This document shows positions 1-64,000 of a stretch of 64,000 bases of DNA, piece by piece. Made by a program: the position numbers and the translations under genes. The notes under the pieces were generated by a model. That model did not search any database and had not been told where the DNA came from. It saw nothing but the letters and a program-made list of their open reading frames with translations. The stretch comes from Actinomycetospora succinea (GTDB lineage: Bacteria > Actinomycetota > Actinomycetes > Mycobacteriales > Pseudonocardiaceae), in the NCBI RefSeq assembly GCF_004363095.1, contig NZ_SNYO01000008.1, positions 186,001 to 250,000 on the forward strand, given 5' to 3'. How positions within the stretch are numbered: position 1 is the first letter of the stretch; each line of letters begins with the position of its first letter.

Positions 1-38
1 GATCGAAGGACCCCGAGACCTGCCGAAGGTGCCCCTCG
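1..38 (+). repeat. Partial copy of the 58-bp palindromic repeat (copy 1)
   Basis: The first 38 bases match the right half of an element found four more times in the window. The shared part runs from the GATCGA core through CTGCCGAAGGTGCCCCTCG. The left arm lies outside the window. The element ends about 50 bases before the first gene. Confidence 0.7.
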
Positions 39-89
39 GCGACGCCGACGGAGCACTCCCGGCGGCCGGGCGGCGGAGGCCCCGGTAGC

Positions 90-890
90 GTGGATCGGGT
101 GCCGTGCGCGAGTGCCTCCCTGGCCGTGTGGACCGCGGCGTGGCTCGCCGGGTCGGCCGCCGCCGACGACGTCCTCGACGCGCTGGGCCCGTGGTCCGAG
201 GCGCACGACGTCGTCGCCGCCGACGCCGCGACCGCCGCGGTGACCGACCTGCCGACACCGGACCACGCCGGTGCCGGGCTCGCCACGCTGCTCGTGCTCG
301 CGCGCCAGCGGGTCTCGCCGATCGGGTCGGACGCGCGCCTGGTCATGCCCGCGCCGGGCGACGTCCGCGGGCTGCCGGGACCCGAGGCGCTGCGGGTCGC
401 GGCGATGGAGGCCGGCGAGTGCGCGGTGCTCGCCGGGGCGGGGCTGGCGGCCGTGCCGGCCCCGGTCGCCGACGGCGTGCTGCGCTGGACCGTGCACCTC
501 GTCGACGAGGTCCCGCCCGCCGCGCACCCGAGCCTGTCCGACGCCGAGCACGACCTGCGCGGCTCCGTGCGCGACGCCGCCGACACCCTGGCCGCGATGG
601 ACGTCGCGCGCCCGAAGGCCGGGGTCCGCGAGGAGATCGCCGACCGGCTGCGCCGCCGGCCCCACGCGAACTGGCCCGCCGGCACGCCGGGACGTCCGCT
701 GCGGGTGCTCCAGCACGCCGACGAGGTCGAGGCGATCCTCGTCGCGGCGTCGGGCGACGACCCGGGCGGCGCCGTGACGTCGTCCGCCACGCTCGCCCGC
801 ACCGACGCCCTGCGCCCGCTCGCCACGGCCGTGCGTGCGGCGCGGGTGGCGGCGGTCGCCGAGACCGTGCGGGCGCTGACCGCCGCCTGA
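90..890 (+). CDS. Hypothetical protein, Ala-rich, 266 aa
   Basis: I do not recognise this protein. It starts at GTG 90, with a GGAGG tract about 11 bases upstream. It is rich in Ala, Val, Asp and Arg, as is usual for soluble actinobacterial proteins. There is no clear signal peptide, membrane segment or metal motif. The open frame shows strong third-position G/C, supporting a real gene. It stands alone between a repeat copy and the convergent fmdB gene, which ends 26 bases further on. A conserved actinobacterial protein of unknown function is the best description. Confidence 0.6.
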   Translation: MDRVPCASASLAVWTAAWLAGSAAADDVLDALGPWSEAHDVVAADAATAAVTDLPTPDHAGAGLATLLVLARQRVSPIGSDARLVMPAPGDVRGLPGPEALRVAAMEAGECAVLAGAGLAAVPAPVADGVLRWTVHLVDEVPPAAHPSLSDAEHDLRGSVRDAADTLAAMDVARPKAGVREEIADRLRRRPHANWPAGTPGRPLRVLQHADEVEAILVAASGDDPGGAVTSSATLARTDALRPLATAVRAARVAAVAETVRALTAA

Positions 891-916
891 CCCGCAGGTC
901 AGACGGCGGTCAGGAC

Positions 917-1366
917 CTAGTGGCCGTGCCCGTGACCATGACCGTGGCCATGGCCGTGCCCCGAGGACCCCGTGTCCTTCTTCGGTGCTGACTCCGACGA
1001 AGACGACGAGTGCCCGATGTACGGCTCCCCCGCGCGCAGGGGTGCCTGCTCGTAGCGACCCTCGTGCGCCGCGACGGGACGCGTGTCGCCGCGCAGCTCG
1101 GGGTGCTTCGCCTCGAGCTTCTGGCGCTGGTCCCACTGCTTCTGCAGCCCGGTGACGTACTCCCGGTTGCCGCGGTAGGTGCCCTTCCAGGTCTGGGGCA
1201 TGTACTCCTTGGACGGCCCGGGGTCGGCGGTCCCGTGCAGTGCGGGGCGGGACGGCACCTTGCGCGTCTCGCCACCACACTCCGGGCACGCCGGCGCCGG
1301 GGCGTCCCGGCCGATCAACCGCTCGAACCGCGAGCCGCAGTCGCAGCGGTAGTCGTAGATCGGCAC
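917..1366 (-). CDS. FmdB-type zinc-ribbon protein with a Gly-His tail
   Basis: The N-terminus has the FmdB/CxxC zinc-ribbon pattern: MPIYDYRC, then Cys8-x-Cys10 and Cys27-x-x-Cys30. Such proteins are usually small putative regulators or zinc-binding accessory proteins of unsettled function. This one is 149 aa. After a charged middle and a Ser-rich stretch (about residues 120-135), it ends in seven consecutive Gly-His dipeptides, which should bind Ni, Zn or Cu ions. The GTG start lies only 4 bases after the stop of the iron-dependent alcohol dehydrogenase, so it is the third gene of a lactonase-dehydrogenase-FmdB operon. It may supply or store metal for the two metalloenzymes encoded upstream; that is inference. 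Confidence 0.85.
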   Translation of the reverse strand: MPIYDYRCDCGSRFERLIGRDAPAPACPECGGETRKVPSRPALHGTADPGPSKEYMPQTWKGTYRGNREYVTGLQKQWDQRQKLEAKHPELRGDTRPVAAHEGRYEQAPLRAGEPYIGHSSSSSESAPKKDTGSSGHGHGHGHGHGHGH

Positions 1367-1370
1367 GGGG

Positions 1371-2663
1371 TCACCAGTTCTCGACGGACTTGCGGAAGAT
1401 GTCCGCTATGTCGTCCTCGGTGGGCGTCCGGGGGCAGGTCGCGAGCAGCCGCTGCTGCTTCATCGTCCCGTCGACGAGGTCCGGGATGTCGCCCTCGCCG
1501 AAGCCGACGGCGCCGATGCCGTTCGGGATCCCGATGTCGCGCATGAGCTCGGTGACCACGTGCGGCAGCTGCTCCGACGCGTTGTTCTGCGTCTCGGCGT
1601 TCGGCCCGAGCATCCGCGCGGCCGCCATGTGCCGGTCGGGTGCGGAGTCGAAGCTGAACCGGAAGGCCTCCGGCGCCGTCAGCGACACCGACATGCCGTG
1701 GGGCACCATCGCCTCGTCCGACGGGTAGCCCGCCGGGTGGAAGTCCCGGACCTGCCCGGCGATCGGGTAGGCGTTGGCGTGCGGGATGTGGACGCCCGAG
1801 TTGCCGAAGCCCATGCCGGCGAACGTCGCCGCCATCATCATGTCCATCCGGGCGTCGACGTCCTCGCCGCCCCGCTCGACCGCGGTGCGGAACGAGCGGG
1901 CGAGCAGCGACATCGACTTCTCGCACCAGAGGTCCGAGACCGGGTTGGACCCGCAGTAGGTCACCCGCTCCTCGGGCTTCTTGCGGTCGAACGTCGTGTA
2001 CCAGCGCGCGGTGTACGACTCGAGCGCGTGGCAGACGATGTCCATGCCCGACGCCGCGGTGACCTCCGGCGGGAGGGTCATCGTTAGCAGCGGGTCGACG
2101 ACGGCGAGGGTCGGGCGCAGCCGCCAGCTGCTGATGCCCGTCTTCACGCGCAGCGAGAGGATGTCCAGCACGCACATGGCGGTGGACTCCGAGCCCGTGC
2201 CCGCCGTCGTCGGCACCGCGATCAGCGGCTTGAGCTGGCCCGGCGGGGTCTGGGCCTTGCCGACGGGCTTGTTGACGTAGTCCATCAGGTCGCCGGGGAA
2301 GGTCGTCAGCAGGTTGACGGCCTTCGCGGTGTCGATCGCCGAGCCGCCGCCGACGGCGACGAAGCCGTCCCACGGGCCCTGCTGCTGGGCGTAGCCGACG
2401 GCCTTGTTCATCGAGTCGTCGGTCGGCTCGACGTGCACGCCGTCGAAGATCTCGACGGTCATGTCGTAGCGGCGGATCTGGTCCGCGATGCGGTCGGGCA
2501 GGCCGGTCTGCTGCATGCCCGGGTCGGTGATCAGCAGGATGCGCTTCGCGCCGTACTGGGCGAGGTCGAAGCCGATCTCGTCGCAGGCACCCGCGCCGAA
2601 CTTCAGCGGCGGGGCGCCCCACGTGAACACCGACTCTTCGGTGGGAACCGGGGGGACGGTCAT
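1371..2663 (-). CDS. Iron-containing alcohol dehydrogenase, hydroxyacid-oxoacid transhydrogenase-like
   Basis: This is a 430-aa group III (iron-dependent) alcohol dehydrogenase. It carries GGGSAIDTAK at 105-114 for NAD binding and likely metal ligands Asp208, His212, His295 (in VHIPHANAYPIAG) and His322. That VHIPH...YPI segment, the long N-terminus and the overall length resemble hydroxyacid-oxoacid transhydrogenase (ADHFE1/HOT). HOT oxidises gamma-hydroxybutyrate to succinic semialdehyde while reducing 2-oxoglutarate. The lactonase-like gene ends 28 bases upstream, an arrangement recalling the blcC-blcB pair of Agrobacterium, which degrades gamma-butyrolactone. A GGAGAT ribosome site precedes the ATG. 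The family is certain; the substrate is inferred. An ordinary short-chain alcohol dehydrogenase role cannot be excluded. Confidence 0.85.
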   Translation of the reverse strand: MTVPPVPTEESVFTWGAPPLKFGAGACDEIGFDLAQYGAKRILLITDPGMQQTGLPDRIADQIRRYDMTVEIFDGVHVEPTDDSMNKAVGYAQQQGPWDGFVAVGGGSAIDTAKAVNLLTTFPGDLMDYVNKPVGKAQTPPGQLKPLIAVPTTAGTGSESTAMCVLDILSLRVKTGISSWRLRPTLAVVDPLLTMTLPPEVTAASGMDIVCHALESYTARWYTTFDRKKPEERVTYCGSNPVSDLWCEKSMSLLARSFRTAVERGGEDVDARMDMMMAATFAGMGFGNSGVHIPHANAYPIAGQVRDFHPAGYPSDEAMVPHGMSVSLTAPEAFRFSFDSAPDRHMAAARMLGPNAETQNNASEQLPHVVTELMRDIGIPNGIGAVGFGEGDIPDLVDGTMKQQRLLATCPRTPTEDDIADIFRKSVENW

Positions 2664-2691
2664 ACCGGTGAGATCTCCGATCAGGTGTCGA

Positions 2692-3516
2692 TCAGGTGTA
2701 GGAGCCGCCGCCGTTGCCCACGGTCTTGAGCTGGTGGATCTGCTCGGAGTCGTGGCCGAAGACGACCGTCGCGTTGGTCTTCTCGGCGACCCCGCGGATC
2801 TTCTCGACCGACGAGTAGAACTGGCCCATGTCGTTGACGATCGCGGCCGGCGTCGTGGGCGGGCCGTAGCTCTCGCCCATGTAGACGGCGTCCGAGGTGA
2901 AGATCATCGTGCCGGTGTCGGGCAGGTCGACCTGCATCGACATCGTGCCCGGCGTGTGCCCCGGCGTCTGGAGCAGCGTGACCCCGGGCAGGAACTCGGT
3001 GTCGCCCGAGACCGTCTCCCAGTTCAGCGCCTCGTAGTCGGTCTTGAGGTGGGCGCCGTTGAAGAGGCCGTCGAAGCCGAACGCCCAGTCCTTCTCCTTG
3101 TCACTGCAGATGAGCTTGGCCGACGAGTCCTTGAACATGTCGGCGTTGCCGCAGTGGTCGAAGTGCAGGTGGGAGAGCACGACGTAGTCGATCTGGTCGA
3201 CGCCGACGCCGATCTGGCGCAGGCGCGAGTCGAGGTACTCGTCCTCGCTGACCTTGTCGTAGGGGAAGAAGTCCTGCAGGCCCGTCGGGCCCCAGCGCTC
3301 CTCCCAGTCCCGGGGGCAGCTGGTGTCCCACAGGATGGTGCCGTCGGGGGTCTCGACGAGCACCGTGTGCGTCGGGACGTCGGCCCACTCGGTGGGCTGG
3401 TCCCGCATCTGCCGGGGGCGGATCGAGCGCCCCGGCTTGAGGAGCAACCACGTCAGGTCCGCGGTCATCATGCCGCAGTCCAGGATGCTCACCTTGATCT
3501 CGCCACTCGCAGCCAT
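2692..3516 (-). CDS. Metallo-beta-lactamase-fold hydrolase, AttM/BlcC-like lactonase
   Basis: This 274-aa protein belongs to the N-acyl-homoserine/gamma-butyrolactone lactonase branch of the MBL fold. The dinuclear zinc motif HLHFDH is at 116-121, and the later GHTPGTMS segment gives the third His. I place the start at ATG 3516 because GGAGGAG lies 7 bases upstream; an open extension to 3690 has no such site. It is the first gene of an operon with the HOT-like dehydrogenase and fmdB. The expected reaction is lactone ring opening, plausibly gamma-butyrolactone to gamma-hydroxybutyrate, which the next enzyme would oxidise. A quorum-quenching role on acyl-homoserine lactones is the alternative. 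A 10-bp palindrome ATGCATGCAT sits upstream at 3578-3587 and could be an operator. Confidence 0.85.
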   Translation of the reverse strand: MAASGEIKVSILDCGMMTADLTWLLLKPGRSIRPRQMRDQPTEWADVPTHTVLVETPDGTILWDTSCPRDWEERWGPTGLQDFFPYDKVSEDEYLDSRLRQIGVGVDQIDYVVLSHLHFDHCGNADMFKDSSAKLICSDKEKDWAFGFDGLFNGAHLKTDYEALNWETVSGDTEFLPGVTLLQTPGHTPGTMSMQVDLPDTGTMIFTSDAVYMGESYGPPTTPAAIVNDMGQFYSSVEKIRGVAEKTNATVVFGHDSEQIHQLKTVGNGGGSYT

Positions 3517-3716
3517 GGGCGCTCCTCCGCGTGCCGCGTGCCGAATCGGGGGTCGCAGCCGGGGCGCCGCACCGATCATGCATGCATCACCGGCCACGTG
3601 ACGCCGGACACTAGCGATGCTCACGATCGACGGCAAATGATCAGGTGAGGGCTCTGTGCCGGCGCGGACGGCGACGGCACGCTGCTCCATCAGGGTGGCG
3701 GCTGCTGTGACGGAGG

Positions 3717-4583
3717 GTGACGATCGGGCAGGCTGAGGCCGTGACCGCTCCTCCCCCGTCGGCCGGGACGTCGACCCATCGTCGCGCTGTGTGGGCGCGA
3801 CGCTCCCGCCTCGCGGCGGCTCGGCGGGCGCCGTTCTGGACCCTGCTGGCGTCCGGTGTGGTCGCGGGGCTGTCGGCGCCGATGATCCACCTCGCGATGT
3901 CCGACCGGTGGCGCGACGCCGCGGGGATCCTGCCCGAGGGCCTGGTCCGCCTCACGGTGCTGGCGGCGCTCGGGCTGGTCGTCGCGGTGTGCGCGACGGC
4001 CGCCGGCCTGTTCTGGGCCGCCGGCGCCCTCGGGGAGGCGCCGACCGACGACGTCGAGCACTACGGCGGCGGGCGCCGGGGCGTCCTCGCGTGGGCCGAC
4101 CGGTACGCGACGACCGGGCGGACGACGCTCGAGGACACCCCCGACGCCCGCGTGGCGGCCGCCCGCGACGTCCAGGGCCGGCGGGCCCTGCCGGCCACGG
4201 TGGCCGGGGCCCGGGTCGCCGCCTCCCGCGAGCGCCCGCACGGCGTGGCCGCCTACTCGGTCACCGTGCCGGAGGGCTCCGTCACCGTGACCGCCGACGA
4301 GGGCCCGCGCGGCCTCGTCGACTGGACCCTCGACGACGGGCGCGGCACGACGCTGCGCTGGCGCCACCACCTCGCCGACCGAGTGCCGCGGGTGACGCTG
4401 GTCGACGGGCACGGCACGGCCTGGTGGGTCCGGCGCACGAGCCGGACGGCGCTGGCGGCCGAGGTCCCCGACGAGCTCGACCCGGCGGCCGCCCGGGTGC
4501 TCGTGCTCGTCGTCGACGACCAGCTGGCCAACGCCCGGCACCTGCGCTCGGCGATGGCCGCCTCGGGCGGCGGCGGGGACTAG
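3717..4583 (+). CDS. Hypothetical membrane protein, two N-terminal TM segments
   Basis: The 288-aa product has a basic N-terminus, then two hydrophobic segments at about 39-60 and 76-103. A soluble C-terminal region of about 180 residues follows, rich in Val, Thr and Arg-Gly. That part is likely extracytoplasmic or cytoplasmic beta-rich; I see no catalytic motif. Start GTG 3717 is tentative, and GTG 3741 is an alternative. It converges with hemH and overlaps its end by 4 bases. In M. tuberculosis a convergent hypothetical gene (Rv1486c) also follows hemZ, so it could be the positional counterpart. Confidence 0.6.
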   Translation: MTIGQAEAVTAPPPSAGTSTHRRAVWARRSRLAAARRAPFWTLLASGVVAGLSAPMIHLAMSDRWRDAAGILPEGLVRLTVLAALGLVVAVCATAAGLFWAAGALGEAPTDDVEHYGGGRRGVLAWADRYATTGRTTLEDTPDARVAAARDVQGRRALPATVAGARVAASRERPHGVAAYSVTVPEGSVTVTADEGPRGLVDWTLDDGRGTTLRWRHHLADRVPRVTLVDGHGTAWWVRRTSRTALAAEVPDELDPAAARVLVLVVDDQLANARHLRSAMAASGGGGD

Positions 4584-5653
4584 CGCGCCGGGCGCTTCGC
4601 GGGCTCGCAGCACCCCGGGTGGCAGAGGGCTCCGTTGCAGCCCACGCCGGCCCGCGGCGCCGACCCCAGCTCACGCGGCGCCGCACCGTCGACCTGCTCG
4701 GCGATCAGCTCCACGACCATCTCGACGAAGCGCGGGTCGGAGCCGGCGCTCGCGGCGCGGGCGAACCCCATCCCGAGCTTCTCGGCGTGCTCGGCGGCCT
4801 CGTTGTCGAGGTCCCAGACGACCTCGAGGTGGTCGGACACGAACCCGACCGGGCTGACGACGACGGCGTCGACGCCGCGGTCGTGCAGGTCGTCGAGGTG
4901 GTCGACGATGTCGGGCTCGAGCCAGGGGATCTGCGGCGGCCCGGAGCGCGACTGCCACACGAGGTCGTGGTCGGCGGCGTCGACGGCGTCGGCGACGAGC
5001 CGGGCGGCCTCGCTCATCTGTCGCGAGTAGCGGTGGCCGCCCTCCTCGGGCGGGCCGGCGGTGCGGTCGGCCGACTCGGGGATCGAGTGCGCGGTGAAGA
5101 CCAGCCGCGCCTCGTGGCCGGCGTCCAGGCGCTCGCGGGCGGCCCGGACGCCGTCGGCGACGGACGCGACGAACAGCGGGTGGTCGTAGAAGTGGCGCAG
5201 CTTGACGAGGTCGGGCGCGTAGCCCGTCCGGTCGACGGCCGCCTCGCGGGCCCGGGCGATGTCCTCGTGGTACTGCCGGCACGCCGAGTACCCGCCGTAG
5301 GCGCTCGTCGCGAACACCAGCGCGCGCCGGACGCCGTCGCGGGCCATGCCCTCGACGGTGTCCTCGGCGAGCGGGTGCCAGTTGCGGTTGCCGAAGTAGA
5401 CGGGCAGGTCGCGGCCGGACTCCCGCAGCGCGCGGGACAGGTCGGCGACGAGGCGTCGGTTCAGCTCGTTGATCGGGCTGACGCCCCCGAAGTGCTGGTA
5501 GTGCTCCTCGACGGCGTCGAGCCGCTCGGGCGGCACGCCGCGGCCCCGCGTGACGTTCTCGAGGAACGGGCGGACCTCGTCGGGGCCCTCGGGGCCCCCG
5601 AAGGACAGGACCAGGACGGCGTCGTAGGGCTCGGCACTCACGTCGTCCAGCAT
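4580..5653 (-). CDS. hemH: Ferrochelatase (coproporphyrin ferrochelatase type), CpfC/HemH
   Basis: This 357-aa enzyme inserts Fe2+ into a porphyrin ring. In actinobacteria the substrate is normally coproporphyrin III of the coproporphyrin-dependent heme route. The active-site His is His189 in TAHSIP. SFGGPEGPDEV near the N-terminus and GGVSPINELN at about 56-65 are ferrochelatase signatures. Cys339, Cys344, Cys348 and Cys349 at the C-terminus, together with Cys125 in SAYGGYSACRQY, resemble the ligands of the [2Fe-2S] cluster known in M. tuberculosis and Caulobacter ferrochelatases. It is the last gene after fabG and inhA, the same order as fabG1-inhA-hemZ in mycobacteria, with 40 bases between inhA and its start. 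Confidence 0.95.
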   Translation of the reverse strand: MLDDVSAEPYDAVLVLSFGGPEGPDEVRPFLENVTRGRGVPPERLDAVEEHYQHFGGVSPINELNRRLVADLSRALRESGRDLPVYFGNRNWHPLAEDTVEGMARDGVRRALVFATSAYGGYSACRQYHEDIARAREAAVDRTGYAPDLVKLRHFYDHPLFVASVADGVRAARERLDAGHEARLVFTAHSIPESADRTAGPPEEGGHRYSRQMSEAARLVADAVDAADHDLVWQSRSGPPQIPWLEPDIVDHLDDLHDRGVDAVVVSPVGFVSDHLEVVWDLDNEAAEHAEKLGMGFARAASAGSDPRFVEMVVELIAEQVDGAAPRELGSAPRAGVGCNGALCHPGCCEPAKRPAR

Positions 5654-5693
5654 CCCCCCGGAGGACCGGGGCTACACGGCGAGACCTCCCTGG

Positions 5694-6461
5694 CTAGGCG
5701 CCCATCGCGTGGTACCCGCCGTCGGCGTGCACGACCTCGCCGGTGGTGGCGGGCAGCCAGTCCGAGAGCAGCGCGCAGATCGTCCTGGCGACCGGCGTCG
5801 GGTCCTCGAGGTCCCAGCCCAGCGGCGAGCGCTGCACCCAGGCCTCCTCGAACGTGTCGAAGCCCGGGATCGACTTCGCGGCCATGGTGCGCACCGGGCC
5901 GGCGGCGACGAGGTTCGCGCGGATGCCCTCGGGGCCCAGGTCGCGGGCGAGGTAGCGCGTGGTGGCCTCGAGCGCGGCCTTGGCGACGCCCATCCAGTCG
6001 TAGCCGGGCCAGGCGACGGTGTTGTCGAAGTCCATGCCCACCAGCGACGAGCCGGGCCCGAGCAGCGGCTTGCAGGCCATCGCCAACGACTTGAACGAGT
6101 AGGCCGAGACCTCGACCGCCGTCGCGACGTCCTTCCACTCGGTGTGCAGGAAGTTGCCGCCCAGGGCGTCCATCGGGGCGAAGCCGATGGAGTGCAGGAC
6201 GCCGTCGAGGCCGTCGACGTGCTCGCGGACCGCGTCGGCGAGACCGTCCAGGTGCTCCTGGTCCTGCACGTCCAGCTCGATCACCGGCGCCTCGGTGGGC
6301 AGCCGCTTCGCGACGCGCTTGACCAGCGACAGCCGCCCGAAGCCGGTGAGGACGACGGTGGCGCCCGCCTCCTGCGCCGCCTTCGCCGCGTGGAAGGCGA
6401 TCGAGGCGTCGGTGATGATCCCGGTGACCAGGATCCGCTTGCCCTCGAGCAGGTTGCTCAC
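5694..6461 (-). CDS. inhA: Enoyl-[acyl-carrier-protein] reductase, InhA type
   Basis: This is a 255-aa NADH-dependent enoyl-ACP reductase that completes each fatty acid elongation cycle. The N-terminus GIITDASIAFHAAKAAQ closely follows mycobacterial InhA. Tyr154 and Lys161 (PGYDWMGVAK) match InhA Tyr158 and Lys165. SIGF at 91-94 carries the Ser equivalent to Ser94, a known isoniazid-resistance position. I use GTG 6461, preceded by GGGGAG, 11 bases after the fabG stop. The gene is translated with fabG and hemH as one unit. Mycolic acids are not implied, since Pseudonocardiaceae are generally reported to lack them while keeping this fatty acid enzyme. Confidence 0.95.
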   Translation of the reverse strand: MSNLLEGKRILVTGIITDASIAFHAAKAAQEAGATVVLTGFGRLSLVKRVAKRLPTEAPVIELDVQDQEHLDGLADAVREHVDGLDGVLHSIGFAPMDALGGNFLHTEWKDVATAVEVSAYSFKSLAMACKPLLGPGSSLVGMDFDNTVAWPGYDWMGVAKAALEATTRYLARDLGPEGIRANLVAAGPVRTMAAKSIPGFDTFEEAWVQRSPLGWDLEDPTPVARTICALLSDWLPATTGEVVHADGGYHAMGA

Positions 6462-6472
6462 TGTCTCCCCTT

Positions 6473-7315
<843 letters not shown>

Positions 7316-7318
7316 TCA

Positions 7319-7324
7319 TAGGTT
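7319..7324 (+). promoter_or_regulatory. Candidate -10 element, possibly leaderless, for the esterase
   Basis: TAGGTT lies 6 bases before ATG 7331. No Shine-Dalgarno sequence precedes that start. A transcript starting at or next to the A of the ATG would be leaderless, which is common in actinobacteria. The -35 region is not convincing. Confidence 0.35.
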
Positions 7325-7330
7325 GTATCC

Positions 7331-8446
7331 ATGACTGCCACCGACGCCACCCCGACCCTCCCCGGCCGGCTCGGCGACCCCTCGCTGGACCTGCGCACCG
7401 ACCCCCGCGCGAAGCCCGGCCTCGTCGCGGCCCTCGCCCCGTTCGGGCTCGACGGACCCGCCGCCGAGCCGCCGCTGACGCGGGAGGCCGGCCGGGACGC
7501 GGTGGCCGAGGCCGTCGGCGGGCTGCACGACGCGTTCAGCGCCCTCTACGCGAACATCCCGCTCGACCTGCCGGGCGACGCGCCCGACGACGCCGTCGAG
7601 GTCACCGAGACGTCGGTGCCGTCGCCCGACGGCCACCTGATCCCCGTGGTCCTCTACCGCCCGGCGGGGGTCGCCGGACCGTTGCCGTGCGTCGTCTACA
7701 TCCACGGCGGCGGCATGGTGATCCTCGACGCCGAGACCCGCGTCCACGACCGCTGGTGCCGCGAGCTCGCCCTCACCGGGGTCGTCGCTGCGCGGGTCGG
7801 GTTCCGCAACGCGTGGACCGAGCTCGGCCCGCACCCGTTCCCCGCGGGCCTCGACGACTGCGCGACGGCCGTGCGGTGGCTCGACGACCAACGCGGCGAG
7901 CTGGGCCTGACCCGCATCGTCCTGCAGGGCGAGTCCGGCGGCGCGAACCTCGTGCTCGCCACGACGCTGCGGGCCAAGCGCTCGGGCGACCTCGACGCCA
8001 TCGACGGCGTGTACGCCTCGGTGCCCTACGTCAGCGGCGGGTACGCGTGGGACCGCGCGCGCAAGCTCCGCGAGCTCCCGTCGATGGTCGAGAACGACGG
8101 CTACTTCATCAACTGCGCGCTGATGGACCTGCTCGTCGCCCAGTACGACCCGCACGCCCGCCACACCGAGGACCCGCTGGCCTGGCCGTACTTCGCGACC
8201 GCCGACGACCTCGCCGGCCTGCCGCCGCACGTCATCACCGTCAACGAGCTCGACCCGCTGCGCGACGAGGGGCTCGCCTACTACCGCAAGCTCCTCGCGG
8301 CCGGGGTCCCGGTCGAGGGGCGGGTGAACCTCGGCATCGTCCACGGCGCCGAGATGATCTTCCGGCAGGCGCTGCCCGCCGAGCACCGCGCGGCGATCGC
8401 CGACATCCGGGCCTTCGTCGACCGGTTGACGGTCGACCACATCTAG
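7331..8446 (+). CDS. Alpha/beta hydrolase, HSL-like (bHSL/type IV) esterase
   Basis: The 371-aa protein has the hormone-sensitive-lipase family hallmarks. HGGG at 125-128 forms the oxyanion hole. The nucleophile is Ser202 in GESGG, the acid is Asp308 in ELDPLRDEG, and the base is His338 in IVHG. It should hydrolyse short- to medium-chain carboxyl esters in the cytoplasm. No signal peptide is visible. The N-terminal 90 residues form the cap typical of the family. It is transcribed divergently from fabG and converges with the VWA gene, leaving only 9 bases between the stops. It has no counterpart at this place in the M. tuberculosis order, so it is probably a local insertion. Confidence 0.9.
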   Translation: MTATDATPTLPGRLGDPSLDLRTDPRAKPGLVAALAPFGLDGPAAEPPLTREAGRDAVAEAVGGLHDAFSALYANIPLDLPGDAPDDAVEVTETSVPSPDGHLIPVVLYRPAGVAGPLPCVVYIHGGGMVILDAETRVHDRWCRELALTGVVAARVGFRNAWTELGPHPFPAGLDDCATAVRWLDDQRGELGLTRIVLQGESGGANLVLATTLRAKRSGDLDAIDGVYASVPYVSGGYAWDRARKLRELPSMVENDGYFINCALMDLLVAQYDPHARHTEDPLAWPYFATADDLAGLPPHVITVNELDPLRDEGLAYYRKLLAAGVPVEGRVNLGIVHGAEMIFRQALPAEHRAAIADIRAFVDRLTVDHI

Positions 8447-8455
8447 CTCCGACGT

Positions 8456-9427
8456 CTAGGGAAGCCGCTGCCCCGTGACGATCGCGGTGGCGGCCCCCAG
8501 GACGACGAGGATGGTGGCCGCGAGGAACCAGCGCCCGGACAGGTCGACCGTGCGCTCCTCGTAGCCCACCTGCTCGGCGAGGTTGGCGTAGGTCTCGCGC
8601 AGGTCCAGCTCGGTGGACGCGCGCCGGAAGTCGCCGCCGGAGAGCTGGGCGATCTCGCGCATCTGGTCGTCGGCGACGGCCACCGACACGGGGCGCCCGT
8701 CGATCTCGATCTCGCCGTACTCGGTGCCGAACGAGATCGCCGAGATCGGGACGCCGGCGGCGCGCGCCTCGGCGGCGGCCGGGAAGGCGCCCCGGTCGTC
8801 GGCGGGGTCGGTGGTCGGCGTCGTCTGCTTGCCGTCCGAGAGCAGGATGATCCGCGCCGGCGGCGGGCCCTCGGGGCCCCGGATCTGGCTGCCGAACGCC
8901 CGGATCGCGGCGAGGCTCGCGCGGATCGCGTCGCCGGTGCCCGTCGACTCGGCGAGCTGCAGGCTGCCGATCGCGTTCTTCACCGCCTGGCGGTCGGTGG
9001 TGGGCGTGACCAGCGTGGACGGCGTCGCCGCGAACGACGAGAGGCCGAGGTTGATGCCGGCGGGGAGCTGGTCGGCGAACGCGGACGCGGCGGTCTCGGC
9101 GACCTGCAACCGTGAGGGCTCGACGTCGGTGGCGCGCATGGACAGCGACACGTCGATCGTCAGCATCACCGTCGCCCGGTTGCGCGGGACCTGGGCGGTG
9201 CCCTGCGGGCCGGCCAGCGCGATGACCATGAGCACCAGCGCGACCAGCACGAGCGCCATCGGGACGTGGCGCCACCGCCCCGGCCCCTTCGGGGCGACGC
9301 GCTCGAGCAGCGCGAGGTTGGTGAAGCGCATCGTGTAGCGCTGCCGGCGCCGGTTGATCCACCAGTAGCCGACCGCCAGCGCGGCCACGACCAGCAGGCC
9401 GAGGAACCACCAGGGGTGCGCGAACAT
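8456..9427 (-). CDS. VWA-domain membrane protein (BatA-like)
   Basis: This 323-aa protein has an N-terminal BatA-type membrane region with TM segments at about 5-24 and 55-73. An extracytoplasmic von Willebrand A domain follows, with the MIDAS motif Asp92-x-Ser94-x-Ser96 and a later LLSDGKQTT strand. A C-terminal TM segment lies near 298-316. It corresponds by order and architecture to Rv1481. With MoxR and the DUF58 protein it forms a chaperone-like MoxR-VWA system whose substrate is not known here. The ATG overlaps the DUF58 stop by one base, so the three genes are translationally coupled. Confidence 0.9.
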   Translation of the reverse strand: MFAHPWWFLGLLVVAALAVGYWWINRRRQRYTMRFTNLALLERVAPKGPGRWRHVPMALVLVALVLMVIALAGPQGTAQVPRNRATVMLTIDVSLSMRATDVEPSRLQVAETAASAFADQLPAGINLGLSSFAATPSTLVTPTTDRQAVKNAIGSLQLAESTGTGDAIRASLAAIRAFGSQIRGPEGPPPARIILLSDGKQTTPTTDPADDRGAFPAAAEARAAGVPISAISFGTEYGEIEIDGRPVSVAVADDQMREIAQLSGGDFRRASTELDLRETYANLAEQVGYEERTVDLSGRWFLAATILVVLGAATAIVTGQRLP

Positions 9428-10526
9428 CAGCGCCCTCCGGCGGTCTCGGGCACGCGGCCGGTGCTCGCCCCGCCCGACCAGCCGCGCTTGCGCGCCACGG
9501 CGAAGCGGACGACGTCGGCGATCCAGTCGCGGTCGGTGCGCAGCACGAGGTGCCCGGCGCCGCAGGTGCGCAGGGCCGCGGCGACCCGCCCGCGGTGGGC
9601 GGCGGCCTCGGCGGCGAAGCGCCGGCGCAGCGTGGGCGTGGTGGTGACCTCGCGGTGGCGCCCGGTCTCGGGGTCGGCGAGCACGACGGTGCCGACGTCG
9701 GGGAGCTCCTCGTCGCGGGGGTCGACGACCTCGACGGCGAGCAGGTCGTGACGCGCCCGCAGGGCCCGCATCGCGCGCTCCCAGTCGACGTCGCCGAGGA
9801 AGTCCGAGACCACGACGACGAGCCCGCGGCGCCGCGGCGGGCGGCGCAGGGCCTCGAGCGCGCCGGGCAGGTCGCCGCGCGTGCCCTCGGGGGCGGTCGG
9901 GGTGGACGCGATGCGGCGCAGCAGGTCGCGGGCGGCCGCCTCGCCGCCGCGCGCCGGCAGGCGCCGGGTCTCGGCGCCGGTGGCGACGACGGCGCCGATC
10001 CGGTTGCCGCCCCCGCGGGTCAGGTGCACGACCGCGGCGCACGCGGCGACCGCGAGGTCGCGCTTCTCGCAGGCGGCGGTGCCGAAGTCGAGGCTCGGCG
10101 AGAGGTCGACGACGAGCTGGGTCTCCAGCTCCCGGTCGGCGATCGTCTCGCGGATGTGGGGCTCGGTGGTGCGCGCGGTGACCGACCAGTCCATGCGCCG
10201 CACGTCGTCGCCGGGCTGGTAGGGCCGCGGCTCCCCCGCCTCGGTGCCCGGACCGGGGACGAGACCCAGGTGGTTGCCCTGCAGCAGCCCGTCGAGGCGG
10301 CGCCGGACCGAGAGCTCGAGGGTGCGCAGCGACCCGGACAGGCGGGCCTGGGTGCGCTCCCCCGCCACCTCGTCGGGACCCGAGGGCACCGGGGAGGTCG
10401 GCGGCGGCGCCCACGCCGGGCGCGGCTCGCCACCGGGCGTCTCGGCCGGCGGGGCGCCCGGTGGCCGCGGCCCGGGTTCGGGGACCTGCGCGGACGGCGT
10501 GTCGTCGGGCGGGTCCCCCGCTGAGG

Positions 10527-10530
<4 letters not shown>
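9427..10530 (-). CDS. DUF58 protein of the MoxR-VWA cluster
   Basis: The 367-aa product contains the DUF58 core, including the conserved region PYQPGDDVRRMDWSVTART at about 103-121. A degenerate VWA-like fold follows (VVDLSPSLDFG at about 140-150). The first 60 residues are Pro-rich and poorly conserved. DUF58 proteins are regular partners of MoxR AAA+ ATPases and VWA proteins. Positionally it matches Rv1480. It starts at GTG 10530, overlapping the moxR stop by 4 bases, and its own stop touches the VWA start. A cytoplasmic adaptor between the ATPase and the membrane VWA protein is a reasonable inference. Confidence 0.9.
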
Positions 10531-11648
<1,118 letters not shown>

Positions 11649-11763
11649 CGCTGTCCCTCTCTGCTCGGCGCTCGCTCCGCCCCCGTCGGACGGGGGCATC
11701 CGGGGCGGCACGCTACCCGCCGGTCCACCAGGCAACTCGCCGGCCGGTGAGGGCGCGGTGAAT

Positions 11764-11802
11764 GCGGCACGCAGCGCAGCGGAGCTGCCGCGCCGGAGGC
11801 CG
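11764..11802 (-). repeat. 39-bp repeat, copy A
   Basis: The segment GCGGCACGCAGCGCAGCGGA and the following 19 bases are identical to 26066-26104. It begins 9 bases behind the stop of the NlpC/P60 gene on the minus strand. Read in that direction it contains GCAGC-TCC-GCTGC, a small hairpin, so it may be a 3'-end or terminator element. Confidence 0.75.
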
Positions 11803-11811
11803 AACACAGCA

Positions 11812-13188
11812 TCACACGACCCGGGTGACCGTCTTGACGATCTCGTCGTCGAACCGCACGGACGTGATCCGCACCGTCTTGCCGGACTCGGGGGCCTCGA
11901 CCATCTGGTCGTCACCCAGGTAGAGCGCGACGTGGTGCACCGGGCCCTGCCCGTCGTCGTCGGCCCAGAACAGGAGATCCCCGGGCTGGCGGTCCTCCAG
12001 CGCGACGTGCTGCCCGGCGTCGGTCTGGTAGCCGCTGTAGTGCGGCAGCTCCTTCCCGGCGGCGGCGAACGCGTAGATCATCAGGCCCGAGCAGTCGAAG
12101 CCGGTCTTGTCGTAGTCGCCGTGCTGGTCGGCCACCCCGCCGTCGCGGATGCCCAGCGTCGGACCCTTCTCGTCCCCGCCACCCCAGGCGTAGACGACGC
12201 CGAGCTGCGAGAGCGCGCGCTCCAGCACCTGCCGGACCTCGTCGGACATCCCGTCGGTCGAGATCCCGGCGTCGGCGAGCGGGTCGTCGGCGGCCGCCCG
12301 CGGGTCGACGGCACCGGGCACGGACCGGGCCGCCCGTGCCTGCAGGCCCGCACTCGCGGCCCGGCGGACGCGGGCGTCGCGGGCGGTGTCGCGAGCCTGG
12401 GCGGCGGCGTCGAACGCCTCGGCGCGGTCGCGCTGGGCGGCGAGTGCCGGGTCGGCGTCCTCCAGGTCGCGCAGGCGGGCCTCGGCGGCGTCGCGCTGGG
12501 CGGTGAGGTCGCGCAGCTGCGCCTGCTGGGCGTCGGTGTCGGTGCGCACCCGGGCCAGCTCGGCGTCCGCGGCCACCCGCGCCGCGGCGGCGCGGGCGGC
12601 GGCCTCGTCGGCGACGATCCGGGCGGCCCGGGCCCGCGAGTCGGCGTTGGCGGCCTCGATGCGGGCGCGCTCGGCGCCGTCGAGGGCGGCGCGCTGGTCG
12701 GCGGTGACGACGTCGCGCAGGTGCGCCCGCGCGGCGACGTCGTCGGGGCCCGACGAGCCGGAGAGCACCGAGAGCGGCCCGAGGACGTCGGCCTGCTGGA
12801 ACCACGCGGTGATCCAGGCGTCGACGTCGGCGCGGGCCCGCTCGGCGGCCACGGCGGCGGCGTCGGCGGAGCGGCGGCTCTCCTCGGCGGCCTTGCGGGC
12901 GTCGTCGGCGCGGCGCCGGGCGTCGGTGTCGTCGGCGAGGGCGCGGTTGGCGAGCTCCTGGCGCTTGCCGAGGTCGGCGGTGAGGCGGTCGAGCGCCGAC
13001 TTCGCGGTGGCGATCCGGGCGACCAGCGAGCCGGCCTCGTCGGCCGGTTCCTGCGACGTCGGATCCTGGGACGTCGGGGGCGGCGTCGGCGACGGGCTGG
13101 GCGGCGCGGCGAGGGCCGAGGGGACGAGCGCCAGGGCCGTCACGAGGACGGCAGCGACGACGGCAGGGCCCGCGACCGCACCGCGCAC
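11812..13188 (-). CDS. Secreted NlpC/P60 peptidoglycan endopeptidase, RipA-like
   Basis: The product of about 458 aa has a signal sequence (hydrophobic about 8-26, cleavage after ALA). A long Ala/Arg/Asp coiled-coil region spans about 50-290. The C-terminal NlpC/P60 domain has Cys366 in FDCSGLM, His419 in VHHVALYLG and Glu431. The Cys-His-Glu set matches the RipA triad, including the 12-residue His-Glu spacing. It should cut the D-Glu/mDAP bond of stem peptides during cell separation, with the coiled coil as an inhibitory or docking arm. Start GTG 13188 is chosen for the strong GGGGGAGGGGGACGAGG upstream; GTG 13266 would add 26 residues. It matches ripA in conserved order, divergent from aconitase. 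Confidence 0.9.
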   Translation of the reverse strand: MRGAVAGPAVVAAVLVTALALVPSALAAPPSPSPTPPPTSQDPTSQEPADEAGSLVARIATAKSALDRLTADLGKRQELANRALADDTDARRRADDARKAAEESRRSADAAAVAAERARADVDAWITAWFQQADVLGPLSVLSGSSGPDDVAARAHLRDVVTADQRAALDGAERARIEAANADSRARAARIVADEAAARAAAARVAADAELARVRTDTDAQQAQLRDLTAQRDAAEARLRDLEDADPALAAQRDRAEAFDAAAQARDTARDARVRRAASAGLQARAARSVPGAVDPRAAADDPLADAGISTDGMSDEVRQVLERALSQLGVVYAWGGGDEKGPTLGIRDGGVADQHGDYDKTGFDCSGLMIYAFAAAGKELPHYSGYQTDAGQHVALEDRQPGDLLFWADDDGQGPVHHVALYLGDDQMVEAPESGKTVRITSVRFDDEIVKTVTRVV

Positions 13189-13568
13189 GCCCTCGTCCCC
13201 CTCCCCCGCATCGGCTCGAGCGGGTGGAGGGTCCCGGTCCCGCCGGGCCCCGACGGGCTCCGACACGCGGTGGTGTGGCGTGAATCGCCCGCTCGTGGGC
13301 CTTTCGGAGCCCGTACGGGCCGCGCCGGGGCGGTCACGGACGGGTACCCGGTCGTAGGCTGGAGAGGGCGGGAGTGCGGCATCCGGGAGGGTGCGCGAGA
13401 CTCCCGCCCGACCCCCGGGTCGCGCGTCGTCACTGCACTGCGCAGTGGGCCAGACCGGACCACCACCCGGCCCGGCCTGCTCCGGCGACGCCGCCGGGAC
13501 CGCAGCGACCCCGGGCCGCGGCCGACCACCACTCGCCGCGCCCGCGAGGAACGAGGAGGAATGTGTCC
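13189..13568. other. Divergent intergenic region between ripA-like gene and aconitase
   Basis: This stretch of 380 bases has no convincing gene; the first 78 bases may belong to a longer ripA-like start. A TAGGCT hexamer at 13355-13360 is a possible -10 for aconitase. CACTGCGCAGTG at 13436-13447 is a perfect 12-bp palindrome and a possible operator. The last 16 bases carry the GAGGAGGA ribosome site of aconitase. I see no known riboswitch or RNA gene. Confidence 0.5.
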
Positions 13569-16388
<2,820 letters not shown>

Positions 16389-16406
16389 GCGGGACCCACC
16401 CGACGA

Positions 16407-16453
16407 ACGAACGGCGCTCTCGCTGCTTCCGAAGCAGCGAGAGCGCCGTTCGT
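16407..16453. terminator. Long perfect hairpin between convergent acnA and the siderophore-interacting gene
   Basis: Two 23-base arms (16407-16429 and 16431-16453) are perfect reverse complements around a single central base. The arm begins ACGAACGGCGCTCTCGCTGC. It begins 19 bases after the aconitase stop and ends 52 bases before the stop of the convergent gene, so it probably terminates both. There is no U-run, as is common in GC-rich actinobacteria. Confidence 0.85.
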
Positions 16454-16505
16454 GTCTCCGGAGCGGGCGCATCCGGGGGCACGCCCGCGTCCGGGCGGGC
16501 GAGCG

Positions 16506-17348
16506 TCAGTCGTCGGCGGGCTCGGCGGTGCCCTCCATGGCGGCGCGCACCTCCTGCTCCTCGGTGCGGCCGCGGCGCCAGTAGCCGGTGAAGCAGACAT
16601 CGCGCTTGTCGACGCCGCGCTCGCGGACGACGTGGCGGCGCATCGCCTTGACCTCCGAGGCCTCGCCCGCCAGCCACACGTAGGGGCGCTCGCCGGGCAG
16701 GGCCAGCCCGCGGAGGCGGTCGGTGATCGTGTCGGGGGTCGTCCAGTGGATCGTGACGTCCCCGGCGGTCCCCCAGGTCTGCCGCTCGGTGACGTCCCGG
16801 ACGCTCGCCACCACCGTCACGCGCCGCCCCGGCGGCAGGCCCTCGACGATCGCGCCGATCGCCGGCACCGCCGTCTCGTCACCCGCGAGCAGCACGCCGT
16901 CGTGCTCGTCGGTCGGGGCGTAGAGGCCGTAGGGGCCGGTGAACGCGATGTGCTCGCCGGGCGCGGCGCGCACCGCCCAGTCGCGCGCCGGGCCCTCGTC
17001 GTGCAGGACGAAGTCGACGTCGATCTCGACGGGGTCCTCGCGGCGTTGCCGCAGGGTGAACGTGCGCATGGGCGGGCGGACGTCGTCGGGCATCGCGAGG
17101 TAGCGGCTGAACCAGCCGGCGATGTCGGGCCCCTCGCCGCCGTCCTCGACGAGCGGGGGAAGCCGGGGCTCGACCTCGTCGGGGCGCGGGAAGAAGAGCT
17201 TCATGTAGCCGTCGGGGGCGACGACGGGGAGGTCCGCGAGGTCGGGCCCCGCGAATGTCACCCGCACCACCCGCGGGGTCGGACGCGCGACGGCGCGCAC
17301 CACCGCGCGTCGCAGCTGCACTGCCGGACGTGTCGACGCCGCCGTCAC
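16506..17348 (-). CDS. Siderophore-interacting FAD-dependent ferric reductase (SIP family)
   Basis: The 280-aa protein has a ferredoxin-reductase-like fold. An FAD-binding barrel with MRTFTLRQ lies near residues 91-98. GEHIAFTGPYGLYAP follows, then a NAD(P)H-like domain with LLAGDETAVPAI and WLAGEASEVKAMRRHV. These are hallmarks of the ViuB/YqjH siderophore-interacting family, which reduces ferric-siderophores in the cytoplasm to free the iron. GTG 17348 has AGGGGAG 5 bases upstream. A DtxR/IdeR-like iron box lies just upstream at 17369-17387, pointing to repression when iron is plentiful. No siderophore synthesis genes are nearby. Confidence 0.93.
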   Translation of the reverse strand: MTAASTRPAVQLRRAVVRAVARPTPRVVRVTFAGPDLADLPVVAPDGYMKLFFPRPDEVEPRLPPLVEDGGEGPDIAGWFSRYLAMPDDVRPPMRTFTLRQRREDPVEIDVDFVLHDEGPARDWAVRAAPGEHIAFTGPYGLYAPTDEHDGVLLAGDETAVPAIGAIVEGLPPGRRVTVVASVRDVTERQTWGTAGDVTIHWTTPDTITDRLRGLALPGERPYVWLAGEASEVKAMRRHVVRERGVDKRDVCFTGYWRRGRTEEQEVRAAMEGTAEPADD

Positions 17349-17368
17349 GCACTCCCCTTCCGCCGCCT

Positions 17369-17387
17369 GCAGGTGAGGCAACCCTAA
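17369..17387 (-). promoter_or_regulatory. Candidate DtxR/IdeR iron box
   Basis: GCAGGTGAGGCAACCCTAA agrees at 14 of 19 positions with the IdeR/DmdR consensus TWAGGTWAGSCTWACCTWA. It lies 21 bases upstream of the siderophore-interacting protein start, where a repressor would block transcription. It is also about 46 bases upstream of the aldolase start on the other strand. Confidence 0.6.
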
Positions 17388-17432
17388 CTTGCGGCGGGCA
17401 TACGTGACGAGGCGGCGGTCAACCCCTAGGGC

Positions 17433-18446
17433 ATGACTCTGAACGAGACCGCCCGCGAGATCCTCGCCGACGGGAAGGGCATCCTCGCCGCCGACGAGAG
17501 CACCGGGACGATCACCAAGCGGCTCGAGGCGGTGGGTGTCGAGTCCACCGAGGACACCCGGCGCCGGTTCCGCGACCTGCTGTTCACCACCAAGGACGTC
17601 GAGAACTCCCTCGGTGGCGTGATCCTCTACGACGAGACCGTCCGCCAGGACGCGCTCGACGGCACCGGGATGGTCGACCTGCTGCGCCGGCGCGGGATCG
17701 TGCCCGGCATCAAGGTCGACGGCGGCGCCAAGGACCTGGCCGGCTTCCCCGGCGAGAAGGTCACCGAGGGGCTCGACGGGCTGCGCGAGCGGTTCGCGGA
17801 GTACGCCGGGCTGGGGCTGCGGTTCGCGAAGTGGCGGTCGGTGATCTCGGTGTCCGGCGACCTGCCGACCGCGACCGCCGTCGAGCTCAACGCCGCCGGC
17901 CAGGCCCGGTACGCCGCGCTGGCCCAGGAGGCGGGTCTGGTGCCGATCGTCGAGCCCGAGTCGATCATGGACGGCGACCACGGGATCGTCCGCTCGGCCG
18001 AGGTCACCGAGGAGGTCCTCGCCGCCACCGTCGAGGCGCTGCGCCGCCAGCGGGTCGCGCTGGAGGGCGTGCTGGTGAAGACGAACATGGTCGTCTCCGG
18101 CTACGCGGGGTCCGACCAGGCCGGTCCCGAGGAGGTCGCCGACCGCACCCTCGAGGTGCTGCACCGGACCATCCCGGCCGCCGTGCCCGGGATCGTGTTC
18201 CTCTCGGGCGGACAGGACGACGCCCAGGCAAACGCCAACCTCGACGCGATCGCGCGCCGCGGGCCGCAGCCGTGGATCGTGAGCTTCTCCTACGCCCGCG
18301 CGCTGCAGGGCCGCCCGATGTCCGTGTGGGCGGGTGCCGAGGAGAACGTCGCGTCTGCTCAGGACGCCTTCGCCGAGCGGCTGCGCCTCACCGGCGCGGC
18401 GAACCGCGGCGAGTGGACGGCGGACGCGGAGCGCGCCGGGTCCTGA
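17433..18446 (+). CDS. Fructose-bisphosphate aldolase, class I
   Basis: This 337-aa protein is a class I (Schiff-base) aldolase of the eukaryotic type, cleaving fructose 1,6-bisphosphate to triose phosphates in glycolysis or running in reverse. It shows Asp21 in ADESTGT, Lys95 (PGIKVD), Lys133 (FAKWR), the VEPE segment at 173-176, the Schiff-base Lys216 in LVKTNMV, LSGGQ and SFSYARALQ. Many actinobacteria use a class II zinc aldolase instead, so this may be a second enzyme. It stands alone after the divergent siderophore gene and converges with the HAD gene across a hairpin terminator. Confidence 0.95.
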   Translation: MTLNETAREILADGKGILAADESTGTITKRLEAVGVESTEDTRRRFRDLLFTTKDVENSLGGVILYDETVRQDALDGTGMVDLLRRRGIVPGIKVDGGAKDLAGFPGEKVTEGLDGLRERFAEYAGLGLRFAKWRSVISVSGDLPTATAVELNAAGQARYAALAQEAGLVPIVEPESIMDGDHGIVRSAEVTEEVLAATVEALRRQRVALEGVLVKTNMVVSGYAGSDQAGPEEVADRTLEVLHRTIPAAVPGIVFLSGGQDDAQANANLDAIARRGPQPWIVSFSYARALQGRPMSVWAGAEENVASAQDAFAERLRLTGAANRGEWTADAERAGS

Positions 18447-18465
18447 GGGACCAGTGATCGCCGAC

Positions 18466-18507
18466 TCGGTGACGATCCCCCGCAGATCTGCGATCGATCG
18501 TCACCGA
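18466..18507. terminator. Hairpin between convergent aldolase and HAD genes
   Basis: TCGGTGACGATC (18466-18477) and GATCGTCACCGA (18496-18507) are perfect 12-base complements around an 18-base loop. Imperfect pairing extends outward by about 10 more bases. It lies between two convergent stops and probably terminates both transcripts. Confidence 0.75.
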
Positions 18508-18515
18508 GATCGTGA

Positions 18516-19190
18516 TCATGCCTGCTGGGGTGCGCGGGGCTTCAGCTGGTCGATGTCGGCGGTGAGCTCCTCGACGGACGCGACGACCTCGGACGCGCCG
18601 GCCTCCCGGAGCTCCTCGTTCGAGAAGCCACCGGTGCGCACGGCGACCGAGGGCAGGCCGAGGCGCTCCGCGGCCTGGCAGTCCCAGACCGAGTCGCCGA
18701 CGACCACCGCGGCCTCCGCGCCGACCCGCTCCATGGCGACCCCGAGCAGATCCGGGGCCGGCTTGGTGCGCTCGACGTCGCCGGAGCTGACCCACTCGCT
18801 GGCGAGGTCGCCCGCGCCGATCAGGTCCGCGTAGCGCTCGACGTGGTGCGGCTTGCCCGAGCTCGCCATCACGAGGGTGAAGCCAGCGCCGACGATCGCC
18901 TCGAGCAGGTCGTGGGCACCGGGCAGGGCGGCGATCTCGTCGAGCATCGCGTCGGCCTGCTCGGTCCACGCCGCGCGGATGTCGTCGCCGTGCTCGCGCT
19001 CGACGTCGTCGCCCGCCACGGCCGCCACGAGCTGGTCGCCGCCCATCCCGATGTGCCGGTGGATGGTCCAGACGGGGATCGTCACCCCGTACTGCCGGAA
19101 GGCGCGGTACCAGCCCAGCGCGTGGTGGTAGTTGGTGTCGACGAGCGTGCCGTCGACGTCGAGGATCACGGTCCCGCGTGCGTCCGTCAT
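18516..19190 (-). CDS. HAD-family phosphatase, phosphoglycolate-phosphatase-like
   Basis: The 224-aa product is a class IA haloacid dehalogenase hydrolase. Motif I is LDVDGTLVDTN with nucleophile Asp11 and acid/base Asp13. Motif II is MASSGK, motif III the Lys in RTKPAPD, and motif IV VVGDSVWD. Such enzymes remove phosphate from small metabolites such as phosphoglycolate or sugar phosphates; the substrate cannot be read from the sequence. I place the start at ATG 19190, just before the motif I strand; ATG 19238 is also open. It converges with the aldolase gene and diverges from the efflux adaptor gene. Confidence 0.88.
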   Translation of the reverse strand: MTDARGTVILDVDGTLVDTNYHHALGWYRAFRQYGVTIPVWTIHRHIGMGGDQLVAAVAGDDVEREHGDDIRAAWTEQADAMLDEIAALPGAHDLLEAIVGAGFTLVMASSGKPHHVERYADLIGAGDLASEWVSSGDVERTKPAPDLLGVAMERVGAEAAVVVGDSVWDCQAAERLGLPSVAVRTGGFSNEELREAGASEVVASVEELTADIDQLKPRAPQQA

Positions 19191-19359
19191 GACGTCGGGG
19201 GTGCCCAGCGCCGACCGCCGCGCATGCGGAGCGCGCATGCGGTCGATGACCTACTGCGCTGACCGGTTGAGTATCTGTCGCCCGATCGTCGGTGTGACAT
19301 GCGGCGCACGGCGGCTCACACGGACGTCACTCAGGTGCTTGAAGCTCGTTTGGCCGAGC

Positions 19360-20925
19360 ATGATCTTCTCCCCCCGCAGGGCGGTCGGGGCGACGGCGCT
19401 GGTCGCAGCGGTGCTCGTCGTCAGCGGATGCGGCGGGGGGTCGGCGCCGCCACCGCGCACGGTCCCGGTGACCCGGGCGGCGGTGGAGACCGGCGTCTCG
19501 GCCCAGGGATCGGTCGCGGCGACCGCGAACAACAACATCGGCTTCCCCACGGGCGGCCAGCTCACCGAGGTGAACGTCGACGTCGGCGACCAGGTCCGGG
19601 CGGGCCAGGTCCTCGCGAAGATCGACGACTTCAACGCCCGCCAGGGCGTCGAGCGCGCCGAGGCGGCGCTCGCCGGTCAGGAGGCCGCGTACCAGCAGGC
19701 GCTCGACAACACCGCCGTCGACGGCGCCGGCAACTCGGTCGCCCAGGCGCGCCGGATCGTCCAGGCCACGGAGGGCCAGGTCGACGCGACCCTCGACGCG
19801 GACAACGAGGCGATCCACCAGGCCGAGAGGGCGAACGCTAACGCGGACGCGGCGGCCACGGCGGCGGAGACCAACTTCAGGAAGACGAGCCAGGCATGCA
19901 GCGCCGGAGGTGGCGCCGCGGCCTACAGCAATCCGGGTCTCATTCCGCCTCTGGCGCCGCCGGCTGCCCAGCAGGGCAACACCTCCTGCATCCTCTTGCC
20001 CGGTGCGCAGAACCAGCTCGCGATGGCGCAGCAGGGCAAAGCGCAGGCCGAGGCCCAGCTCTCCCAGGCCCGGTCGAAGAAGCAGATCGACGAGGCGTCC
20101 GGCCGCGTCCAGGTCGAGCAGGCCCGCAACGGCCTGGTCCAGACGCAGAACCAGCTCGACGCGTCGCGCGCTTCCCGTCCCCACGAGCTCGACGGCGCCC
20201 AGGCGCAGGTGGACAACGCCCGGGTCGGCGTCCAGAGCGCCCAGCGCGACCTCGCGAACACGACCCTGCGGGCCCCGGTCGACGGGGTCGTGACCGCGAT
20301 CAACGGCGCGGTCGGCGAGTTCCTCCAGCCGAGCTCCGGCACCACGCCGCTGGCCCCCGGCGGCGAGGCCGCCATCCCCGGCGCCGCGAGCGCCGCCGGC
20401 GCGGGTGCCGCGGCCGCCTCGATGGGCGGCGGCGGGGCCTCCCCCGGCCGCCCGGGCGGTTCGCAGTTCCTCGTCATGCAGAGCACGTCCGGGTTCTCCG
20501 TGGTCGCCCCGTTCCAGGAGATCGACGCGGCGTCCCTGGTCCCGGGCCAGGCGGCGCGCGTCACCCTCGACGCCCTGCCCGACGTGACGATCGACGGCAC
20601 GGTGCTGGCGGTGTCGCCGGCCTCGACCGACATCGCCAACGTCATCAACTACTACGTGACCGTCGCGGTCGCCCGCCCCGACCCGCGGCTCAAGGACGGG
20701 CAGACCGCCCAGGCGTCGGTGATCACCGGCGAGGGGCTGGACGCGGTCAGCGTCCCGAACTCCGCGGTCGTCCGGCAGGGCGACCGGACCTCGGTGATCG
20801 TCGTCGAACCCGGCGGCCGCCAGGTCCCGACACCGTTCACCCCCGGCCTCGTCGGCGCCGACCGCACCGAGGTCCGCAGCGGCCTGACCGTGGGTCAGCA
20901 GGTGCTCGTGGCGGCCCGGCGATGA
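19360..20925 (+). CDS. Lipoprotein periplasmic adaptor (HlyD/MFP) of an efflux system
   Basis: The 521-aa product begins with a lipoprotein signal and lipobox VSGC (Cys24). A biotinyl-lipoyl-like half (TGGQLTEVNVDVGDQVRAGQ) follows. A long Gln/Ala-rich helical hairpin spans about 100-310. The second lipoyl half (LRAPVDGVVTAI) and a beta-barrel complete the adaptor pattern. Two low-complexity inserts are unusual: one with two Cys (about 182-212) and a Gly/Ala-rich one (about 340-370). The adaptor would link an inner-membrane pump to the envelope. Its stop overlaps the second adaptor gene by 4 bases, and the DHA2 pump gene faces both. The start lacks a good ribosome site. Confidence 0.85.
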   Translation: MIFSPRRAVGATALVAAVLVVSGCGGGSAPPPRTVPVTRAAVETGVSAQGSVAATANNNIGFPTGGQLTEVNVDVGDQVRAGQVLAKIDDFNARQGVERAEAALAGQEAAYQQALDNTAVDGAGNSVAQARRIVQATEGQVDATLDADNEAIHQAERANANADAAATAAETNFRKTSQACSAGGGAAAYSNPGLIPPLAPPAAQQGNTSCILLPGAQNQLAMAQQGKAQAEAQLSQARSKKQIDEASGRVQVEQARNGLVQTQNQLDASRASRPHELDGAQAQVDNARVGVQSAQRDLANTTLRAPVDGVVTAINGAVGEFLQPSSGTTPLAPGGEAAIPGAASAAGAGAAAASMGGGGASPGRPGGSQFLVMQSTSGFSVVAPFQEIDAASLVPGQAARVTLDALPDVTIDGTVLAVSPASTDIANVINYYVTVAVARPDPRLKDGQTAQASVITGEGLDAVSVPNSAVVRQGDRTSVIVVEPGGRQVPTPFTPGLVGADRTEVRSGLTVGQQVLVAARR

Positions 20926-21659
20926 GCGCCGACGGGCAGGACACGACGGGCCCGGTCGCCACCGAGGAGCCGGAGCAGACGGACGGTCAGAAGCGCCGCC
21001 CCATGCGCCGCGGCACCCGCATCGCACTGATCGTGATCGTGGTCCTCGCGCTGCTCGCGGCCGTCGGCTTCACGCTGAGCTACTTCCTCGACGCCCGCCA
21101 GTACGTCTCCACCGACAACGCCCAGGTCGACGGCACCCAGATCCCGATCGTCGCCCCCACCAGCGGCACGCTCGTCGGCTGGACCGGCACCCAGGGCTCC
21201 GTGCTGCGCGCCGACCAGGTCGTCGGGCGCATCGAGATCGACGGCGGCTACGTCCGGCCCCAGCGCAGCATCCGCGCGCCCGCCGCGGGCACGGTGGCCA
21301 CGACGGACACCACGGAGGGCGTCTACGTCACCGCGGGCCAGCAGCTGGCGATCGCCTACGACCCCGGCAACGTCTACGTCACCGCGCGCGTCGACGAGAC
21401 CGACATCGACGCCGTCCGCCCGGGCCAGGTCGTCGACTTCACCGTCGACGCCTACCCCGACCGCACGTTCACCGGGTCCGTCCGCGAGATCCAGGGCGGC
21501 GCGGCGGGCGTCTTCTCGCCGCTGCCGCAGTCGAACAGCCAGGGCAACTTCCAGAAGGTCACCCAGGTCATCCCGGTGAAGATCGGGATCGACGACCTGC
21601 AGGGCTTCGAGCTGATCCCCGGCATGAACGTCGAGGTCAACATCCACCGCGGGGACTGA
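20922..21659 (+). CDS. HlyD-family membrane-anchored efflux adaptor (EmrA-like)
   Basis: This 245-aa protein has a basic N-terminus, one TM segment (about 33-55) and then a compact lipoyl/barrel region. TDNAQVDGTQIPIVAPTSG is the characteristic EmrA/HlyD start of the periplasmic part. It lacks the long coiled-coil hairpin of full-size EmrA. It is translationally coupled (ATGA) to the lipoprotein adaptor and ends 2 bases before the convergent DHA2 transporter gene. EmrA-like adaptors work with DHA2 (EmrB) pumps, so the three genes probably make one efflux machine despite the convergent layout. Confidence 0.87.
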   Translation: MSADGQDTTGPVATEEPEQTDGQKRRPMRRGTRIALIVIVVLALLAAVGFTLSYFLDARQYVSTDNAQVDGTQIPIVAPTSGTLVGWTGTQGSVLRADQVVGRIEIDGGYVRPQRSIRAPAAGTVATTDTTEGVYVTAGQQLAIAYDPGNVYVTARVDETDIDAVRPGQVVDFTVDAYPDRTFTGSVREIQGGAAGVFSPLPQSNSQGNFQKVTQVIPVKIGIDDLQGFELIPGMNVEVNIHRGD

Positions 21660-21661
21660 GC

Positions 21662-23272
21662 TCAGCCCTCCATCACCCGCGGGCCCTCGCTCGGGGCCGG
21701 CTTGCCGCTGGGCAGCATCAGCGCCAGCAGCACCGCCCCCGCGGTGAGGACGGTGGTGACGACCATGAGGTCGCCGAACGCCGTGTCGAACACCCGGGTC
21801 TGGAGCTGCTGGTACATCGAGTACTCGCCGAGCACGGAGCCGAAGGTCTCGGGATCGGCCGGCACGAGGCTCGCGCGGTCGGCGTAGCCCTGGGACTGCT
21901 GCGCGGTCATCAGCGCGGTCATGGCCGCCAGCCCGATCGCCGACGACGAGCGCTGGACGACCGTGTTGAACGCGCTCGCCCCGTCGACCCGGTGCGGCGG
22001 CAGCGCCGACAGCCCGCCGGTCATGATCGGCATCATCGCGAGCCCGATCCCGGCGGCGCGGAACCCGAGGATCCACGCCAGGTCGCCGTGCGAGGTGTCG
22101 ATCGTGAGGTCGCGCAGCATCCACGTGCCCCACGCCGTGATGATCAGCCCCGCGACGGCGGGCCAGCGGGCCCCGACCCGGTCGTAGATCTGCCCCGCCA
22201 GCGGCATGATCACCGCCATCACGAGCGCCTGCGGGAGCAGCAGCAGGCCCGTCTCGAACGCCCCGAGCCCCTGGTTGAGCTGCAGCGACTGCGGGATGTA
22301 GAAGAGCACCCCGAACAGCCCCGCCGAGATGACGGCGATGAGGATCAGCGAGTTCGTGAACGGCCAGGACGCGAACACCCGCACGTTGAGCAGCGGGTGG
22401 TCGACCTCGAGCTCGATCACCACGAACAGCGCCAGGGCCAGCACGCCGTACGTGAGCAGGATGAGCACGGGGTACGACGTCCAGCCCCAGTCCTCGGCCT
22501 CGTGCAGCCCGAGCAGCAGGGCGAACAGGCCCGTGGCGATGGCCAGGAAGCCGGGGAGGTCGAACTTCCGCGACGTGCCGCCGCCGAAGTTCGGCAGCCA
22601 GACCATCGCGGCGATCGTGCCGACGATGCCGATCGGCACGTTGATGAAGAAGATCAGCCGCCAGTCGACGTACTCGACGAGGTAACCGCCGAGCGTCGGC
22701 CCGATCGCCGGCGCGAAGACGATCCCGAGGCCGTACATGCCCATCGCGGCGCCGAGCCGGTCCTTGGGCACGATCTTGTAGAGCATCGTCAGCGCCACGA
22801 CCGGGATCACGCCGCCGGGGATCGCCTGCAGGATGCGGAAGGCGATCATCGAGTTGAGGTCCCAGGCCAGCCCGCAGAGCACCGAGCCGATCGCGAACCC
22901 GATCATCGCGACGATGTAGGCGCGGCCCAGCCCGAGCCGCAGGCCCAGCCACGCGCTCGCCGGGACGATCACGCCCTCGGCCAGCGAGTACGACGTCGAG
23001 ACCCACGAGATGTCCTCGGTCGTGACCCCGAAGTCGTTCTGCATCACCGGGATCGCGACGTTGACGATGCTGATGTCCAGCACCGACATGAACATCCCCG
23101 CGACCAGCACGAGCAGCGCGACGACCCAGCTCGTCTCGCCCGAGGGTGCCGGGGAGGTGGGTTCGGCGGTCTCGACGGCCTCGACGGGTGGCTCGACGGG
23201 GCGGTGACCGTCGGTCGTCGGCTGGGGAGGGGGGACCAGCTCGGTCTCCCGGACGTCGGGCCTGGCCGTCAC
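21662..23272 (-). CDS. DHA2-family (EmrB-type) MFS multidrug transporter
   Basis: The 536-aa protein has a Pro/Glu-rich cytoplasmic N-terminus of about 45 residues, then about 14 hydrophobic segments. MFMSVLDISIVNVAIPVM in TM1 and WVSTSYSLAEGV in TM2 are diagnostic of drug:H+ antiporter family 2. WRLIFFINVPIG marks the later conserved loop. It would export hydrophobic drugs or metabolites in exchange for protons. Its stop meets the EmrA-like adaptor gene tail-to-tail 2 bases away, so the two transcription units must be balanced separately. No regulator is adjacent. Confidence 0.93.
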   Translation of the reverse strand: MTARPDVRETELVPPPQPTTDGHRPVEPPVEAVETAEPTSPAPSGETSWVVALLVLVAGMFMSVLDISIVNVAIPVMQNDFGVTTEDISWVSTSYSLAEGVIVPASAWLGLRLGLGRAYIVAMIGFAIGSVLCGLAWDLNSMIAFRILQAIPGGVIPVVALTMLYKIVPKDRLGAAMGMYGLGIVFAPAIGPTLGGYLVEYVDWRLIFFINVPIGIVGTIAAMVWLPNFGGGTSRKFDLPGFLAIATGLFALLLGLHEAEDWGWTSYPVLILLTYGVLALALFVVIELEVDHPLLNVRVFASWPFTNSLILIAVISAGLFGVLFYIPQSLQLNQGLGAFETGLLLLPQALVMAVIMPLAGQIYDRVGARWPAVAGLIITAWGTWMLRDLTIDTSHGDLAWILGFRAAGIGLAMMPIMTGGLSALPPHRVDGASAFNTVVQRSSSAIGLAAMTALMTAQQSQGYADRASLVPADPETFGSVLGEYSMYQQLQTRVFDTAFGDLMVVTTVLTAGAVLLALMLPSGKPAPSEGPRVMEG

Positions 23273-23345
23273 CGCTCGAGGCTACGACGTCCGGGTCAGC
23301 ACCTCACGCCGAACGCACAGTGACGGTGATCGCCCCCGAACCGGG

Positions 23346-25127
23346 TCAGCCGAGGAGCGCGGCGATCTCGTCGACGGCCCGCCGCAGCTCGGCCGCGAAG
23401 CGCTCCATCTGCTCGCCGACGGTCGCGGGCGTGCTCAGGTGCACGACCAGGCGCCCGGGCAGCAGCACGTACGCGACGCCGATGCACTGGGTGCTGGTCG
23501 ACCCGAAGCCGAAGACGCGCACGTGCTCCGACGGCGCCGAGCTGGTGGACAGGTAGTCGTCGCGCATGACGCGCCAGCCCGGCGAGTCGACGACCGCCAA
23601 CGGCTCGCCGGCACCCAGCGACGCGCCGCGGCGCTGCTGGATGAGCGAGAGCTCCCAGAGGTGCTGCTCGGGCGCCTCGCCGGCCTGGCACGCCTGGGCG
23701 CGCCGGACGTGCGCCGTCGCCGCCGCCTCGAACGCCTCGCGGCGGCGCGCGTCGTCGGCCGTGGGGTCGTCCATGGCCGCCGTGAACGCGAGGATCTCCG
23801 GGGTCACCACCCGCATGGCCTCGGTGCGCCCGTGGTGGAACTGCAGCGTCGCGATCGACTCGTAGGTCGCGCCCACGAAGCCCTTCGCGCGGACGTGGGC
23901 GAGCTGGTACGCCATCTGCACGAACGCGTCGGGCGAGACGCCCAGCTTCTTCGCGCGGTCGCTGCCGAGGTCGTCGAACACCACGAGCCGGGTCGCGACC
24001 GACGCGGTGAACGCCGCGAAGTCCTCCCCCGCCGCCCGGATGTCGGCGGCGCGCTCGTCGGTCACCGTGAAGGGCAGCGGTGCCGACCCCGGTACGCCCT
24101 GCGAGCGCACCCCGAGGTTCGCCGCGTGCTCGGCGGTCGACGACCCGAGCACCCCGTCGACGAGCGCGAGCACCGTCGTGCCGTCGAGGCGGCAGTGCTC
24201 GGTGTTGATGCCGGCGGTGCCGTCCGGGAACACGACGAACGTGACGGCCTTGTCGAACCACCGGTTCGCGCTGTCGCCGCCGAGCAGCTGCTTCCCGATC
24301 GCCCGGTCGTCGCCCGGCCGGTCGTCCTCCAGGGCCACGCAGAACAGCGCGGTCTCGAGGTCGTCCAGCGCCGCCTCGTTGCCCTCCGCGAGCAGCGCCC
24401 GGCGGCTCGCCGCCCACGCCGCGCGCGCCTTGGTCGTCAGGTGCCCGACCCCCGGGCCGCGGGTCTCCCCCACCTGCGCGCGGATCGCCCGCAGCCCGTC
24501 GGCGATCTCCGCGGCGGTGTGCGCGGTGCCGTCGGGCCCGAGGACGTCCATCCGGTACGCGTGGCCCCGCACGAGCACGACGACGTGGCGCTCGCGGGAC
24601 GGTCCGGGCCAGGCGTCGGTGTAGGGCGTGCGGGCGGTGTCCTGGTCGTCGCCGGGGATGCGCGTCGAGGAGAACAGGAACTTGTGCTGCTCCATCGTCA
24701 TCGGCGAGCCCTTGCGGGTGGCCGGCGGCAGCGTCTCGGTGTCGACGCGGTGCTTGTGGTCGAGCGCGCCGAGCACGAGGCCCGCGGCCCGCGTGGCCTG
24801 GTCGCGCTCGTCGGGGACGTCGGCGAACAGGAAGAAGAAGTTCGCGTTGAGCGCGATCCGGTCGCGGCGCCCGAGGTAGCGCGACTCCCAGAAGTCGTCG
24901 AGCCAGCTGTGGGTGGTCGGCTCGTCGTCGTACGCCTCGAGCGCGGCCTGCAGCACCGGGCCGGGCCCGTCGGGACGCAGGAGCTGGTCGACGGCCGCGC
25001 GCGTCGCCGCCCGCTGGTCCTCGTCGAGCAGCGGCTCGCTCCACGCGAGGAACTGCTCGGCGCTGGCGGCCAGCGTCGGCACCGGGACCCGGGGCAGGTC
25101 GTCCTCGGCGTCGAACGTCCCGGTCAT
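23346..25127 (-). CDS. Choline/carnitine O-acyltransferase family protein
   Basis: This 593-aa protein matches the eukaryote-like carnitine/choline acyltransferase family over its whole length. It has an N-terminal LPRVPVPTL and a catalytic His311 in GINTEHCRLDG. The C-terminal GFGSTSTQ carries the Ser-Thr-Ser motif at 543-545. It would move acyl groups between CoA and carnitine, choline or a similar amino alcohol. The family is sparse in bacteria. It starts at ATG 25127 with AGAGGA upstream, 27 bases after the 2-oxoglutarate oxygenase gene, so the two are likely co-transcribed. The choline oxidase operon lies just upstream on the same strand. The acceptor substrate is unknown. Confidence 0.9.
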   Translation of the reverse strand: MTGTFDAEDDLPRVPVPTLAASAEQFLAWSEPLLDEDQRAATRAAVDQLLRPDGPGPVLQAALEAYDDEPTTHSWLDDFWESRYLGRRDRIALNANFFFLFADVPDERDQATRAAGLVLGALDHKHRVDTETLPPATRKGSPMTMEQHKFLFSSTRIPGDDQDTARTPYTDAWPGPSRERHVVVLVRGHAYRMDVLGPDGTAHTAAEIADGLRAIRAQVGETRGPGVGHLTTKARAAWAASRRALLAEGNEAALDDLETALFCVALEDDRPGDDRAIGKQLLGGDSANRWFDKAVTFVVFPDGTAGINTEHCRLDGTTVLALVDGVLGSSTAEHAANLGVRSQGVPGSAPLPFTVTDERAADIRAAGEDFAAFTASVATRLVVFDDLGSDRAKKLGVSPDAFVQMAYQLAHVRAKGFVGATYESIATLQFHHGRTEAMRVVTPEILAFTAAMDDPTADDARRREAFEAAATAHVRRAQACQAGEAPEQHLWELSLIQQRRGASLGAGEPLAVVDSPGWRVMRDDYLSTSSAPSEHVRVFGFGSTSTQCIGVAYVLLPGRLVVHLSTPATVGEQMERFAAELRRAVDEIAALLG

Positions 25128-25154
25128 GGTGGTCCTCTCGGGTCGGGTGGCCGG

Positions 25155-26000
25155 TCAGTCAAGCAGCGTGTCACCCCGGACGCTCGCCCCGGCGAGGTGC
25201 TCGGGGGCGACGCGGCCGAAGAGCTGGCGGGTCCGCGTCGGGGAACCGACGACCCCCGGGCGCTCGCTGTAGGCGAGGATCGCGGCGTGCCGGGGCGTCG
25301 CGCCGCCCACCGGCGTCACGCGGTGGAGCGCGAACCGGCCGCGGAAGAGCTGCAGGTCACCGGGCCGCAGCTCGAGCCGCCGGACCGGGGCGCGGTCGCC
25401 GTCGAGCACCGCGCGCACCCCGGCGTGGTTCTCGTCGCCCGCCGCGCGCAGGCCCGGGCAGTACTCGAACACCCCGCCGCTCCCGGGCGCGCGGGTCAGC
25501 AGGCTGACGGCGAACTCGTTGGTGTCGAAGTGCCAGGGGTGGTCGTCGCCCGGCGCCACGACGTTGAGCGTCAGGCCGGCGTAGGGGTCGGCGAGCGGGT
25601 GCACCGCGGGCACCTCGAAACAGGCGGCGATCAGCCGGTGCAGGCCCGGGTCGGCGTAGAGGCGCGCGACGAGGTGGTCGGCGGGGATGTGGTCGCGCGC
25701 CACGAACGCGTTGCGCCGGTGCAGCACGACCCGCGCCGGGTGCTCGGCGGGCAGCGTCGGGTCGGGGTCGGTGTTGTAGACGTTGACCTCGGCGACGTCG
25801 GCGTGCGCGTGCCCGGCGACGGCGTCGCCCTCGGCCCGCAGCCGGTCGCGGTGCTCCGGCGCCACGACGTCGCGCAGGACCGTGCACCCCCCGGCCCGCA
25901 GCTCCGTGCGCGCCCGGTCGACGACGGCCCGCCACGCCGGGTCCCCGGGGTCGTCGAGGGGATAGCGCCGCGCGTCGACGACATCTCCCCCGGGTGCCAC
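25155..26000 (-). CDS. Fe(II)/2-oxoglutarate-dependent oxygenase
   Basis: The 281-aa protein shows the facial triad of 2-oxoglutarate oxygenases: His157-x-Asp159 (HFDTNEFAVS) and distal His226 (FRGRFALHRVTPV). Arg237 (PRHAAILAYSERPG) is a likely 2-oxoglutarate anchor. The motif order fits the phytanoyl-CoA-hydroxylase-like group. It should hydroxylate or desaturate a small polar substrate. The next gene encodes a choline/carnitine acyltransferase, and trimethyl-ammonium oxidation genes lie upstream. A quaternary-amine substrate is therefore possible but unproven. The start GTG 26000 has no clear ribosome site and is the weakest part of this call. Confidence 0.82.
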   Translation of the reverse strand: MAPGGDVVDARRYPLDDPGDPAWRAVVDRARTELRAGGCTVLRDVVAPEHRDRLRAEGDAVAGHAHADVAEVNVYNTDPDPTLPAEHPARVVLHRRNAFVARDHIPADHLVARLYADPGLHRLIAACFEVPAVHPLADPYAGLTLNVVAPGDDHPWHFDTNEFAVSLLTRAPGSGGVFEYCPGLRAAGDENHAGVRAVLDGDRAPVRRLELRPGDLQLFRGRFALHRVTPVGGATPRHAAILAYSERPGVVGSPTRTRQLFGRVAPEHLAGASVRGDTLLD

Positions 26001-26025
26001 GGGAGGTCACCGTAGCGACGATCAC

Positions 26026-26060
26026 GCCGGGCCCGCCCCGTCCATCAGGGCGGGCCCGGC
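26026..26060. terminator. Strong hairpin downstream of the choline oxidase gene
   Basis: GCCGGGCCCGCCC (26026-26038) pairs perfectly with GGGCGGGCCCGGC (26048-26060) around a 9-base loop. It lies about 56 bases after the choline oxidase stop. It also lies before the oxygenase start, separating the choline operon from the oxygenase-acyltransferase pair. Confidence 0.85.
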
Positions 26061-26065
26061 GCGAG

Positions 26066-26104
26066 GCGGCACGCAGCGCAGCGGAGCTGCCGCGCCGGAG
26101 GCCG
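26066..26104 (-). repeat. 39-bp repeat, copy B
   Basis: Identical over 39 bases to 11764-11802. As with copy A, it lies about 10 bases behind a minus-strand stop codon, here that of choline oxidase. It is followed by the strong hairpin at 26026-26060. Confidence 0.75.
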
Positions 26105-26115
26105 GATACTGCTCG

Positions 26116-27705
26116 TCAGCGCGGGTTCTTGATGAAGTCGGCGCAGCGCTCGCCGATCATCATCGTGGTGATGCAGGGGTTGACGGTGATCAGGTCCGGC
26201 ATGATCGACCCGTCGGCGACCCGCAGGCCGTCGACGCCCCGGACGCGCAGCTGCGGGTCCACGGGCGCGAGCGGGTCGGAGTCCGGCCCCATCTTCACCG
26301 TGCACGACGGGTGGTAGACCGTGTTGTGGGTCTTCGAGATGTAGTCGAAGATCTCCTCGTCGGTCTGCGCCGCGTCGCCGGGTGCCTGCTCCTTGCCCAC
26401 CCACTCCTTGAGCGCCGGGGCCGACGCGATCTCCCGGGCCACCCGCACGCCGCGGATCATCACCTCGCGGTCGTGCTCGTGGGTGAAGTACCGCGGGTCG
26501 ACCTTGGGCTTGTCCCGGAAGTCGCGGGTGCGCAGGCGGACGGTGCCCTGCGACTGCGCGCCGGTGACGTTCGGCGTGAGGCAGAACGTGTTCTCGGTGC
26601 TCGGGTAGCCGTAGCGGATCAGGTTGAGGTCGAACGGCACCGACCCGTAGTGGAACATCAGGTCCGGCGTCGTCCGGCCCTCGGCGCCGGCGAAGATCCC
26701 GATCTCCCACCACTGCACCGACTCGGTCGGCATCGTCTGCAGGGCCTCCCACTGCACGAGGCCCTCCGGGTGGTCCTGGAGGTTCTCCCCCACGCCCGGC
26801 GCGTCGACGCGGACCTCGATGCCCACCTCGCGCAGGTGCTCGGCCGGGCCGATCCCCGAGAGCATGAGCAGCTTCGGCCCGTCGATCGCCCCGGCCGACA
26901 GGATCGTCTCCCGCCGGGCGGTGACCTCGATCGTCCAGCGCGTGTCCGGCGTGCGCAGGGCGACCCCGGTGGCGCGCGGGCGGGGGCCGGAGTCGTCGAA
27001 CGTCAGGCGCTCGGCGCGGTAGCCGGTCCAGACCTCGAGGTTCGGGCGCTTGGCCATGATCGGGTGCAGGTAGGCCGCCGACGCCGAGCTGCGCGTGCCG
27101 TCGGGGTTGGCGTTCACCTGGAACCAGTTCGCCCCCCGCAGCACCGTGCGCCCGGTGTTGAACGGGGTGGTCGGCAGCCCGACCTGCTCGCACGCCTCGA
27201 GCAGCGCCCTCCCGCACGGGTCGCGCGGCGCGATCGAGCGGATCGTCACCGGCCCGTCGGTGCCGCGGCCCGGGGGCTCGGCGTACTCGGCGCCGTCCAG
27301 GGCCGTCTCGAGCTTGCGGTAGAACGCGTAGCTCTCGTCGGCGCCCCAGCCGGTGCAGCCCTGGGCCTCCCAGTCGTCGAGGTTCTCGCGCGGCGCCCAG
27401 AAGGCGATCGCGGAGTTGTGCGACGAGCACCCGCCGAGCACCTTGGCCCGGGCGTGGCGCATGTAGGAGTTGCCGAACTCCTGGGGCTCGATCGGGTAGT
27501 CCCAGTCGTAGCCGGACTCGAGCAGCTCCATCCAGCGCCAGAGGTTCAGGATCGCCGGGTCGCCGACGTCGGACGGGCCCGCCTCGACGAGCAGGACCGA
27601 CACGTCCGGGTCCTCGGACAGGCGCGCCGCCACCGCCGACCCGGCGGTGCCGCCGCCGACGACGACGTAGTCGAACTCGCGCCCGGAACTCTGTGGGTCG
27701 GCCAT
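26116..27705 (-). CDS. codA: Choline oxidase (GMC oxidoreductase)
   Basis: This 529-aa flavoprotein is strongly like Arthrobacter globiformis choline oxidase, as I recall that sequence. It has VVVGGGTAGSAVAARLSEDP for FAD. GGCSSHNSAIAFWAP carries His96 (CodA His99, the FAD-linking residue) and Ser98. HPEG carries Glu314 (CodA Glu312, binding the trimethylammonium group). Catalytic His465 and Asn509 match CodA His466 and Asn510. It should oxidise choline through betaine aldehyde to glycine betaine, making H2O2. One local change is VNPC where CodA has VNPN. The ATG overlaps the permease stop by one base; aldehyde dehydrogenase and permease genes precede it. Confidence 0.92.
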   Translation of the reverse strand: MADPQSSGREFDYVVVGGGTAGSAVAARLSEDPDVSVLLVEAGPSDVGDPAILNLWRWMELLESGYDWDYPIEPQEFGNSYMRHARAKVLGGCSSHNSAIAFWAPRENLDDWEAQGCTGWGADESYAFYRKLETALDGAEYAEPPGRGTDGPVTIRSIAPRDPCGRALLEACEQVGLPTTPFNTGRTVLRGANWFQVNANPDGTRSSASAAYLHPIMAKRPNLEVWTGYRAERLTFDDSGPRPRATGVALRTPDTRWTIEVTARRETILSAGAIDGPKLLMLSGIGPAEHLREVGIEVRVDAPGVGENLQDHPEGLVQWEALQTMPTESVQWWEIGIFAGAEGRTTPDLMFHYGSVPFDLNLIRYGYPSTENTFCLTPNVTGAQSQGTVRLRTRDFRDKPKVDPRYFTHEHDREVMIRGVRVAREIASAPALKEWVGKEQAPGDAAQTDEEIFDYISKTHNTVYHPSCTVKMGPDSDPLAPVDPQLRVRGVDGLRVADGSIMPDLITVNPCITTMMIGERCADFIKNPR

Positions 27706-29273
27706 CACGCCTCCTGGACGGGCTTGTCGGTGGGGACATCGGCAGGGGTCTCGACGCGGGCGTGCTCGGCCACGACACCGGTCTTGTGGCGCTGGACCGT
27801 CCAGTAGTAGGCGAAGCCGGCGCCCAGGATGACGCCGGGCAGCAGCACCCCGCCCCACTGCAGATACCAGTGGAACGGCTCGGACGCGTTGTAGACCTCG
27901 TTGCGCGGCCAGGCGAGGTTCACCGTCATGAACCCGCCCCAGAGGATCGCGAGGATGTTGACGGGCAGGCCCCACCGGCCCAGCGAGAAGCCGTCGGGCC
28001 GGGGCTGCCAGGTGCCCCGCACCCGCTGGACGAGCATCGGGATCGTCACCAGCAGGTACGCCGTGTAGATCATGATGATCGCGATCGACGTGACCACCGT
28101 GTAGATCTGCGGGCTGAAGGTGACGAACAGCAGGACGATCGCGATGATGCCGATCGTCACCGACGACACCACCGGCGTGCCGAAGCGCGGGCTGATCGTG
28201 CACAGCTTCGAGCCCGCGGGCAGGTTGTTGTCGCGGCTCATGGCGAACGCCAGCCGGATCGCCGCGGCGTGCACGGCGAGATCACAGACGACGACCGCGA
28301 TGACGACGGCGATGAGGATGACGGTGCCGACACCGCCGCCGAGCACCTGGAGGATCAGCGTCTGCAGACCGCCCAGCGAGCTCAGCGCCGGGTCGGACAG
28401 GTCGGGCGCCGACATGATCGCGAACAGCAGGATGAGCCCGCCGAGGACGAACGAGAAGAACAGGGCCCGCAGGATCGCCTTGGGAGCGTTGCGCCGCGGG
28501 TCGTGCGACTCCTCGGCCAGCGAGCTCGCCGTGTCGAACCCGTACATGACGTACAGCGACGCGAACATCGCCACGAGGAACGCCCCGGCGTAGCCGAGCG
28601 GCCGTCCGCTCGCGTCGATCCCGCCGGTGTCGAACACGATCTGCGGCCCGCGCACGATGTTGATCGCCAGCAGGATGATCAGGACGACGGCGGCGATCAG
28701 CTCGAGGAACACCCCGGTCGAGTTGATCTGTGCCATCAGCTTGGTGCCGAACGCGTTGATCAGTGTGGTGAACACGATGAGCAGCGCGGCGAGGATGACG
28801 CCGTTGAGCGCCTCGGCGTTGGACACGTCCTCCGGGATGAACTGGAACCCGGACCAGATCTCCGGCAGCGTCGCCTGCAGCGCCAGGGCGACGGCCGCGA
28901 GGGAGACGATGGACGCGGTCAGCATCGTCCACCCGGCGAGCCACGAGACGCCGTGGTTCGAGAGCCGCTTGCTCCAGTTGTAGATCGACCCGGCCACCGG
29001 GTAGCGGGCGGCCAGCTCGCAGAAGCACAGCGCGACCATCAGCTGCCCGACGAACACCAGCGGCCACGACCACCAGTACGCCGGTCCGGCGGACCCGAGC
29101 CCGAAGTAGAAGAGCTGGAAGGTGCCGGTGAGGATCGAGATGTAGCTGATCCCCGCCGCGAACGTGTGGAAGCTGCCGAGGGACCGGACGAGGCTCGGCT
29201 TGTAGCCGAACTCGTCGATGTCCTCGGCGTCCGCCGCGCTCGCCTGCTTGTGGGCTTTCTCGTCACTGGTCAT
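27705..29273 (-). CDS. APC-superfamily amino acid/choline permease
   Basis: The 522-aa product has about 12 hydrophobic segments and the APC-family start GYKPSLVRSLGSFHTFAAGISYIS. ARYPVAGSIYNWSKR follows TM2-3, and YGFDTASSLAEESHDPRRNAPKA is the conserved loop region. This branch (amino acid/choline transporters) includes yeast choline permease Hnm1 and GABA permease Uga4. Its gene overlaps the aldehyde dehydrogenase gene by 4 bases and touches the choline oxidase start. Choline uptake is therefore the simplest reading. Other amines such as ethanolamine or GABA remain possible. Confidence 0.9.
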   Translation of the reverse strand: MTSDEKAHKQASAADAEDIDEFGYKPSLVRSLGSFHTFAAGISYISILTGTFQLFYFGLGSAGPAYWWSWPLVFVGQLMVALCFCELAARYPVAGSIYNWSKRLSNHGVSWLAGWTMLTASIVSLAAVALALQATLPEIWSGFQFIPEDVSNAEALNGVILAALLIVFTTLINAFGTKLMAQINSTGVFLELIAAVVLIILLAINIVRGPQIVFDTGGIDASGRPLGYAGAFLVAMFASLYVMYGFDTASSLAEESHDPRRNAPKAILRALFFSFVLGGLILLFAIMSAPDLSDPALSSLGGLQTLILQVLGGGVGTVILIAVVIAVVVCDLAVHAAAIRLAFAMSRDNNLPAGSKLCTISPRFGTPVVSSVTIGIIAIVLLFVTFSPQIYTVVTSIAIIMIYTAYLLVTIPMLVQRVRGTWQPRPDGFSLGRWGLPVNILAILWGGFMTVNLAWPRNEVYNASEPFHWYLQWGGVLLPGVILGAGFAYYWTVQRHKTGVVAEHARVETPADVPTDKPVQEA

Positions 29274-30823
29274 GAACCACTCCCTGCAGAGTCGATGGGT
29301 CCAGCTCCGCTTCGCTCCGTGTCCCGAGAAGAGGGGAACCACCCGGTCGGACCCGGCCGGGTGTTGGTCCAGATGTGCTTGGGCTCCTGGTACTCGGCGA
29401 ACCCCGCGCGGCCGAGCTCGCGCCCGACCCCGGAGTGGCCGAAGCCGCCCCATTCGGCCGCCGGGACGTACGGGCCGAAGTCGTTGATCCAGATGGTGCC
29501 GTGGCGCAGGCGCGCGGCGACCTCCTCGCACGTGCCGTGGTCGGCGGAGAAGACTGCGCCGGCCAGGCCGTACTCGGTGTCGTTGGCGATGCGGACCGCG
29601 TCGTCGAGGTCGGTGAACGTCTCGACGGTGAGGACCGGGCCGAACGACTCGTCGTGCACCACGCTCATGTCCTGGGTGCAGCGGTCGAGGATCGTCGGCG
29701 GGTAGAAGTATCCGTTCTGGAGCTTCGGGTCGGTGGGCCGCTCGCCGCCGCAGCGCAGCACCGCGCCCTCCGCGACGCCGGCGGCGACGTAGGCCTCGAC
29801 CTTGTCGCGGTGCGCGGCGGAGATCAGCGGCCCGGTCTCGGTCTCCGGGTCGTCCGGGCCGCCCAGGCGGATCCGCCGGGCCCGCGCGACGAGGTCGTCG
29901 ACGATCCGGTCGTGCGCGGACTCCTCGACGACGAGCCGGGCGCCCGCGGAGCACACCTGCCCCGAGTGCAGGAAGATCGCGGTCAGGGCGTTGTCGACGG
30001 CGGTCTCGTGGTCGGCGTCGGCGAAGAGCACGAACGGGTTCTTGCCGCCCAGCTCGAGGGCGACCTTCTTCACCGTGGGCGCCGCCGACTCCATGATCCT
30101 GCGGCCGGTGACGAGCCCGCCGGTGAAGCTGACCATGTCGACGCGCGGGTCGGTCGACAGCGGTGCGCCCGCGGTCGCCCCGGCACCCAGCACGAGGTTC
30201 GCGACCCCGTCGGGCACGCCCGCCTCCGCGAGCAGCTCCATGAGGATGATCGCCGTGTGCGGGGTGAGCTCGCTGGGCTTGAGGACGAACGAGCAGCCCG
30301 CCCCCAGCGCCGGCGCGACCTTCCACGCGGTCTGCAGCAGCGGGTAGTTCCAGGGCGTGATCAGCCCGCACACCCCGACGGGCTCGTGCACGACCTTGCT
30401 GCGCGCGGCCGCGATGCCCGTGTCGACCAGCCGCCCGTCGTCGGTGGAGGCGAGGTGCCCGAACCACCGGAAGCAGTTGGTGATGTCGTCCATGTCGATC
30501 TCGGACTCGGCGACGCGCTTGCCGGTGTCGTCGGTCTCCGCGCGGGCCAGCCGCGCCTTGTCGCGCTGGAGGAGATCGGCCACCCGCAGCAGCAGGGCGC
30601 CCCGCTCCGGGGCGGGCACCGACGACCAGCGGTGGTCGTCGAACGCCCGGCGCGCCGCCGCGATGGCGAGCTCGGTGTCCTTGGCGCCGGCCTCGTCGAC
30701 CTCGGCGACCAGGTGTCCGTCCGCGGGCGAACGAATCTCCCGCCTCCCCCCGTCGACCGCTGTCGTCCACGCTCCGTCGATGAACAGCTGCCCCACGCCT
30801 GGCGCCTCCTCGTTCGTCGTCAC
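29270..30823 (-). CDS. Aldehyde dehydrogenase, betaine-aldehyde-dehydrogenase-like
   Basis: This is a 517-aa NAD(P)+-dependent aldehyde dehydrogenase. It has PWNY at 157-160, Glu257 in LELGGKNP and nucleophile Cys291 in GQVCSAGARLVV. The usual FTGS strand reads FTGG. A C-terminal tail of about 25 residues is longer than in typical 490-aa betaine aldehyde dehydrogenases. The start GTG 30823 is chosen because the conserved part (GQLFIDGAW) begins soon after; an upstream start at 30865 is open. It is the first gene of an overlapping operon with an APC permease and choline oxidase. It would finish oxidation of betaine aldehyde to glycine betaine. Confidence 0.88.
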   Translation of the reverse strand: MTTNEEAPGVGQLFIDGAWTTAVDGGRREIRSPADGHLVAEVDEAGAKDTELAIAAARRAFDDHRWSSVPAPERGALLLRVADLLQRDKARLARAETDDTGKRVAESEIDMDDITNCFRWFGHLASTDDGRLVDTGIAAARSKVVHEPVGVCGLITPWNYPLLQTAWKVAPALGAGCSFVLKPSELTPHTAIILMELLAEAGVPDGVANLVLGAGATAGAPLSTDPRVDMVSFTGGLVTGRRIMESAAPTVKKVALELGGKNPFVLFADADHETAVDNALTAIFLHSGQVCSAGARLVVEESAHDRIVDDLVARARRIRLGGPDDPETETGPLISAAHRDKVEAYVAAGVAEGAVLRCGGERPTDPKLQNGYFYPPTILDRCTQDMSVVHDESFGPVLTVETFTDLDDAVRIANDTEYGLAGAVFSADHGTCEEVAARLRHGTIWINDFGPYVPAAEWGGFGHSGVGRELGRAGFAEYQEPKHIWTNTRPGPTGWFPSSRDTERSGAGPIDSAGSGS

Positions 30824-30922
30824 CCGGTCGGCCCTGCGGCCTGGTCGTCCGAGTATCGACCTCACGCCACGTCGGCACCATGCCTGACACCGATCACACG
30901 GAACGCGCGACCGGGTGACGCG

Positions 30923-31450
30923 TCAGGGTCGGCGGACGGCGACCAGGCTCTCCTCGCCATGCCCCTCGGCGTGGTGGCGCACGTCGAGCGCGCCGCCGAA
31001 GGCCTCGAGGAGCTCGCCCGGCGGCGCGCGGAACGGCCCGCCCGCGTCGCCGGCCCCGGACAGCACGCTGATCACGAGCAGCCCGCCCGGCGCGAGGACG
31101 CCGATCAGCGCCGGGTAGAGCGCGGGGTCGCGGAAGCGCTGGCAGACGACGACGTCGTACGGCCCGGCGACGGGCAGGCCGTCGTCGAGGTCCGCCTCGA
31201 TCCAGTGCACGTCGGGCGCCTGCGCCCGGCCGGCGGCGAGGCCCACGGGCGACACGTCGACGGCGTCGACGTCCAGGCCGCGGCGCGCCAGCCACACCGC
31301 GACGGTGCCGCGCCCGCACGCGAGGTCGAGGGCGCGCCCGGCCGTGGGGACGAGGTCCTCGCGGCCCACGAGCGCCGAGGGCGGACCGGGCTCGCCCGCC
31401 CCGAGACCGGTGAAGCGGGCGTCCCAGCGCTGCCTGTCCTCGCCGCTCAG
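30923..31450 (-). CDS. Class I SAM-dependent methyltransferase
   Basis: The product of about 175 aa has motif I ALDLACGRGTVAVWLA. VDAVDVSPVGLA follows, and PYDVVVCQRF then LAPGGLLVISVL complete a small Rossmann methyltransferase. The substrate is unknown. The frame opens at CTG 31450, which shares a CTGA overlap with the stop of the upstream methyltransferase gene. The first residues read SGEDRQRWDARF, a usual beginning for this family, so a CTG start by translational coupling is likely. GTG 31537 would overlap the upstream gene by 90 bases and is less attractive. Confidence 0.8.
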   Translation of the reverse strand: MSGEDRQRWDARFTGLGAGEPGPPSALVGREDLVPTAGRALDLACGRGTVAVWLARRGLDVDAVDVSPVGLAAGRAQAPDVHWIEADLDDGLPVAGPYDVVVCQRFRDPALYPALIGVLAPGGLLVISVLSGAGDAGGPFRAPPGELLEAFGGALDVRHHAEGHGEESLVAVRRP

Positions 31451-32313
31451 GGCTTGCGGCCCACCACACCCGCGATGCAGTGCTGCGCGGGCAGGAGCGG
31501 CGCGAGCTGCGGGCCGTCCGGCCACCACTTCACGCACAGCTCGAGGCCCGGATCGACGAGCTCGAGGCCCGGCATCATCGCGAGGATCTGGTCGCGGGTG
31601 CGGTAGACGCCGGTGCCGAGCGGGCTGTGGAGGAAGACGTCCTCCATGCGCCGGGCGACAACGCTGTTCTCGTCCTCGGGGTCGAGGAAGTGGCTCAGCG
31701 CGACGTACGAGCCCGACGGGAGCGCGTCGATGTAGCGCTGCATGATCTCGACGCAGGACAGCTTGCTCTCGTCGTAGTGGTGCAGCGTGCCGAGCTGGAG
31801 CAGGCCGATCGGGCGGCTGAAGTCGAGGTTGCGCGTGACCACCGGGTCGGCGAGCACCTCCTCGGGCACCGTGAGGTCGCCCGGCGAGAAGAAGGTGCGG
31901 TCGTTCTCCTCCAGCAGCGCGCGGCCGTGCGCGACGACCGACGGGTCGTTGTCGACGTAGACCACGCGGGCCTCGGGGCTCAGTCGCTGGGCGGCCTGGT
32001 GGGTGTTCTCCGCCGTGGGCAGCCCGGAGCCGAGGTCGAGGAACTGGTCGATCCCGGCCGTGCCCGCGAGGAAGCGCACCGCGCGGACGAGGAACGCCCG
32101 GTGGTCGACCGTGAACTGGCCGATCTCCGGGGCGACCGTGCGCAGCTTCTCGACGACCTCGCGGTCGGCGGGGTAGTTGTCCTTGCCGCCGAGGGCCGTG
32201 TCGTAGACGCGCGCGATGCTCGCCTTGCTCGTGTCGACGTAGGCGGGAGCGGCCCCCGAGCGGGACGAGGAGTGCGCAGCGGTCATCGGCAACCCAATCG
32301 GGATGGAGATCAC
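31447..32313 (-). CDS. SAM-dependent methyltransferase, DUF574 family
   Basis: The 288-aa protein belongs to the actinobacterial S-adenosyl methyltransferase family PF04672. It shows SIARVYDTALGGKDNYPADR, the SAM-binding strand FLDLGSGLPTAENTH, VVYVDNDPSVVAHG and LLQLGTLHHY. The methylated target is not known; these genes occur in many copies near XRE regulators in Streptomyces and relatives. The start is GTG 32313, which would leave a very short leader after a TAGGGT -10-like hexamer. ATG 32286 is an alternative, and neither has a good ribosome site. It diverges from the XRE gene across 151 bases. Confidence 0.88.
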   Translation of the reverse strand: MISIPIGLPMTAAHSSSRSGAAPAYVDTSKASIARVYDTALGGKDNYPADREVVEKLRTVAPEIGQFTVDHRAFLVRAVRFLAGTAGIDQFLDLGSGLPTAENTHQAAQRLSPEARVVYVDNDPSVVAHGRALLEENDRTFFSPGDLTVPEEVLADPVVTRNLDFSRPIGLLQLGTLHHYDESKLSCVEIMQRYIDALPSGSYVALSHFLDPEDENSVVARRMEDVFLHSPLGTGVYRTRDQILAMMPGLELVDPGLELCVKWWPDGPQLAPLLPAQHCIAGVVGRKP

Positions 32314-32464
32314 GGACGGTCGATCACCCTAGGAGGGTACTGCCGCACCCCCCGCCGCGGGTCGATCAGCGGACATCCGGACAGGGAGCCGTGTAACGTC
32401 TCGGATTCGGCGGCACGACCGGCGCCGGCAGCGGGGCCCGAGGACAGCGGGGAGCGCACCAGAC

Positions 32465-33340
32465 GTGGCCGAGCAGGAGCACACCGAGCCGGAGGGCACC
32501 GGACCCACCGCTCGACGGATCATCCTCGGCGCCCAGTTGAAGCGTCTGCGCGAGCGTGCCGGGGTGGCGCGCTCGGACGCGGCCTGGTCGATCCGGGGGT
32601 CGGACTCCAAGATGAGCCGCCTCGAGGCCGGCAAGGTCGGCTTCAAGGAGCGTGACGTCGCCGACCTGCTGACGATGTACGGCATCACCGAGGAGTCGGA
32701 GCGCGAGCTCCTCCTCGACATGACGCGGCGGTCCAACGAGCCCGGGTGGTGGCAGCCCTACGGCGACGTCCTCCCCGACTGGTTCGAGGACTACGTCGGC
32801 CTGGAGACCAGCGCCTCGCGCATCCAGACCTACGAGCTGATGTTCGTCCCGGGCCTGCTGCAGACCGAGGACTACGCCCGCGCGATCATCACCTCCGGCC
32901 ACCCGGACCGCGCCACGCCCGACGACGAGCGCCGCCTCACCGTCCGGATGCGCCGCCAGCAGACGCTCGGGCGCCGCGACTCGCCGACGGTCTGGGCGAT
33001 CATCGACGAGTCGGTGCTGCACCGGCCGATCGGCGGCCACGAGGTGCTCGTCGGGCAGGTCGAGCGCCTCCTCGAGGTCTCGGCGCTCCCGAACGTCGTC
33101 GTGCAGGTCCTGCCGTTCACGCTGTCCGGCTACGCGGCGGAGAGCACGTTCTCGATCCTGCGCTTCTCCGAGCCCGAGCTGCCCGACCTCGTGTACCAGG
33201 AGCACCTGACCCACGCGACGTACCTGGACAAGCGGCCCGAGGTCGAGCAGTACAGCCGCGTCATGGACCGGGTGGCCGTCGACGCGCTGACGCCCGACGA
33301 GACGAAGCAGTACCTCACGAAGCTCGCCGCGGAGCGCTGA
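32465..33340 (+). CDS. XRE-family HTH regulator with DUF5753 effector domain
   Basis: The 291-aa protein has an N-terminal helix-turn-helix (about 20-75; LKRLRERAGVARSDAAW, SKMSRLEAGKVGF). A DUF5753 domain with WFEDYVGLETSASRIQTYE and PGLLQTEDYARA follows. This is the WhiJ-like class of actinobacterial regulators, often paired with a small DUF397 partner. The DUF397 gene follows 117 bases downstream on the same strand. Two identical palindromes lie in that gap and are plausible binding sites of this protein. The start is GTG 32465. It likely controls a developmental or stress switch, but no target is proven. Confidence 0.92.
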   Translation: MAEQEHTEPEGTGPTARRIILGAQLKRLRERAGVARSDAAWSIRGSDSKMSRLEAGKVGFKERDVADLLTMYGITEESERELLLDMTRRSNEPGWWQPYGDVLPDWFEDYVGLETSASRIQTYELMFVPGLLQTEDYARAIITSGHPDRATPDDERRLTVRMRRQQTLGRRDSPTVWAIIDESVLHRPIGGHEVLVGQVERLLEVSALPNVVVQVLPFTLSGYAAESTFSILRFSEPELPDLVYQEHLTHATYLDKRPEVEQYSRVMDRVAVDALTPDETKQYLTKLAAER

Positions 33341-33381
33341 GCGGGCTCCGGGTGCGCGTCGTCATGGCGCGCCGACGTCAC

Positions 33382-33446
33382 ATGCACGTGCAGATGATCC
33401 GTACGGTTGCTAGGCTCGCCCTCGACGGATGCACGTGCAGACGATC
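33382..33446 (+). promoter_or_regulatory. Twin TGCACGTGCA operators around a -10 element
   Basis: ATGCACGTGCAGATGATC at 33382-33399 recurs as ATGCACGTGCAGACGATC at 33429-33446, with one difference in 18. Each contains the perfect palindrome TGCACGTGCA. Between them is TAGGCT (33411-33416), a good actinobacterial -10. The first site overlaps the -35 position and the second covers the region just after the start of transcription. The downstream gene is the DUF397 gene. The adjacent XRE protein is the obvious candidate binder. Confidence 0.65.
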
Positions 33447-33457
33447 GAGGCGGTCGC

Positions 33458-33715
33458 ATGGCCCAGGTGCCGAATGCACACGACGCTCTGCCCGACGTGA
33501 CGTGGCGCAAGAGCGCCCGTTCCGGCAAGCAGGGCAACTGTGTCGAGCTCGCTCCGGTGCGCTCCCACGGCGTCGCGGTGCGCAACTCCCGCTTCCCGGA
33601 GGGCCCCGCCCTCGTCTTCTCCGTCGCCGAGATGCGCGACTTCCTCGCCGACATCAAGCGCGGGGCGTTCGACGACCTCCTGGGCACGGACGACGTCGCC
33701 GGGGTGGCGTCGTGA
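33458..33715 (+). CDS. DUF397 protein, partner of the XRE regulator
   Basis: This 85-aa protein carries the DUF397 signature: WRKSARSGKQGNCVELAP, then VAVRNSRFPEGPALVFS and a final amphipathic helix EMRDFLADIKRG. DUF397 proteins are small partners or antagonists of WhiJ-like XRE regulators, and several pairs behave like toxin-antitoxin or developmental switches. The ATG at 33458 has GAGGCGG upstream. Its stop overlaps the next small gene by 4 bases. The promoter upstream carries two identical palindromes. Confidence 0.9.
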   Translation: MAQVPNAHDALPDVTWRKSARSGKQGNCVELAPVRSHGVAVRNSRFPEGPALVFSVAEMRDFLADIKRGAFDDLLGTDDVAGVAS

Positions 33716-33978
33716 AGCGCAACCGCACGATGTGGCTGACGTGCGCCGTCGACGGCGCCGACCACGCGGTCTCCGACGCCGCGTTCCTGGCCGCCCAGGG
33801 CGGCGACGGGCGCTTCGAGGCGATGTGCCGCGCGACCGTCTGGGCGTCCTCGCTCTCGGCTCCGCCGGCGTCACGCTGTGAGACGTGCGCTTCCGCGGCC
33901 GGCGAGCCCGTCGACGCCTCGCCCGACCGTCGTGGCGGGGGTCTGTGGTCGCGGCTGGTCCCGCGCGCCTCGGCGTGA
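33712..33978 (+). CDS. Small Cys/His-containing protein coupled to DUF397
   Basis: The 88-aa product is not a family I can name. It has four Cys and a nearby His (LTCAVDGADH, AMCRATVW, RCETCAS), which could form a zinc site; the last pair is spaced like a zinc knuckle. The remaining C-terminus is basic and Ser-rich. GTG 33712 overlaps the DUF397 stop in a GTGA arrangement, so it is made in fixed proportion to DUF397. This suggests a third component of the XRE-DUF397 switch. Confidence 0.7.
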   Translation: MKRNRTMWLTCAVDGADHAVSDAAFLAAQGGDGRFEAMCRATVWASSLSAPPASRCETCASAAGEPVDASPDRRGGGLWSRLVPRASA

Positions 33979-34219
33979 GATAGCAGCCCGGTTCGTGAGG
34001 CGTCCTTCCGATGCGCCGTTCGAGTAGCCGGTCACCCTCGTGCGAACAGCCACCCGCTGAACGCTGAGAGCGCAGGGCCGTTCGGCGTAGAGTAATCACT
34101 CCGTCCACGGACGATCGATACGTCACCCGGCCAGGCACCGTCAGCCGAACGGCCAATTGCTCTCCGTGACTTTCGTTCCTAGGCTCGTGACTCCACCGAG
34201 CTGCGAGCGAGAGGAATTC

Positions 34220-35329
34220 GTGATCACGGCGGCGACACGTGCGGCTCCCCCAGGGCCTGCCCCGGGCGCTCCCCCGAGCCCCGCCTCCGTGGTGACCGCC
34301 GCACCCGTGCTCGCCTCGCTGCAGGACCTCCCGGGCCTCGCCCACGCGCTCGTCACCGACACCGACCCGGACGGCCACGACCGCCGCGTGGTCGACGAGA
34401 TCGGCACCGACGAGGGCACCGCCGCCGCCGTGCTCGCCTGGGGCCGCCGCGCCGCCGCCGTCGCGGGCGACCGGGACCTCGCCCTCGACGACGTCATCGT
34501 CACCACCGACACGGCCCACCACCTGCTGCGTGCCGTCGGCGTGCCGGCCACCGGCTGGGTCTACCTCCGGGTCCGCCGCGACGACGGCAACCTCGCCCTC
34601 GCCCGCCGGCGCCTCGCGGCGCTCACCTCCCCCCAGGCTCCCGCGGCGAGCCGGCCCCCGGTCCCGGCCGGGCCCGCCGAGCTCCCCGCGGGCCCGTCGT
34701 CGACGTCCGCGTCCGCAGACCGGTCCCGGGGTCCGTCCCCGGCCCTGTCCGCCACGCCGTCGGCGGCCCCGCCCGGCGCGGCCCGGTCGAACCCGTGGCC
34801 GGACCGCGTGCCACCCCCGATCCGCCCGCCGGCAGCGTCGCCGACGAGCACGTCGACGGGTCCGGCGACGTCCACGGCGGCGACGGTCCGGGGAGCCCCG
34901 GCCGCGTTGCCCGCCCCGCCGGCCCCGCCGTCCATCTCGCGACCGCCGGCACAGGCCCCCGCCCCACCGGCGGCCCGGCCGTGGGCCCCGCGGCCCGATC
35001 CGGCTCCGGCCCCGTCGCGAGACACGTCGGCGGCACCGCCGCCGACACGGGAGCTCCCGGCGACCGTGCCGGAGCTCCCCTGGCCCCGCCGGCCCCCGGC
35101 CGCGTCCGACCTGCCGGCCGGGCCGATCCCGGAGCCGGCGGACGCGGAGCTGCCGAAGGACTCCGCCGGTGTGCTCGGCCAGCGCTGGCGCTCCGACCCG
35201 GAGACCCTGCGGCGCGTCCTCGCCGGACTGCTCCGCATGGGCCGGACACCCCAGGCCGCGCTGGCCGGCAGCCCCGAGAAGACCACCACCCGCTCCCCCG
35301 GAGCGACCCCGATACGGAGGAACCCATGA
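34220..35329 (+). CDS. Roadblock/LC7-like protein with long Pro/Ala-rich tail
   Basis: The 369-aa product begins with a domain of about 115 residues, including LASLQDLPGLAHALVTDTDPDG, the helix GTAAAVLAWGRRAAAV and DVIVTTDTAHHLLRAV. LYLRV-like strands and NLALARRRLAAL follow. This order resembles the Roadblock/LC7 fold and the next two proteins. Residues about 140-310 are a disordered Pro/Ala/Ser tract. The last 50 residues include a short helical part (DPETLRRVLAGLLRMG). GTG 34220 has AGAGGA upstream. The stop overlaps the next Roadblock gene (ATGA). Roadblock proteins usually regulate small GTPases, but none is encoded nearby. Confidence 0.7.
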   Translation: MITAATRAAPPGPAPGAPPSPASVVTAAPVLASLQDLPGLAHALVTDTDPDGHDRRVVDEIGTDEGTAAAVLAWGRRAAAVAGDRDLALDDVIVTTDTAHHLLRAVGVPATGWVYLRVRRDDGNLALARRRLAALTSPQAPAASRPPVPAGPAELPAGPSSTSASADRSRGPSPALSATPSAAPPGAARSNPWPDRVPPPIRPPAASPTSTSTGPATSTAATVRGAPAALPAPPAPPSISRPPAQAPAPPAARPWAPRPDPAPAPSRDTSAAPPPTRELPATVPELPWPRRPPAASDLPAGPIPEPADAELPKDSAGVLGQRWRSDPETLRRVLAGLLRMGRTPQAALAGSPEKTTTRSPGATPIRRNP

Positions 35330-35766
35330 GTGATGTCGAGTACGCCCTGAACGCCGCCGCCAACATCAAGGGCGCGTTCGCCGTGGCGATCGTCGACTAC
35401 GACAGCGGCATGACCCTCGGGTCACGCGGCGGCAGTGCCGAGTTCGACCTGGACGTCGCCGCCCCCGGCAACAGCGAGGTCGTGCGCGCGAAGTTCGACG
35501 TGATGCAGAAGCTGGGCCTGCGCGAGACGATCGAGGACATCCTGATCACCCTCGACACGCAGTACCACCTCATCCGGCCGATCTACTCCAACGGCGACGA
35601 CAAGCTGTTCTTCTACCTGGTGCTCAACCGCCAGCAGGCCAACCTCGCGATGGCCCGCCGCGACCTCAAGGTGATCGGCCAGCGCTTCTACCTCGACGAC
35701 CCGTCGTCGCAGGCGTCCGTGCCGGCGCAGGACCAGGGCTACTACCAGCAGGCCGGACGTCGCTGA
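35326..35766 (+). CDS. Roadblock/LC7-domain protein
   Basis: This 146-aa protein is the clearest Roadblock/LC7 member of the trio. It has AFAVAIVDYDSGMTLGSRG and LDVAAPGNSEVVRAKFDVMQ. DILITLDTQYHLIRPI and FFYLVLNRQQANLAMARRDL follow. The fold is a dimeric alpha/beta platform that binds small GTPases or other signalling partners. The C-terminus is a short Gln/Tyr-rich tail. The ATG 35326 has GGAGGA upstream and overlaps the preceding stop. A third related gene follows after 28 bases. The usual conservon partners (histidine kinase, DUF742, GTPase) are absent, so its partner must be encoded elsewhere. Confidence 0.87.
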   Translation: MSDVEYALNAAANIKGAFAVAIVDYDSGMTLGSRGGSAEFDLDVAAPGNSEVVRAKFDVMQKLGLRETIEDILITLDTQYHLIRPIYSNGDDKLFFYLVLNRQQANLAMARRDLKVIGQRFYLDDPSSQASVPAQDQGYYQQAGRR

Positions 35767-35794
35767 CACCCACGACCAGGAGGGAGCCGCGAGG

Positions 35795-36511
35795 GTGGGG
35801 CGACACCGCCACCTGACGTGCGTGCGGTCGGACGGGCTGTCGGCGGTGCTGCGCCCGTTGCTCGACGACCGCCGCATCGTCGCCGCCACCCTCGTGGACG
35901 TCGACAGCGGGCTGATCCTCGACGGCTACGTCGACGACCCGGGCGACCACCCCGGGCTCGCCGACCTCGAGCTGCTCGGGGCGGCCCACGCCGACATGGT
36001 CAAGGCCGGCACCGTCGTCTCCGCGTCCCTCGCGGAGCTGACCGTGAGCACCGACGACGGCCACCACCACCTGCTCCACGCCGTGCCCGATCCGCACGGC
36101 GAGCGGTTGGTGGTGGCCGTCGTCGTGCGCGGGGCACCGCGCCACGTCACCCGGGCCCGGCTGCGCCTGCGCACCGTCTCGGTGGAGGCGCTCACCGCCG
36201 GGCCCACGCTGGCCCGGCGGCCGGTCGACGGCAGCTGGGTCGTCGAGGAGCCAGCCCCGGAGGACACCGCGCCGGAGGAGGACGACGACGAGAGCGCCCC
36301 GGCCGACGTCCCGATGCCCAGCGGGGCGCCGCTCTCGGCCATGGCCCCGCGCAGCGCCGCGGCACCGAGCGCCGACCGCACTCCCTCGGCCACCGTGTCG
36401 TCGGTGGCGTCGTCCCTGGCGACGGGCCTGTCCCGGGGGATCTCGTCGCCGCTCGTGCCCCTCAGTGACGCACGGCCAGGGACAGCGCGAACCGGCCCCG
36501 CGGGTCGGTGA
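35795..36511 (+). CDS. Divergent Roadblock/LC7-like protein with acidic Ser/Pro tail
   Basis: The 238-aa protein repeats the Roadblock order in weaker form. LRPLLDDRRIVAATLVDVDS and ADLELLGAAHADMVKAG are followed by ELTVSTDDGHHHLLHAV, then RLVVAVVVRGAPRHVTRARL. A tail of about 110 residues follows, first acidic (PEEDDDESAP) then Ser/Thr/Ala-rich. GTG 35795 has AGGAGGG about 10 bases upstream. Its last 50 bases overlap the end of the convergent egtD gene, so its C-terminus may vary or be trimmed in relatives. Confidence 0.65.
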   Translation: MGRHRHLTCVRSDGLSAVLRPLLDDRRIVAATLVDVDSGLILDGYVDDPGDHPGLADLELLGAAHADMVKAGTVVSASLAELTVSTDDGHHHLLHAVPDPHGERLVVAVVVRGAPRHVTRARLRLRTVSVEALTAGPTLARRPVDGSWVVEEPAPEDTAPEEDDDESAPADVPMPSGAPLSAMAPRSAAAPSADRTPSATVSSVASSLATGLSRGISSPLVPLSDARPGTARTGPAGR

Positions 36512-37433
36512 ACCACCCGTCGTGGGAGAACCCCGCGGCGGCCAGCTCGTCGCGCACCCGCTCCCGCGTGAACTTCGTCGAGATCTCGGTGCGCATCTCC
36601 TCGCCGTCGGCGAAGTCGATCTCGAGATCGAGCTCGGGGACCCGGACGTGCATCGCCCGCCGGGCGCGCAGCCGCATCTCGATCCGGCTCGACTGCGGCA
36701 CCCAGACCGCGAGGTGCTCGAACCCGTCGGGGTCGAAGTCGGCACCCAGCACCCGGTTGAGCACCGCGAGCACGTTGAGGTCGAACGCCGCGGTGACGCC
36801 CTGCGGGTCGTCGTAGGCCGCCACGAGCGTCGCCTCGTCCTTGACGAGGTCGGTGCCGACGAGGAACGCCTCCCCCGGGTCGAGGGCGTCGGCGAGCGCG
36901 GCGAGGAACGCCTTGCGCCCGTCGGGCTCGAAGTTGCCCAGCGTCCCGCCGAGCAGCGCGACGAGGCGGCGCCCGTCGCGGGGCACGCTGCGCAGGTCGG
37001 AGGTGAAGTCGGCGACGACGCCGTGCACGTCGAGGCCCGGGTACGCGGCGACCAGGCCGGGGACGGCGTCCTCGAGCGCCGACGGCGACACGTCGACGGG
37101 GACGTAGCGGCGCAGCGTGCCCGCGCGGTGCAGCGCGTCGAGCAGCACCGGGGTCTTCGACGACGACCCGGAGCCGAGCTCGACGAGGGTGTCGGCGGCC
37201 GCGGTGCGGGCGATCGCGTCGGCGTGCTCCGCGAGCGCCTCGCGCTCGGCGGTGAAGGGGTAGTACTCCGGCAGCGCGGTGATCTGCTCGAACAGCTCGC
37301 TGCCCCGGGCGTCGTAGAGCCACTGCGGGGTGAGCACCTTGGGGGTGGAGGTCAGGCCCCGGCGGGCGTCGGCGCGGAGGGCGGCGTCGGCGTCCTCGGC
37401 GGTGAGATGTACGTCGAGCGCGGGCAGGCTCAT
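36462..37433 (-). CDS. egtD: L-histidine N(alpha)-methyltransferase EgtD
   Basis: The 323-aa enzyme trimethylates histidine to hercynine, the first step of ergothioneine synthesis. It shows the EgtD start LPALDVHLT, then PKVLTPQWLYDARGSELFEQ and PEYYPFTAERE. The SAM loop is LVELGSGSSSKT, and LLGGTLGNF follows. Length fits the family (about 320). ATG 37433 is used because homologous sequence begins there. GTG 37493 would shorten the gap to egtC from 81 to 21 bases and is possible. It is the last gene of egtA-B-C-D and overlaps the convergent Roadblock-like gene by 50 bases. Confidence 0.95.
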   Translation of the reverse strand: MSLPALDVHLTAEDADAALRADARRGLTSTPKVLTPQWLYDARGSELFEQITALPEYYPFTAEREALAEHADAIARTAAADTLVELGSGSSSKTPVLLDALHRAGTLRRYVPVDVSPSALEDAVPGLVAAYPGLDVHGVVADFTSDLRSVPRDGRRLVALLGGTLGNFEPDGRKAFLAALADALDPGEAFLVGTDLVKDEATLVAAYDDPQGVTAAFDLNVLAVLNRVLGADFDPDGFEHLAVWVPQSSRIEMRLRARRAMHVRVPELDLEIDFADGEEMRTEISTKFTRERVRDELAAAGFSHDGWFTDPRGRFALSLAVRH

Positions 37434-37514
37434 CGGTGTCGGGTCACGTCCTGGGGTCGGGGCACGCGCCGGTCGGGCGCGCGCGGCGTTCACGGCGTCG
37501 GGAACGGTCGGGTG

Positions 37515-38285
37515 TCAGCGCCGGGTCTCGAGCGGCGACACGGTCACGGCGGGCGGGTCGTGCACCCCGCCGTGACGGGCGACGAGCAGGGAGCCGTCGG
37601 GGACGGGGATCCACGTGGGGTCGGGATCCAGGGGCTCGGAGGCGACGGTGACGGCACCGTCGGCGTGCGTCCGGTAGGACAGCGCGTGGTCGACGGCCGT
37701 GGCGACGACCTGCTCGCCGTCGCCGACCAGCAGGTTCAGGCGCGAGCCGGGGGCGGCCACGAGGGTGTCGGCGACGACGCCCGCCACCGCGTCGGCGAGG
37801 TCCTTTCCGGCGGCGAGACGGGCGCGCAGCAGGGCCCAGAGCAGGGCCGAGTCGGTGGCGGCGTCGAGGGTGAGCAGGTCGAGCGCGGGCAGCGTGGCGG
37901 CGAGGTCGGCCATGCTGTCGGGCCAGCCACGGACGACGCCGTTGTGGCTGAACAGCAGGCCGTCGGCCCGGAACGGCGCGCACGCCGCCGTCGACACCGG
38001 CATGCCGACCGTCGCCGAGCGCACGGCCGCCATCAGCGCGGTCGTCTCCACCCCGCGCGCGAGGTCGAGGAACGACGCGTCGGTCCACATCGGGTCGTCG
38101 CGCCGGTAGAGGTGCCAGTCGGCCGGCCCGAGCCACCCGACACCGAAGCCGTCGGCGTTCACGGTGCCGCCGCCGCGCATGTCGGACGGCGCGTAGCTCT
38201 GGACGAGCAGCGAGTGCTCGGGCTCGGTCACCAGCGACGCGAGGGTGACCGGCGTCGGACCCACGCGGGCCAGGTGGCGGCACAC
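37515..38285 (-). CDS. egtC: Gamma-glutamyl-hercynylcysteine sulfoxide hydrolase EgtC
   Basis: This 256-aa class II glutamine-amidohydrolase-like protein begins MCRHLARVG. Cys2 is the N-terminal nucleophile after Met removal. NADGFGVGW, FSHNGVVRGW and DSALLWALL are conserved Ntn-hydrolase elements. EgtC removes the gamma-glutamyl group from the EgtB product in ergothioneine synthesis. The GTG start lies 1 base beyond the end of the egtB stop codon, so the genes are tightly coupled. Confidence 0.95.
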   Translation of the reverse strand: MCRHLARVGPTPVTLASLVTEPEHSLLVQSYAPSDMRGGGTVNADGFGVGWLGPADWHLYRRDDPMWTDASFLDLARGVETTALMAAVRSATVGMPVSTAACAPFRADGLLFSHNGVVRGWPDSMADLAATLPALDLLTLDAATDSALLWALLRARLAAGKDLADAVAGVVADTLVAAPGSRLNLLVGDGEQVVATAVDHALSYRTHADGAVTVASEPLDPDPTWIPVPDGSLLVARHGGVHDPPAVTVSPLETRR

Positions 38286-38286
38286 G

Positions 38287-39630
38287 TCAGGCGGACCGGG
38301 CGCAGCGGAAGCCGGAGAAGATCTGGCGCCGGATCGGCAGGTCCCAGTTGCGGAAGGTCGTGCGGGCGTTCGGGGTGCCGACGCCGAACGACGACCCGCG
38401 CAGCATCCGGAAGTCGCCGCCGAAGAAGACCTCGGAGTACTCCTTGTACGGGAACGGCTCGAAGCCCGGGTAGCCCTCGAACCCCGAGTCGCACCACTCC
38501 CAGACGTCGCCGACCAGCTGGTGCACGCCCAGCGGCGACGCGCCGGCCGGGTAGGCGCCGACCGGGGCGGGCTGCAGGTGGCGCTGGTCGAGGTTGGCGC
38601 GCTCGGGCGTCGGGTCCTCGTCGCCCCACGGGAAGCGGCGCGTGGTGCCGGTGGCGTGGTCGTGGCGGGCGGCGAACTCCCACTCGACCTCGGTCGGCAG
38701 GCGCTTGCCCGCCCACGCGGCGTACACCGCGGCCTCGTGGAAGCAGACGTGCAGCACGGGCTGGTCGCCGACGTCGTCGATGGCCTGGCGCTCCCCGAAC
38801 GACGTCCGGTGCCACCGCCCGTCGACGTGCTCCCAGGTCATGGGCGCCGTCCAGCCCTCGGCGGTGATGTGGTCCCAGCCGGCCTCGGACCAGAGCGACC
38901 GGTCGCGGTAGCCACCGGCGTCGACGAAGCGCGCGTACTCGGCGTTGGTGACCGGTGCGGCGTCGAGCCAGAAGTCGTCGACGCGCACGGGGTGCGCCGG
39001 CTTCTCGTTGTCGAGCGCGGCGGCCTCGGACGAGGTCCCCATGAGGAACTCCGCGCCCGGGTGGAACACCTCGGTGCCCGCGAGCCCCGCCACGACGGCG
39101 GGCGGCGGCGGGTCGGCGTGCAGGACCGGCGTGCCGGCGCGCAGCTGGTGGGTCGCGAGCATCGTCTCCACGTGCTGCTGCTCGTGCTGCACGATCATGG
39201 AGAAGACGAAGCCCTCGGCGAGGGTGCGGCGTTCGTCGAAGGAGCCGGCCTCGAGGTGCTCCAGGGCCTTCTCGCGCACCCGGTCGCCGTAGACGCGCGC
39301 CTCGGCCGGGTCCAGCAGGGGCAGCGCGGAACGCCCGGCGCGCGGGTTGGTGAACGCGTCGTAGAGGTGGTCGACGTCCTCGCGCACGCCCGCGACGAGG
39401 TCGCTGTCGGGCGCGCCGCGGCGCACGAGCCAGTAGTCCTCCATGTTCGCGATGTGCGCGAGGTCCCAGTGGAACGGCGACATCAGCGGGGAGTGCTGGC
39501 GGGTGAAGTCGGGGTCGTCGCCGGCGAAGACGTCGTGCGTCAGCGCGCGCGTGCGGGCGCGGGCGGCGGCGAGCTCGGCGGCCAGGCGCCGGCGGAGTGC
39601 GCCGCTGTCCCGGGCGGTGGGGGCGGTCAT
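38287..39630 (-). CDS. egtB: Hercynine oxygenase EgtB (sulfoxide synthase)
   Basis: The 447-aa nonheme-iron enzyme joins gamma-glutamyl-cysteine (or cysteine) to hercynine with O2. It has an N-terminal DinB-like domain with the iron His set: HWDLAHIANMEDY and the HEQQHVETM pair. A C-terminal FGE-sulfatase domain follows (MGTSSEAAALDNEKPAHPV, RLPTEVEWEFAAR, GDVWEWCDSGF, RGSSFGVG, RNWDLPIRRQIFSGFRCA). Length fits the EgtB family. Its ATG overlaps the egtA stop by 4 bases. With an egtA present, the gamma-glutamyl-cysteine route is expected. Confidence 0.96.
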   Translation of the reverse strand: MTAPTARDSGALRRRLAAELAAARARTRALTHDVFAGDDPDFTRQHSPLMSPFHWDLAHIANMEDYWLVRRGAPDSDLVAGVREDVDHLYDAFTNPRAGRSALPLLDPAEARVYGDRVREKALEHLEAGSFDERRTLAEGFVFSMIVQHEQQHVETMLATHQLRAGTPVLHADPPPPAVVAGLAGTEVFHPGAEFLMGTSSEAAALDNEKPAHPVRVDDFWLDAAPVTNAEYARFVDAGGYRDRSLWSEAGWDHITAEGWTAPMTWEHVDGRWHRTSFGERQAIDDVGDQPVLHVCFHEAAVYAAWAGKRLPTEVEWEFAARHDHATGTTRRFPWGDEDPTPERANLDQRHLQPAPVGAYPAGASPLGVHQLVGDVWEWCDSGFEGYPGFEPFPYKEYSEVFFGGDFRMLRGSSFGVGTPNARTTFRNWDLPIRRQIFSGFRCARSA

Positions 39631-41072
39631 GGACGCTCACCTCCGAGGAGGGTCGGTGCGACGGTCTCGGGTTCGTCGGGGGCGTCGTCGGGGCTCGGCG
39701 CCCGCGCGGGGGCGAGGCCGGCCTCGGCGGCGTCGAGGGGGTCGTCGGCGGGACACCGGCCGCGCAGCACCCGCTCGGTGATCACGCGGTCGACGAGCTC
39801 GTGCACGTCGTCCGGGAGGTCGGCGAACGCCGGCCCGGCCAGCGTGCGGTGCGCCTGGGCGAACACGTCGCCCGCGGCCCGGCGCAGGACGCGGTCGGCG
39901 AGGCCGTGGCGGGCCGCCGCGGTCCAGCGGTCGACGGCGGGCTCGGCGGCGGCGCGGGCCCGGGCGACCGTGTCCGGGTCCTGCATCAGCGCGGCCACGA
40001 CGACCAGCGGGACGACCCACTCGTCGCCGGCCTGCTGGTCGAGGTAGCGGACCTCGAGGTGGCCCTGCGGGCGCACGGGCGGGAAGAGCGTCGTGAGGTG
40101 GTAGTCGAGGTCGGCCCGGGTCGGCGCGGGCTCGAGCGCCCCGTCGATCCACTCGGCGAAGGTGACGTCCGGCGCGTCCCAGGACACGCCGTCGGCGCCC
40201 TCGCGGCGCACGCAGAGCAGCCGGGTGTCGAGCGCGCGGCGCGCGTACGCGGCCGCCGGGTCGGCGTCGAGCGTGCGGGGCGGGCCGGTGCGCTCGGGGT
40301 CGAGCGCCATCCAGGCCGCCCAGCGCGACGACTTCCAGCCGGTGCGGCGGCCGTGCACCGCCGGCGAGTTCGCGAACGCGGCGAGCAGCACCGGCCCGAG
40401 CTCGTGCAGCGCGGCCCAGCGGCGGGCGACCTCGTCACCCTCCCCGGCGTCGACGCAGACCTGCACGGCCGTCGTCGAGCACATCATCGTGCGCCCGTGC
40501 GGGCCGATGCGGTCGAACGTCGCCTCCATCGCCGCGTACCGCGGGACCTGGAGCAGCCGCCGGGGCGGGCGGAGGGGGTCGCTCGCCCGCGGCGCCGTGG
40601 TGAGGCCCTCGGCGGCGAGGAGGGTGTGCAGGCCCGCGACGTCGGTCCGGACGGCACGCACGAGGGCGCCGACGCCGGGCAGGGGCGGGCTGGCGATCTC
40701 CACCTGGCCACCGGGCTCGACGGTGATCGTGCCGCCTGCGGGGAGGGGCGCGGGACCGGAGCCGTTGACGATCTCGTGGGGCGCGAGGGTGGAGGGCGCG
40801 TGCGGTCCGAGGGCGCGGGCCAGCACGGCGGGGTCGAGGGGACGGGTGGGGTCGTCGACGTGGCGGACGAGCCATTCCAGCTCGGTGCCGACCAGGCGCG
40901 GCGGCCCGTGCTTGAAGCACACCGAGGCGACGTAGGCCTCGGCGACCGCGCGCTCGGTGAGCGGCGTGGTGGGGTCGAGCGCGATGCGGGGCCGCCCCTG
41001 GTCCATCGGGGGGTCGGCCGGTGCGACGTCCGCGGAGCCGTTGGACCGCACGGAGGGAGACGGTGCCGGCAC
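39627..41072 (-). CDS. egtA: Glutamate-cysteine ligase EgtA
   Basis: This 481-aa ATP-dependent ligase of the GCS2 type makes gamma-glutamyl-cysteine for EgtB. Visible elements are GTELEWLVRHVDDPTRPLD, GGTITVEPGGQVEIASPPLP, RTMMCSTTAVQVCVDAG and LEVRYLDQQAGDEWVVPL. GTG 41072 is chosen because GGGAGGT lies 4-5 bases upstream; frames open further to 41135 have no such site. It heads the egtABCD operon. A TAGCGT hexamer (41148-41153 on the minus strand) is a possible -10. No egtE-like lyase follows egtD. Confidence 0.94.
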   Translation of the reverse strand: MPAPSPSVRSNGSADVAPADPPMDQGRPRIALDPTTPLTERAVAEAYVASVCFKHGPPRLVGTELEWLVRHVDDPTRPLDPAVLARALGPHAPSTLAPHEIVNGSGPAPLPAGGTITVEPGGQVEIASPPLPGVGALVRAVRTDVAGLHTLLAAEGLTTAPRASDPLRPPRRLLQVPRYAAMEATFDRIGPHGRTMMCSTTAVQVCVDAGEGDEVARRWAALHELGPVLLAAFANSPAVHGRRTGWKSSRWAAWMALDPERTGPPRTLDADPAAAYARRALDTRLLCVRREGADGVSWDAPDVTFAEWIDGALEPAPTRADLDYHLTTLFPPVRPQGHLEVRYLDQQAGDEWVVPLVVVAALMQDPDTVARARAAAEPAVDRWTAAARHGLADRVLRRAAGDVFAQAHRTLAGPAFADLPDDVHELVDRVITERVLRGRCPADDPLDAAEAGLAPARAPSPDDAPDEPETVAPTLLGGERP

Positions 41073-41226
41073 AGGACCTCCCTGATCGACCGACCACCGG
41101 CGGTGAACGCCGGGGCCGCGGCAGCGAATGCACACGGACGCTCAGCGACGCTACACGCGGGTCCGGCGCCTCGCAGGGGGTCGAACAGCAAGTGTCCCGG
41201 ATGCGAACATCACAGTGAGTGATCGC

Positions 41227-43089
41227 TCAGGCGGCGCTCTGCGACGGCGCGAACTGCGTGTGGTAGAGGTCCGCGTACCGCCCGCCGCGCTCCAGCAGCG
41301 TCGTGTGCGTGCCCTGCTCGACGACGCGCCCGTGCTCGACCACCGCGATGGTGTCCGCGGCCCGGACCGTCGAGAGCCGGTGCGCGATGACCACGGACGT
41401 GCGGCCGACGAGCGCCTCGGTCAGCGCCTCCTGCACGGCGTGCTCGGACTCGGAGTCCAGGTGGGCGGTGGCCTCGTCGAGGATGACGACCCGCGGCGAG
41501 GCCAGGAGCAGGCGCGCGATCGTCAGGCGCTGGCGCTCGCCCCCGGAGAGCCGGTGCCCGCGCTCCCCCACCACCGTGTCGAGGCCGGCGGGCAGCGCGT
41601 CGAGGAGGTCGCCGAGCCGGGCCCGGACCATCGCCTCGCGCAGCTGCGCCTCGGTGGCGTCCGGCGCGGCGTAGAGCAGGTTGGCCCGGACGGTGTCGTG
41701 GAACAGGTGGCCGTCCTGGGTGACGACGCCCACGCCGTCGCGCAGGTCGGCGAAGGAGAGCTCGCGCACGTCGACCCCGCCGACCGTGATCTCCCCGGAG
41801 TCGACATCGTAGAGCCGCGGGATCAGGGAGGCGATCGTCGACTTCCCCGCCCCGGACGGCCCGACCAGCGCGAGCATCCGCCCGGGCGCGACGGTGAGGT
41901 CCACGCCGTGCAGGACCTCGTGCCCGGCGCGGTCGTCGAGCCTGCTGACCTCCTCCAGCGAGGCCAGCGACACCGACGACGCCGAGGGGTAGGTGAAGTG
42001 CACCGCGCGGGCCGTGACGCCGAGCGGGCCCGCGGGCAGCGGGGTCGGGCGCTCCGGTTCCTCGAGGGCCGGCTCCAGGTCGAGCACCTCGAAGACGCGC
42101 TCGAAGCTGACCAGCGCGCTCATGACGTCGACCCGCGCGTTGGCCAGCGAGGTCAGTGGCGCGTACAGGCGCGTGAGCAGCAGCGCGAGGCTGACGACCG
42201 TACCGGCGTCGAGGCGCCCGGTGACCGCGAGCCAGCCGCCGAGCCCGTAGACCAGCGCCTGGGCGAGCGCGGCGACGAGGGTGAGGCAGGTCAGGAAGAC
42301 GCGGCTGACCATGGCCGTGCGCACGCCCACCCCGCGCACGCGGTCGGCGCGGTCACCGAACTCGTCGGCCTCGGCCTGGGGACGCCCGAAGAGCTTGACC
42401 AGCGTGGCGCCGCCCGCCGAGAAGCGCTCGGTCATCTGGCCGGTCATCGCGGCGTTGAGGTCCGCGGACTCGCGCTGCAGCGCCGCGATCTTGCGGCCCA
42501 TCCGCCGCGCGGGCAGCAGGAAGATCGGCAGCAGGACGAGCGCCAGCAGCGTCACCTGCCACGCCAGGGCGACCATCACGACGATCGCCAGGACCAGCTG
42601 GATGACGTTGGTGACGAGGCCCGAGAGCGTCGAGGTGAAGGCGCGCTGGGCCCCGATCACGTCGTTGTTGAGCCTGCTGACCAGCGACCCGGTGCGCGTG
42701 CGGGTGAAGAACGCCAGCGGCATGCGCTGGACGTGCGCGAACACGGCCCGGCGCAGGTCGTAGATCAGCCCCTCGCCGATGCGGGCGGACAGCCAGCGCT
42801 CGCCGAGGGTCAGCCCCGCGTCGAGCACCGCCAGGCCCGCGATCACCAGCGCGATGGTGACCACGACCGACGGCGCCGACCTGTCGGTGATCGCGGTGAC
42901 CACGCGCCCGGCCAGCACGGGCACGGCGACGCCGATCACCGCCGAGGACGTCGAGAGCAGCAGGAAGACCGCGAGCGTCCTGTGGTGGCGCGCGGCGAAG
43001 CGCCAGATGCGCGGCAGCGTCCCCTTCGGCACCGACCGCGGCACCGTGCCCGCCTGTGCCGCGGACTGCATCAACGACCAGGCGTCCAT
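41227..43089 (-). CDS. ABC exporter, fused TM and ATPase domains
   Basis: The 620-aa type IV ABC exporter half-transporter has six TM segments within about 35-320. The ATPase domain carries Walker A GPSGAGKST, the Q-loop VVTQDGHLFHDT, signature LSGGERQRLTIA and Walker B VVILDEATA, with the H-loop in IAHRLS. An unusual loop of about 20 residues (SSVSLASLEEVSRLDDRAGH) sits between the first strands of the ATPase domain. Such proteins export lipids or drugs as homodimers; the substrate is unknown. It lies 154 bases downstream of the egt operon promoter region but on the same strand, so it is probably a separate unit. Confidence 0.93.
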   Translation of the reverse strand: MDAWSLMQSAAQAGTVPRSVPKGTLPRIWRFAARHHRTLAVFLLLSTSSAVIGVAVPVLAGRVVTAITDRSAPSVVVTIALVIAGLAVLDAGLTLGERWLSARIGEGLIYDLRRAVFAHVQRMPLAFFTRTRTGSLVSRLNNDVIGAQRAFTSTLSGLVTNVIQLVLAIVVMVALAWQVTLLALVLLPIFLLPARRMGRKIAALQRESADLNAAMTGQMTERFSAGGATLVKLFGRPQAEADEFGDRADRVRGVGVRTAMVSRVFLTCLTLVAALAQALVYGLGGWLAVTGRLDAGTVVSLALLLTRLYAPLTSLANARVDVMSALVSFERVFEVLDLEPALEEPERPTPLPAGPLGVTARAVHFTYPSASSVSLASLEEVSRLDDRAGHEVLHGVDLTVAPGRMLALVGPSGAGKSTIASLIPRLYDVDSGEITVGGVDVRELSFADLRDGVGVVTQDGHLFHDTVRANLLYAAPDATEAQLREAMVRARLGDLLDALPAGLDTVVGERGHRLSGGERQRLTIARLLLASPRVVILDEATAHLDSESEHAVQEALTEALVGRTSVVIAHRLSTVRAADTIAVVEHGRVVEQGTHTTLLERGGRYADLYHTQFAPSQSAA

Positions 43090-43166
43090 CGCCCGCTCCC
43101 GTCGCTCGTGAGGACCGTCTGCCCCGCGAGCGTGCGACCTCGACGATGGTCGAGGTCAAGGGGCGA

Positions 43167-43376
43167 CTACTTCTTCTTGGTGCGCGTGGCTCCCCCGCGC
43201 CCCCGCAGCGTCACACCCGATTCCGAGAGGACGCGGTGCACGAATCCGTACGAGCGTCCCGTGGACTCGGCGAGCGAACGGATGCTCGCGCCCTTCTCGT
43301 ACTTCTTCTTCAGGTCGTTGGCGAGCTTGTCGCGCTGGGTGCCGGTGATCCGCGCACCCTTCTTCAGGTCGGCCAT
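43167..43376 (-). CDS. Small HTH DNA-binding protein (Rv1473A-like)
   Basis: The 69-aa protein is very basic at both ends. It carries a helix-turn-helix with IRSLAESTGRSYGFVHRVLS at about 32-51. The C-terminus GRGGATRTKKK should add nonspecific DNA contacts. It is highly conserved in actinobacteria; in M. tuberculosis the small regulator Rv1473A lies beside the ABC-F gene, as here. ATG 43376 has GAGGGGTGG upstream. Frames open further upstream lack homology-like sequence. The regulated genes are unknown. Confidence 0.88.
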   Translation of the reverse strand: MADLKKGARITGTQRDKLANDLKKKYEKGASIRSLAESTGRSYGFVHRVLSESGVTLRGRGGATRTKKK

Positions 43377-43553
43377 CTCGTGTCCACCCCTCGTCCCACC
43401 GCAGGTCCGGTCGACCCATGATGATCGTTCGGAGGAGTGTGCGCCATCGCACATTTCCCGTGATCGGTAAGCGGTTCGGCCGATCGGAGTGATCGACGTC
43501 CGTTTGTCTGATCCTTCGGGAGCTGCACTAACTCGTCACTGAATGTGCGTTCA

Positions 43554-45179
<1,626 letters not shown>

Positions 45180-45283
45180 TGGAGAAGTCCTCGGTGAGGG
45201 GTCGTCGGGGCGGGCGGACGCGGCCTCGCCGAGGGTCCAGTTTACCTGGCGCTGATCCTCGTTCCCCGCTCTAGGGTGCGCGC

Positions 45284-46060
45284 ATGACCGACGCCACGTC
45301 CCCTGTCCCCCGGGATCTCACCGGCCGCGCGGCGCTCGTCACGGGCGCGAGCCGCGGGATCGGCCTCGGTGTCGCCCGGCACCTGCTCGAGCGCGGGGCC
45401 GCGGTCACCATCACCGCGCGCAAGCAGGCGGAGCTGGACGAGGCGGCGGCGTCGCTGGGTGCGCCGGACCGGGTGCTGGCCCTGCCGGGCAACTCGGGCG
45501 ACGCGGCGTCGCGGACCGAGGCCGTCGACCGGACCGTCGAGCGCTTCGGGTCGCTGGACGTGCTGGTCAACAACACGGGCATCAACCCGCAGTACGGCCC
45601 GCTCGTGCACGCCGACCTCGCCGCGGTGTCGAAGATCTTCGACGTGAACGTCGTGGCCGCGCTGGGCTTCGTCCAGGAGGCCTACCGCGCGTGGATGGGC
45701 GAGCACGGCGGCGCGGTCGTCAACATGGCGTCGGTGGGCGGCTTCCGCTCCAGCGGCGTGATCGGCGCCTACGGGGCGTCGAAGGCCGCGCTGATCCGGC
45801 TCACCGAGGAGCTCGCGTGGCAGCTCGGGCCCACGATCCGGGTGAACGCCGTCGCGCCCGCGGTGGTGAAGACCCGCTTCGCCGAGGCCCTCTACGTGCA
45901 GGGCGAGGACGAGGTCGCGTCGCGCTACCCGATGAAGCGGCTCGGCACCCCGGAGGACGTCGCCGCCCTGGTCGGGTTCCTCGTGTCCGACGCGGCGTCC
46001 TGGATCACCGGAGAGACCGTGCGCGTCGACGGCGGGATGCTGGCGACCGGGAGCACGTGA
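45284..46060 (+). CDS. Short-chain dehydrogenase/reductase, FabG-like
   Basis: The 258-aa SDR has the cofactor motif TGASRGIGLGVA near residue 20. NNTGINPQYG stands at the NNAG position, NMASVGGF carries the catalytic Ser, and YGASKAALI carries the Tyr-Lys pair. VRVDGGMLAT forms the usual C-terminal strand. The Arg after the glycine motif and a THARKQ-like strand favour NADP(H). Substrate unknown; such enzymes often act in lipid or secondary metabolism. It stands alone after the divergent ABC-F gene. Confidence 0.9.
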   Translation: MTDATSPVPRDLTGRAALVTGASRGIGLGVARHLLERGAAVTITARKQAELDEAAASLGAPDRVLALPGNSGDAASRTEAVDRTVERFGSLDVLVNNTGINPQYGPLVHADLAAVSKIFDVNVVAALGFVQEAYRAWMGEHGGAVVNMASVGGFRSSGVIGAYGASKAALIRLTEELAWQLGPTIRVNAVAPAVVKTRFAEALYVQGEDEVASRYPMKRLGTPEDVAALVGFLVSDAASWITGETVRVDGGMLATGST

Positions 46061-46129
46061 CGCCCGGTCATGAACCCAACGGCCATCTCAACCGGACACG
46101 GGCACAATGGACGTGATCAGGAGGTGCCC

Positions 46130-46528
46130 ATGGGTCTGTTCAGCAGGTGGCGCCGCGGCGGCGGCTCGAGCGGTGTGGGCGCGGGCGGCCAGCGCCAGGT
46201 GCTCGACCGCGAGGGCGGCCCGGCGGACCTCGAGCACCTCCGGGCCTTCGCGAAGTCCCGCGAGGGCGTCGCGTTCTACGTCGAGCCGGAGACCACGGCG
46301 ACCGACACCACCGTCGTCGCCGTGGCGTTCGACGGCGAGTGGACGCGCCGGCGGGTCGGCACGCCGCGGGCCGCGGAGAAGCTGGCGCGCTCGGTGAAGG
46401 TCGCGTGCCACGACGTCACGGTCACCGGGTACCCGCCCGAGATGCGCCGCTGGAACGCCCGGGCCAAGGCCGACCGCGCCGCCCTGGAGGAGATGGCGCG
46501 CGCCGAGGCCGAGGACCGCGACAGGTGA
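46130..46528 (+). CDS. Hypothetical protein MGLFSRWRRG family, 132 aa
   Basis: I do not recognise a function. The protein begins MGLFSRWRRGGG, a start seen in many small actinobacterial proteins. It has an acidic core with GPADLEHLRAFAKSREGVAF and WTRRRVGTPRAAEKLAR, and ends in a charged helix rich in Arg, Ala and Glu. ATG 46130 has an ideal AGGAGGT site. Its stop overlaps the lycopene-cyclase-like gene by GTGA, so the two are co-translated. A role connected to that flavoprotein is possible. Confidence 0.75.
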   Translation: MGLFSRWRRGGGSSGVGAGGQRQVLDREGGPADLEHLRAFAKSREGVAFYVEPETTATDTTVVAVAFDGEWTRRRVGTPRAAEKLARSVKVACHDVTVTGYPPEMRRWNARAKADRAALEEMARAEAEDRDR

Positions 46529-47769
46529 GTCCCGCCGCCCCGGTCGCCGACGTCGTCGTGGCCGGCGCGGGACCCGCCGGCCGGGCTCTCGCGCGCTCGT
46601 GCGCCGCCCGCGACCTGCGCACCCTGCTCGTCGACCCCCGCCCGCAGCGGGCCTGGACCCACACCTACGGCGCCTGGACCCACGAGCTGCCCGACGACCT
46701 GCCCGGCGAGCTCGTCGCCGCGCGCGGGCCGGGCGTGGCGATCGCGCAGCGCACCCACGAGCTCCCCGACGAGTACGTCGTGCTCGACACCGCCGCGCTC
46801 CAGGCGCACCTCACCGACCCCGTGGTCGCCGTCCGGCGCGGGCGCGGTGTCGGTGTGACCCCGGCCGGCGCCGGGCGCCACCCGTCCCTGGTGCTCGAGG
46901 ACGGCAGCACCGTCACCGCCCGCGTCGTCGTCGACGCCACCGGCGCCCGCCAGGCCCTGGCCCGGCGCGGGACGGCCCGCGAGATCGACAGCGGCCGCCC
47001 GCGGGCCGAGCAGACGGCGTTCGGGGTGGTCGTGCCCCGCGCGGTGGCGGCCCGGGTCAGCGGCGACCGGCTGCTGTTCATGGACTGGCGCCCCGCCCAC
47101 GGCCGGCCCGGCTGGCCGACGTTCCTCTACGCGGTGCCCCTCGACGACGAGCGGGTGCTGCTCGAGGAGACCTCGCTCGCCCGCCGTCCGGGGCTCCCCA
47201 TGCCCGAGCTGCGCGCCCGGCTGCGGGCCCGGCTGCGCGCGGCGGGGCTGACCGACGCGGAGATCCCCGACGACCCCGCCGACGTCGAGAAGGTGCGCTT
47301 CCCCGTCGACTCGCCGCGACACCGCTCCCCCTCGGGCGTCGTCGCGGTCGGCGCGGCCGACCCGCTCGTGCACCCGGCGTCGGGCTTCAGCCTCGCCACC
47401 TCGCTGTGCCTGTCGCCGCGCGTCGCCACCGTGCTCGCCGACGCCCTCCGCGGCGGGACGGAGCCGATCGGCGTCGCCCGCGCGGCCCGCCGGGTCGTGC
47501 GCTCCCCCGCGGCGGTCACCGTGCACGCCCTGCGCCGCCGCGGCCTGGAGACGCTGCTGGCGATGCCGCCCGGCGAGGTGCCGGCGTTCTTCGAGCGCTT
47601 CTTCTCGCTGCCCGACGGCCACCGCCGCGCCTATCTGGACGCCCGTGAGGACGTCGGCGCATCCCTGGCGGCCATGACGTCGTTGTTCGGACGACTGACA
47701 CCCCGCCTCCGCGGTCACCTGATCAGGGGAACGCTGTTCGGGGCCCGGAGCGTCCGAACGGAGCAGTAG
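46525..47769 (+). CDS. Lycopene-cyclase-like FAD-dependent oxidoreductase
   Basis: The 414-aa flavoprotein has an N-terminal dinucleotide fold (DVVVAGAGPAGRALARSCA). WTHTYGAWTHELPDDL follows, and PTFLYAVPLDDERVLLEETS carries the FLEET-type motif of CrtY/CrtL lycopene beta-cyclases. These enzymes close beta-ionone rings without net redox change. No phytoene synthase, desaturase or isoprenoid gene is nearby, so it is an orphan. Carotenoid genes may lie elsewhere, or the enzyme may cyclise another terpenoid. It begins at GTG 46525, coupled to the preceding unknown gene. The C-terminal 90 residues are basic and helical. Confidence 0.85.
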   Translation: MSPAAPVADVVVAGAGPAGRALARSCAARDLRTLLVDPRPQRAWTHTYGAWTHELPDDLPGELVAARGPGVAIAQRTHELPDEYVVLDTAALQAHLTDPVVAVRRGRGVGVTPAGAGRHPSLVLEDGSTVTARVVVDATGARQALARRGTAREIDSGRPRAEQTAFGVVVPRAVAARVSGDRLLFMDWRPAHGRPGWPTFLYAVPLDDERVLLEETSLARRPGLPMPELRARLRARLRAAGLTDAEIPDDPADVEKVRFPVDSPRHRSPSGVVAVGAADPLVHPASGFSLATSLCLSPRVATVLADALRGGTEPIGVARAARRVVRSPAAVTVHALRRRGLETLLAMPPGEVPAFFERFFSLPDGHRRAYLDAREDVGASLAAMTSLFGRLTPRLRGHLIRGTLFGARSVRTEQ

Positions 47770-47837
47770 CGGTACGCTCGCGAACCGTAATCGTGACGGG
47801 TTCGTGACCCGCCACCGAGGAGGAGGGATTCTCCGCG

Positions 47838-48284
47838 ATGGGTGCTTACCAGACCGTGGCCGTCGGCACGGACGGCTCGGAGTCGTCGTTCCGCGCCGTC
47901 GACCGCGCGGCGACGATCGCGGCCGACAGCAAGGCCCTGCTGCTCATCATCTGCGCCTACAAGCCGGCGAAGTCGACCGGCGAGGCCGAGCAGGCGCTGG
48001 GCGAGGACGCGGCCTTCCACGTCATCGGGTCGACGCCGGCCGAGGAGACGCTGCGCGACGCCCGCGAGCGCGCCGCCGCCAAGGGCTCGGTCGAGATCGA
48101 CACCGTGGCCGTGCAGGGCGACCCGATCGAGCGGGTCGTCGAGGTCGTCACCGACCGCAAGGCCGACCTGGTCGTCGTCGGCAACCGGGGCCTGAACAGC
48201 CTCGCGGGCCGCCTGCTCGGCTCGGTCCCGCAGGGCATCTCCCGGCGCGCCGGCAGCGACGTCCTCATCGTCCACACCACGTGA
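47838..48284 (+). CDS. Universal stress protein, Rv1636-like cAMP-binding type
   Basis: The 148-aa protein closely parallels M. tuberculosis Rv1636: AYQTVAVGTDGSESSFRAVD at the start, then ADLVVVGNRGLNSLAGRLLG and the C-terminus ISRRAGSDVLIVHTT. The G-x-x-G...GRLLGS loop binds adenine nucleotides. Rv1636 and its M. smegmatis homologue bind cAMP with high affinity. Here the stop overlaps the start of an adenylyl cyclase gene by 4 bases, strongly supporting a cAMP-linked role. ATG 47838 follows GGAGGAGGGA. It is probably cytoplasmic and dimeric. Confidence 0.93.
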   Translation: MGAYQTVAVGTDGSESSFRAVDRAATIAADSKALLLIICAYKPAKSTGEAEQALGEDAAFHVIGSTPAEETLRDARERAAAKGSVEIDTVAVQGDPIERVVEVVTDRKADLVVVGNRGLNSLAGRLLGSVPQGISRRAGSDVLIVHTT

Positions 48285-49300
48285 CGGCGGGTCCGGACCC
48301 CGCGCCCGCCGACGCCGAGCGGTGGGCGCGGGCGCAGGAGCGGATCGAGGACCTGCTCCTCCGCGGCCCCCGGACCATGACGCGCGGCGAGGTCCAGGAC
48401 CGCACCGGCTTCACCCCGGAGCACACCTCGCGGCTGTGGAGCTCGCTCGGCTTCCCCGCCACGCCAGACGACGTGCGCGGGTTCGCCGAGGCCGACGTCG
48501 ACGCGCTCGAGCTCTCGGGGCGCCTGCTCGACGAGGACACGTTCGACGAGGCCGAGGAGCTGGCAGTCGCCCGCGCGCTCGGCCAAGGCCTCGGCCGCCT
48601 CGCCGAGTGGCAGGCGACGCTCGTGCGCCGCACCATCGCCGACGCGGGCCTCGCCCACGACCCGGACGCGATCGTCGACGCCGTCGAGGCGCTCGTCCCG
48701 ACCCTCGAGAAGCTCCAGTCCTACGTTTGGCGCCGCCACCTCGCCGTGACCGCCGGGCGGATGCTCTCGACGCTCGCCCGCCCCGACGGTGACGGGCCGT
48801 CGGAGAACCGCGTCGTGGTGGGCTTCGCGGACATCGTCGGGTTCACCAGCCTGTCCCGGAAGATCGACGAGGTCGAGCTGCGCGCGCTGCTCGAACGCTT
48901 CGAGACGGTGTCCGCCGACGTCGTCGCGCGCCGCCGCGGGCGCATCGTCAAGACCCTCGGCGACGAGATCCTCTTCGTCTGCGAGCGCGTCGAGGACGCC
49001 GTCGACATCGCCTTCCGCCTCCACGAGGAGGTGCCCGACGACGAGGGCCGCCTCGCCCTGCGCGTGGGGCTCGCGCTCGGCGAGGTCCTCCCCCGCTACG
49101 GCGACGTCTACGGCCCCGTCGTCAACATCGCCAGCCGCCTGACCTCCGAGGCGCGCCCGGGCACGGTGCTCGTCGACGAGGACCTCACCGAGGCCCTGCG
49201 CGCCACCGACCTGGACCTCGAGATCCGGTCGGTACCCGGCGTCGCCGTCCGCGGCTACCGGCACCTGCGCCCGCACGTGGTGCGCGAGCGCCAGCGTTAG
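48281..49300 (+). CDS. Class III adenylyl cyclase with N-terminal regulatory domain
   Basis: The 339-aa protein has a cyclase homology domain at about 177-330. It carries all canonical residues: metal ligands Asp184 (FADIVGFTS) and Asp228, ATP-specifying Lys224 and Asp275 (KTLGDE, YGDVYG), and transition-state Asn282 and Arg286 (VNIASRL). The spacing is that of Rv1264-like class IIIc cyclases. Residues 1-170 form a helical N-terminal module, with EDLLLRGPRTMTRGEVQDRT and a MerR-like DVDALELSGRLLDEDTFDE, which probably autoinhibits or senses pH or ligands. It is soluble. The GTG start overlaps the stress-protein stop, so cyclase and cAMP-binding protein are made together. Confidence 0.93.
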   Translation: MTAGPDPAPADAERWARAQERIEDLLLRGPRTMTRGEVQDRTGFTPEHTSRLWSSLGFPATPDDVRGFAEADVDALELSGRLLDEDTFDEAEELAVARALGQGLGRLAEWQATLVRRTIADAGLAHDPDAIVDAVEALVPTLEKLQSYVWRRHLAVTAGRMLSTLARPDGDGPSENRVVVGFADIVGFTSLSRKIDEVELRALLERFETVSADVVARRRGRIVKTLGDEILFVCERVEDAVDIAFRLHEEVPDDEGRLALRVGLALGEVLPRYGDVYGPVVNIASRLTSEARPGTVLVDEDLTEALRATDLDLEIRSVPGVAVRGYRHLRPHVVRERQR

Positions 49301-49343
49301 CAGCGAACGCCCTATCGGCGTGCTCAATGGGATGTTCGCTGCT
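49299..49343. terminator. Inverted repeat at the end of the cyclase gene
   Basis: AGCAGCGAAC (49299-49308) pairs with GTTCGCTGCT (49334-49343), with weaker pairing inside. The left arm begins within the cyclase stop codon region. It resembles the arms of the hairpins at 16.4 and 50.9 kb in sharing the GCAGCGA core. Confidence 0.65.
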
Positions 49344-49396
49344 TCTACGCGTCGGAAGTCCCCGTTGATCACCGCGGCTTGGTGACCGCGATGCAC

Positions 49397-49453
49397 CGAA
49401 GGGCACGTTCGGCATGATCACCCGGTCTCCGGGCCTGCGGGACGTGCCCCTCG
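49397..49453 (+). repeat. 58-bp palindromic repeat, copy 2
   Basis: GGGCACGTTCGGCATGATC on the left and GCCTGCGGGACGTGCCCCTCG on the right form the arms, apart from small changes in the right arm. It lies 8 bases behind the stop of the minus-strand membrane protein gene and may also act as its terminator. Confidence 0.75.
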
Positions 49454-49460
49454 TGCCTCG

Positions 49461-50492
49461 TCAGGCGGCGATCTCCCGGCGGAGCGGTGTCTCGCCCACG
49501 TGCTCCGGGACGTACCGACCGGCGGACAGGAACCAGGCGACGGCGGCGAGCACCGCGGCGGCGGCGGCGCACGACATGCCGAGGGCGATCGACTCCACGA
49601 AGCGCAGGGTGGTGACCTGGCCGGCGGGGAGCGGGCCGGCGACGAGCGCGACCACCGCGAGGGTCAGCAGCGCCGCGGGCCAGGCGGGGTCGAGCCAGCG
49701 GCTCATGAGCAGCACCACGACTCCCGCGACCGGCAGCACCAGGGCGAGCATCGCCCAGAACGACCAGGGCCGGAGGGTGGTGTCCTCGGTGAGGAGCAGG
49801 AACGGGCCGTAGGCGGTCGCGCCCACGGCGCCGACGGTGAGCCCGGCCGCGACGACCCGCTCGCGGACCCGCGGGAGCGCCCCCGCGGCGCTGCGGGCCA
49901 GCACGAGCGCGGCGATCACGACCATCGGCAGGACGACGGCGCGGGCGTCGGTGAGCGTGGCGTCCAACGGCAGGGACCGCGCGTCGCGCCCGACCAGCGG
50001 GCCGAGGCCGGCGCTGACGTCGAGGACCGCGACGGGCAGCGCGACGACGAGAGCGGCACGGCGCACCCCGACGAGGAGCAGGACCAGCACGGCGACCCAC
50101 AGCAGGTCGTACAGCCCGAACTCGAAGGGGCTGCCGCCCGCGAAGCTCGCCGACGTCTCGACGAGGTGTCCGTCGGCGCCGAGCGACCACGTCGCCGGGG
50201 TGGAGAGGTAGCTGTCCACCATCGACCACAACGTCGAGGATGCACGCGCCGCCATGAGCGACGCCGCGACCAGCGCGACGAGCCACAGCGTCGCCCGGGA
50301 CGGGCGCCCGGCGGCCCGTAGGCGTGTGGTGACGGCCAGCCGCGCGGTCGCCGCGACCTCGCCGGCGCCGGGCCGGGCGTCCTGCTCGCGGTGCCCGGCG
50401 AGGTAGACGTCGACCATCTCGTCGCCGTAGCGCTCGCGGTACCAGGCCGGCAGCAGGCCCAGCAGGCGTCGGTAGCGGTCCTCGGTGCTCAC
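49461..50492 (-). CDS. PadR-coupled multi-pass membrane protein
   Basis: The 343-aa protein begins with a short cytoplasmic part (DRYRRLLGLLPAWYRERYGDEM), a motif common in membrane proteins encoded with PadR regulators. About eight hydrophobic segments follow from residue 70 on. The soluble helical N-terminus of this type (LLPAWYRERYGDEMV) is often found in permease-like or HAAS-signalling proteins. No transport motif is visible. GTG 50492 overlaps the padR stop (GTGA), so both are made from one message and controlled by PadR. Confidence 0.8.
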   Translation of the reverse strand: MSTEDRYRRLLGLLPAWYRERYGDEMVDVYLAGHREQDARPGAGEVAATARLAVTTRLRAAGRPSRATLWLVALVAASLMAARASSTLWSMVDSYLSTPATWSLGADGHLVETSASFAGGSPFEFGLYDLLWVAVLVLLLVGVRRAALVVALPVAVLDVSAGLGPLVGRDARSLPLDATLTDARAVVLPMVVIAALVLARSAAGALPRVRERVVAAGLTVGAVGATAYGPFLLLTEDTTLRPWSFWAMLALVLPVAGVVVLLMSRWLDPAWPAALLTLAVVALVAGPLPAGQVTTLRFVESIALGMSCAAAAAVLAAVAWFLSAGRYVPEHVGETPLRREIAA

Positions 50493-50848
50493 GCGCTCGC
50501 CTCCCCCGTCGGGAGCCCCGGGACCCGGCGGCTCGCCCGTCCTCGCTCGAGTGCCACGTCGGCCATGTGGGCGCGTCGCCCGGCGTCGCGGACGAGCTCG
50601 GCCATCCCAGTGTCGGTGATCCGGTAGTACCGGCGCGCCCGGCCCTGGTGGATCTCCTCGCGGTCGGGCTCCACCAGCCCGTCGGCGCACAGCCGGTCGA
50701 GGGCGCCGTAGAGGGTCCCGACGCGCAGGGTCACCTCGCCGCCCGAGAGCTCGCTCGCCGCGCGGACGATGCCGTAGCCATGGAGCGGCTCGGCGGAGAG
50801 GGCCGTGAGCACCAGGAAGGTCTGCTCCGACAGGGATCGTCGTGCCAT
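50489..50848 (-). CDS. PadR-family transcriptional regulator
   Basis: The 119-aa protein is a compact PadR winged-helix regulator. It shows SEQTFLVLTALSAEPLHGYG, the recognition region GGEVTLRVGTLYGALDRL, and the wing RARRYYRITDTGMAEL. It lacks the long C-terminal dimer helix pair of subfamily 1, so it is a subfamily-2-like form. It probably represses its own operon, which includes the downstream membrane protein. A perfect AT-rich palindrome lies 5 bases upstream of its ATG. Confidence 0.93.
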   Translation of the reverse strand: MARRSLSEQTFLVLTALSAEPLHGYGIVRAASELSGGEVTLRVGTLYGALDRLCADGLVEPDREEIHQGRARRYYRITDTGMAELVRDAGRRAHMADVALERGRASRRVPGLPTGEASA

Positions 50849-50852
50849 GCAT

Positions 50853-50864
50853 CGATATATATCG
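50853..50864 (-). promoter_or_regulatory. AT-rich palindrome, candidate PadR operator and -10
   Basis: CGATATATATCG is a perfect 12-bp palindrome in an otherwise very GC-rich region. It is flanked by GCAT and ATGC, extending the symmetry. It sits 5-16 bases upstream of the padR start, where it would overlap the promoter. An autoregulatory PadR site is the simplest reading. Confidence 0.65.
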
Positions 50865-50903
50865 CAATGCGAGGCATGGGAACAACGATCTCCCCGAACG
50901 AGT

Positions 50904-50946
50904 GAAGGGCGCCCTCGCTGCTCATGGAGCAGGGAGGGCGCCCTTC
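50904..50946. terminator. Hairpin terminator at the end of the suf operon
   Basis: Two 20-base arms (50904-50923 and 50927-50946) pair with one mismatch around ATG. The left arm is GAAGGGCGCCCTCGCTGCTC. It lies 18 bases beyond the stop of the last suf gene on the minus strand, and separates it from the padR promoter region. Confidence 0.85.
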
Positions 50947-50963
50947 GGTCCCGCGAGAGAGTG

Positions 50964-51367
50964 CTAGACGGTGAAGCCGAGCGCGCGGAGCTGCTCGCGA
51001 CCGTCGTCAGTGATCTTGTCCGGACCCCACGGCGGCATCCAGACCCAGTTGATGCGCACGTCCTTCGCCAGTCCCCCGCCGGGGCCCTGGGTCAGGGCGG
51101 CGCGGGCCTGGTCCTCGATGACGTCGGTCAGCGGGCAGGCCGCCGAGGTCAGCGTCATGTCGAGGGTGACCACCGGGCCGGCCACGTCCTCGGAGCCGCC
51201 GTGCACGTCGATGCCGTAGAGCAGGCCGAGGTCGACGACGTTGATCCCGAGCTCGGGGTCGACGACGTCGCGCATGGCCTCCTCGAGGTCGTCGTAGGAG
51301 GGCAGGTCGGCGCTCTGGGCCGGGGCCTCGGGCATCCCGGCCGCGCCGCGCTGAACGGTCTCTTCGG

Positions 51368-51371
<4 letters not shown>
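50964..51371 (-). CDS. SUF-associated DUF59 (MIP18/SufT-like) protein
   Basis: The 135-aa protein has the DUF59 core: LEEAMRDVVDPELGINVVDL, then LYGIDV and TSAACPLTDVIED with the conserved Cys, and WMPPWGPDKITDDGREQLRA. DUF59 proteins help deliver or mature iron-sulfur clusters. It ends the sufR-B-D-C-S-U-DUF59 operon and overlaps sufU by 4 bases. It corresponds to Rv1466. Confidence 0.93.
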
Positions 51372-53907
<2,536 letters not shown>

Positions 53908-53944
53908 TCAGCAGTACGTGGTGGAAGGGGGGATCAGTGCCGGC

Positions 53945-55204
53945 TCAGACGCCGACGACCTCGAGCTCGGCCTCGATGGCCGCCTCGAGACGGTCGCGCA
54001 GCGCCGGCACGCGGACCTTCTGGATGACCTCGCCGAAGAAGCCGCGGACGACCAGTCGGCGGGCCTGGGCCTCGGGGATCCCCCGCGCCATCAGGTAGAA
54101 CAGCTGCTCGTCGTCGAACCTTCCCGTGGCGCTGGCGTGGCCGGCGCCGAGGATCTCGCCCGTCTCGATCTCGAGGTTCGGCACCGAGTCGGCGCGGGCG
54201 TTGTCGGTGAGCAGCAGGTTGCGGTTGAGCTCGTAGGTGTCGGTGCCCTCCGCGGCCTTGCGGATCAGCACGTCGCCGATCCAGACCGTGTGGGCCGCCG
54301 TGCCACCCTCGGCGCCCTGCAGCGCGCCCTTGTACATCACGCGCGAGCGGCAGTTCTCGACCGAGTGGTCGACGAGCAGGCGCTGCTCGAAGTGCTGACC
54401 GCCGTCGGCGAAGTACAGCCCGTCGAGCTCGACGTCGCCGCCAGGCGCCCGGTAGTTGATGACCGGGGACAGGCGCACGAGGTCGCCGCCGAGCGTCACC
54501 GAGGTGTGCCGGATCGTGGCGTCGCGCCCGACCGAGAGGTGCTGGGCGCCGACGTACACGGCGTCGTCGGCCCAGTCGTGCACCTCGACGACCTCGAGCT
54601 TGGCGCCGTCGGCGACGACGAACTCGGTGTTCGCCGCGACGGTGCCGGAGCCGCGGTGGTCGAGGACCACGACGGCCTCGGCGTGATGCTCGAGGCGCAG
54701 CTGCAGGTGGGCGTACGCCGTCTCGCCGGCGCCCGGCCCGGTCACCGTGATCGTGAGCGGCTCGTCGTCCGAGCGCGCCTCGTTCACCGTCACCACGTGC
54801 ACCTGCTCGACCGACGACCAGGCCTGCGCGGCCACGCGGTCGGCGGGGATGCCGCCGTCGCCGAGGCGCGGGTCGTCCCGACCCACGGTCTCGTGCCGCG
54901 TCCCCGTGCCGGCGAGGTCGGTGGCGCTGTCGCCGAACCCGGCGCGCACCGACACCGCGACCGCGCCGTCGGCGCTCGCCGAGCCGTCGTGGAGCCCGCG
55001 CAGGCGGCGCAGCGGCGTGAAGCGCCACTGCTCCTCACGCCCGCGCGGGACCTCGAACGACTCGACGTCGTAGGAGGTGTGTCGCTCCTCCCAGGGAGCG
55101 GTCTTCGGGCTGCTGGCCGTCTTGATCCCCGGGTCCACGTCGAGGACCGGGGCGCCGGGGGCGGTCGTCGTGCCGCCCCCGGTCTGCGCAATCGGCTCGG
55201 TCAT
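53945..55204 (-). CDS. sufD: SufD scaffold protein
   Basis: The 419-aa protein is the SufD partner of SufB: a right-handed beta-helix core (about 150-330) and a C-terminal helical part. Conserved are [18 protein letters not shown] and [23 protein letters not shown]-type elements in its last third, here ending in [13 protein letters not shown]. SufD forms a heterodimer with SufB and binds SufC. It overlaps sufB by 4 bases. Confidence 0.95.
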
Positions 55205-56652
55205 CCGACCGCACCCTCCATCTGCAGCTCGATCAGGCGGTTGAGCTCGAGCGCGTACTCCATGGGGAGCTCGCGCGCGATGGGCTCGACGAACCCGCGC
55301 ACGATCATCGCCATGGCCTCGTCCTCGGTGAGGCCGCGGGACATCAGGTAGAAGAGCTGGTCCTCGCTGACCTTCGAGACGGTCGCCTCGTGGCCCATCG
55401 TCACGTCGTCCTCGCGGACGTCGACGTACGGGTAGGTGTCCGAGCGGCTGATCGTGTCGACCAGCAGCGCGTCGCACTTCACCGTCGACCGCGAGTGGTG
55501 CGCGCCCTTGTTGACGCGCACGAGGCCGCGGTAGCTGGTGCGCCCGCCGCCGCGCGCCACCGACTTCGAGATGATCGTCGACGACGTGTGGGGCGCGAGG
55601 TGCACCATCTTGGCGCCCGCGTCCTGGTGCTGGCCCTCGCCGGAGAACGCCACCGAGAGCACCTCGCCCTTGGCGTGCGGCCCGGTCAGCCAGACGGCCG
55701 GGTACTTCATGGTCACCTTGGAGCCGATGTTGCCGTCGACCCACTCCATGGTCGCGCCCTCTTCGGCCTTGGCGCGCTTCGTGACCAGGTTGTAGACGTT
55801 GTTCGACCAGTTCTGGATGGTCGTGTAGCGGCAGCGGCCGCCCTTCTTCACGACGATCTCGACGACCGCGGAGTGCAGCGAGTCCGACGAGTAGATCGGC
55901 GCCGTGCAGCCCTCGACGTAGTGGACGTAGGCGTCCTCGTCGACGATGATCAGCGTCCGCTCGAACTGGCCCATGTTCTCGGTGTTGATCCGGAAGTAGG
56001 CCTGCAGCGGGATGTCCACGTGGACGCCCTTGGGCACGTAGATGAACGAGCCGCCGGACCACACCGCCGAGTTGAGCGCGGAGAACTTGTTGTCGCCGGC
56101 CGGGATGACCGAGCCGAAGTACTCCTCGAACAGCTCCGGGTGCTCGCGCAGCCCGGTGTCGGTGTCCATGAAGATGACGCCCTGCTCCTCCAGGTCCTCG
56201 CGGATCTGGTGGTACACGACCTCGGACTCGTACTGCGCCGCGACACCGGCGACCAGGCGGGCCTTCTCGGCCTCGGGGATGCCGAGCTTGTCGTAGGTCG
56301 CCTTGATGTCGTCGGGCAGGTCCTCCCAGCTCTGGGCCTGCTTCTCCGTCGACCGCACGAAGTACTTGATGTTGTCGAAGTCGATGCCCGAGAGGTCGGA
56401 GCCCCACTGCGGCATCGGCTTCTTCTCGAACGTGCTCAGCGCCTTGAGGCGCGCCTGCAGCATCCAGTCGGGCTCGGACTTCTTGTCCGAGATGTCGCGC
56501 ACGACCGCCTCGTTCAGGCCTCGCTGCGCGCTCGCCCCGGCGACGTCGCTGTCGTGCCACCCGAACTGGTACTGCCCGAGCGCCGCGAGGGTCTCCTCCT
56601 GGGTGAGCTCGGTCGGGGCGGTGGGGGTGGTCCGCTCCGCGGAGGTGGTCAT
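55201..56652 (-). CDS. sufB: SufB scaffold protein (no intein)
   Basis: The 483-aa SufB is complete and uninterrupted, with [25 protein letters not shown] and [38 protein letters not shown] follows, and the C-terminal [18 protein letters not shown] ends the protein. It assembles [4Fe-4S] clusters with SufC and SufD. The M. tuberculosis homologue (Rv1461) carries an intein; none is present here. It overlaps sufR and sufD by 4 bases each. Confidence 0.96.
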
Positions 56653-57341
56653 ACGACCTGCCTTCCCTTGACGTCGGTGGTGGTGGAGCCCTGCTGTCGG
56701 GACACGTGCGTGGTGCACGCGGCGTCGCCGCGCGCGATGGTGGACAGCCGCTGGACGTGGGTGCCCAGGAGCTCCGCGAAGACCTCGGTCTCCGCCTCGC
56801 ACAGCTGCGGGAACTCGGCGGCCACTCCGGCCACCGGGCAGTGGTGCTGACAGAGGGCCTCGCCCGCCGTGGTGGCACGGGACGAGGCCGCGTAGCCCTC
56901 GTGGGAGAGCGCGCCGGCGAGCGCGTGCACCCGCTCGGCCTGGTCGGCGTGGGCGCCGATCTCCTCGCGGTGCTCGGCGAGCATGCCCTCGACCCGCCGG
57001 CGGGCGAACGCGCGGACCGCGTCGTCCCCCAGCACGTCGGACAGCTCGCGCAGCACCGCGACGGCGAGCTCGGCGACGTCGTTCTCGTCGCCCCCGGCGC
57101 GCCGGCGACCCTGCTCGGTGAGCAGGTGCTGTCGGGCGGGACGCCCGCGACCGCGACCGGCGCGGGGAGCGTCCCGGGTGGTCACCGTGGCCTCGGCGAT
57201 CAGCGCGTCGAGGTGCCGGCGCACCGCCGCCCCGGACAGCCCCAGCACCCCGGCGAGGTCCTTCGCCGTGGTGGGGCCGTGCTCCAGGAGTCGGCGGACG
57301 ATGAGGTCCCGCGTCCGGCCGTCGTGCCCGTCGACGCTCAT
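56649..57341 (-). CDS. sufR: SufR iron-sulfur-sensing repressor
   Basis: The 230-aa regulator has an N-terminal winged helix ([20 protein letters not shown], then [14 protein letters not shown]). A C-terminal cluster-binding region carries Cys164, Cys168 and Cys181 (CQHHCPV...C). SufR represses the suf operon when clusters are sufficient. ATG 57341 has GGAGGT 8 bases upstream. It is the first gene of the operon, so it should be autoregulated. The AT-rich segment upstream, shared with the divergent mptB, is the likely target. Confidence 0.94.
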
Positions 57342-57385
57342 TGTCCTCACCTCCTGCACGTGCTCGGTCGGGTCGGCCTTCTTTT

Positions 57386-57411
57386 GACAACACCAGTCTT
57401 GCTTATTTGTC
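57386..57411. promoter_or_regulatory. AT-rich sufR/mptB intergenic segment with a GACAA...TTGTC inverted repeat
   Basis: GACAA (57386-57390) and TTGTC (57407-57411) form a 5-base inverted repeat with 16 bases between. This is the least GC-rich stretch of the divergent gap. It is a plausible SufR site or sufR promoter, but the repeat is short. Confidence 0.3.
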
Positions 57412-57547
57412 GCCGCCCGGCAAAGCGGACCCCCGGACCGGGCGGGGTGATCGCACTCACGAAGGGTTACCTACCCTCACTCCGCGCACCGGGGTCGCGG
57501 GGTGCACCGGCCGGGGGTCCCGATCGCCCTCGGTATCGTCCCCGACC

Positions 57548-59110
57548 GTGACCGGCACGACGGAGGCCCCGCAGGTGCCTGCTGCCGTGCCCCCCTCCGG
57601 ATCCCACGACGCCCCCGCCGTGACGCCGCCCGGCGCGCAGCCTCCCCCGCCGACGCCCGACGAGCGCCGCCGCCTGCGGATCGTGCGCCGCTTCGGCACC
57701 ACCGGCGCGCTGCTCATGGCCGTCGGCGCGCTGGGGTGCGGGGCGACGCCGGCCCCGGCCTACAACCCGCTGCTCGGCACCCGCGTGCTCGGGCTGTGGG
57801 GCCGGATGCCGACGGTCTCGCTGACGCTCGCCTACATCGGCATGGGCATGCTCGTGCTCGCCTGGCTGTGGCTCGGGCGGCTCGCCTGGCCCGGCCGCGT
57901 GCGCCTCTCGGTGCGCCAGCTGACGCGCATCCTCGTCATGTGGATGGCGCCGCTGGCCGTCGCGCCGCCGCTGTTCTCCACCGACGTCTACGGCTACCTC
58001 TCCCAGGCCGAGGTCGTCTCCCGGGGCTTCGACCCCTACATCTACGGCGCCGCGCAGGCCCTCGGGCTCTCCGACCCGTTGGTCGCGAGCATCCCGACGA
58101 TCTGGCGGACCACGCCCTCGCCGTACGGGCCCGGCTTCCTGACGTTCGGGCGCCTCATCACCGGCATCGCGGGCGACGACATCGTGCTCGGCGTCTACCT
58201 GCACCGCGCGCTCGCGCTCGCCTCGCTGGGCCTCGTGATCTGGGCGGTGCCGCACCTCGCCCGCCGCGCCGGCGTCGAGCCGATCGCCGCGCTGTGGCTC
58301 GCGATCAGCCCTCTGGTCCTGTTCCACCTGGTCAGCGGCATCCACAACGACGCGATCATGCTGGGCGTCGTCCTCGCCGGCATGGAGATCGGCATGCGGC
58401 GCTCCTGGGTGCTCGGCGCGCTGCTGATCGGGCTCGGCGCCTCCGGGAAGATCCCCGCCGTGGTGGCCCTCGGCTTCCTCGCCGCGCACGTCGCCCACGA
58501 ACGGGGCGGCGGGTTCGCGCGCCTCGTGCGCTACGGCGCGGGCTGCTCGGCGCTCGGGCTGGGGATGGTCGTCGCCGTCTCGGTCGGCAGCGGGCTGGGA
58601 TTCGGATGGATCCAGGCCCTCGCGGTGCCGAACCTGCTGCGCAGCTGGCTCTCGGTCACCACCGACCTCGGCGTGCTCGGCGGCTGGCTCGGCGGGATCC
58701 TCGGCCTCGGCGACCACACCGACGCCGTCCTCGACCTCACGCGCGCCGCCGGGCTCGGCGTCGCCGCCCTGGTGTGCGTGCTGCTGGTGTTCATGGTGCT
58801 GAACGGGCGCCTGCACGCCGTCGCGGGCATGGGCTACGGGTTCGGCGCGGTGTTCCTCGCCGGGCCGGTGCTGCACCCCTGGTACCTGCTGTGGGCCGTC
58901 GTCCCGCTGGCCGCGTCGGTGCGCAACCCGAAGATCCGCGGGTTCGCCGTCGCCATCTGTGCGATCGTCGCCCTCCTGGTGCCGCCCACGGGCGCCGACT
59001 TCTCGTTCCGCACCTACCAGCTGCCCATGGCCATCACGGCCGCGGCGCTGCTCGCGCTGGTCCCGCTCGTCGCCGTGCGCGGGCGCGTGACGCGCACACC
59101 GGCCACCTAG
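57548..59110 (+). CDS. mptB: MptB-like alpha-(1->6)-mannopyranosyltransferase
   Basis: This 520-aa GT-C membrane glycosyltransferase has about 12 hydrophobic segments. The catalytic Asp is in the first large loop (LFSTDVYGYLSQAE). The conserved IPTIWRTTPSPYGPG, HLVSGIHNDAIM and HPWYLLWAVVPL segments follow. It uses polyprenyl-phosphate-mannose to extend lipomannan-type glycans outside the membrane. GTG 57548 is chosen; a Pro-rich cytoplasmic tail of about 60 residues precedes TM1, and further upstream starts are open. It matches Rv1459c and is divergent from sufR. Confidence 0.88.
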   Translation: MTGTTEAPQVPAAVPPSGSHDAPAVTPPGAQPPPPTPDERRRLRIVRRFGTTGALLMAVGALGCGATPAPAYNPLLGTRVLGLWGRMPTVSLTLAYIGMGMLVLAWLWLGRLAWPGRVRLSVRQLTRILVMWMAPLAVAPPLFSTDVYGYLSQAEVVSRGFDPYIYGAAQALGLSDPLVASIPTIWRTTPSPYGPGFLTFGRLITGIAGDDIVLGVYLHRALALASLGLVIWAVPHLARRAGVEPIAALWLAISPLVLFHLVSGIHNDAIMLGVVLAGMEIGMRRSWVLGALLIGLGASGKIPAVVALGFLAAHVAHERGGGFARLVRYGAGCSALGLGMVVAVSVGSGLGFGWIQALAVPNLLRSWLSVTTDLGVLGGWLGGILGLGDHTDAVLDLTRAAGLGVAALVCVLLVFMVLNGRLHAVAGMGYGFGAVFLAGPVLHPWYLLWAVVPLAASVRNPKIRGFAVAICAIVALLVPPTGADFSFRTYQLPMAITAAALLALVPLVAVRGRVTRTPAT

Positions 59111-59120
59111 GCTGTCGGGC

Positions 59121-60050
59121 GTGTCCGGATCCGCAGGCGCGCTGGAGGTGCGCGACCTCGTCGTGCGCTACCAGGGCCGGCCGGCCGTGGACGGGCTCGA
59201 CCTGGACCTCGCGCCGGGCCAGGTGCTCGCCCTGCTCGGGCCCAACGGCGCCGGCAAGACCACCACCGTCGAGGTCTGCGAGGGCCTGCGCACCCGTGAC
59301 GCGGGCCAGGTCCGGGTGCTCGGCACCGACCCGGCCGGCGCGCCCGACGCCCTGCGCGCCCGCATCGGCGTGATGCCGCAGGGCGGCGGCGCGTACCCCG
59401 GCGTGCGCGTGCGCGAGATGGTCGGCCTCGTCGCCACCTGCTCGGCGAACCCCCTCGACCCCGACTGGCTCGTCGAGACGCTCGGCCTCGCCGCCTGCGC
59501 CCGCAAGCCCTACAAGCGCCTGTCGGTGGGCCAGCAGCAGCGCCTCGCCCTCGCGTGCGCCGTCGTCGGGCGCCCCGAGCTGGTGTTCCTCGACGAGCCC
59601 ACCGCGAGCCTCGACCCGCAGGGCCGCCGCCTCGTCTGGGACCTCGTGCGGGCCCTGCGCGCCGACGGCGTCGCGGTGCTGCTGACCACGCACCTCATGC
59701 AGGAGGCCGAGACCCTCGCCGACCACATCGTGATCATCGACCACGGGCGATCGGTCGCCGAGGGCAGCCCGGACACGTTGACCGCCGCCGGCGCCGACCG
59801 CGAGCTGCGCTTCCGCGCCGCCGCGGGCATGGACCTGCGCCTGCTCGCCGACGCGCTCCCCGAGGGCTGCACGGTGTCGGAGCCGAGCGCGGGCAGCTAC
59901 CTCGTCGAGGGCTCCATCGACCCGCAGGTCCTGTCCACGGTGACGTCGTGGTGCGCGCGCCAGGGTGTGCTCGCCGACGACCTGCGCGTCGCGCGCCGCA
60001 GCCTCGAGGACGTGTTCCTGGAGCTCACGGGGAGAGAGTTGCGGTCGTGA
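59121..60050 (+). CDS. ABC transporter ATP-binding protein
   Basis: The 309-aa ATPase has Walker A GPNGAGKTT at about 37-45, Q-loop MPQGGG, signature LSVGQQQRLALA (a variant with Val for Gly) and Walker B LVFLDEPTASLD. It belongs to the DrrA/CcmA-type drug or polymer exporters. GTG 59121 starts 10 bases after mptB. The permease gene overlaps it by 4 bases. Equivalent to Rv1458c, whose substrate is not settled. Confidence 0.93.
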   Translation: MSGSAGALEVRDLVVRYQGRPAVDGLDLDLAPGQVLALLGPNGAGKTTTVEVCEGLRTRDAGQVRVLGTDPAGAPDALRARIGVMPQGGGAYPGVRVREMVGLVATCSANPLDPDWLVETLGLAACARKPYKRLSVGQQQRLALACAVVGRPELVFLDEPTASLDPQGRRLVWDLVRALRADGVAVLLTTHLMQEAETLADHIVIIDHGRSVAEGSPDTLTAAGADRELRFRAAAGMDLRLLADALPEGCTVSEPSAGSYLVEGSIDPQVLSTVTSWCARQGVLADDLRVARRSLEDVFLELTGRELRS

Positions 60051-60817
60051 CGTTCTCCCCCGGCACCTTCACCCCGGCGCCCGGTCGCGGACAGCTGGGC
60101 CGGATGCTCGCCACGCAGGTGGTCCTCGAGACCAAGCTGGCGCTGCGCCAGGGCGAGCAGGTCCTGCTGACGCTGATCATCCCGCTCGCGCTGCTCGTCG
60201 GGCTCACGCTGCTGCGGGTCGTCCCGCTGCCCGAGCCGCGGGCGACGTCCGCGCTCGGCACGGTCCTGGCGCTCGCGATCATGTCGACGGCGTTCACGAG
60301 CCAGGCGATCTCGCTGGGCTTCGACCGCCGCTACGGGGTGCTGCGCCGGCTCGCGGCCACCGCGGTCCCCCGCTGGCTGATCGTGTGCGGGCGCCTCGGC
60401 GGGATGGCCGCCGTGGTGCTCGTGCAGGTCGTGGTGCTCGCGGTCGTCGCGATCGCGCTGGGCTGGCGGCCGGGCGCGGGATCGCCGGGCTGGGTGTGCC
60501 TGCTCATCGTGCTCGGCACGGCGGCGTTCGGCGCCGTCGGCGTGCTGCTCGGCGGGACGCTGCGCGCCGAGCTCACGCTCGCCGTCGCCAACGTCGTCTG
60601 GTTCGTCCTGCTGTTCGCGGGCGGGGTGCTCGTGCCCGCCGCCGCGCTGCCCGGGCCGCTCGCCACCGTCGTGCAGCTCCTGCCGTCCGGGGCGCTCGCG
60701 GAGGGCCTGCGCACGGCACTCGCCGGCGGCACGCCGTCGCTCGGGCACGTCGTCGTCCTGCTCGTCTGGACGCTCGTCGCGGGCGGCGTCGCCACCCGCA
60801 CCGTGCGTTGGAGCTGA
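60047..60817 (+). CDS. ABC-2 type permease
   Basis: This 256-aa membrane protein has six hydrophobic segments and the ABC-2 layout: LETKLALRQGEQVLLTLIIP at the start, then a central FDRRYGVLRRLAATAVPR. It forms the channel for the ATPase encoded just upstream (GTGA overlap). Equivalent to Rv1457c. The neighbours ctaA and mptB suggest export of a cell-envelope or heme-related product, without proof. Confidence 0.92.
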   Translation: MTFSPGTFTPAPGRGQLGRMLATQVVLETKLALRQGEQVLLTLIIPLALLVGLTLLRVVPLPEPRATSALGTVLALAIMSTAFTSQAISLGFDRRYGVLRRLAATAVPRWLIVCGRLGGMAAVVLVQVVVLAVVAIALGWRPGAGSPGWVCLLIVLGTAAFGAVGVLLGGTLRAELTLAVANVVWFVLLFAGGVLVPAAALPGPLATVVQLLPSGALAEGLRTALAGGTPSLGHVVVLLVWTLVAGGVATRTVRWS

Positions 60818-60847
60818 CTCCCTACGACGCGACGTAGGATCACGCCT

Positions 60848-61816
60848 GTGCTGGAGCGTCTCCCCGCCACACCGCCCCGGCTGATGCACGGCCTCGCGAT
60901 GGCCGCCGTCGTCGGCCAGGCCGGGATCGCGGTCACCGGTGCCGTCGTCCGCGTGACCGGGTCCGGGCTCGGGTGCCCGACCTGGCCCGAGTGCTTCCCG
61001 GGCAGCCTCGTCCCGGTGCCGCACCCGGAGATCGCGGTGCTGCACCAGTGGGTCGAGTTCGGCAACCGCCTGCTCGGGATCGCCCTCGTGCTGATCACCG
61101 GCGCCTGCCTGCTCGCCGCCCTCAACGTCCGGCCCCGCCGCGGGCGCCTGATCCTGCTCGCCGCGACGATGCCGCTCGGCGTCGTCGCCCAGGCCGTCAT
61201 CGGCGGCGTCACCGTGCTCACCGGCCTGGCCTGGTACACCGTCGCGCCGCACTTCCTCGTGACGATCCCGCTGATCTGGCTCGCGGTGCTGCTGGTGCGC
61301 GAGTCCTCCCCCGCCGCCCTGGCCACGCCGCCCGGCACGCCGTGGCGCCCCGCCGTCCCGCAGGCACTACGCGGGCTGCTCGCCGTCACCTCGGTGGTGC
61401 TCGTCGCCCTGCTCGTCGCGGGCACGCTCGTCACCGCGGCCGGCCCGCACGGCGGCGACGCCGCGACCCCGCGCCTCGAGGCCGTGCCCCTCCCGACGCT
61501 CGCGACGGCCCACGCCCACCTGCTCTTCGCGTTCCTCGGCCTGCTCGTCGGCGTGGGCTTCATGGCGCACGCCGTGACCGTGCCGCGCGCGGTGATCCTG
61601 CGCTTCCGGGTGCTCGTCGTCCTCACCCTCGCGCAGGGCGCGCTCGGCGGGATCCAGTACGCCCTCGGCGTCCCGGAGCTGCTCGTGGCCCTGCACGTCC
61701 TCGGGGCCGTGGTCACCGTGGCCGCGGCCGCCTGGCTCTGGTCCGCGACGGCCGAGCCCGACCCGGCGCCCGACCCCGTCGACAGCCCCGCCCCCGCGCT
61801 GGCCGGGCGGTCCTGA
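60848..61816 (+). CDS. ctaA: Heme A synthase CtaA (COX15)
   Basis: The 322-aa protein has eight hydrophobic segments and the CtaA signatures TGAVVRVTGSGLGCPTWPEC, HQWVEFGNRLLG, GGVTVLTGL, AHAHLLFAFLG and LHVLGAVVTVAAAAW. It oxidises heme O to heme A for cytochrome aa3 oxidase, using a di-heme site with conserved His residues. GTG 60848 starts 30 bases after the permease gene. It matches Rv1456c. Confidence 0.94.
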   Translation: MLERLPATPPRLMHGLAMAAVVGQAGIAVTGAVVRVTGSGLGCPTWPECFPGSLVPVPHPEIAVLHQWVEFGNRLLGIALVLITGACLLAALNVRPRRGRLILLAATMPLGVVAQAVIGGVTVLTGLAWYTVAPHFLVTIPLIWLAVLLVRESSPAALATPPGTPWRPAVPQALRGLLAVTSVVLVALLVAGTLVTAAGPHGGDAATPRLEAVPLPTLATAHAHLLFAFLGLLVGVGFMAHAVTVPRAVILRFRVLVVLTLAQGALGGIQYALGVPELLVALHVLGAVVTVAAAAWLWSATAEPDPAPDPVDSPAPALAGRS

Positions 61817-61818
61817 CC

Positions 61819-62784
61819 GTGCACGCGATCCAGGTCTCGCAGCTCGGCGGCCCTGAGGTCCTCGACCCCACCGACCTGCCCGACCCCGAGCCGGGCGAGG
61901 GCCAGGCACTCGTCGAGCTCGCGGCCGTCGGCGTCAACTACATCGACACCTACTTTCGCACCGGCATCTACCCCATGCCGCTGCCCTTCGTCCCCGGTGT
62001 CGAGGGCGGCGGCACGGTGCGCGCTGTCGGCCCGGGCGTCACCACCGTCGCGCCCGGCGACCGCGTCGCCTGGACCAACACCCTCGGCGCCTACGCGACG
62101 CTCGCGGTGGTCCCGGAGACCGACCTCGTGGTCGTCCCCGACGCCGTCGACCTCGAGACCGCGACCGCCGTGGCCCTGCAGGGCATGACCGCGCACTACC
62201 TGCTCCACGACACCTACCCCGTCGCGCCCGGCGACGACGTCCTCGTGCACGCCGGGGCGGGCGGCATGGGCCTGCTGCTCTGTCAGATGGCGCGCTCGCT
62301 GGGCGCCCGGGTCATCGCGACCACCTCGTCGCCCGAGAAGGACGCCCTGGCCCGCGAGGCCGGCGCCGACGAGACCCTGCGCTACGGCGACGACCTCGCC
62401 GACCGTGTCCGCGCTCTGACCGGCGGCGAGGGCGTCGCGGTGGTCTACGACGGCGTCGGCGCCTCGACCTTCGACGCCTCTCTCGCCAGCCTGCGCATCC
62501 GGGGCGTGCTGGCCCTCTACGGCGCCGCCAGCGGCCCGGTCCCGCCCGTCGACCCGCAGCGCCTCAACAGCGGCGGCTCGCTCTACCTCACCCGCCCGTC
62601 GCTGCACTGGCACGTCCGCACCCCCGAGATGCTCGCGGCGCGCGCCTCGGCGGTGTTCTCGGCGGTGGCCGCGGGCGATCTCTCCGTGCGGATCGGCGGC
62701 CGCTACGCCCTCGACGACGCCGCGACGGCCCACCGCGACCTCGAGTCCCGCCGCACGACGGGCAAGCTCCTGCTGCGGCCCTGA
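61819..62784 (+). CDS. qor: NADPH:quinone oxidoreductase, Qor type
   Basis: The 321-aa zinc-free medium-chain dehydrogenase has VGVNYIDTYFRTGIYP at about 38-53, PGVEGGGTVRAVG, VHAGAGGMGLLLCQMAR for NADPH and VVYDGVGASTFDASL. No structural or catalytic zinc Cys cluster is present, which fits quinone reductase. Start GTG 61819 lies 2 bases after the ctaA stop. It matches Rv1454c and ends the conserved block. A repeat copy follows at once. Confidence 0.93.
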   Translation: MHAIQVSQLGGPEVLDPTDLPDPEPGEGQALVELAAVGVNYIDTYFRTGIYPMPLPFVPGVEGGGTVRAVGPGVTTVAPGDRVAWTNTLGAYATLAVVPETDLVVVPDAVDLETATAVALQGMTAHYLLHDTYPVAPGDDVLVHAGAGGMGLLLCQMARSLGARVIATTSSPEKDALAREAGADETLRYGDDLADRVRALTGGEGVAVVYDGVGASTFDASLASLRIRGVLALYGAASGPVPPVDPQRLNSGGSLYLTRPSLHWHVRTPEMLAARASAVFSAVAAGDLSVRIGGRYALDDAATAHRDLESRRTTGKLLLRP

Positions 62785-62795
62785 GGGGCGCCCGG

Positions 62796-62853
62796 CGAAC
62801 GGCACCTTCGGCAGGCCGCGACGCTGTTCGATCATGCCGAGCGTGCCGCTCGC
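62796..62853 (-). repeat. 58-bp palindromic repeat, copy 3 (minus orientation)
   Basis: Read on the minus strand it is GCGAGCGGCACGCTCGGCAT, the GATCGA core, then GGCCTGCCGAAGGTGCCG. It starts 11 bases after the qor stop and overlaps the last codons and stop of the endonuclease-like gene. Part of that protein's C-terminus (ERAARSA) is therefore repeat-derived. Confidence 0.8.
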
Positions 62854-63716
62854 TCAGCCGTCCGCACCTCCAGGGCCTCCCGCACCCGCGCAGCAAAGGT
62901 CGCCGGCCGCCGGTAGAGGTCCTCCCACGTCGCCGGGATGACGAGCCACCCGGCGGCGCCGAGCACAGCCCACCGCTCCTGGTCGCGGCGCCACTGTTCG
63001 GGGTCCGTCCGGTGGAGGTCGCCCTGGTACTCGACAGCGACCTTGAGCTCCGGCCATCCCAGGTCCACGTGGGGGACCCACGCCGCGCGCACCCCCGGCA
63101 CGGGACACTGCACCACCGGACGCGGGATCCCGTGCTCGACGAGCACCAACCGCAGGCGGGTCTCCGGTGGGCTCCCCGACCCCGGCTCTGCGGCCTCGAC
63201 GGCCGGCGCGAGCCGCCGGTGTCCCCGGGGACGCGAGCGGCCGCCGACGTGCTCGAGGATCGCCTCGGGCTCGAACTCACCCACAGCCGCCAACGCGTCG
63301 AGCGCGACGACGCCCTCGACGAAGTCCACGGCTCGCACGAGGTCGTAGGCCGTGCGCAATGGCGAGGTCACCGACACCCCGTCGACGACGACGATCTCGT
63401 CGGGACGCAGGAGGTCCTGCCGGAGGAGCAGGCCCGGTCGCGGGCGATGGCGGCGCGGACCGACGACGAGGTCGACCGGCGCGTCCCGCGGCGCGCAGTC
63501 GGCGCCGTGCAGTGCGGCCGCCGCGTAGCCGCCGATCACCGCATCGTCGACGAGCAGCGCCGCGGCATGCGCCCGCGACACGAGGTCGTCGGGCGCCGCC
63601 ACGGCGACGTGGGTGCCGCGGAACGGGCTACGGAAGCCGGGGCCCGCGAGCCTGCCCCGTGTCGGGGCGCCGGCCTGGCGCGCGTCGCGGGTCCGGAAGG
63701 GTCGAGTGGTGTCCAC
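62832..63716 (-). CDS. AbiEi-like plus DUF559 endonuclease-like protein
   Basis: The 294-aa protein has an N-terminal half like AbiEi-type antitoxin/transcriptional proteins: AVIGGYAAAALHGADC, then a PVDLVVGPRRHRP strand and TSPLRTAYDLVR. The C-terminal half has the DUF559/very-short-patch-repair-like nuclease pattern. There HGIPRPVVQCPVPG and VDLGWPELKVAVEYQGDLHR are followed by QWRRDQERWAVLGAAGWLV. Glu and Asp of that pattern are present. Such proteins occur in many copies in actinobacteria, and the role is unknown. The gene lies between repeat copies and an IS transposase. Confidence 0.82.
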   Translation of the reverse strand: MDTTRPFRTRDARQAGAPTRGRLAGPGFRSPFRGTHVAVAAPDDLVSRAHAAALLVDDAVIGGYAAAALHGADCAPRDAPVDLVVGPRRHRPRPGLLLRQDLLRPDEIVVVDGVSVTSPLRTAYDLVRAVDFVEGVVALDALAAVGEFEPEAILEHVGGRSRPRGHRRLAPAVEAAEPGSGSPPETRLRLVLVEHGIPRPVVQCPVPGVRAAWVPHVDLGWPELKVAVEYQGDLHRTDPEQWRRDQERWAVLGAAGWLVIPATWEDLYRRPATFAARVREALEVRTAERAARSA

Positions 63717-63760
63717 ACGGGATTGGAGACGCGAGGAGCCCGATCGGTTCCCTCACGCTC

Positions 63761-63818
63761 CGAGGAGCACGTTGCGCATGGTCCACAGGCCTCGGCGCCT
63801 GCCGAAGGTGCTTCTCGC
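63761..63818 (+). repeat. 58-bp palindromic repeat, copy 4
   Basis: GAGCACGTTGCGCATGGTC forms the left arm and GCCTGCCGAAGGTGCTTCTCG the right arm. It is more diverged than copy 5, which lies 25 bases further on in the same orientation. Confidence 0.75.
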
Positions 63819-63843
63819 CGACCCGGCCCGCGAGCCCGGAGCC

Positions 63844-63902
63844 GCGAGCGGCACGTTCCGCATGATCGAGAGGCGTCCAGGCCTGCCGAACGTGCCCCTC
63901 GC
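63844..63902 (+). repeat. 58-bp palindromic repeat, copy 5
   Basis: The left arm is GCGAGCGGCACGTTCCGCAT and the right arm is GCCTGCCGAACGTGCCCCTC with GC. The core is GATCGAGAGGCGTCCAG. The arms pair over about 18 of 20 bases. It ends 11 bases before the transposase stop, at the edge of the IS element. Confidence 0.8.
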
Positions 63903-63913
63903 GCCGCCGAGAC

Positions 63914-64000
63914 CTAGATGTACTGACCGGACAGGTTGGTCAAGCGGGTGATCGGGGGTCGCCGCTCGGTGGCGCTGTGGGGCCGGTGGTGGTTGTACTC
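63914..64000 (-). mobile_element. IS481-type transposase, C-terminal fragment (cut by window edge)
   Basis: Only the last 28 residues are in the window. They read YNHHRPHSATERRPP and then TNLSGQYI. YNHHRPH is the conserved end of the DDE integrase core of IS481/IS3-family transposases, and a terminal LTNLSGQY is typical of IS481 proteins. The rest of the element lies to the right. The terminal inverted repeat should fall in 63903-63913 or inside copy 5 and was not identified. Confidence 0.85.

Follow-up and report, generated by a model that had tools for sequence, protein, structure and literature searches.

The window, a stretch of 64,000 nucleotides (G000:C8:186001-250000), lies in the 6.47-Mb genome of Actinomycetospora succinea. 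On its forward strand it carries the gene of a universal stress protein (USP) followed directly by that of a class III adenylyl cyclase. The features of the locus, with the evidence for each in brackets, are:

47804..47815, + strand: imperfect inverted repeat GTGACCCGCCAC, GTGAC-N2-GTCAC, directly 5' of the USP ribosome site (sequence)
47817..47827, + strand: strong Shine-Dalgarno (SD) stretch of the USP gene, GAGGAGGAGGG (sequence; pairing energy with the 16S tail -13.0)
47838..48284, + strand: Rv1636-type USP, putative cAMP-binding sponge, 148 aa, ATG start (Pfam Usp 4.4e-24; 5AHW and 1TQ8 as best PDB matches; pocket residues)
48281..49300, + strand: class III adenylyl cyclase with N-terminal regulatory domain, 339 aa, GTG start (Guanylate_cyc 1.3e-14; Ad_Cy_reg 2.4e-5; Foldseek match to the Rv1264 holoenzyme, best E 5.5e-19)
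48281..48284, + strand: GTGA, cyclase start with the USP stop TGA inside it, a 4-base overlap without a Shine-Dalgarno stretch of its own (sequence; SD energy +0.7)
48281..48775, + strand: N-terminal all-helical regulatory domain of the cyclase, residues 1-165, in which the family shows a faint MerR-like helix-turn-helix signature (AlphaFold; PF16701)
48803..49264, + strand: cyclase catalytic domain, residues 175-328, with D184, K224, D228, D275, N282 and R286 (domain match; residue alignment)

The USP and cyclase frames are both open, conserved and folding, which excludes a pseudogene or misframe. The 4-base overlap described by the sequence-only reading is present, with the USP stop TGA inside the GTGA, and GTGA occupies the junction in all 17 genus loci read. 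In the window the GTG is the sole start codon between 150 nt before and 60 nt after it. By itself the overlap is weak evidence, because an ACG-TGA ending gives GTGA on its own.

A lycopene cyclase-like gene (46540-47769) on the same strand ends 68 bases before the USP gene and could be co-transcribed with it. Farther upstream lie a protein without a Pfam match and a short-chain dehydrogenase, and downstream of the cyclase, on the opposite strand, are another protein without a Pfam match and a PadR-type regulator. The inverted repeat is a possible operator; similar GTGAC-N2-GTCAC-like repeats are found in ten close members of the genus (L008-L017) and are not seen upstream of the USP gene in the alignment of the remaining seven genus loci. 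A scan with TGTGA-N6-TCACA, which we took as the consensus of Crp-type operators, gave no site with fewer than four mismatches in the 160 nt upstream at the 17 genus loci.

The stress protein and its nucleotide pocket

The accessible text of PMC11107214 presents Rv1636 and MSMEG_3811 as a cAMP sponge and reports that deletion of msmeg_3811 from M. smegmatis lowered bound cAMP without a significant change in free cAMP. In the available part of another source (PMC4169665), Rv1636 is an expression control. The sequence-only reading placed the window USP close to Rv1636, and this is borne out: the protein is a member of the Rv1636/MSMEG_3811 subfamily, distinct by sequence from other USPs. Like its mycobacterial relatives it has a single USP domain. 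It is 51% identical to MSMEG_3811 and, among solved proteins, scores 134.5 bits against 5AHW (MSMEG_3811 with cAMP) and 129.9 against 1TQ8 (Rv1636), while the next USP reaches 46.7. With a 40-row profile of the USP family, the corresponding scores are 196.5, 194.7 and 70.5 bits. The AlphaFold model (mean pLDDT 78.8, below 50 in the lid at 48-65 and in residues 121-127) has four chains of cAMP-bound 5AHW as its top Foldseek matches, and AMP- or dAMP-bound USPs are among the further ones. As found here by sequence, the subfamily is wider than the genera for which binding is reported, and the window USP is the first gene of a pair, whereas Rv1636 is monocistronic in the M. tuberculosis complex (PMC11107214, accessible text).

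In 5AHW, cAMP is hydrogen-bonded by G10, S14, S16, A40, G114, V116 and T146 of MSMEG_3811 (PMC8126637, accessible text). Six of these seven contacts are identical in the window USP (G10, S14, S16, A40, G114 and T146), and V116 is replaced by R, giving GNRG in place of the mycobacterial GNVG. The lining positions A38, T39, F42, M61 and L99 are I, C, K, V and V in the window. In an alignment of 90 USP rows, which includes near-duplicates and the window twice, G10, S14, A40, G114 and T146 are invariant, position 16 is S in 77 rows, and position 116 is R in 84, K in 3 and V in 3 (only MSMEG_3811, Rv1636 and L121). With R at position 116 in 84 of the 90 rows, the experimentally tested kind of pocket is therefore the exception. 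Because the contact at position 116 is made by the backbone, the change from V to R does not imply that cAMP binding is lost; the model is poor close to this position, in the two low-confidence stretches given above. A preference of the window USP for cAMP over ATP cannot be assumed from its residues. Among the other USPs of the same genome, two cover most of the pocket in the alignment, with H or T at position 16 and E or a gap, respectively, at position 146; in the others the pocket cannot be read because they are partial or too divergent.

A second Rv1636-like USP, 60% identical to the window USP, is encoded on another contig (L120, G000:C4:97476-97925). No cyclase of the window family adjoins it, it is matched in the other genomes of the genus too, and the USP tree, with two rows for it, shows a long-branched duplicate that is specific to the genus. 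Since the genus has this second, unpaired protein, the pair is not its sole possible buffer. In the same tree, a branch with 97 support splits 11 rows from the 79 that include the window USP; the 11 comprise Rv1636, MSMEG_3811 and genomes of f8, a family called Nocardia-like here from one join in the cyclase tree (L124 with Nocardia transvalensis). Both trees were built by a quick method, with SH-aLRT as the sole measure of branch support.

The cyclase and its mycobacterial relatives

The six class III catalytic residues that the sequence-only reading had listed (Asp184, Lys224, Asp228, Asp275, Asn282 and Arg286) are all present in the window and invariant in 58 of 58 cyclase rows, one from the window and 57 from among the best 80 named loci (of at least 573 relatives). 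We take them to be the two metal-binding Asp, the Lys/Asp pair for the purine, and the transition-state Asn and Arg. Judged by these residues, the catalytic site is apparently intact, and the enzyme is probably active. D228 aligns with D265 of Rv1264, and exchange of the latter for Ala gives an inactive enzyme (PMC8856561, accessible text).

The best solved relative is Rv1264 (E 1.3e-22 with the sequence alone, 3.5e-45 with a profile), a pH-sensing class III cyclase with an inhibitory N-domain, and the two proteins share domain order and catalytic residues. The AlphaFold model of the window cyclase (mean pLDDT 92.1) matches the Rv1264 holoenzyme over near-full length, with a higher TM score for the active state (0.73, 1Y11) than for the chains of the inhibited state (0.53-0.56). 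The aligned folds are 27-28% identical in sequence, and the part that precedes the aligned region is some 34 residues shorter in the window cyclase than in Rv1264 (query 36 vs chain 70). The N-terminal helical domain, earlier proposed as a likely sensor, is supported as a regulatory domain of the Rv1264 kind by the Foldseek match and by PF16701 (Ad_Cy_reg), which is matched in 56 of the 58 rows at E up to 1; the window itself scores 24.7 bits, under the curated cut-off of 28.6. As for a sensor role, Rv1264 offers a good analogy, from which some sensory input may be supposed. H153 aligns with H192 of Rv1264, a residue that presumably has a role in the pH response, and is nearly invariant among the 58 rows. 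The start of the N-domain (48380-48550) resembles a MerR-type helix-turn-helix; MerR_1 is weakly matched in 11 of the 58 rows (best E 0.0015), and the window stretch alone gives no MerR match.

The nearest named cyclase, among the matches listed, is from Actinomycetospora straminea (90% identity), followed by two more from Actinomycetospora. Orthology of the window cyclase with Rv1264 was considered and rejected. The host genome has a separate, closer relative of Rv1264 (L130, G000:C6). In the tree, L122 of genome G043 (E 9e-137 to Rv1264) and L130 form a group of their own with 100 support, to which the window cyclase does not belong; L122 and L130 are both long branches. G043 and G128, taken as mycobacterial from their USPs, have Rv1264-type cyclases that do not adjoin the Rv1636 gene. 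Against the window cyclase profile, L144 of G128 scores 176 bits, above the 149 bits of the Rv1264 relative of G043. Our guess is that L144 is Rv2212, and Rv2212/MSMEG_4279 may belong to the same broad group as the window cyclase; L144 does not adjoin the USP of its genome. The Rv2212 orthologue of M. smegmatis is reported to be activated by fatty acids (PMC5562752, accessible text), and control by fatty acids is reported for the Rv2212 group (PMC5562752; title of a reference in PMC8856561). Among titles and abstract openings of the open-licence literature, with subscription papers largely outside, no description of the USP-cyclase gene pair was found. The pair is a new genetic arrangement of known parts.

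Distribution and setting of the pair

Sixty-one genomes, the host and 60 relatives, were surveyed. A cyclase match is found in 34 of them at E<=1e-20 and in 32 at E<=1e-55, and in 28 of the 32 the USP is directly upstream by coordinates (17 of these 28 are from one genus). At the 30 loci that were read, the USP is present in all except L031 and L036. Of the 18 genomes of the genus, 17 have the pair; the one without it, G013, has a completeness of 59%. Outside the genus, 43 genomes divide into 12 with both genes, 3 with the cyclase only, 2 with the USP only and 26 with neither (Fisher p 2e-6, phylogeny uncorrected).

Among the best 80 named loci of at least 573 confirmed relatives, the USP adjoins the cyclase at 52, which are from Pseudonocardiaceae, Geodermatophilaceae, Streptomyces and two MAGs. 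Both these loci and the surveyed genomes extend the adjacency beyond the one genome in which it had been noticed. The other 28 comprise 17 from a group of Rhodococcus, Rhodococcoides, Prescottella, Nocardia and Tomitella, 7 from Geodermatophilaceae, one Streptomyces, two MAGs and Actinokineospora xionganensis; L079 starts 122 bases before its match, which puts the upstream gene outside view. In A. xionganensis (L117:2901-3776), USP and cyclase are separated by an IS605-type OrfB/TnpB gene, a natural interruption. At the 53 named loci with a USP match (in the same best 80 of 573), the two are separate ORFs and fused in none.

The host genome has 7 cyclase, 9 USP and 5 cNMP-binding matches, and its cyclase and USP matches form one adjacent couple only. 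Candidate cAMP effectors therefore exist in the form of the five cNMP-binding matches. On another contig (L129, G000:C2:245744-254496), a cNMP-binding protein has two more USP matches no farther than about 9 kb away.

A comparison between groups took in the gene families that flank 77 of the best 80 loci (without L091, L103 and L113) at distances up to about 4 kb. Saccharopolyspora and two MAG loci have no flanking family in common with any group, and Streptomyces has one in common with Geodermatophilaceae and one with each of two USP-less groups; in all three cases, 0-1 families are common with any other USP-paired group. Amycolatopsis, Prauserella and Saccharomonospora have flanking families common only to Actinophytocola and to Actinokineospora plus Herbihabitans. 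Actinomycetospora has four in common with Pseudonocardia and two with Geodermatophilaceae. That the pair is kept across such different settings argues for a functional tie. Chance adjacency is ruled out by the counts in relatives and named loci and by the changed neighbours. One Streptomyces copy of the pair is on a 267-kb linear plasmid (L038, NZ_CP108139.1), a possible route of spread. The two trees disagree on where the Streptomyces pair came from: Streptomyces falls inside Pseudonocardiaceae on the cyclase tree and beside Geodermatophilaceae on the USP tree (84 support).

The repeated absence of the USP argues that the tie is not obligatory. Seven USP-less loci of Geodermatophilaceae share 15 flanking families with their USP-bearing kin (best 80 of 573), and permissive tblastn found no trace of the USP at them (best E 0.19), which suggests that nothing but the USP was lost. 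Because cyclase and flanks were kept without it, the sponge is dispensable in these seven. A class-wide sample of 196 genomes has a cyclase of the broad family in 107 and the USP in 36, and the USP is beside a window-type cyclase, by coordinates, in 3 of the 36 (G000, G093 and G163); many of these are draft genomes, where neighbouring genes may be split between contigs and their adjacency missed. The 12 genomes with the top cyclase scores all carry the USP, compared with 24 of the 184 others (p 3e-10, with the cut set post hoc at a natural gap in the scores). In f8, the genes are apart in all five genomes that have both at the cut-offs used. On the cyclase tree, 66 adjacent and 35 non-adjacent rows need a minimum of 14 changes of adjacency. 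The pairing is thus a feature of Pseudonocardiaceae and Geodermatophilaceae, with some Streptomyces and a few others besides; elsewhere the genes are often apart.

Translation of the pair and the readings it allows

The cyclase start lies within 25 nt of the USP stop or overlaps it in 56 of 66 pairs; 22 overlap and 15 have the -4 arrangement, in counts where the choice of start favours -4 and 7 of the 66 have no start in range. SD pairing energies were calculated with what we took to be the anti-SD letters of the 16S tail. Their medians are -9.3 for the USP, -1.8 for the cyclase and -4.2 for random windows (69 of 81 pairs; the other 12 lack a usable start and were dropped), the USP having the stronger site in 63 of the 69. 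In the window the two energies are -13.0 and +0.7. With a strong SD stretch for the USP and one that is nearly absent for the cyclase, an excess of USP and translation of the cyclase by reinitiation, in unequal amounts, are predicted, and translational coupling of the cyclase to the USP is likely. The sequence-only reading went further and had source and sink of cAMP made in fixed proportion. This is overstated, since the SD strengths predict unequal output and the -4 overlap is found in 15 of 66 pairs; moreover, some loci have the cyclase without the USP, and some genomes keep both genes apart. In slow-growing mycobacteria the concentration of Rv1636 is equivalent to that of cAMP (PMC11107214, accessible text), which fits a sponge in excess of the enzyme.

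Other explanations of the pair have to be weighed. The USP might mainly bind ATP or another adenine nucleotide; the operon would then tie cAMP output to a sensor of energy or stress, and no cAMP would be sequestered. The GNRG-x9-GS loop, unlike the mycobacterial GNVG, and the fold matches to AMP- or dAMP-bound USPs would suit this reading, as would the single pocket indicated by mutation of G10 or G114 in MSMEG_3811, which impairs binding of both cAMP and ATP (PMC8126637, accessible text). However, the side-chain contacts S16 and T146 are kept, unlike in the two alignable USPs of the same genome, Rv1636 binds cAMP better than ATP (PMC11107214, accessible text), and the genetic linkage is to a source of cAMP. 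We regard a mainly ATP-binding USP as unlikely, but still as a rival to be taken seriously. The same holds, with somewhat more doubt, for a USP that acts as a direct partner of the cyclase, for example as a feedback inhibitor or activator sensing cAMP or ATP, and not as a bulk sponge. Such a partnership could account for the tight adjacency (56 of 66 pairs), the retention of the pair amid different neighbours and the near absence of a cyclase ribosome site, but the absence of fusion at the 53 USP-bearing loci, the several loci that keep the cyclase without the USP and the separated genes of f8 speak against it. In addition, purification of MSMEG_3811/Rv1636 is reported to have brought no other major protein along (PMC11107214, accessible text).

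The pair could also be two stress genes placed on a common promoter for timing only, with no functional interplay. Short operons are common in actinobacteria, and across the class the two genes adjoin only here and there (3 of 36 USP genomes), with 14 changes of adjacency on the cyclase tree. Yet the same two subfamilies stay together while their neighbours change, and they co-occur even when unlinked, with the USP in 12 of the 12 class-sample genomes closest in cyclase, by the post hoc cut, against 24 of the 184 others; we consider a tie of timing alone very improbable.

We judge a compact operon that makes a cAMP source together with a cAMP-binding sponge to be the most likely reading and hold it with moderate confidence. 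What computation shows is the order and overlap of the genes, their conservation, the folds, and the residues of pocket and active site. Points that weigh against this reading are the R at position 116, the few adjacent cases in the class-wide sample, the seven USP-less loci of Geodermatophilaceae, the second, unpaired USP of the genus, the flanking families common to Actinomycetospora and Pseudonocardia, the PF16701 score of the window cyclase under the cut-off, and the lack of a significant change in free cAMP in the M. smegmatis deletion strain. On the reading as source and sponge, the USP would be translated first, probably in excess, from its strong ribosome site, and the cyclase, without such a site, by reinitiation of ribosomes leaving the USP gene. 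The Rv1264-like N-domain would tune cyclase activity to a signal of the cell, which by analogy may be pH or a lipid. The USP would capture part of the cAMP produced, and free cAMP for cNMP-binding effectors would rise only when production exceeds the capacity of the sponge. This capacity would provide a threshold and dampen noise, and in this sense we infer buffering.

A bolder form of the same idea, which we put forward as speculative and rather unlikely, is a dedicated, self-buffered cAMP generator, in which a sensor cyclase is made together with an excess of sponge that also touches or feeds back on the cyclase, and in which the operon sets the threshold. If true, it would be a two-gene source-and-sponge module spread across several families of actinobacteria, and would stand for a general design of second-messenger systems in bacteria. 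With the Rv1636 subfamily tied to a cAMP-making enzyme in several of these families, the sponge idea becomes a testable two-gene unit outside mycobacteria, for which paired, unpaired and USP-less relatives are available as natural comparisons.
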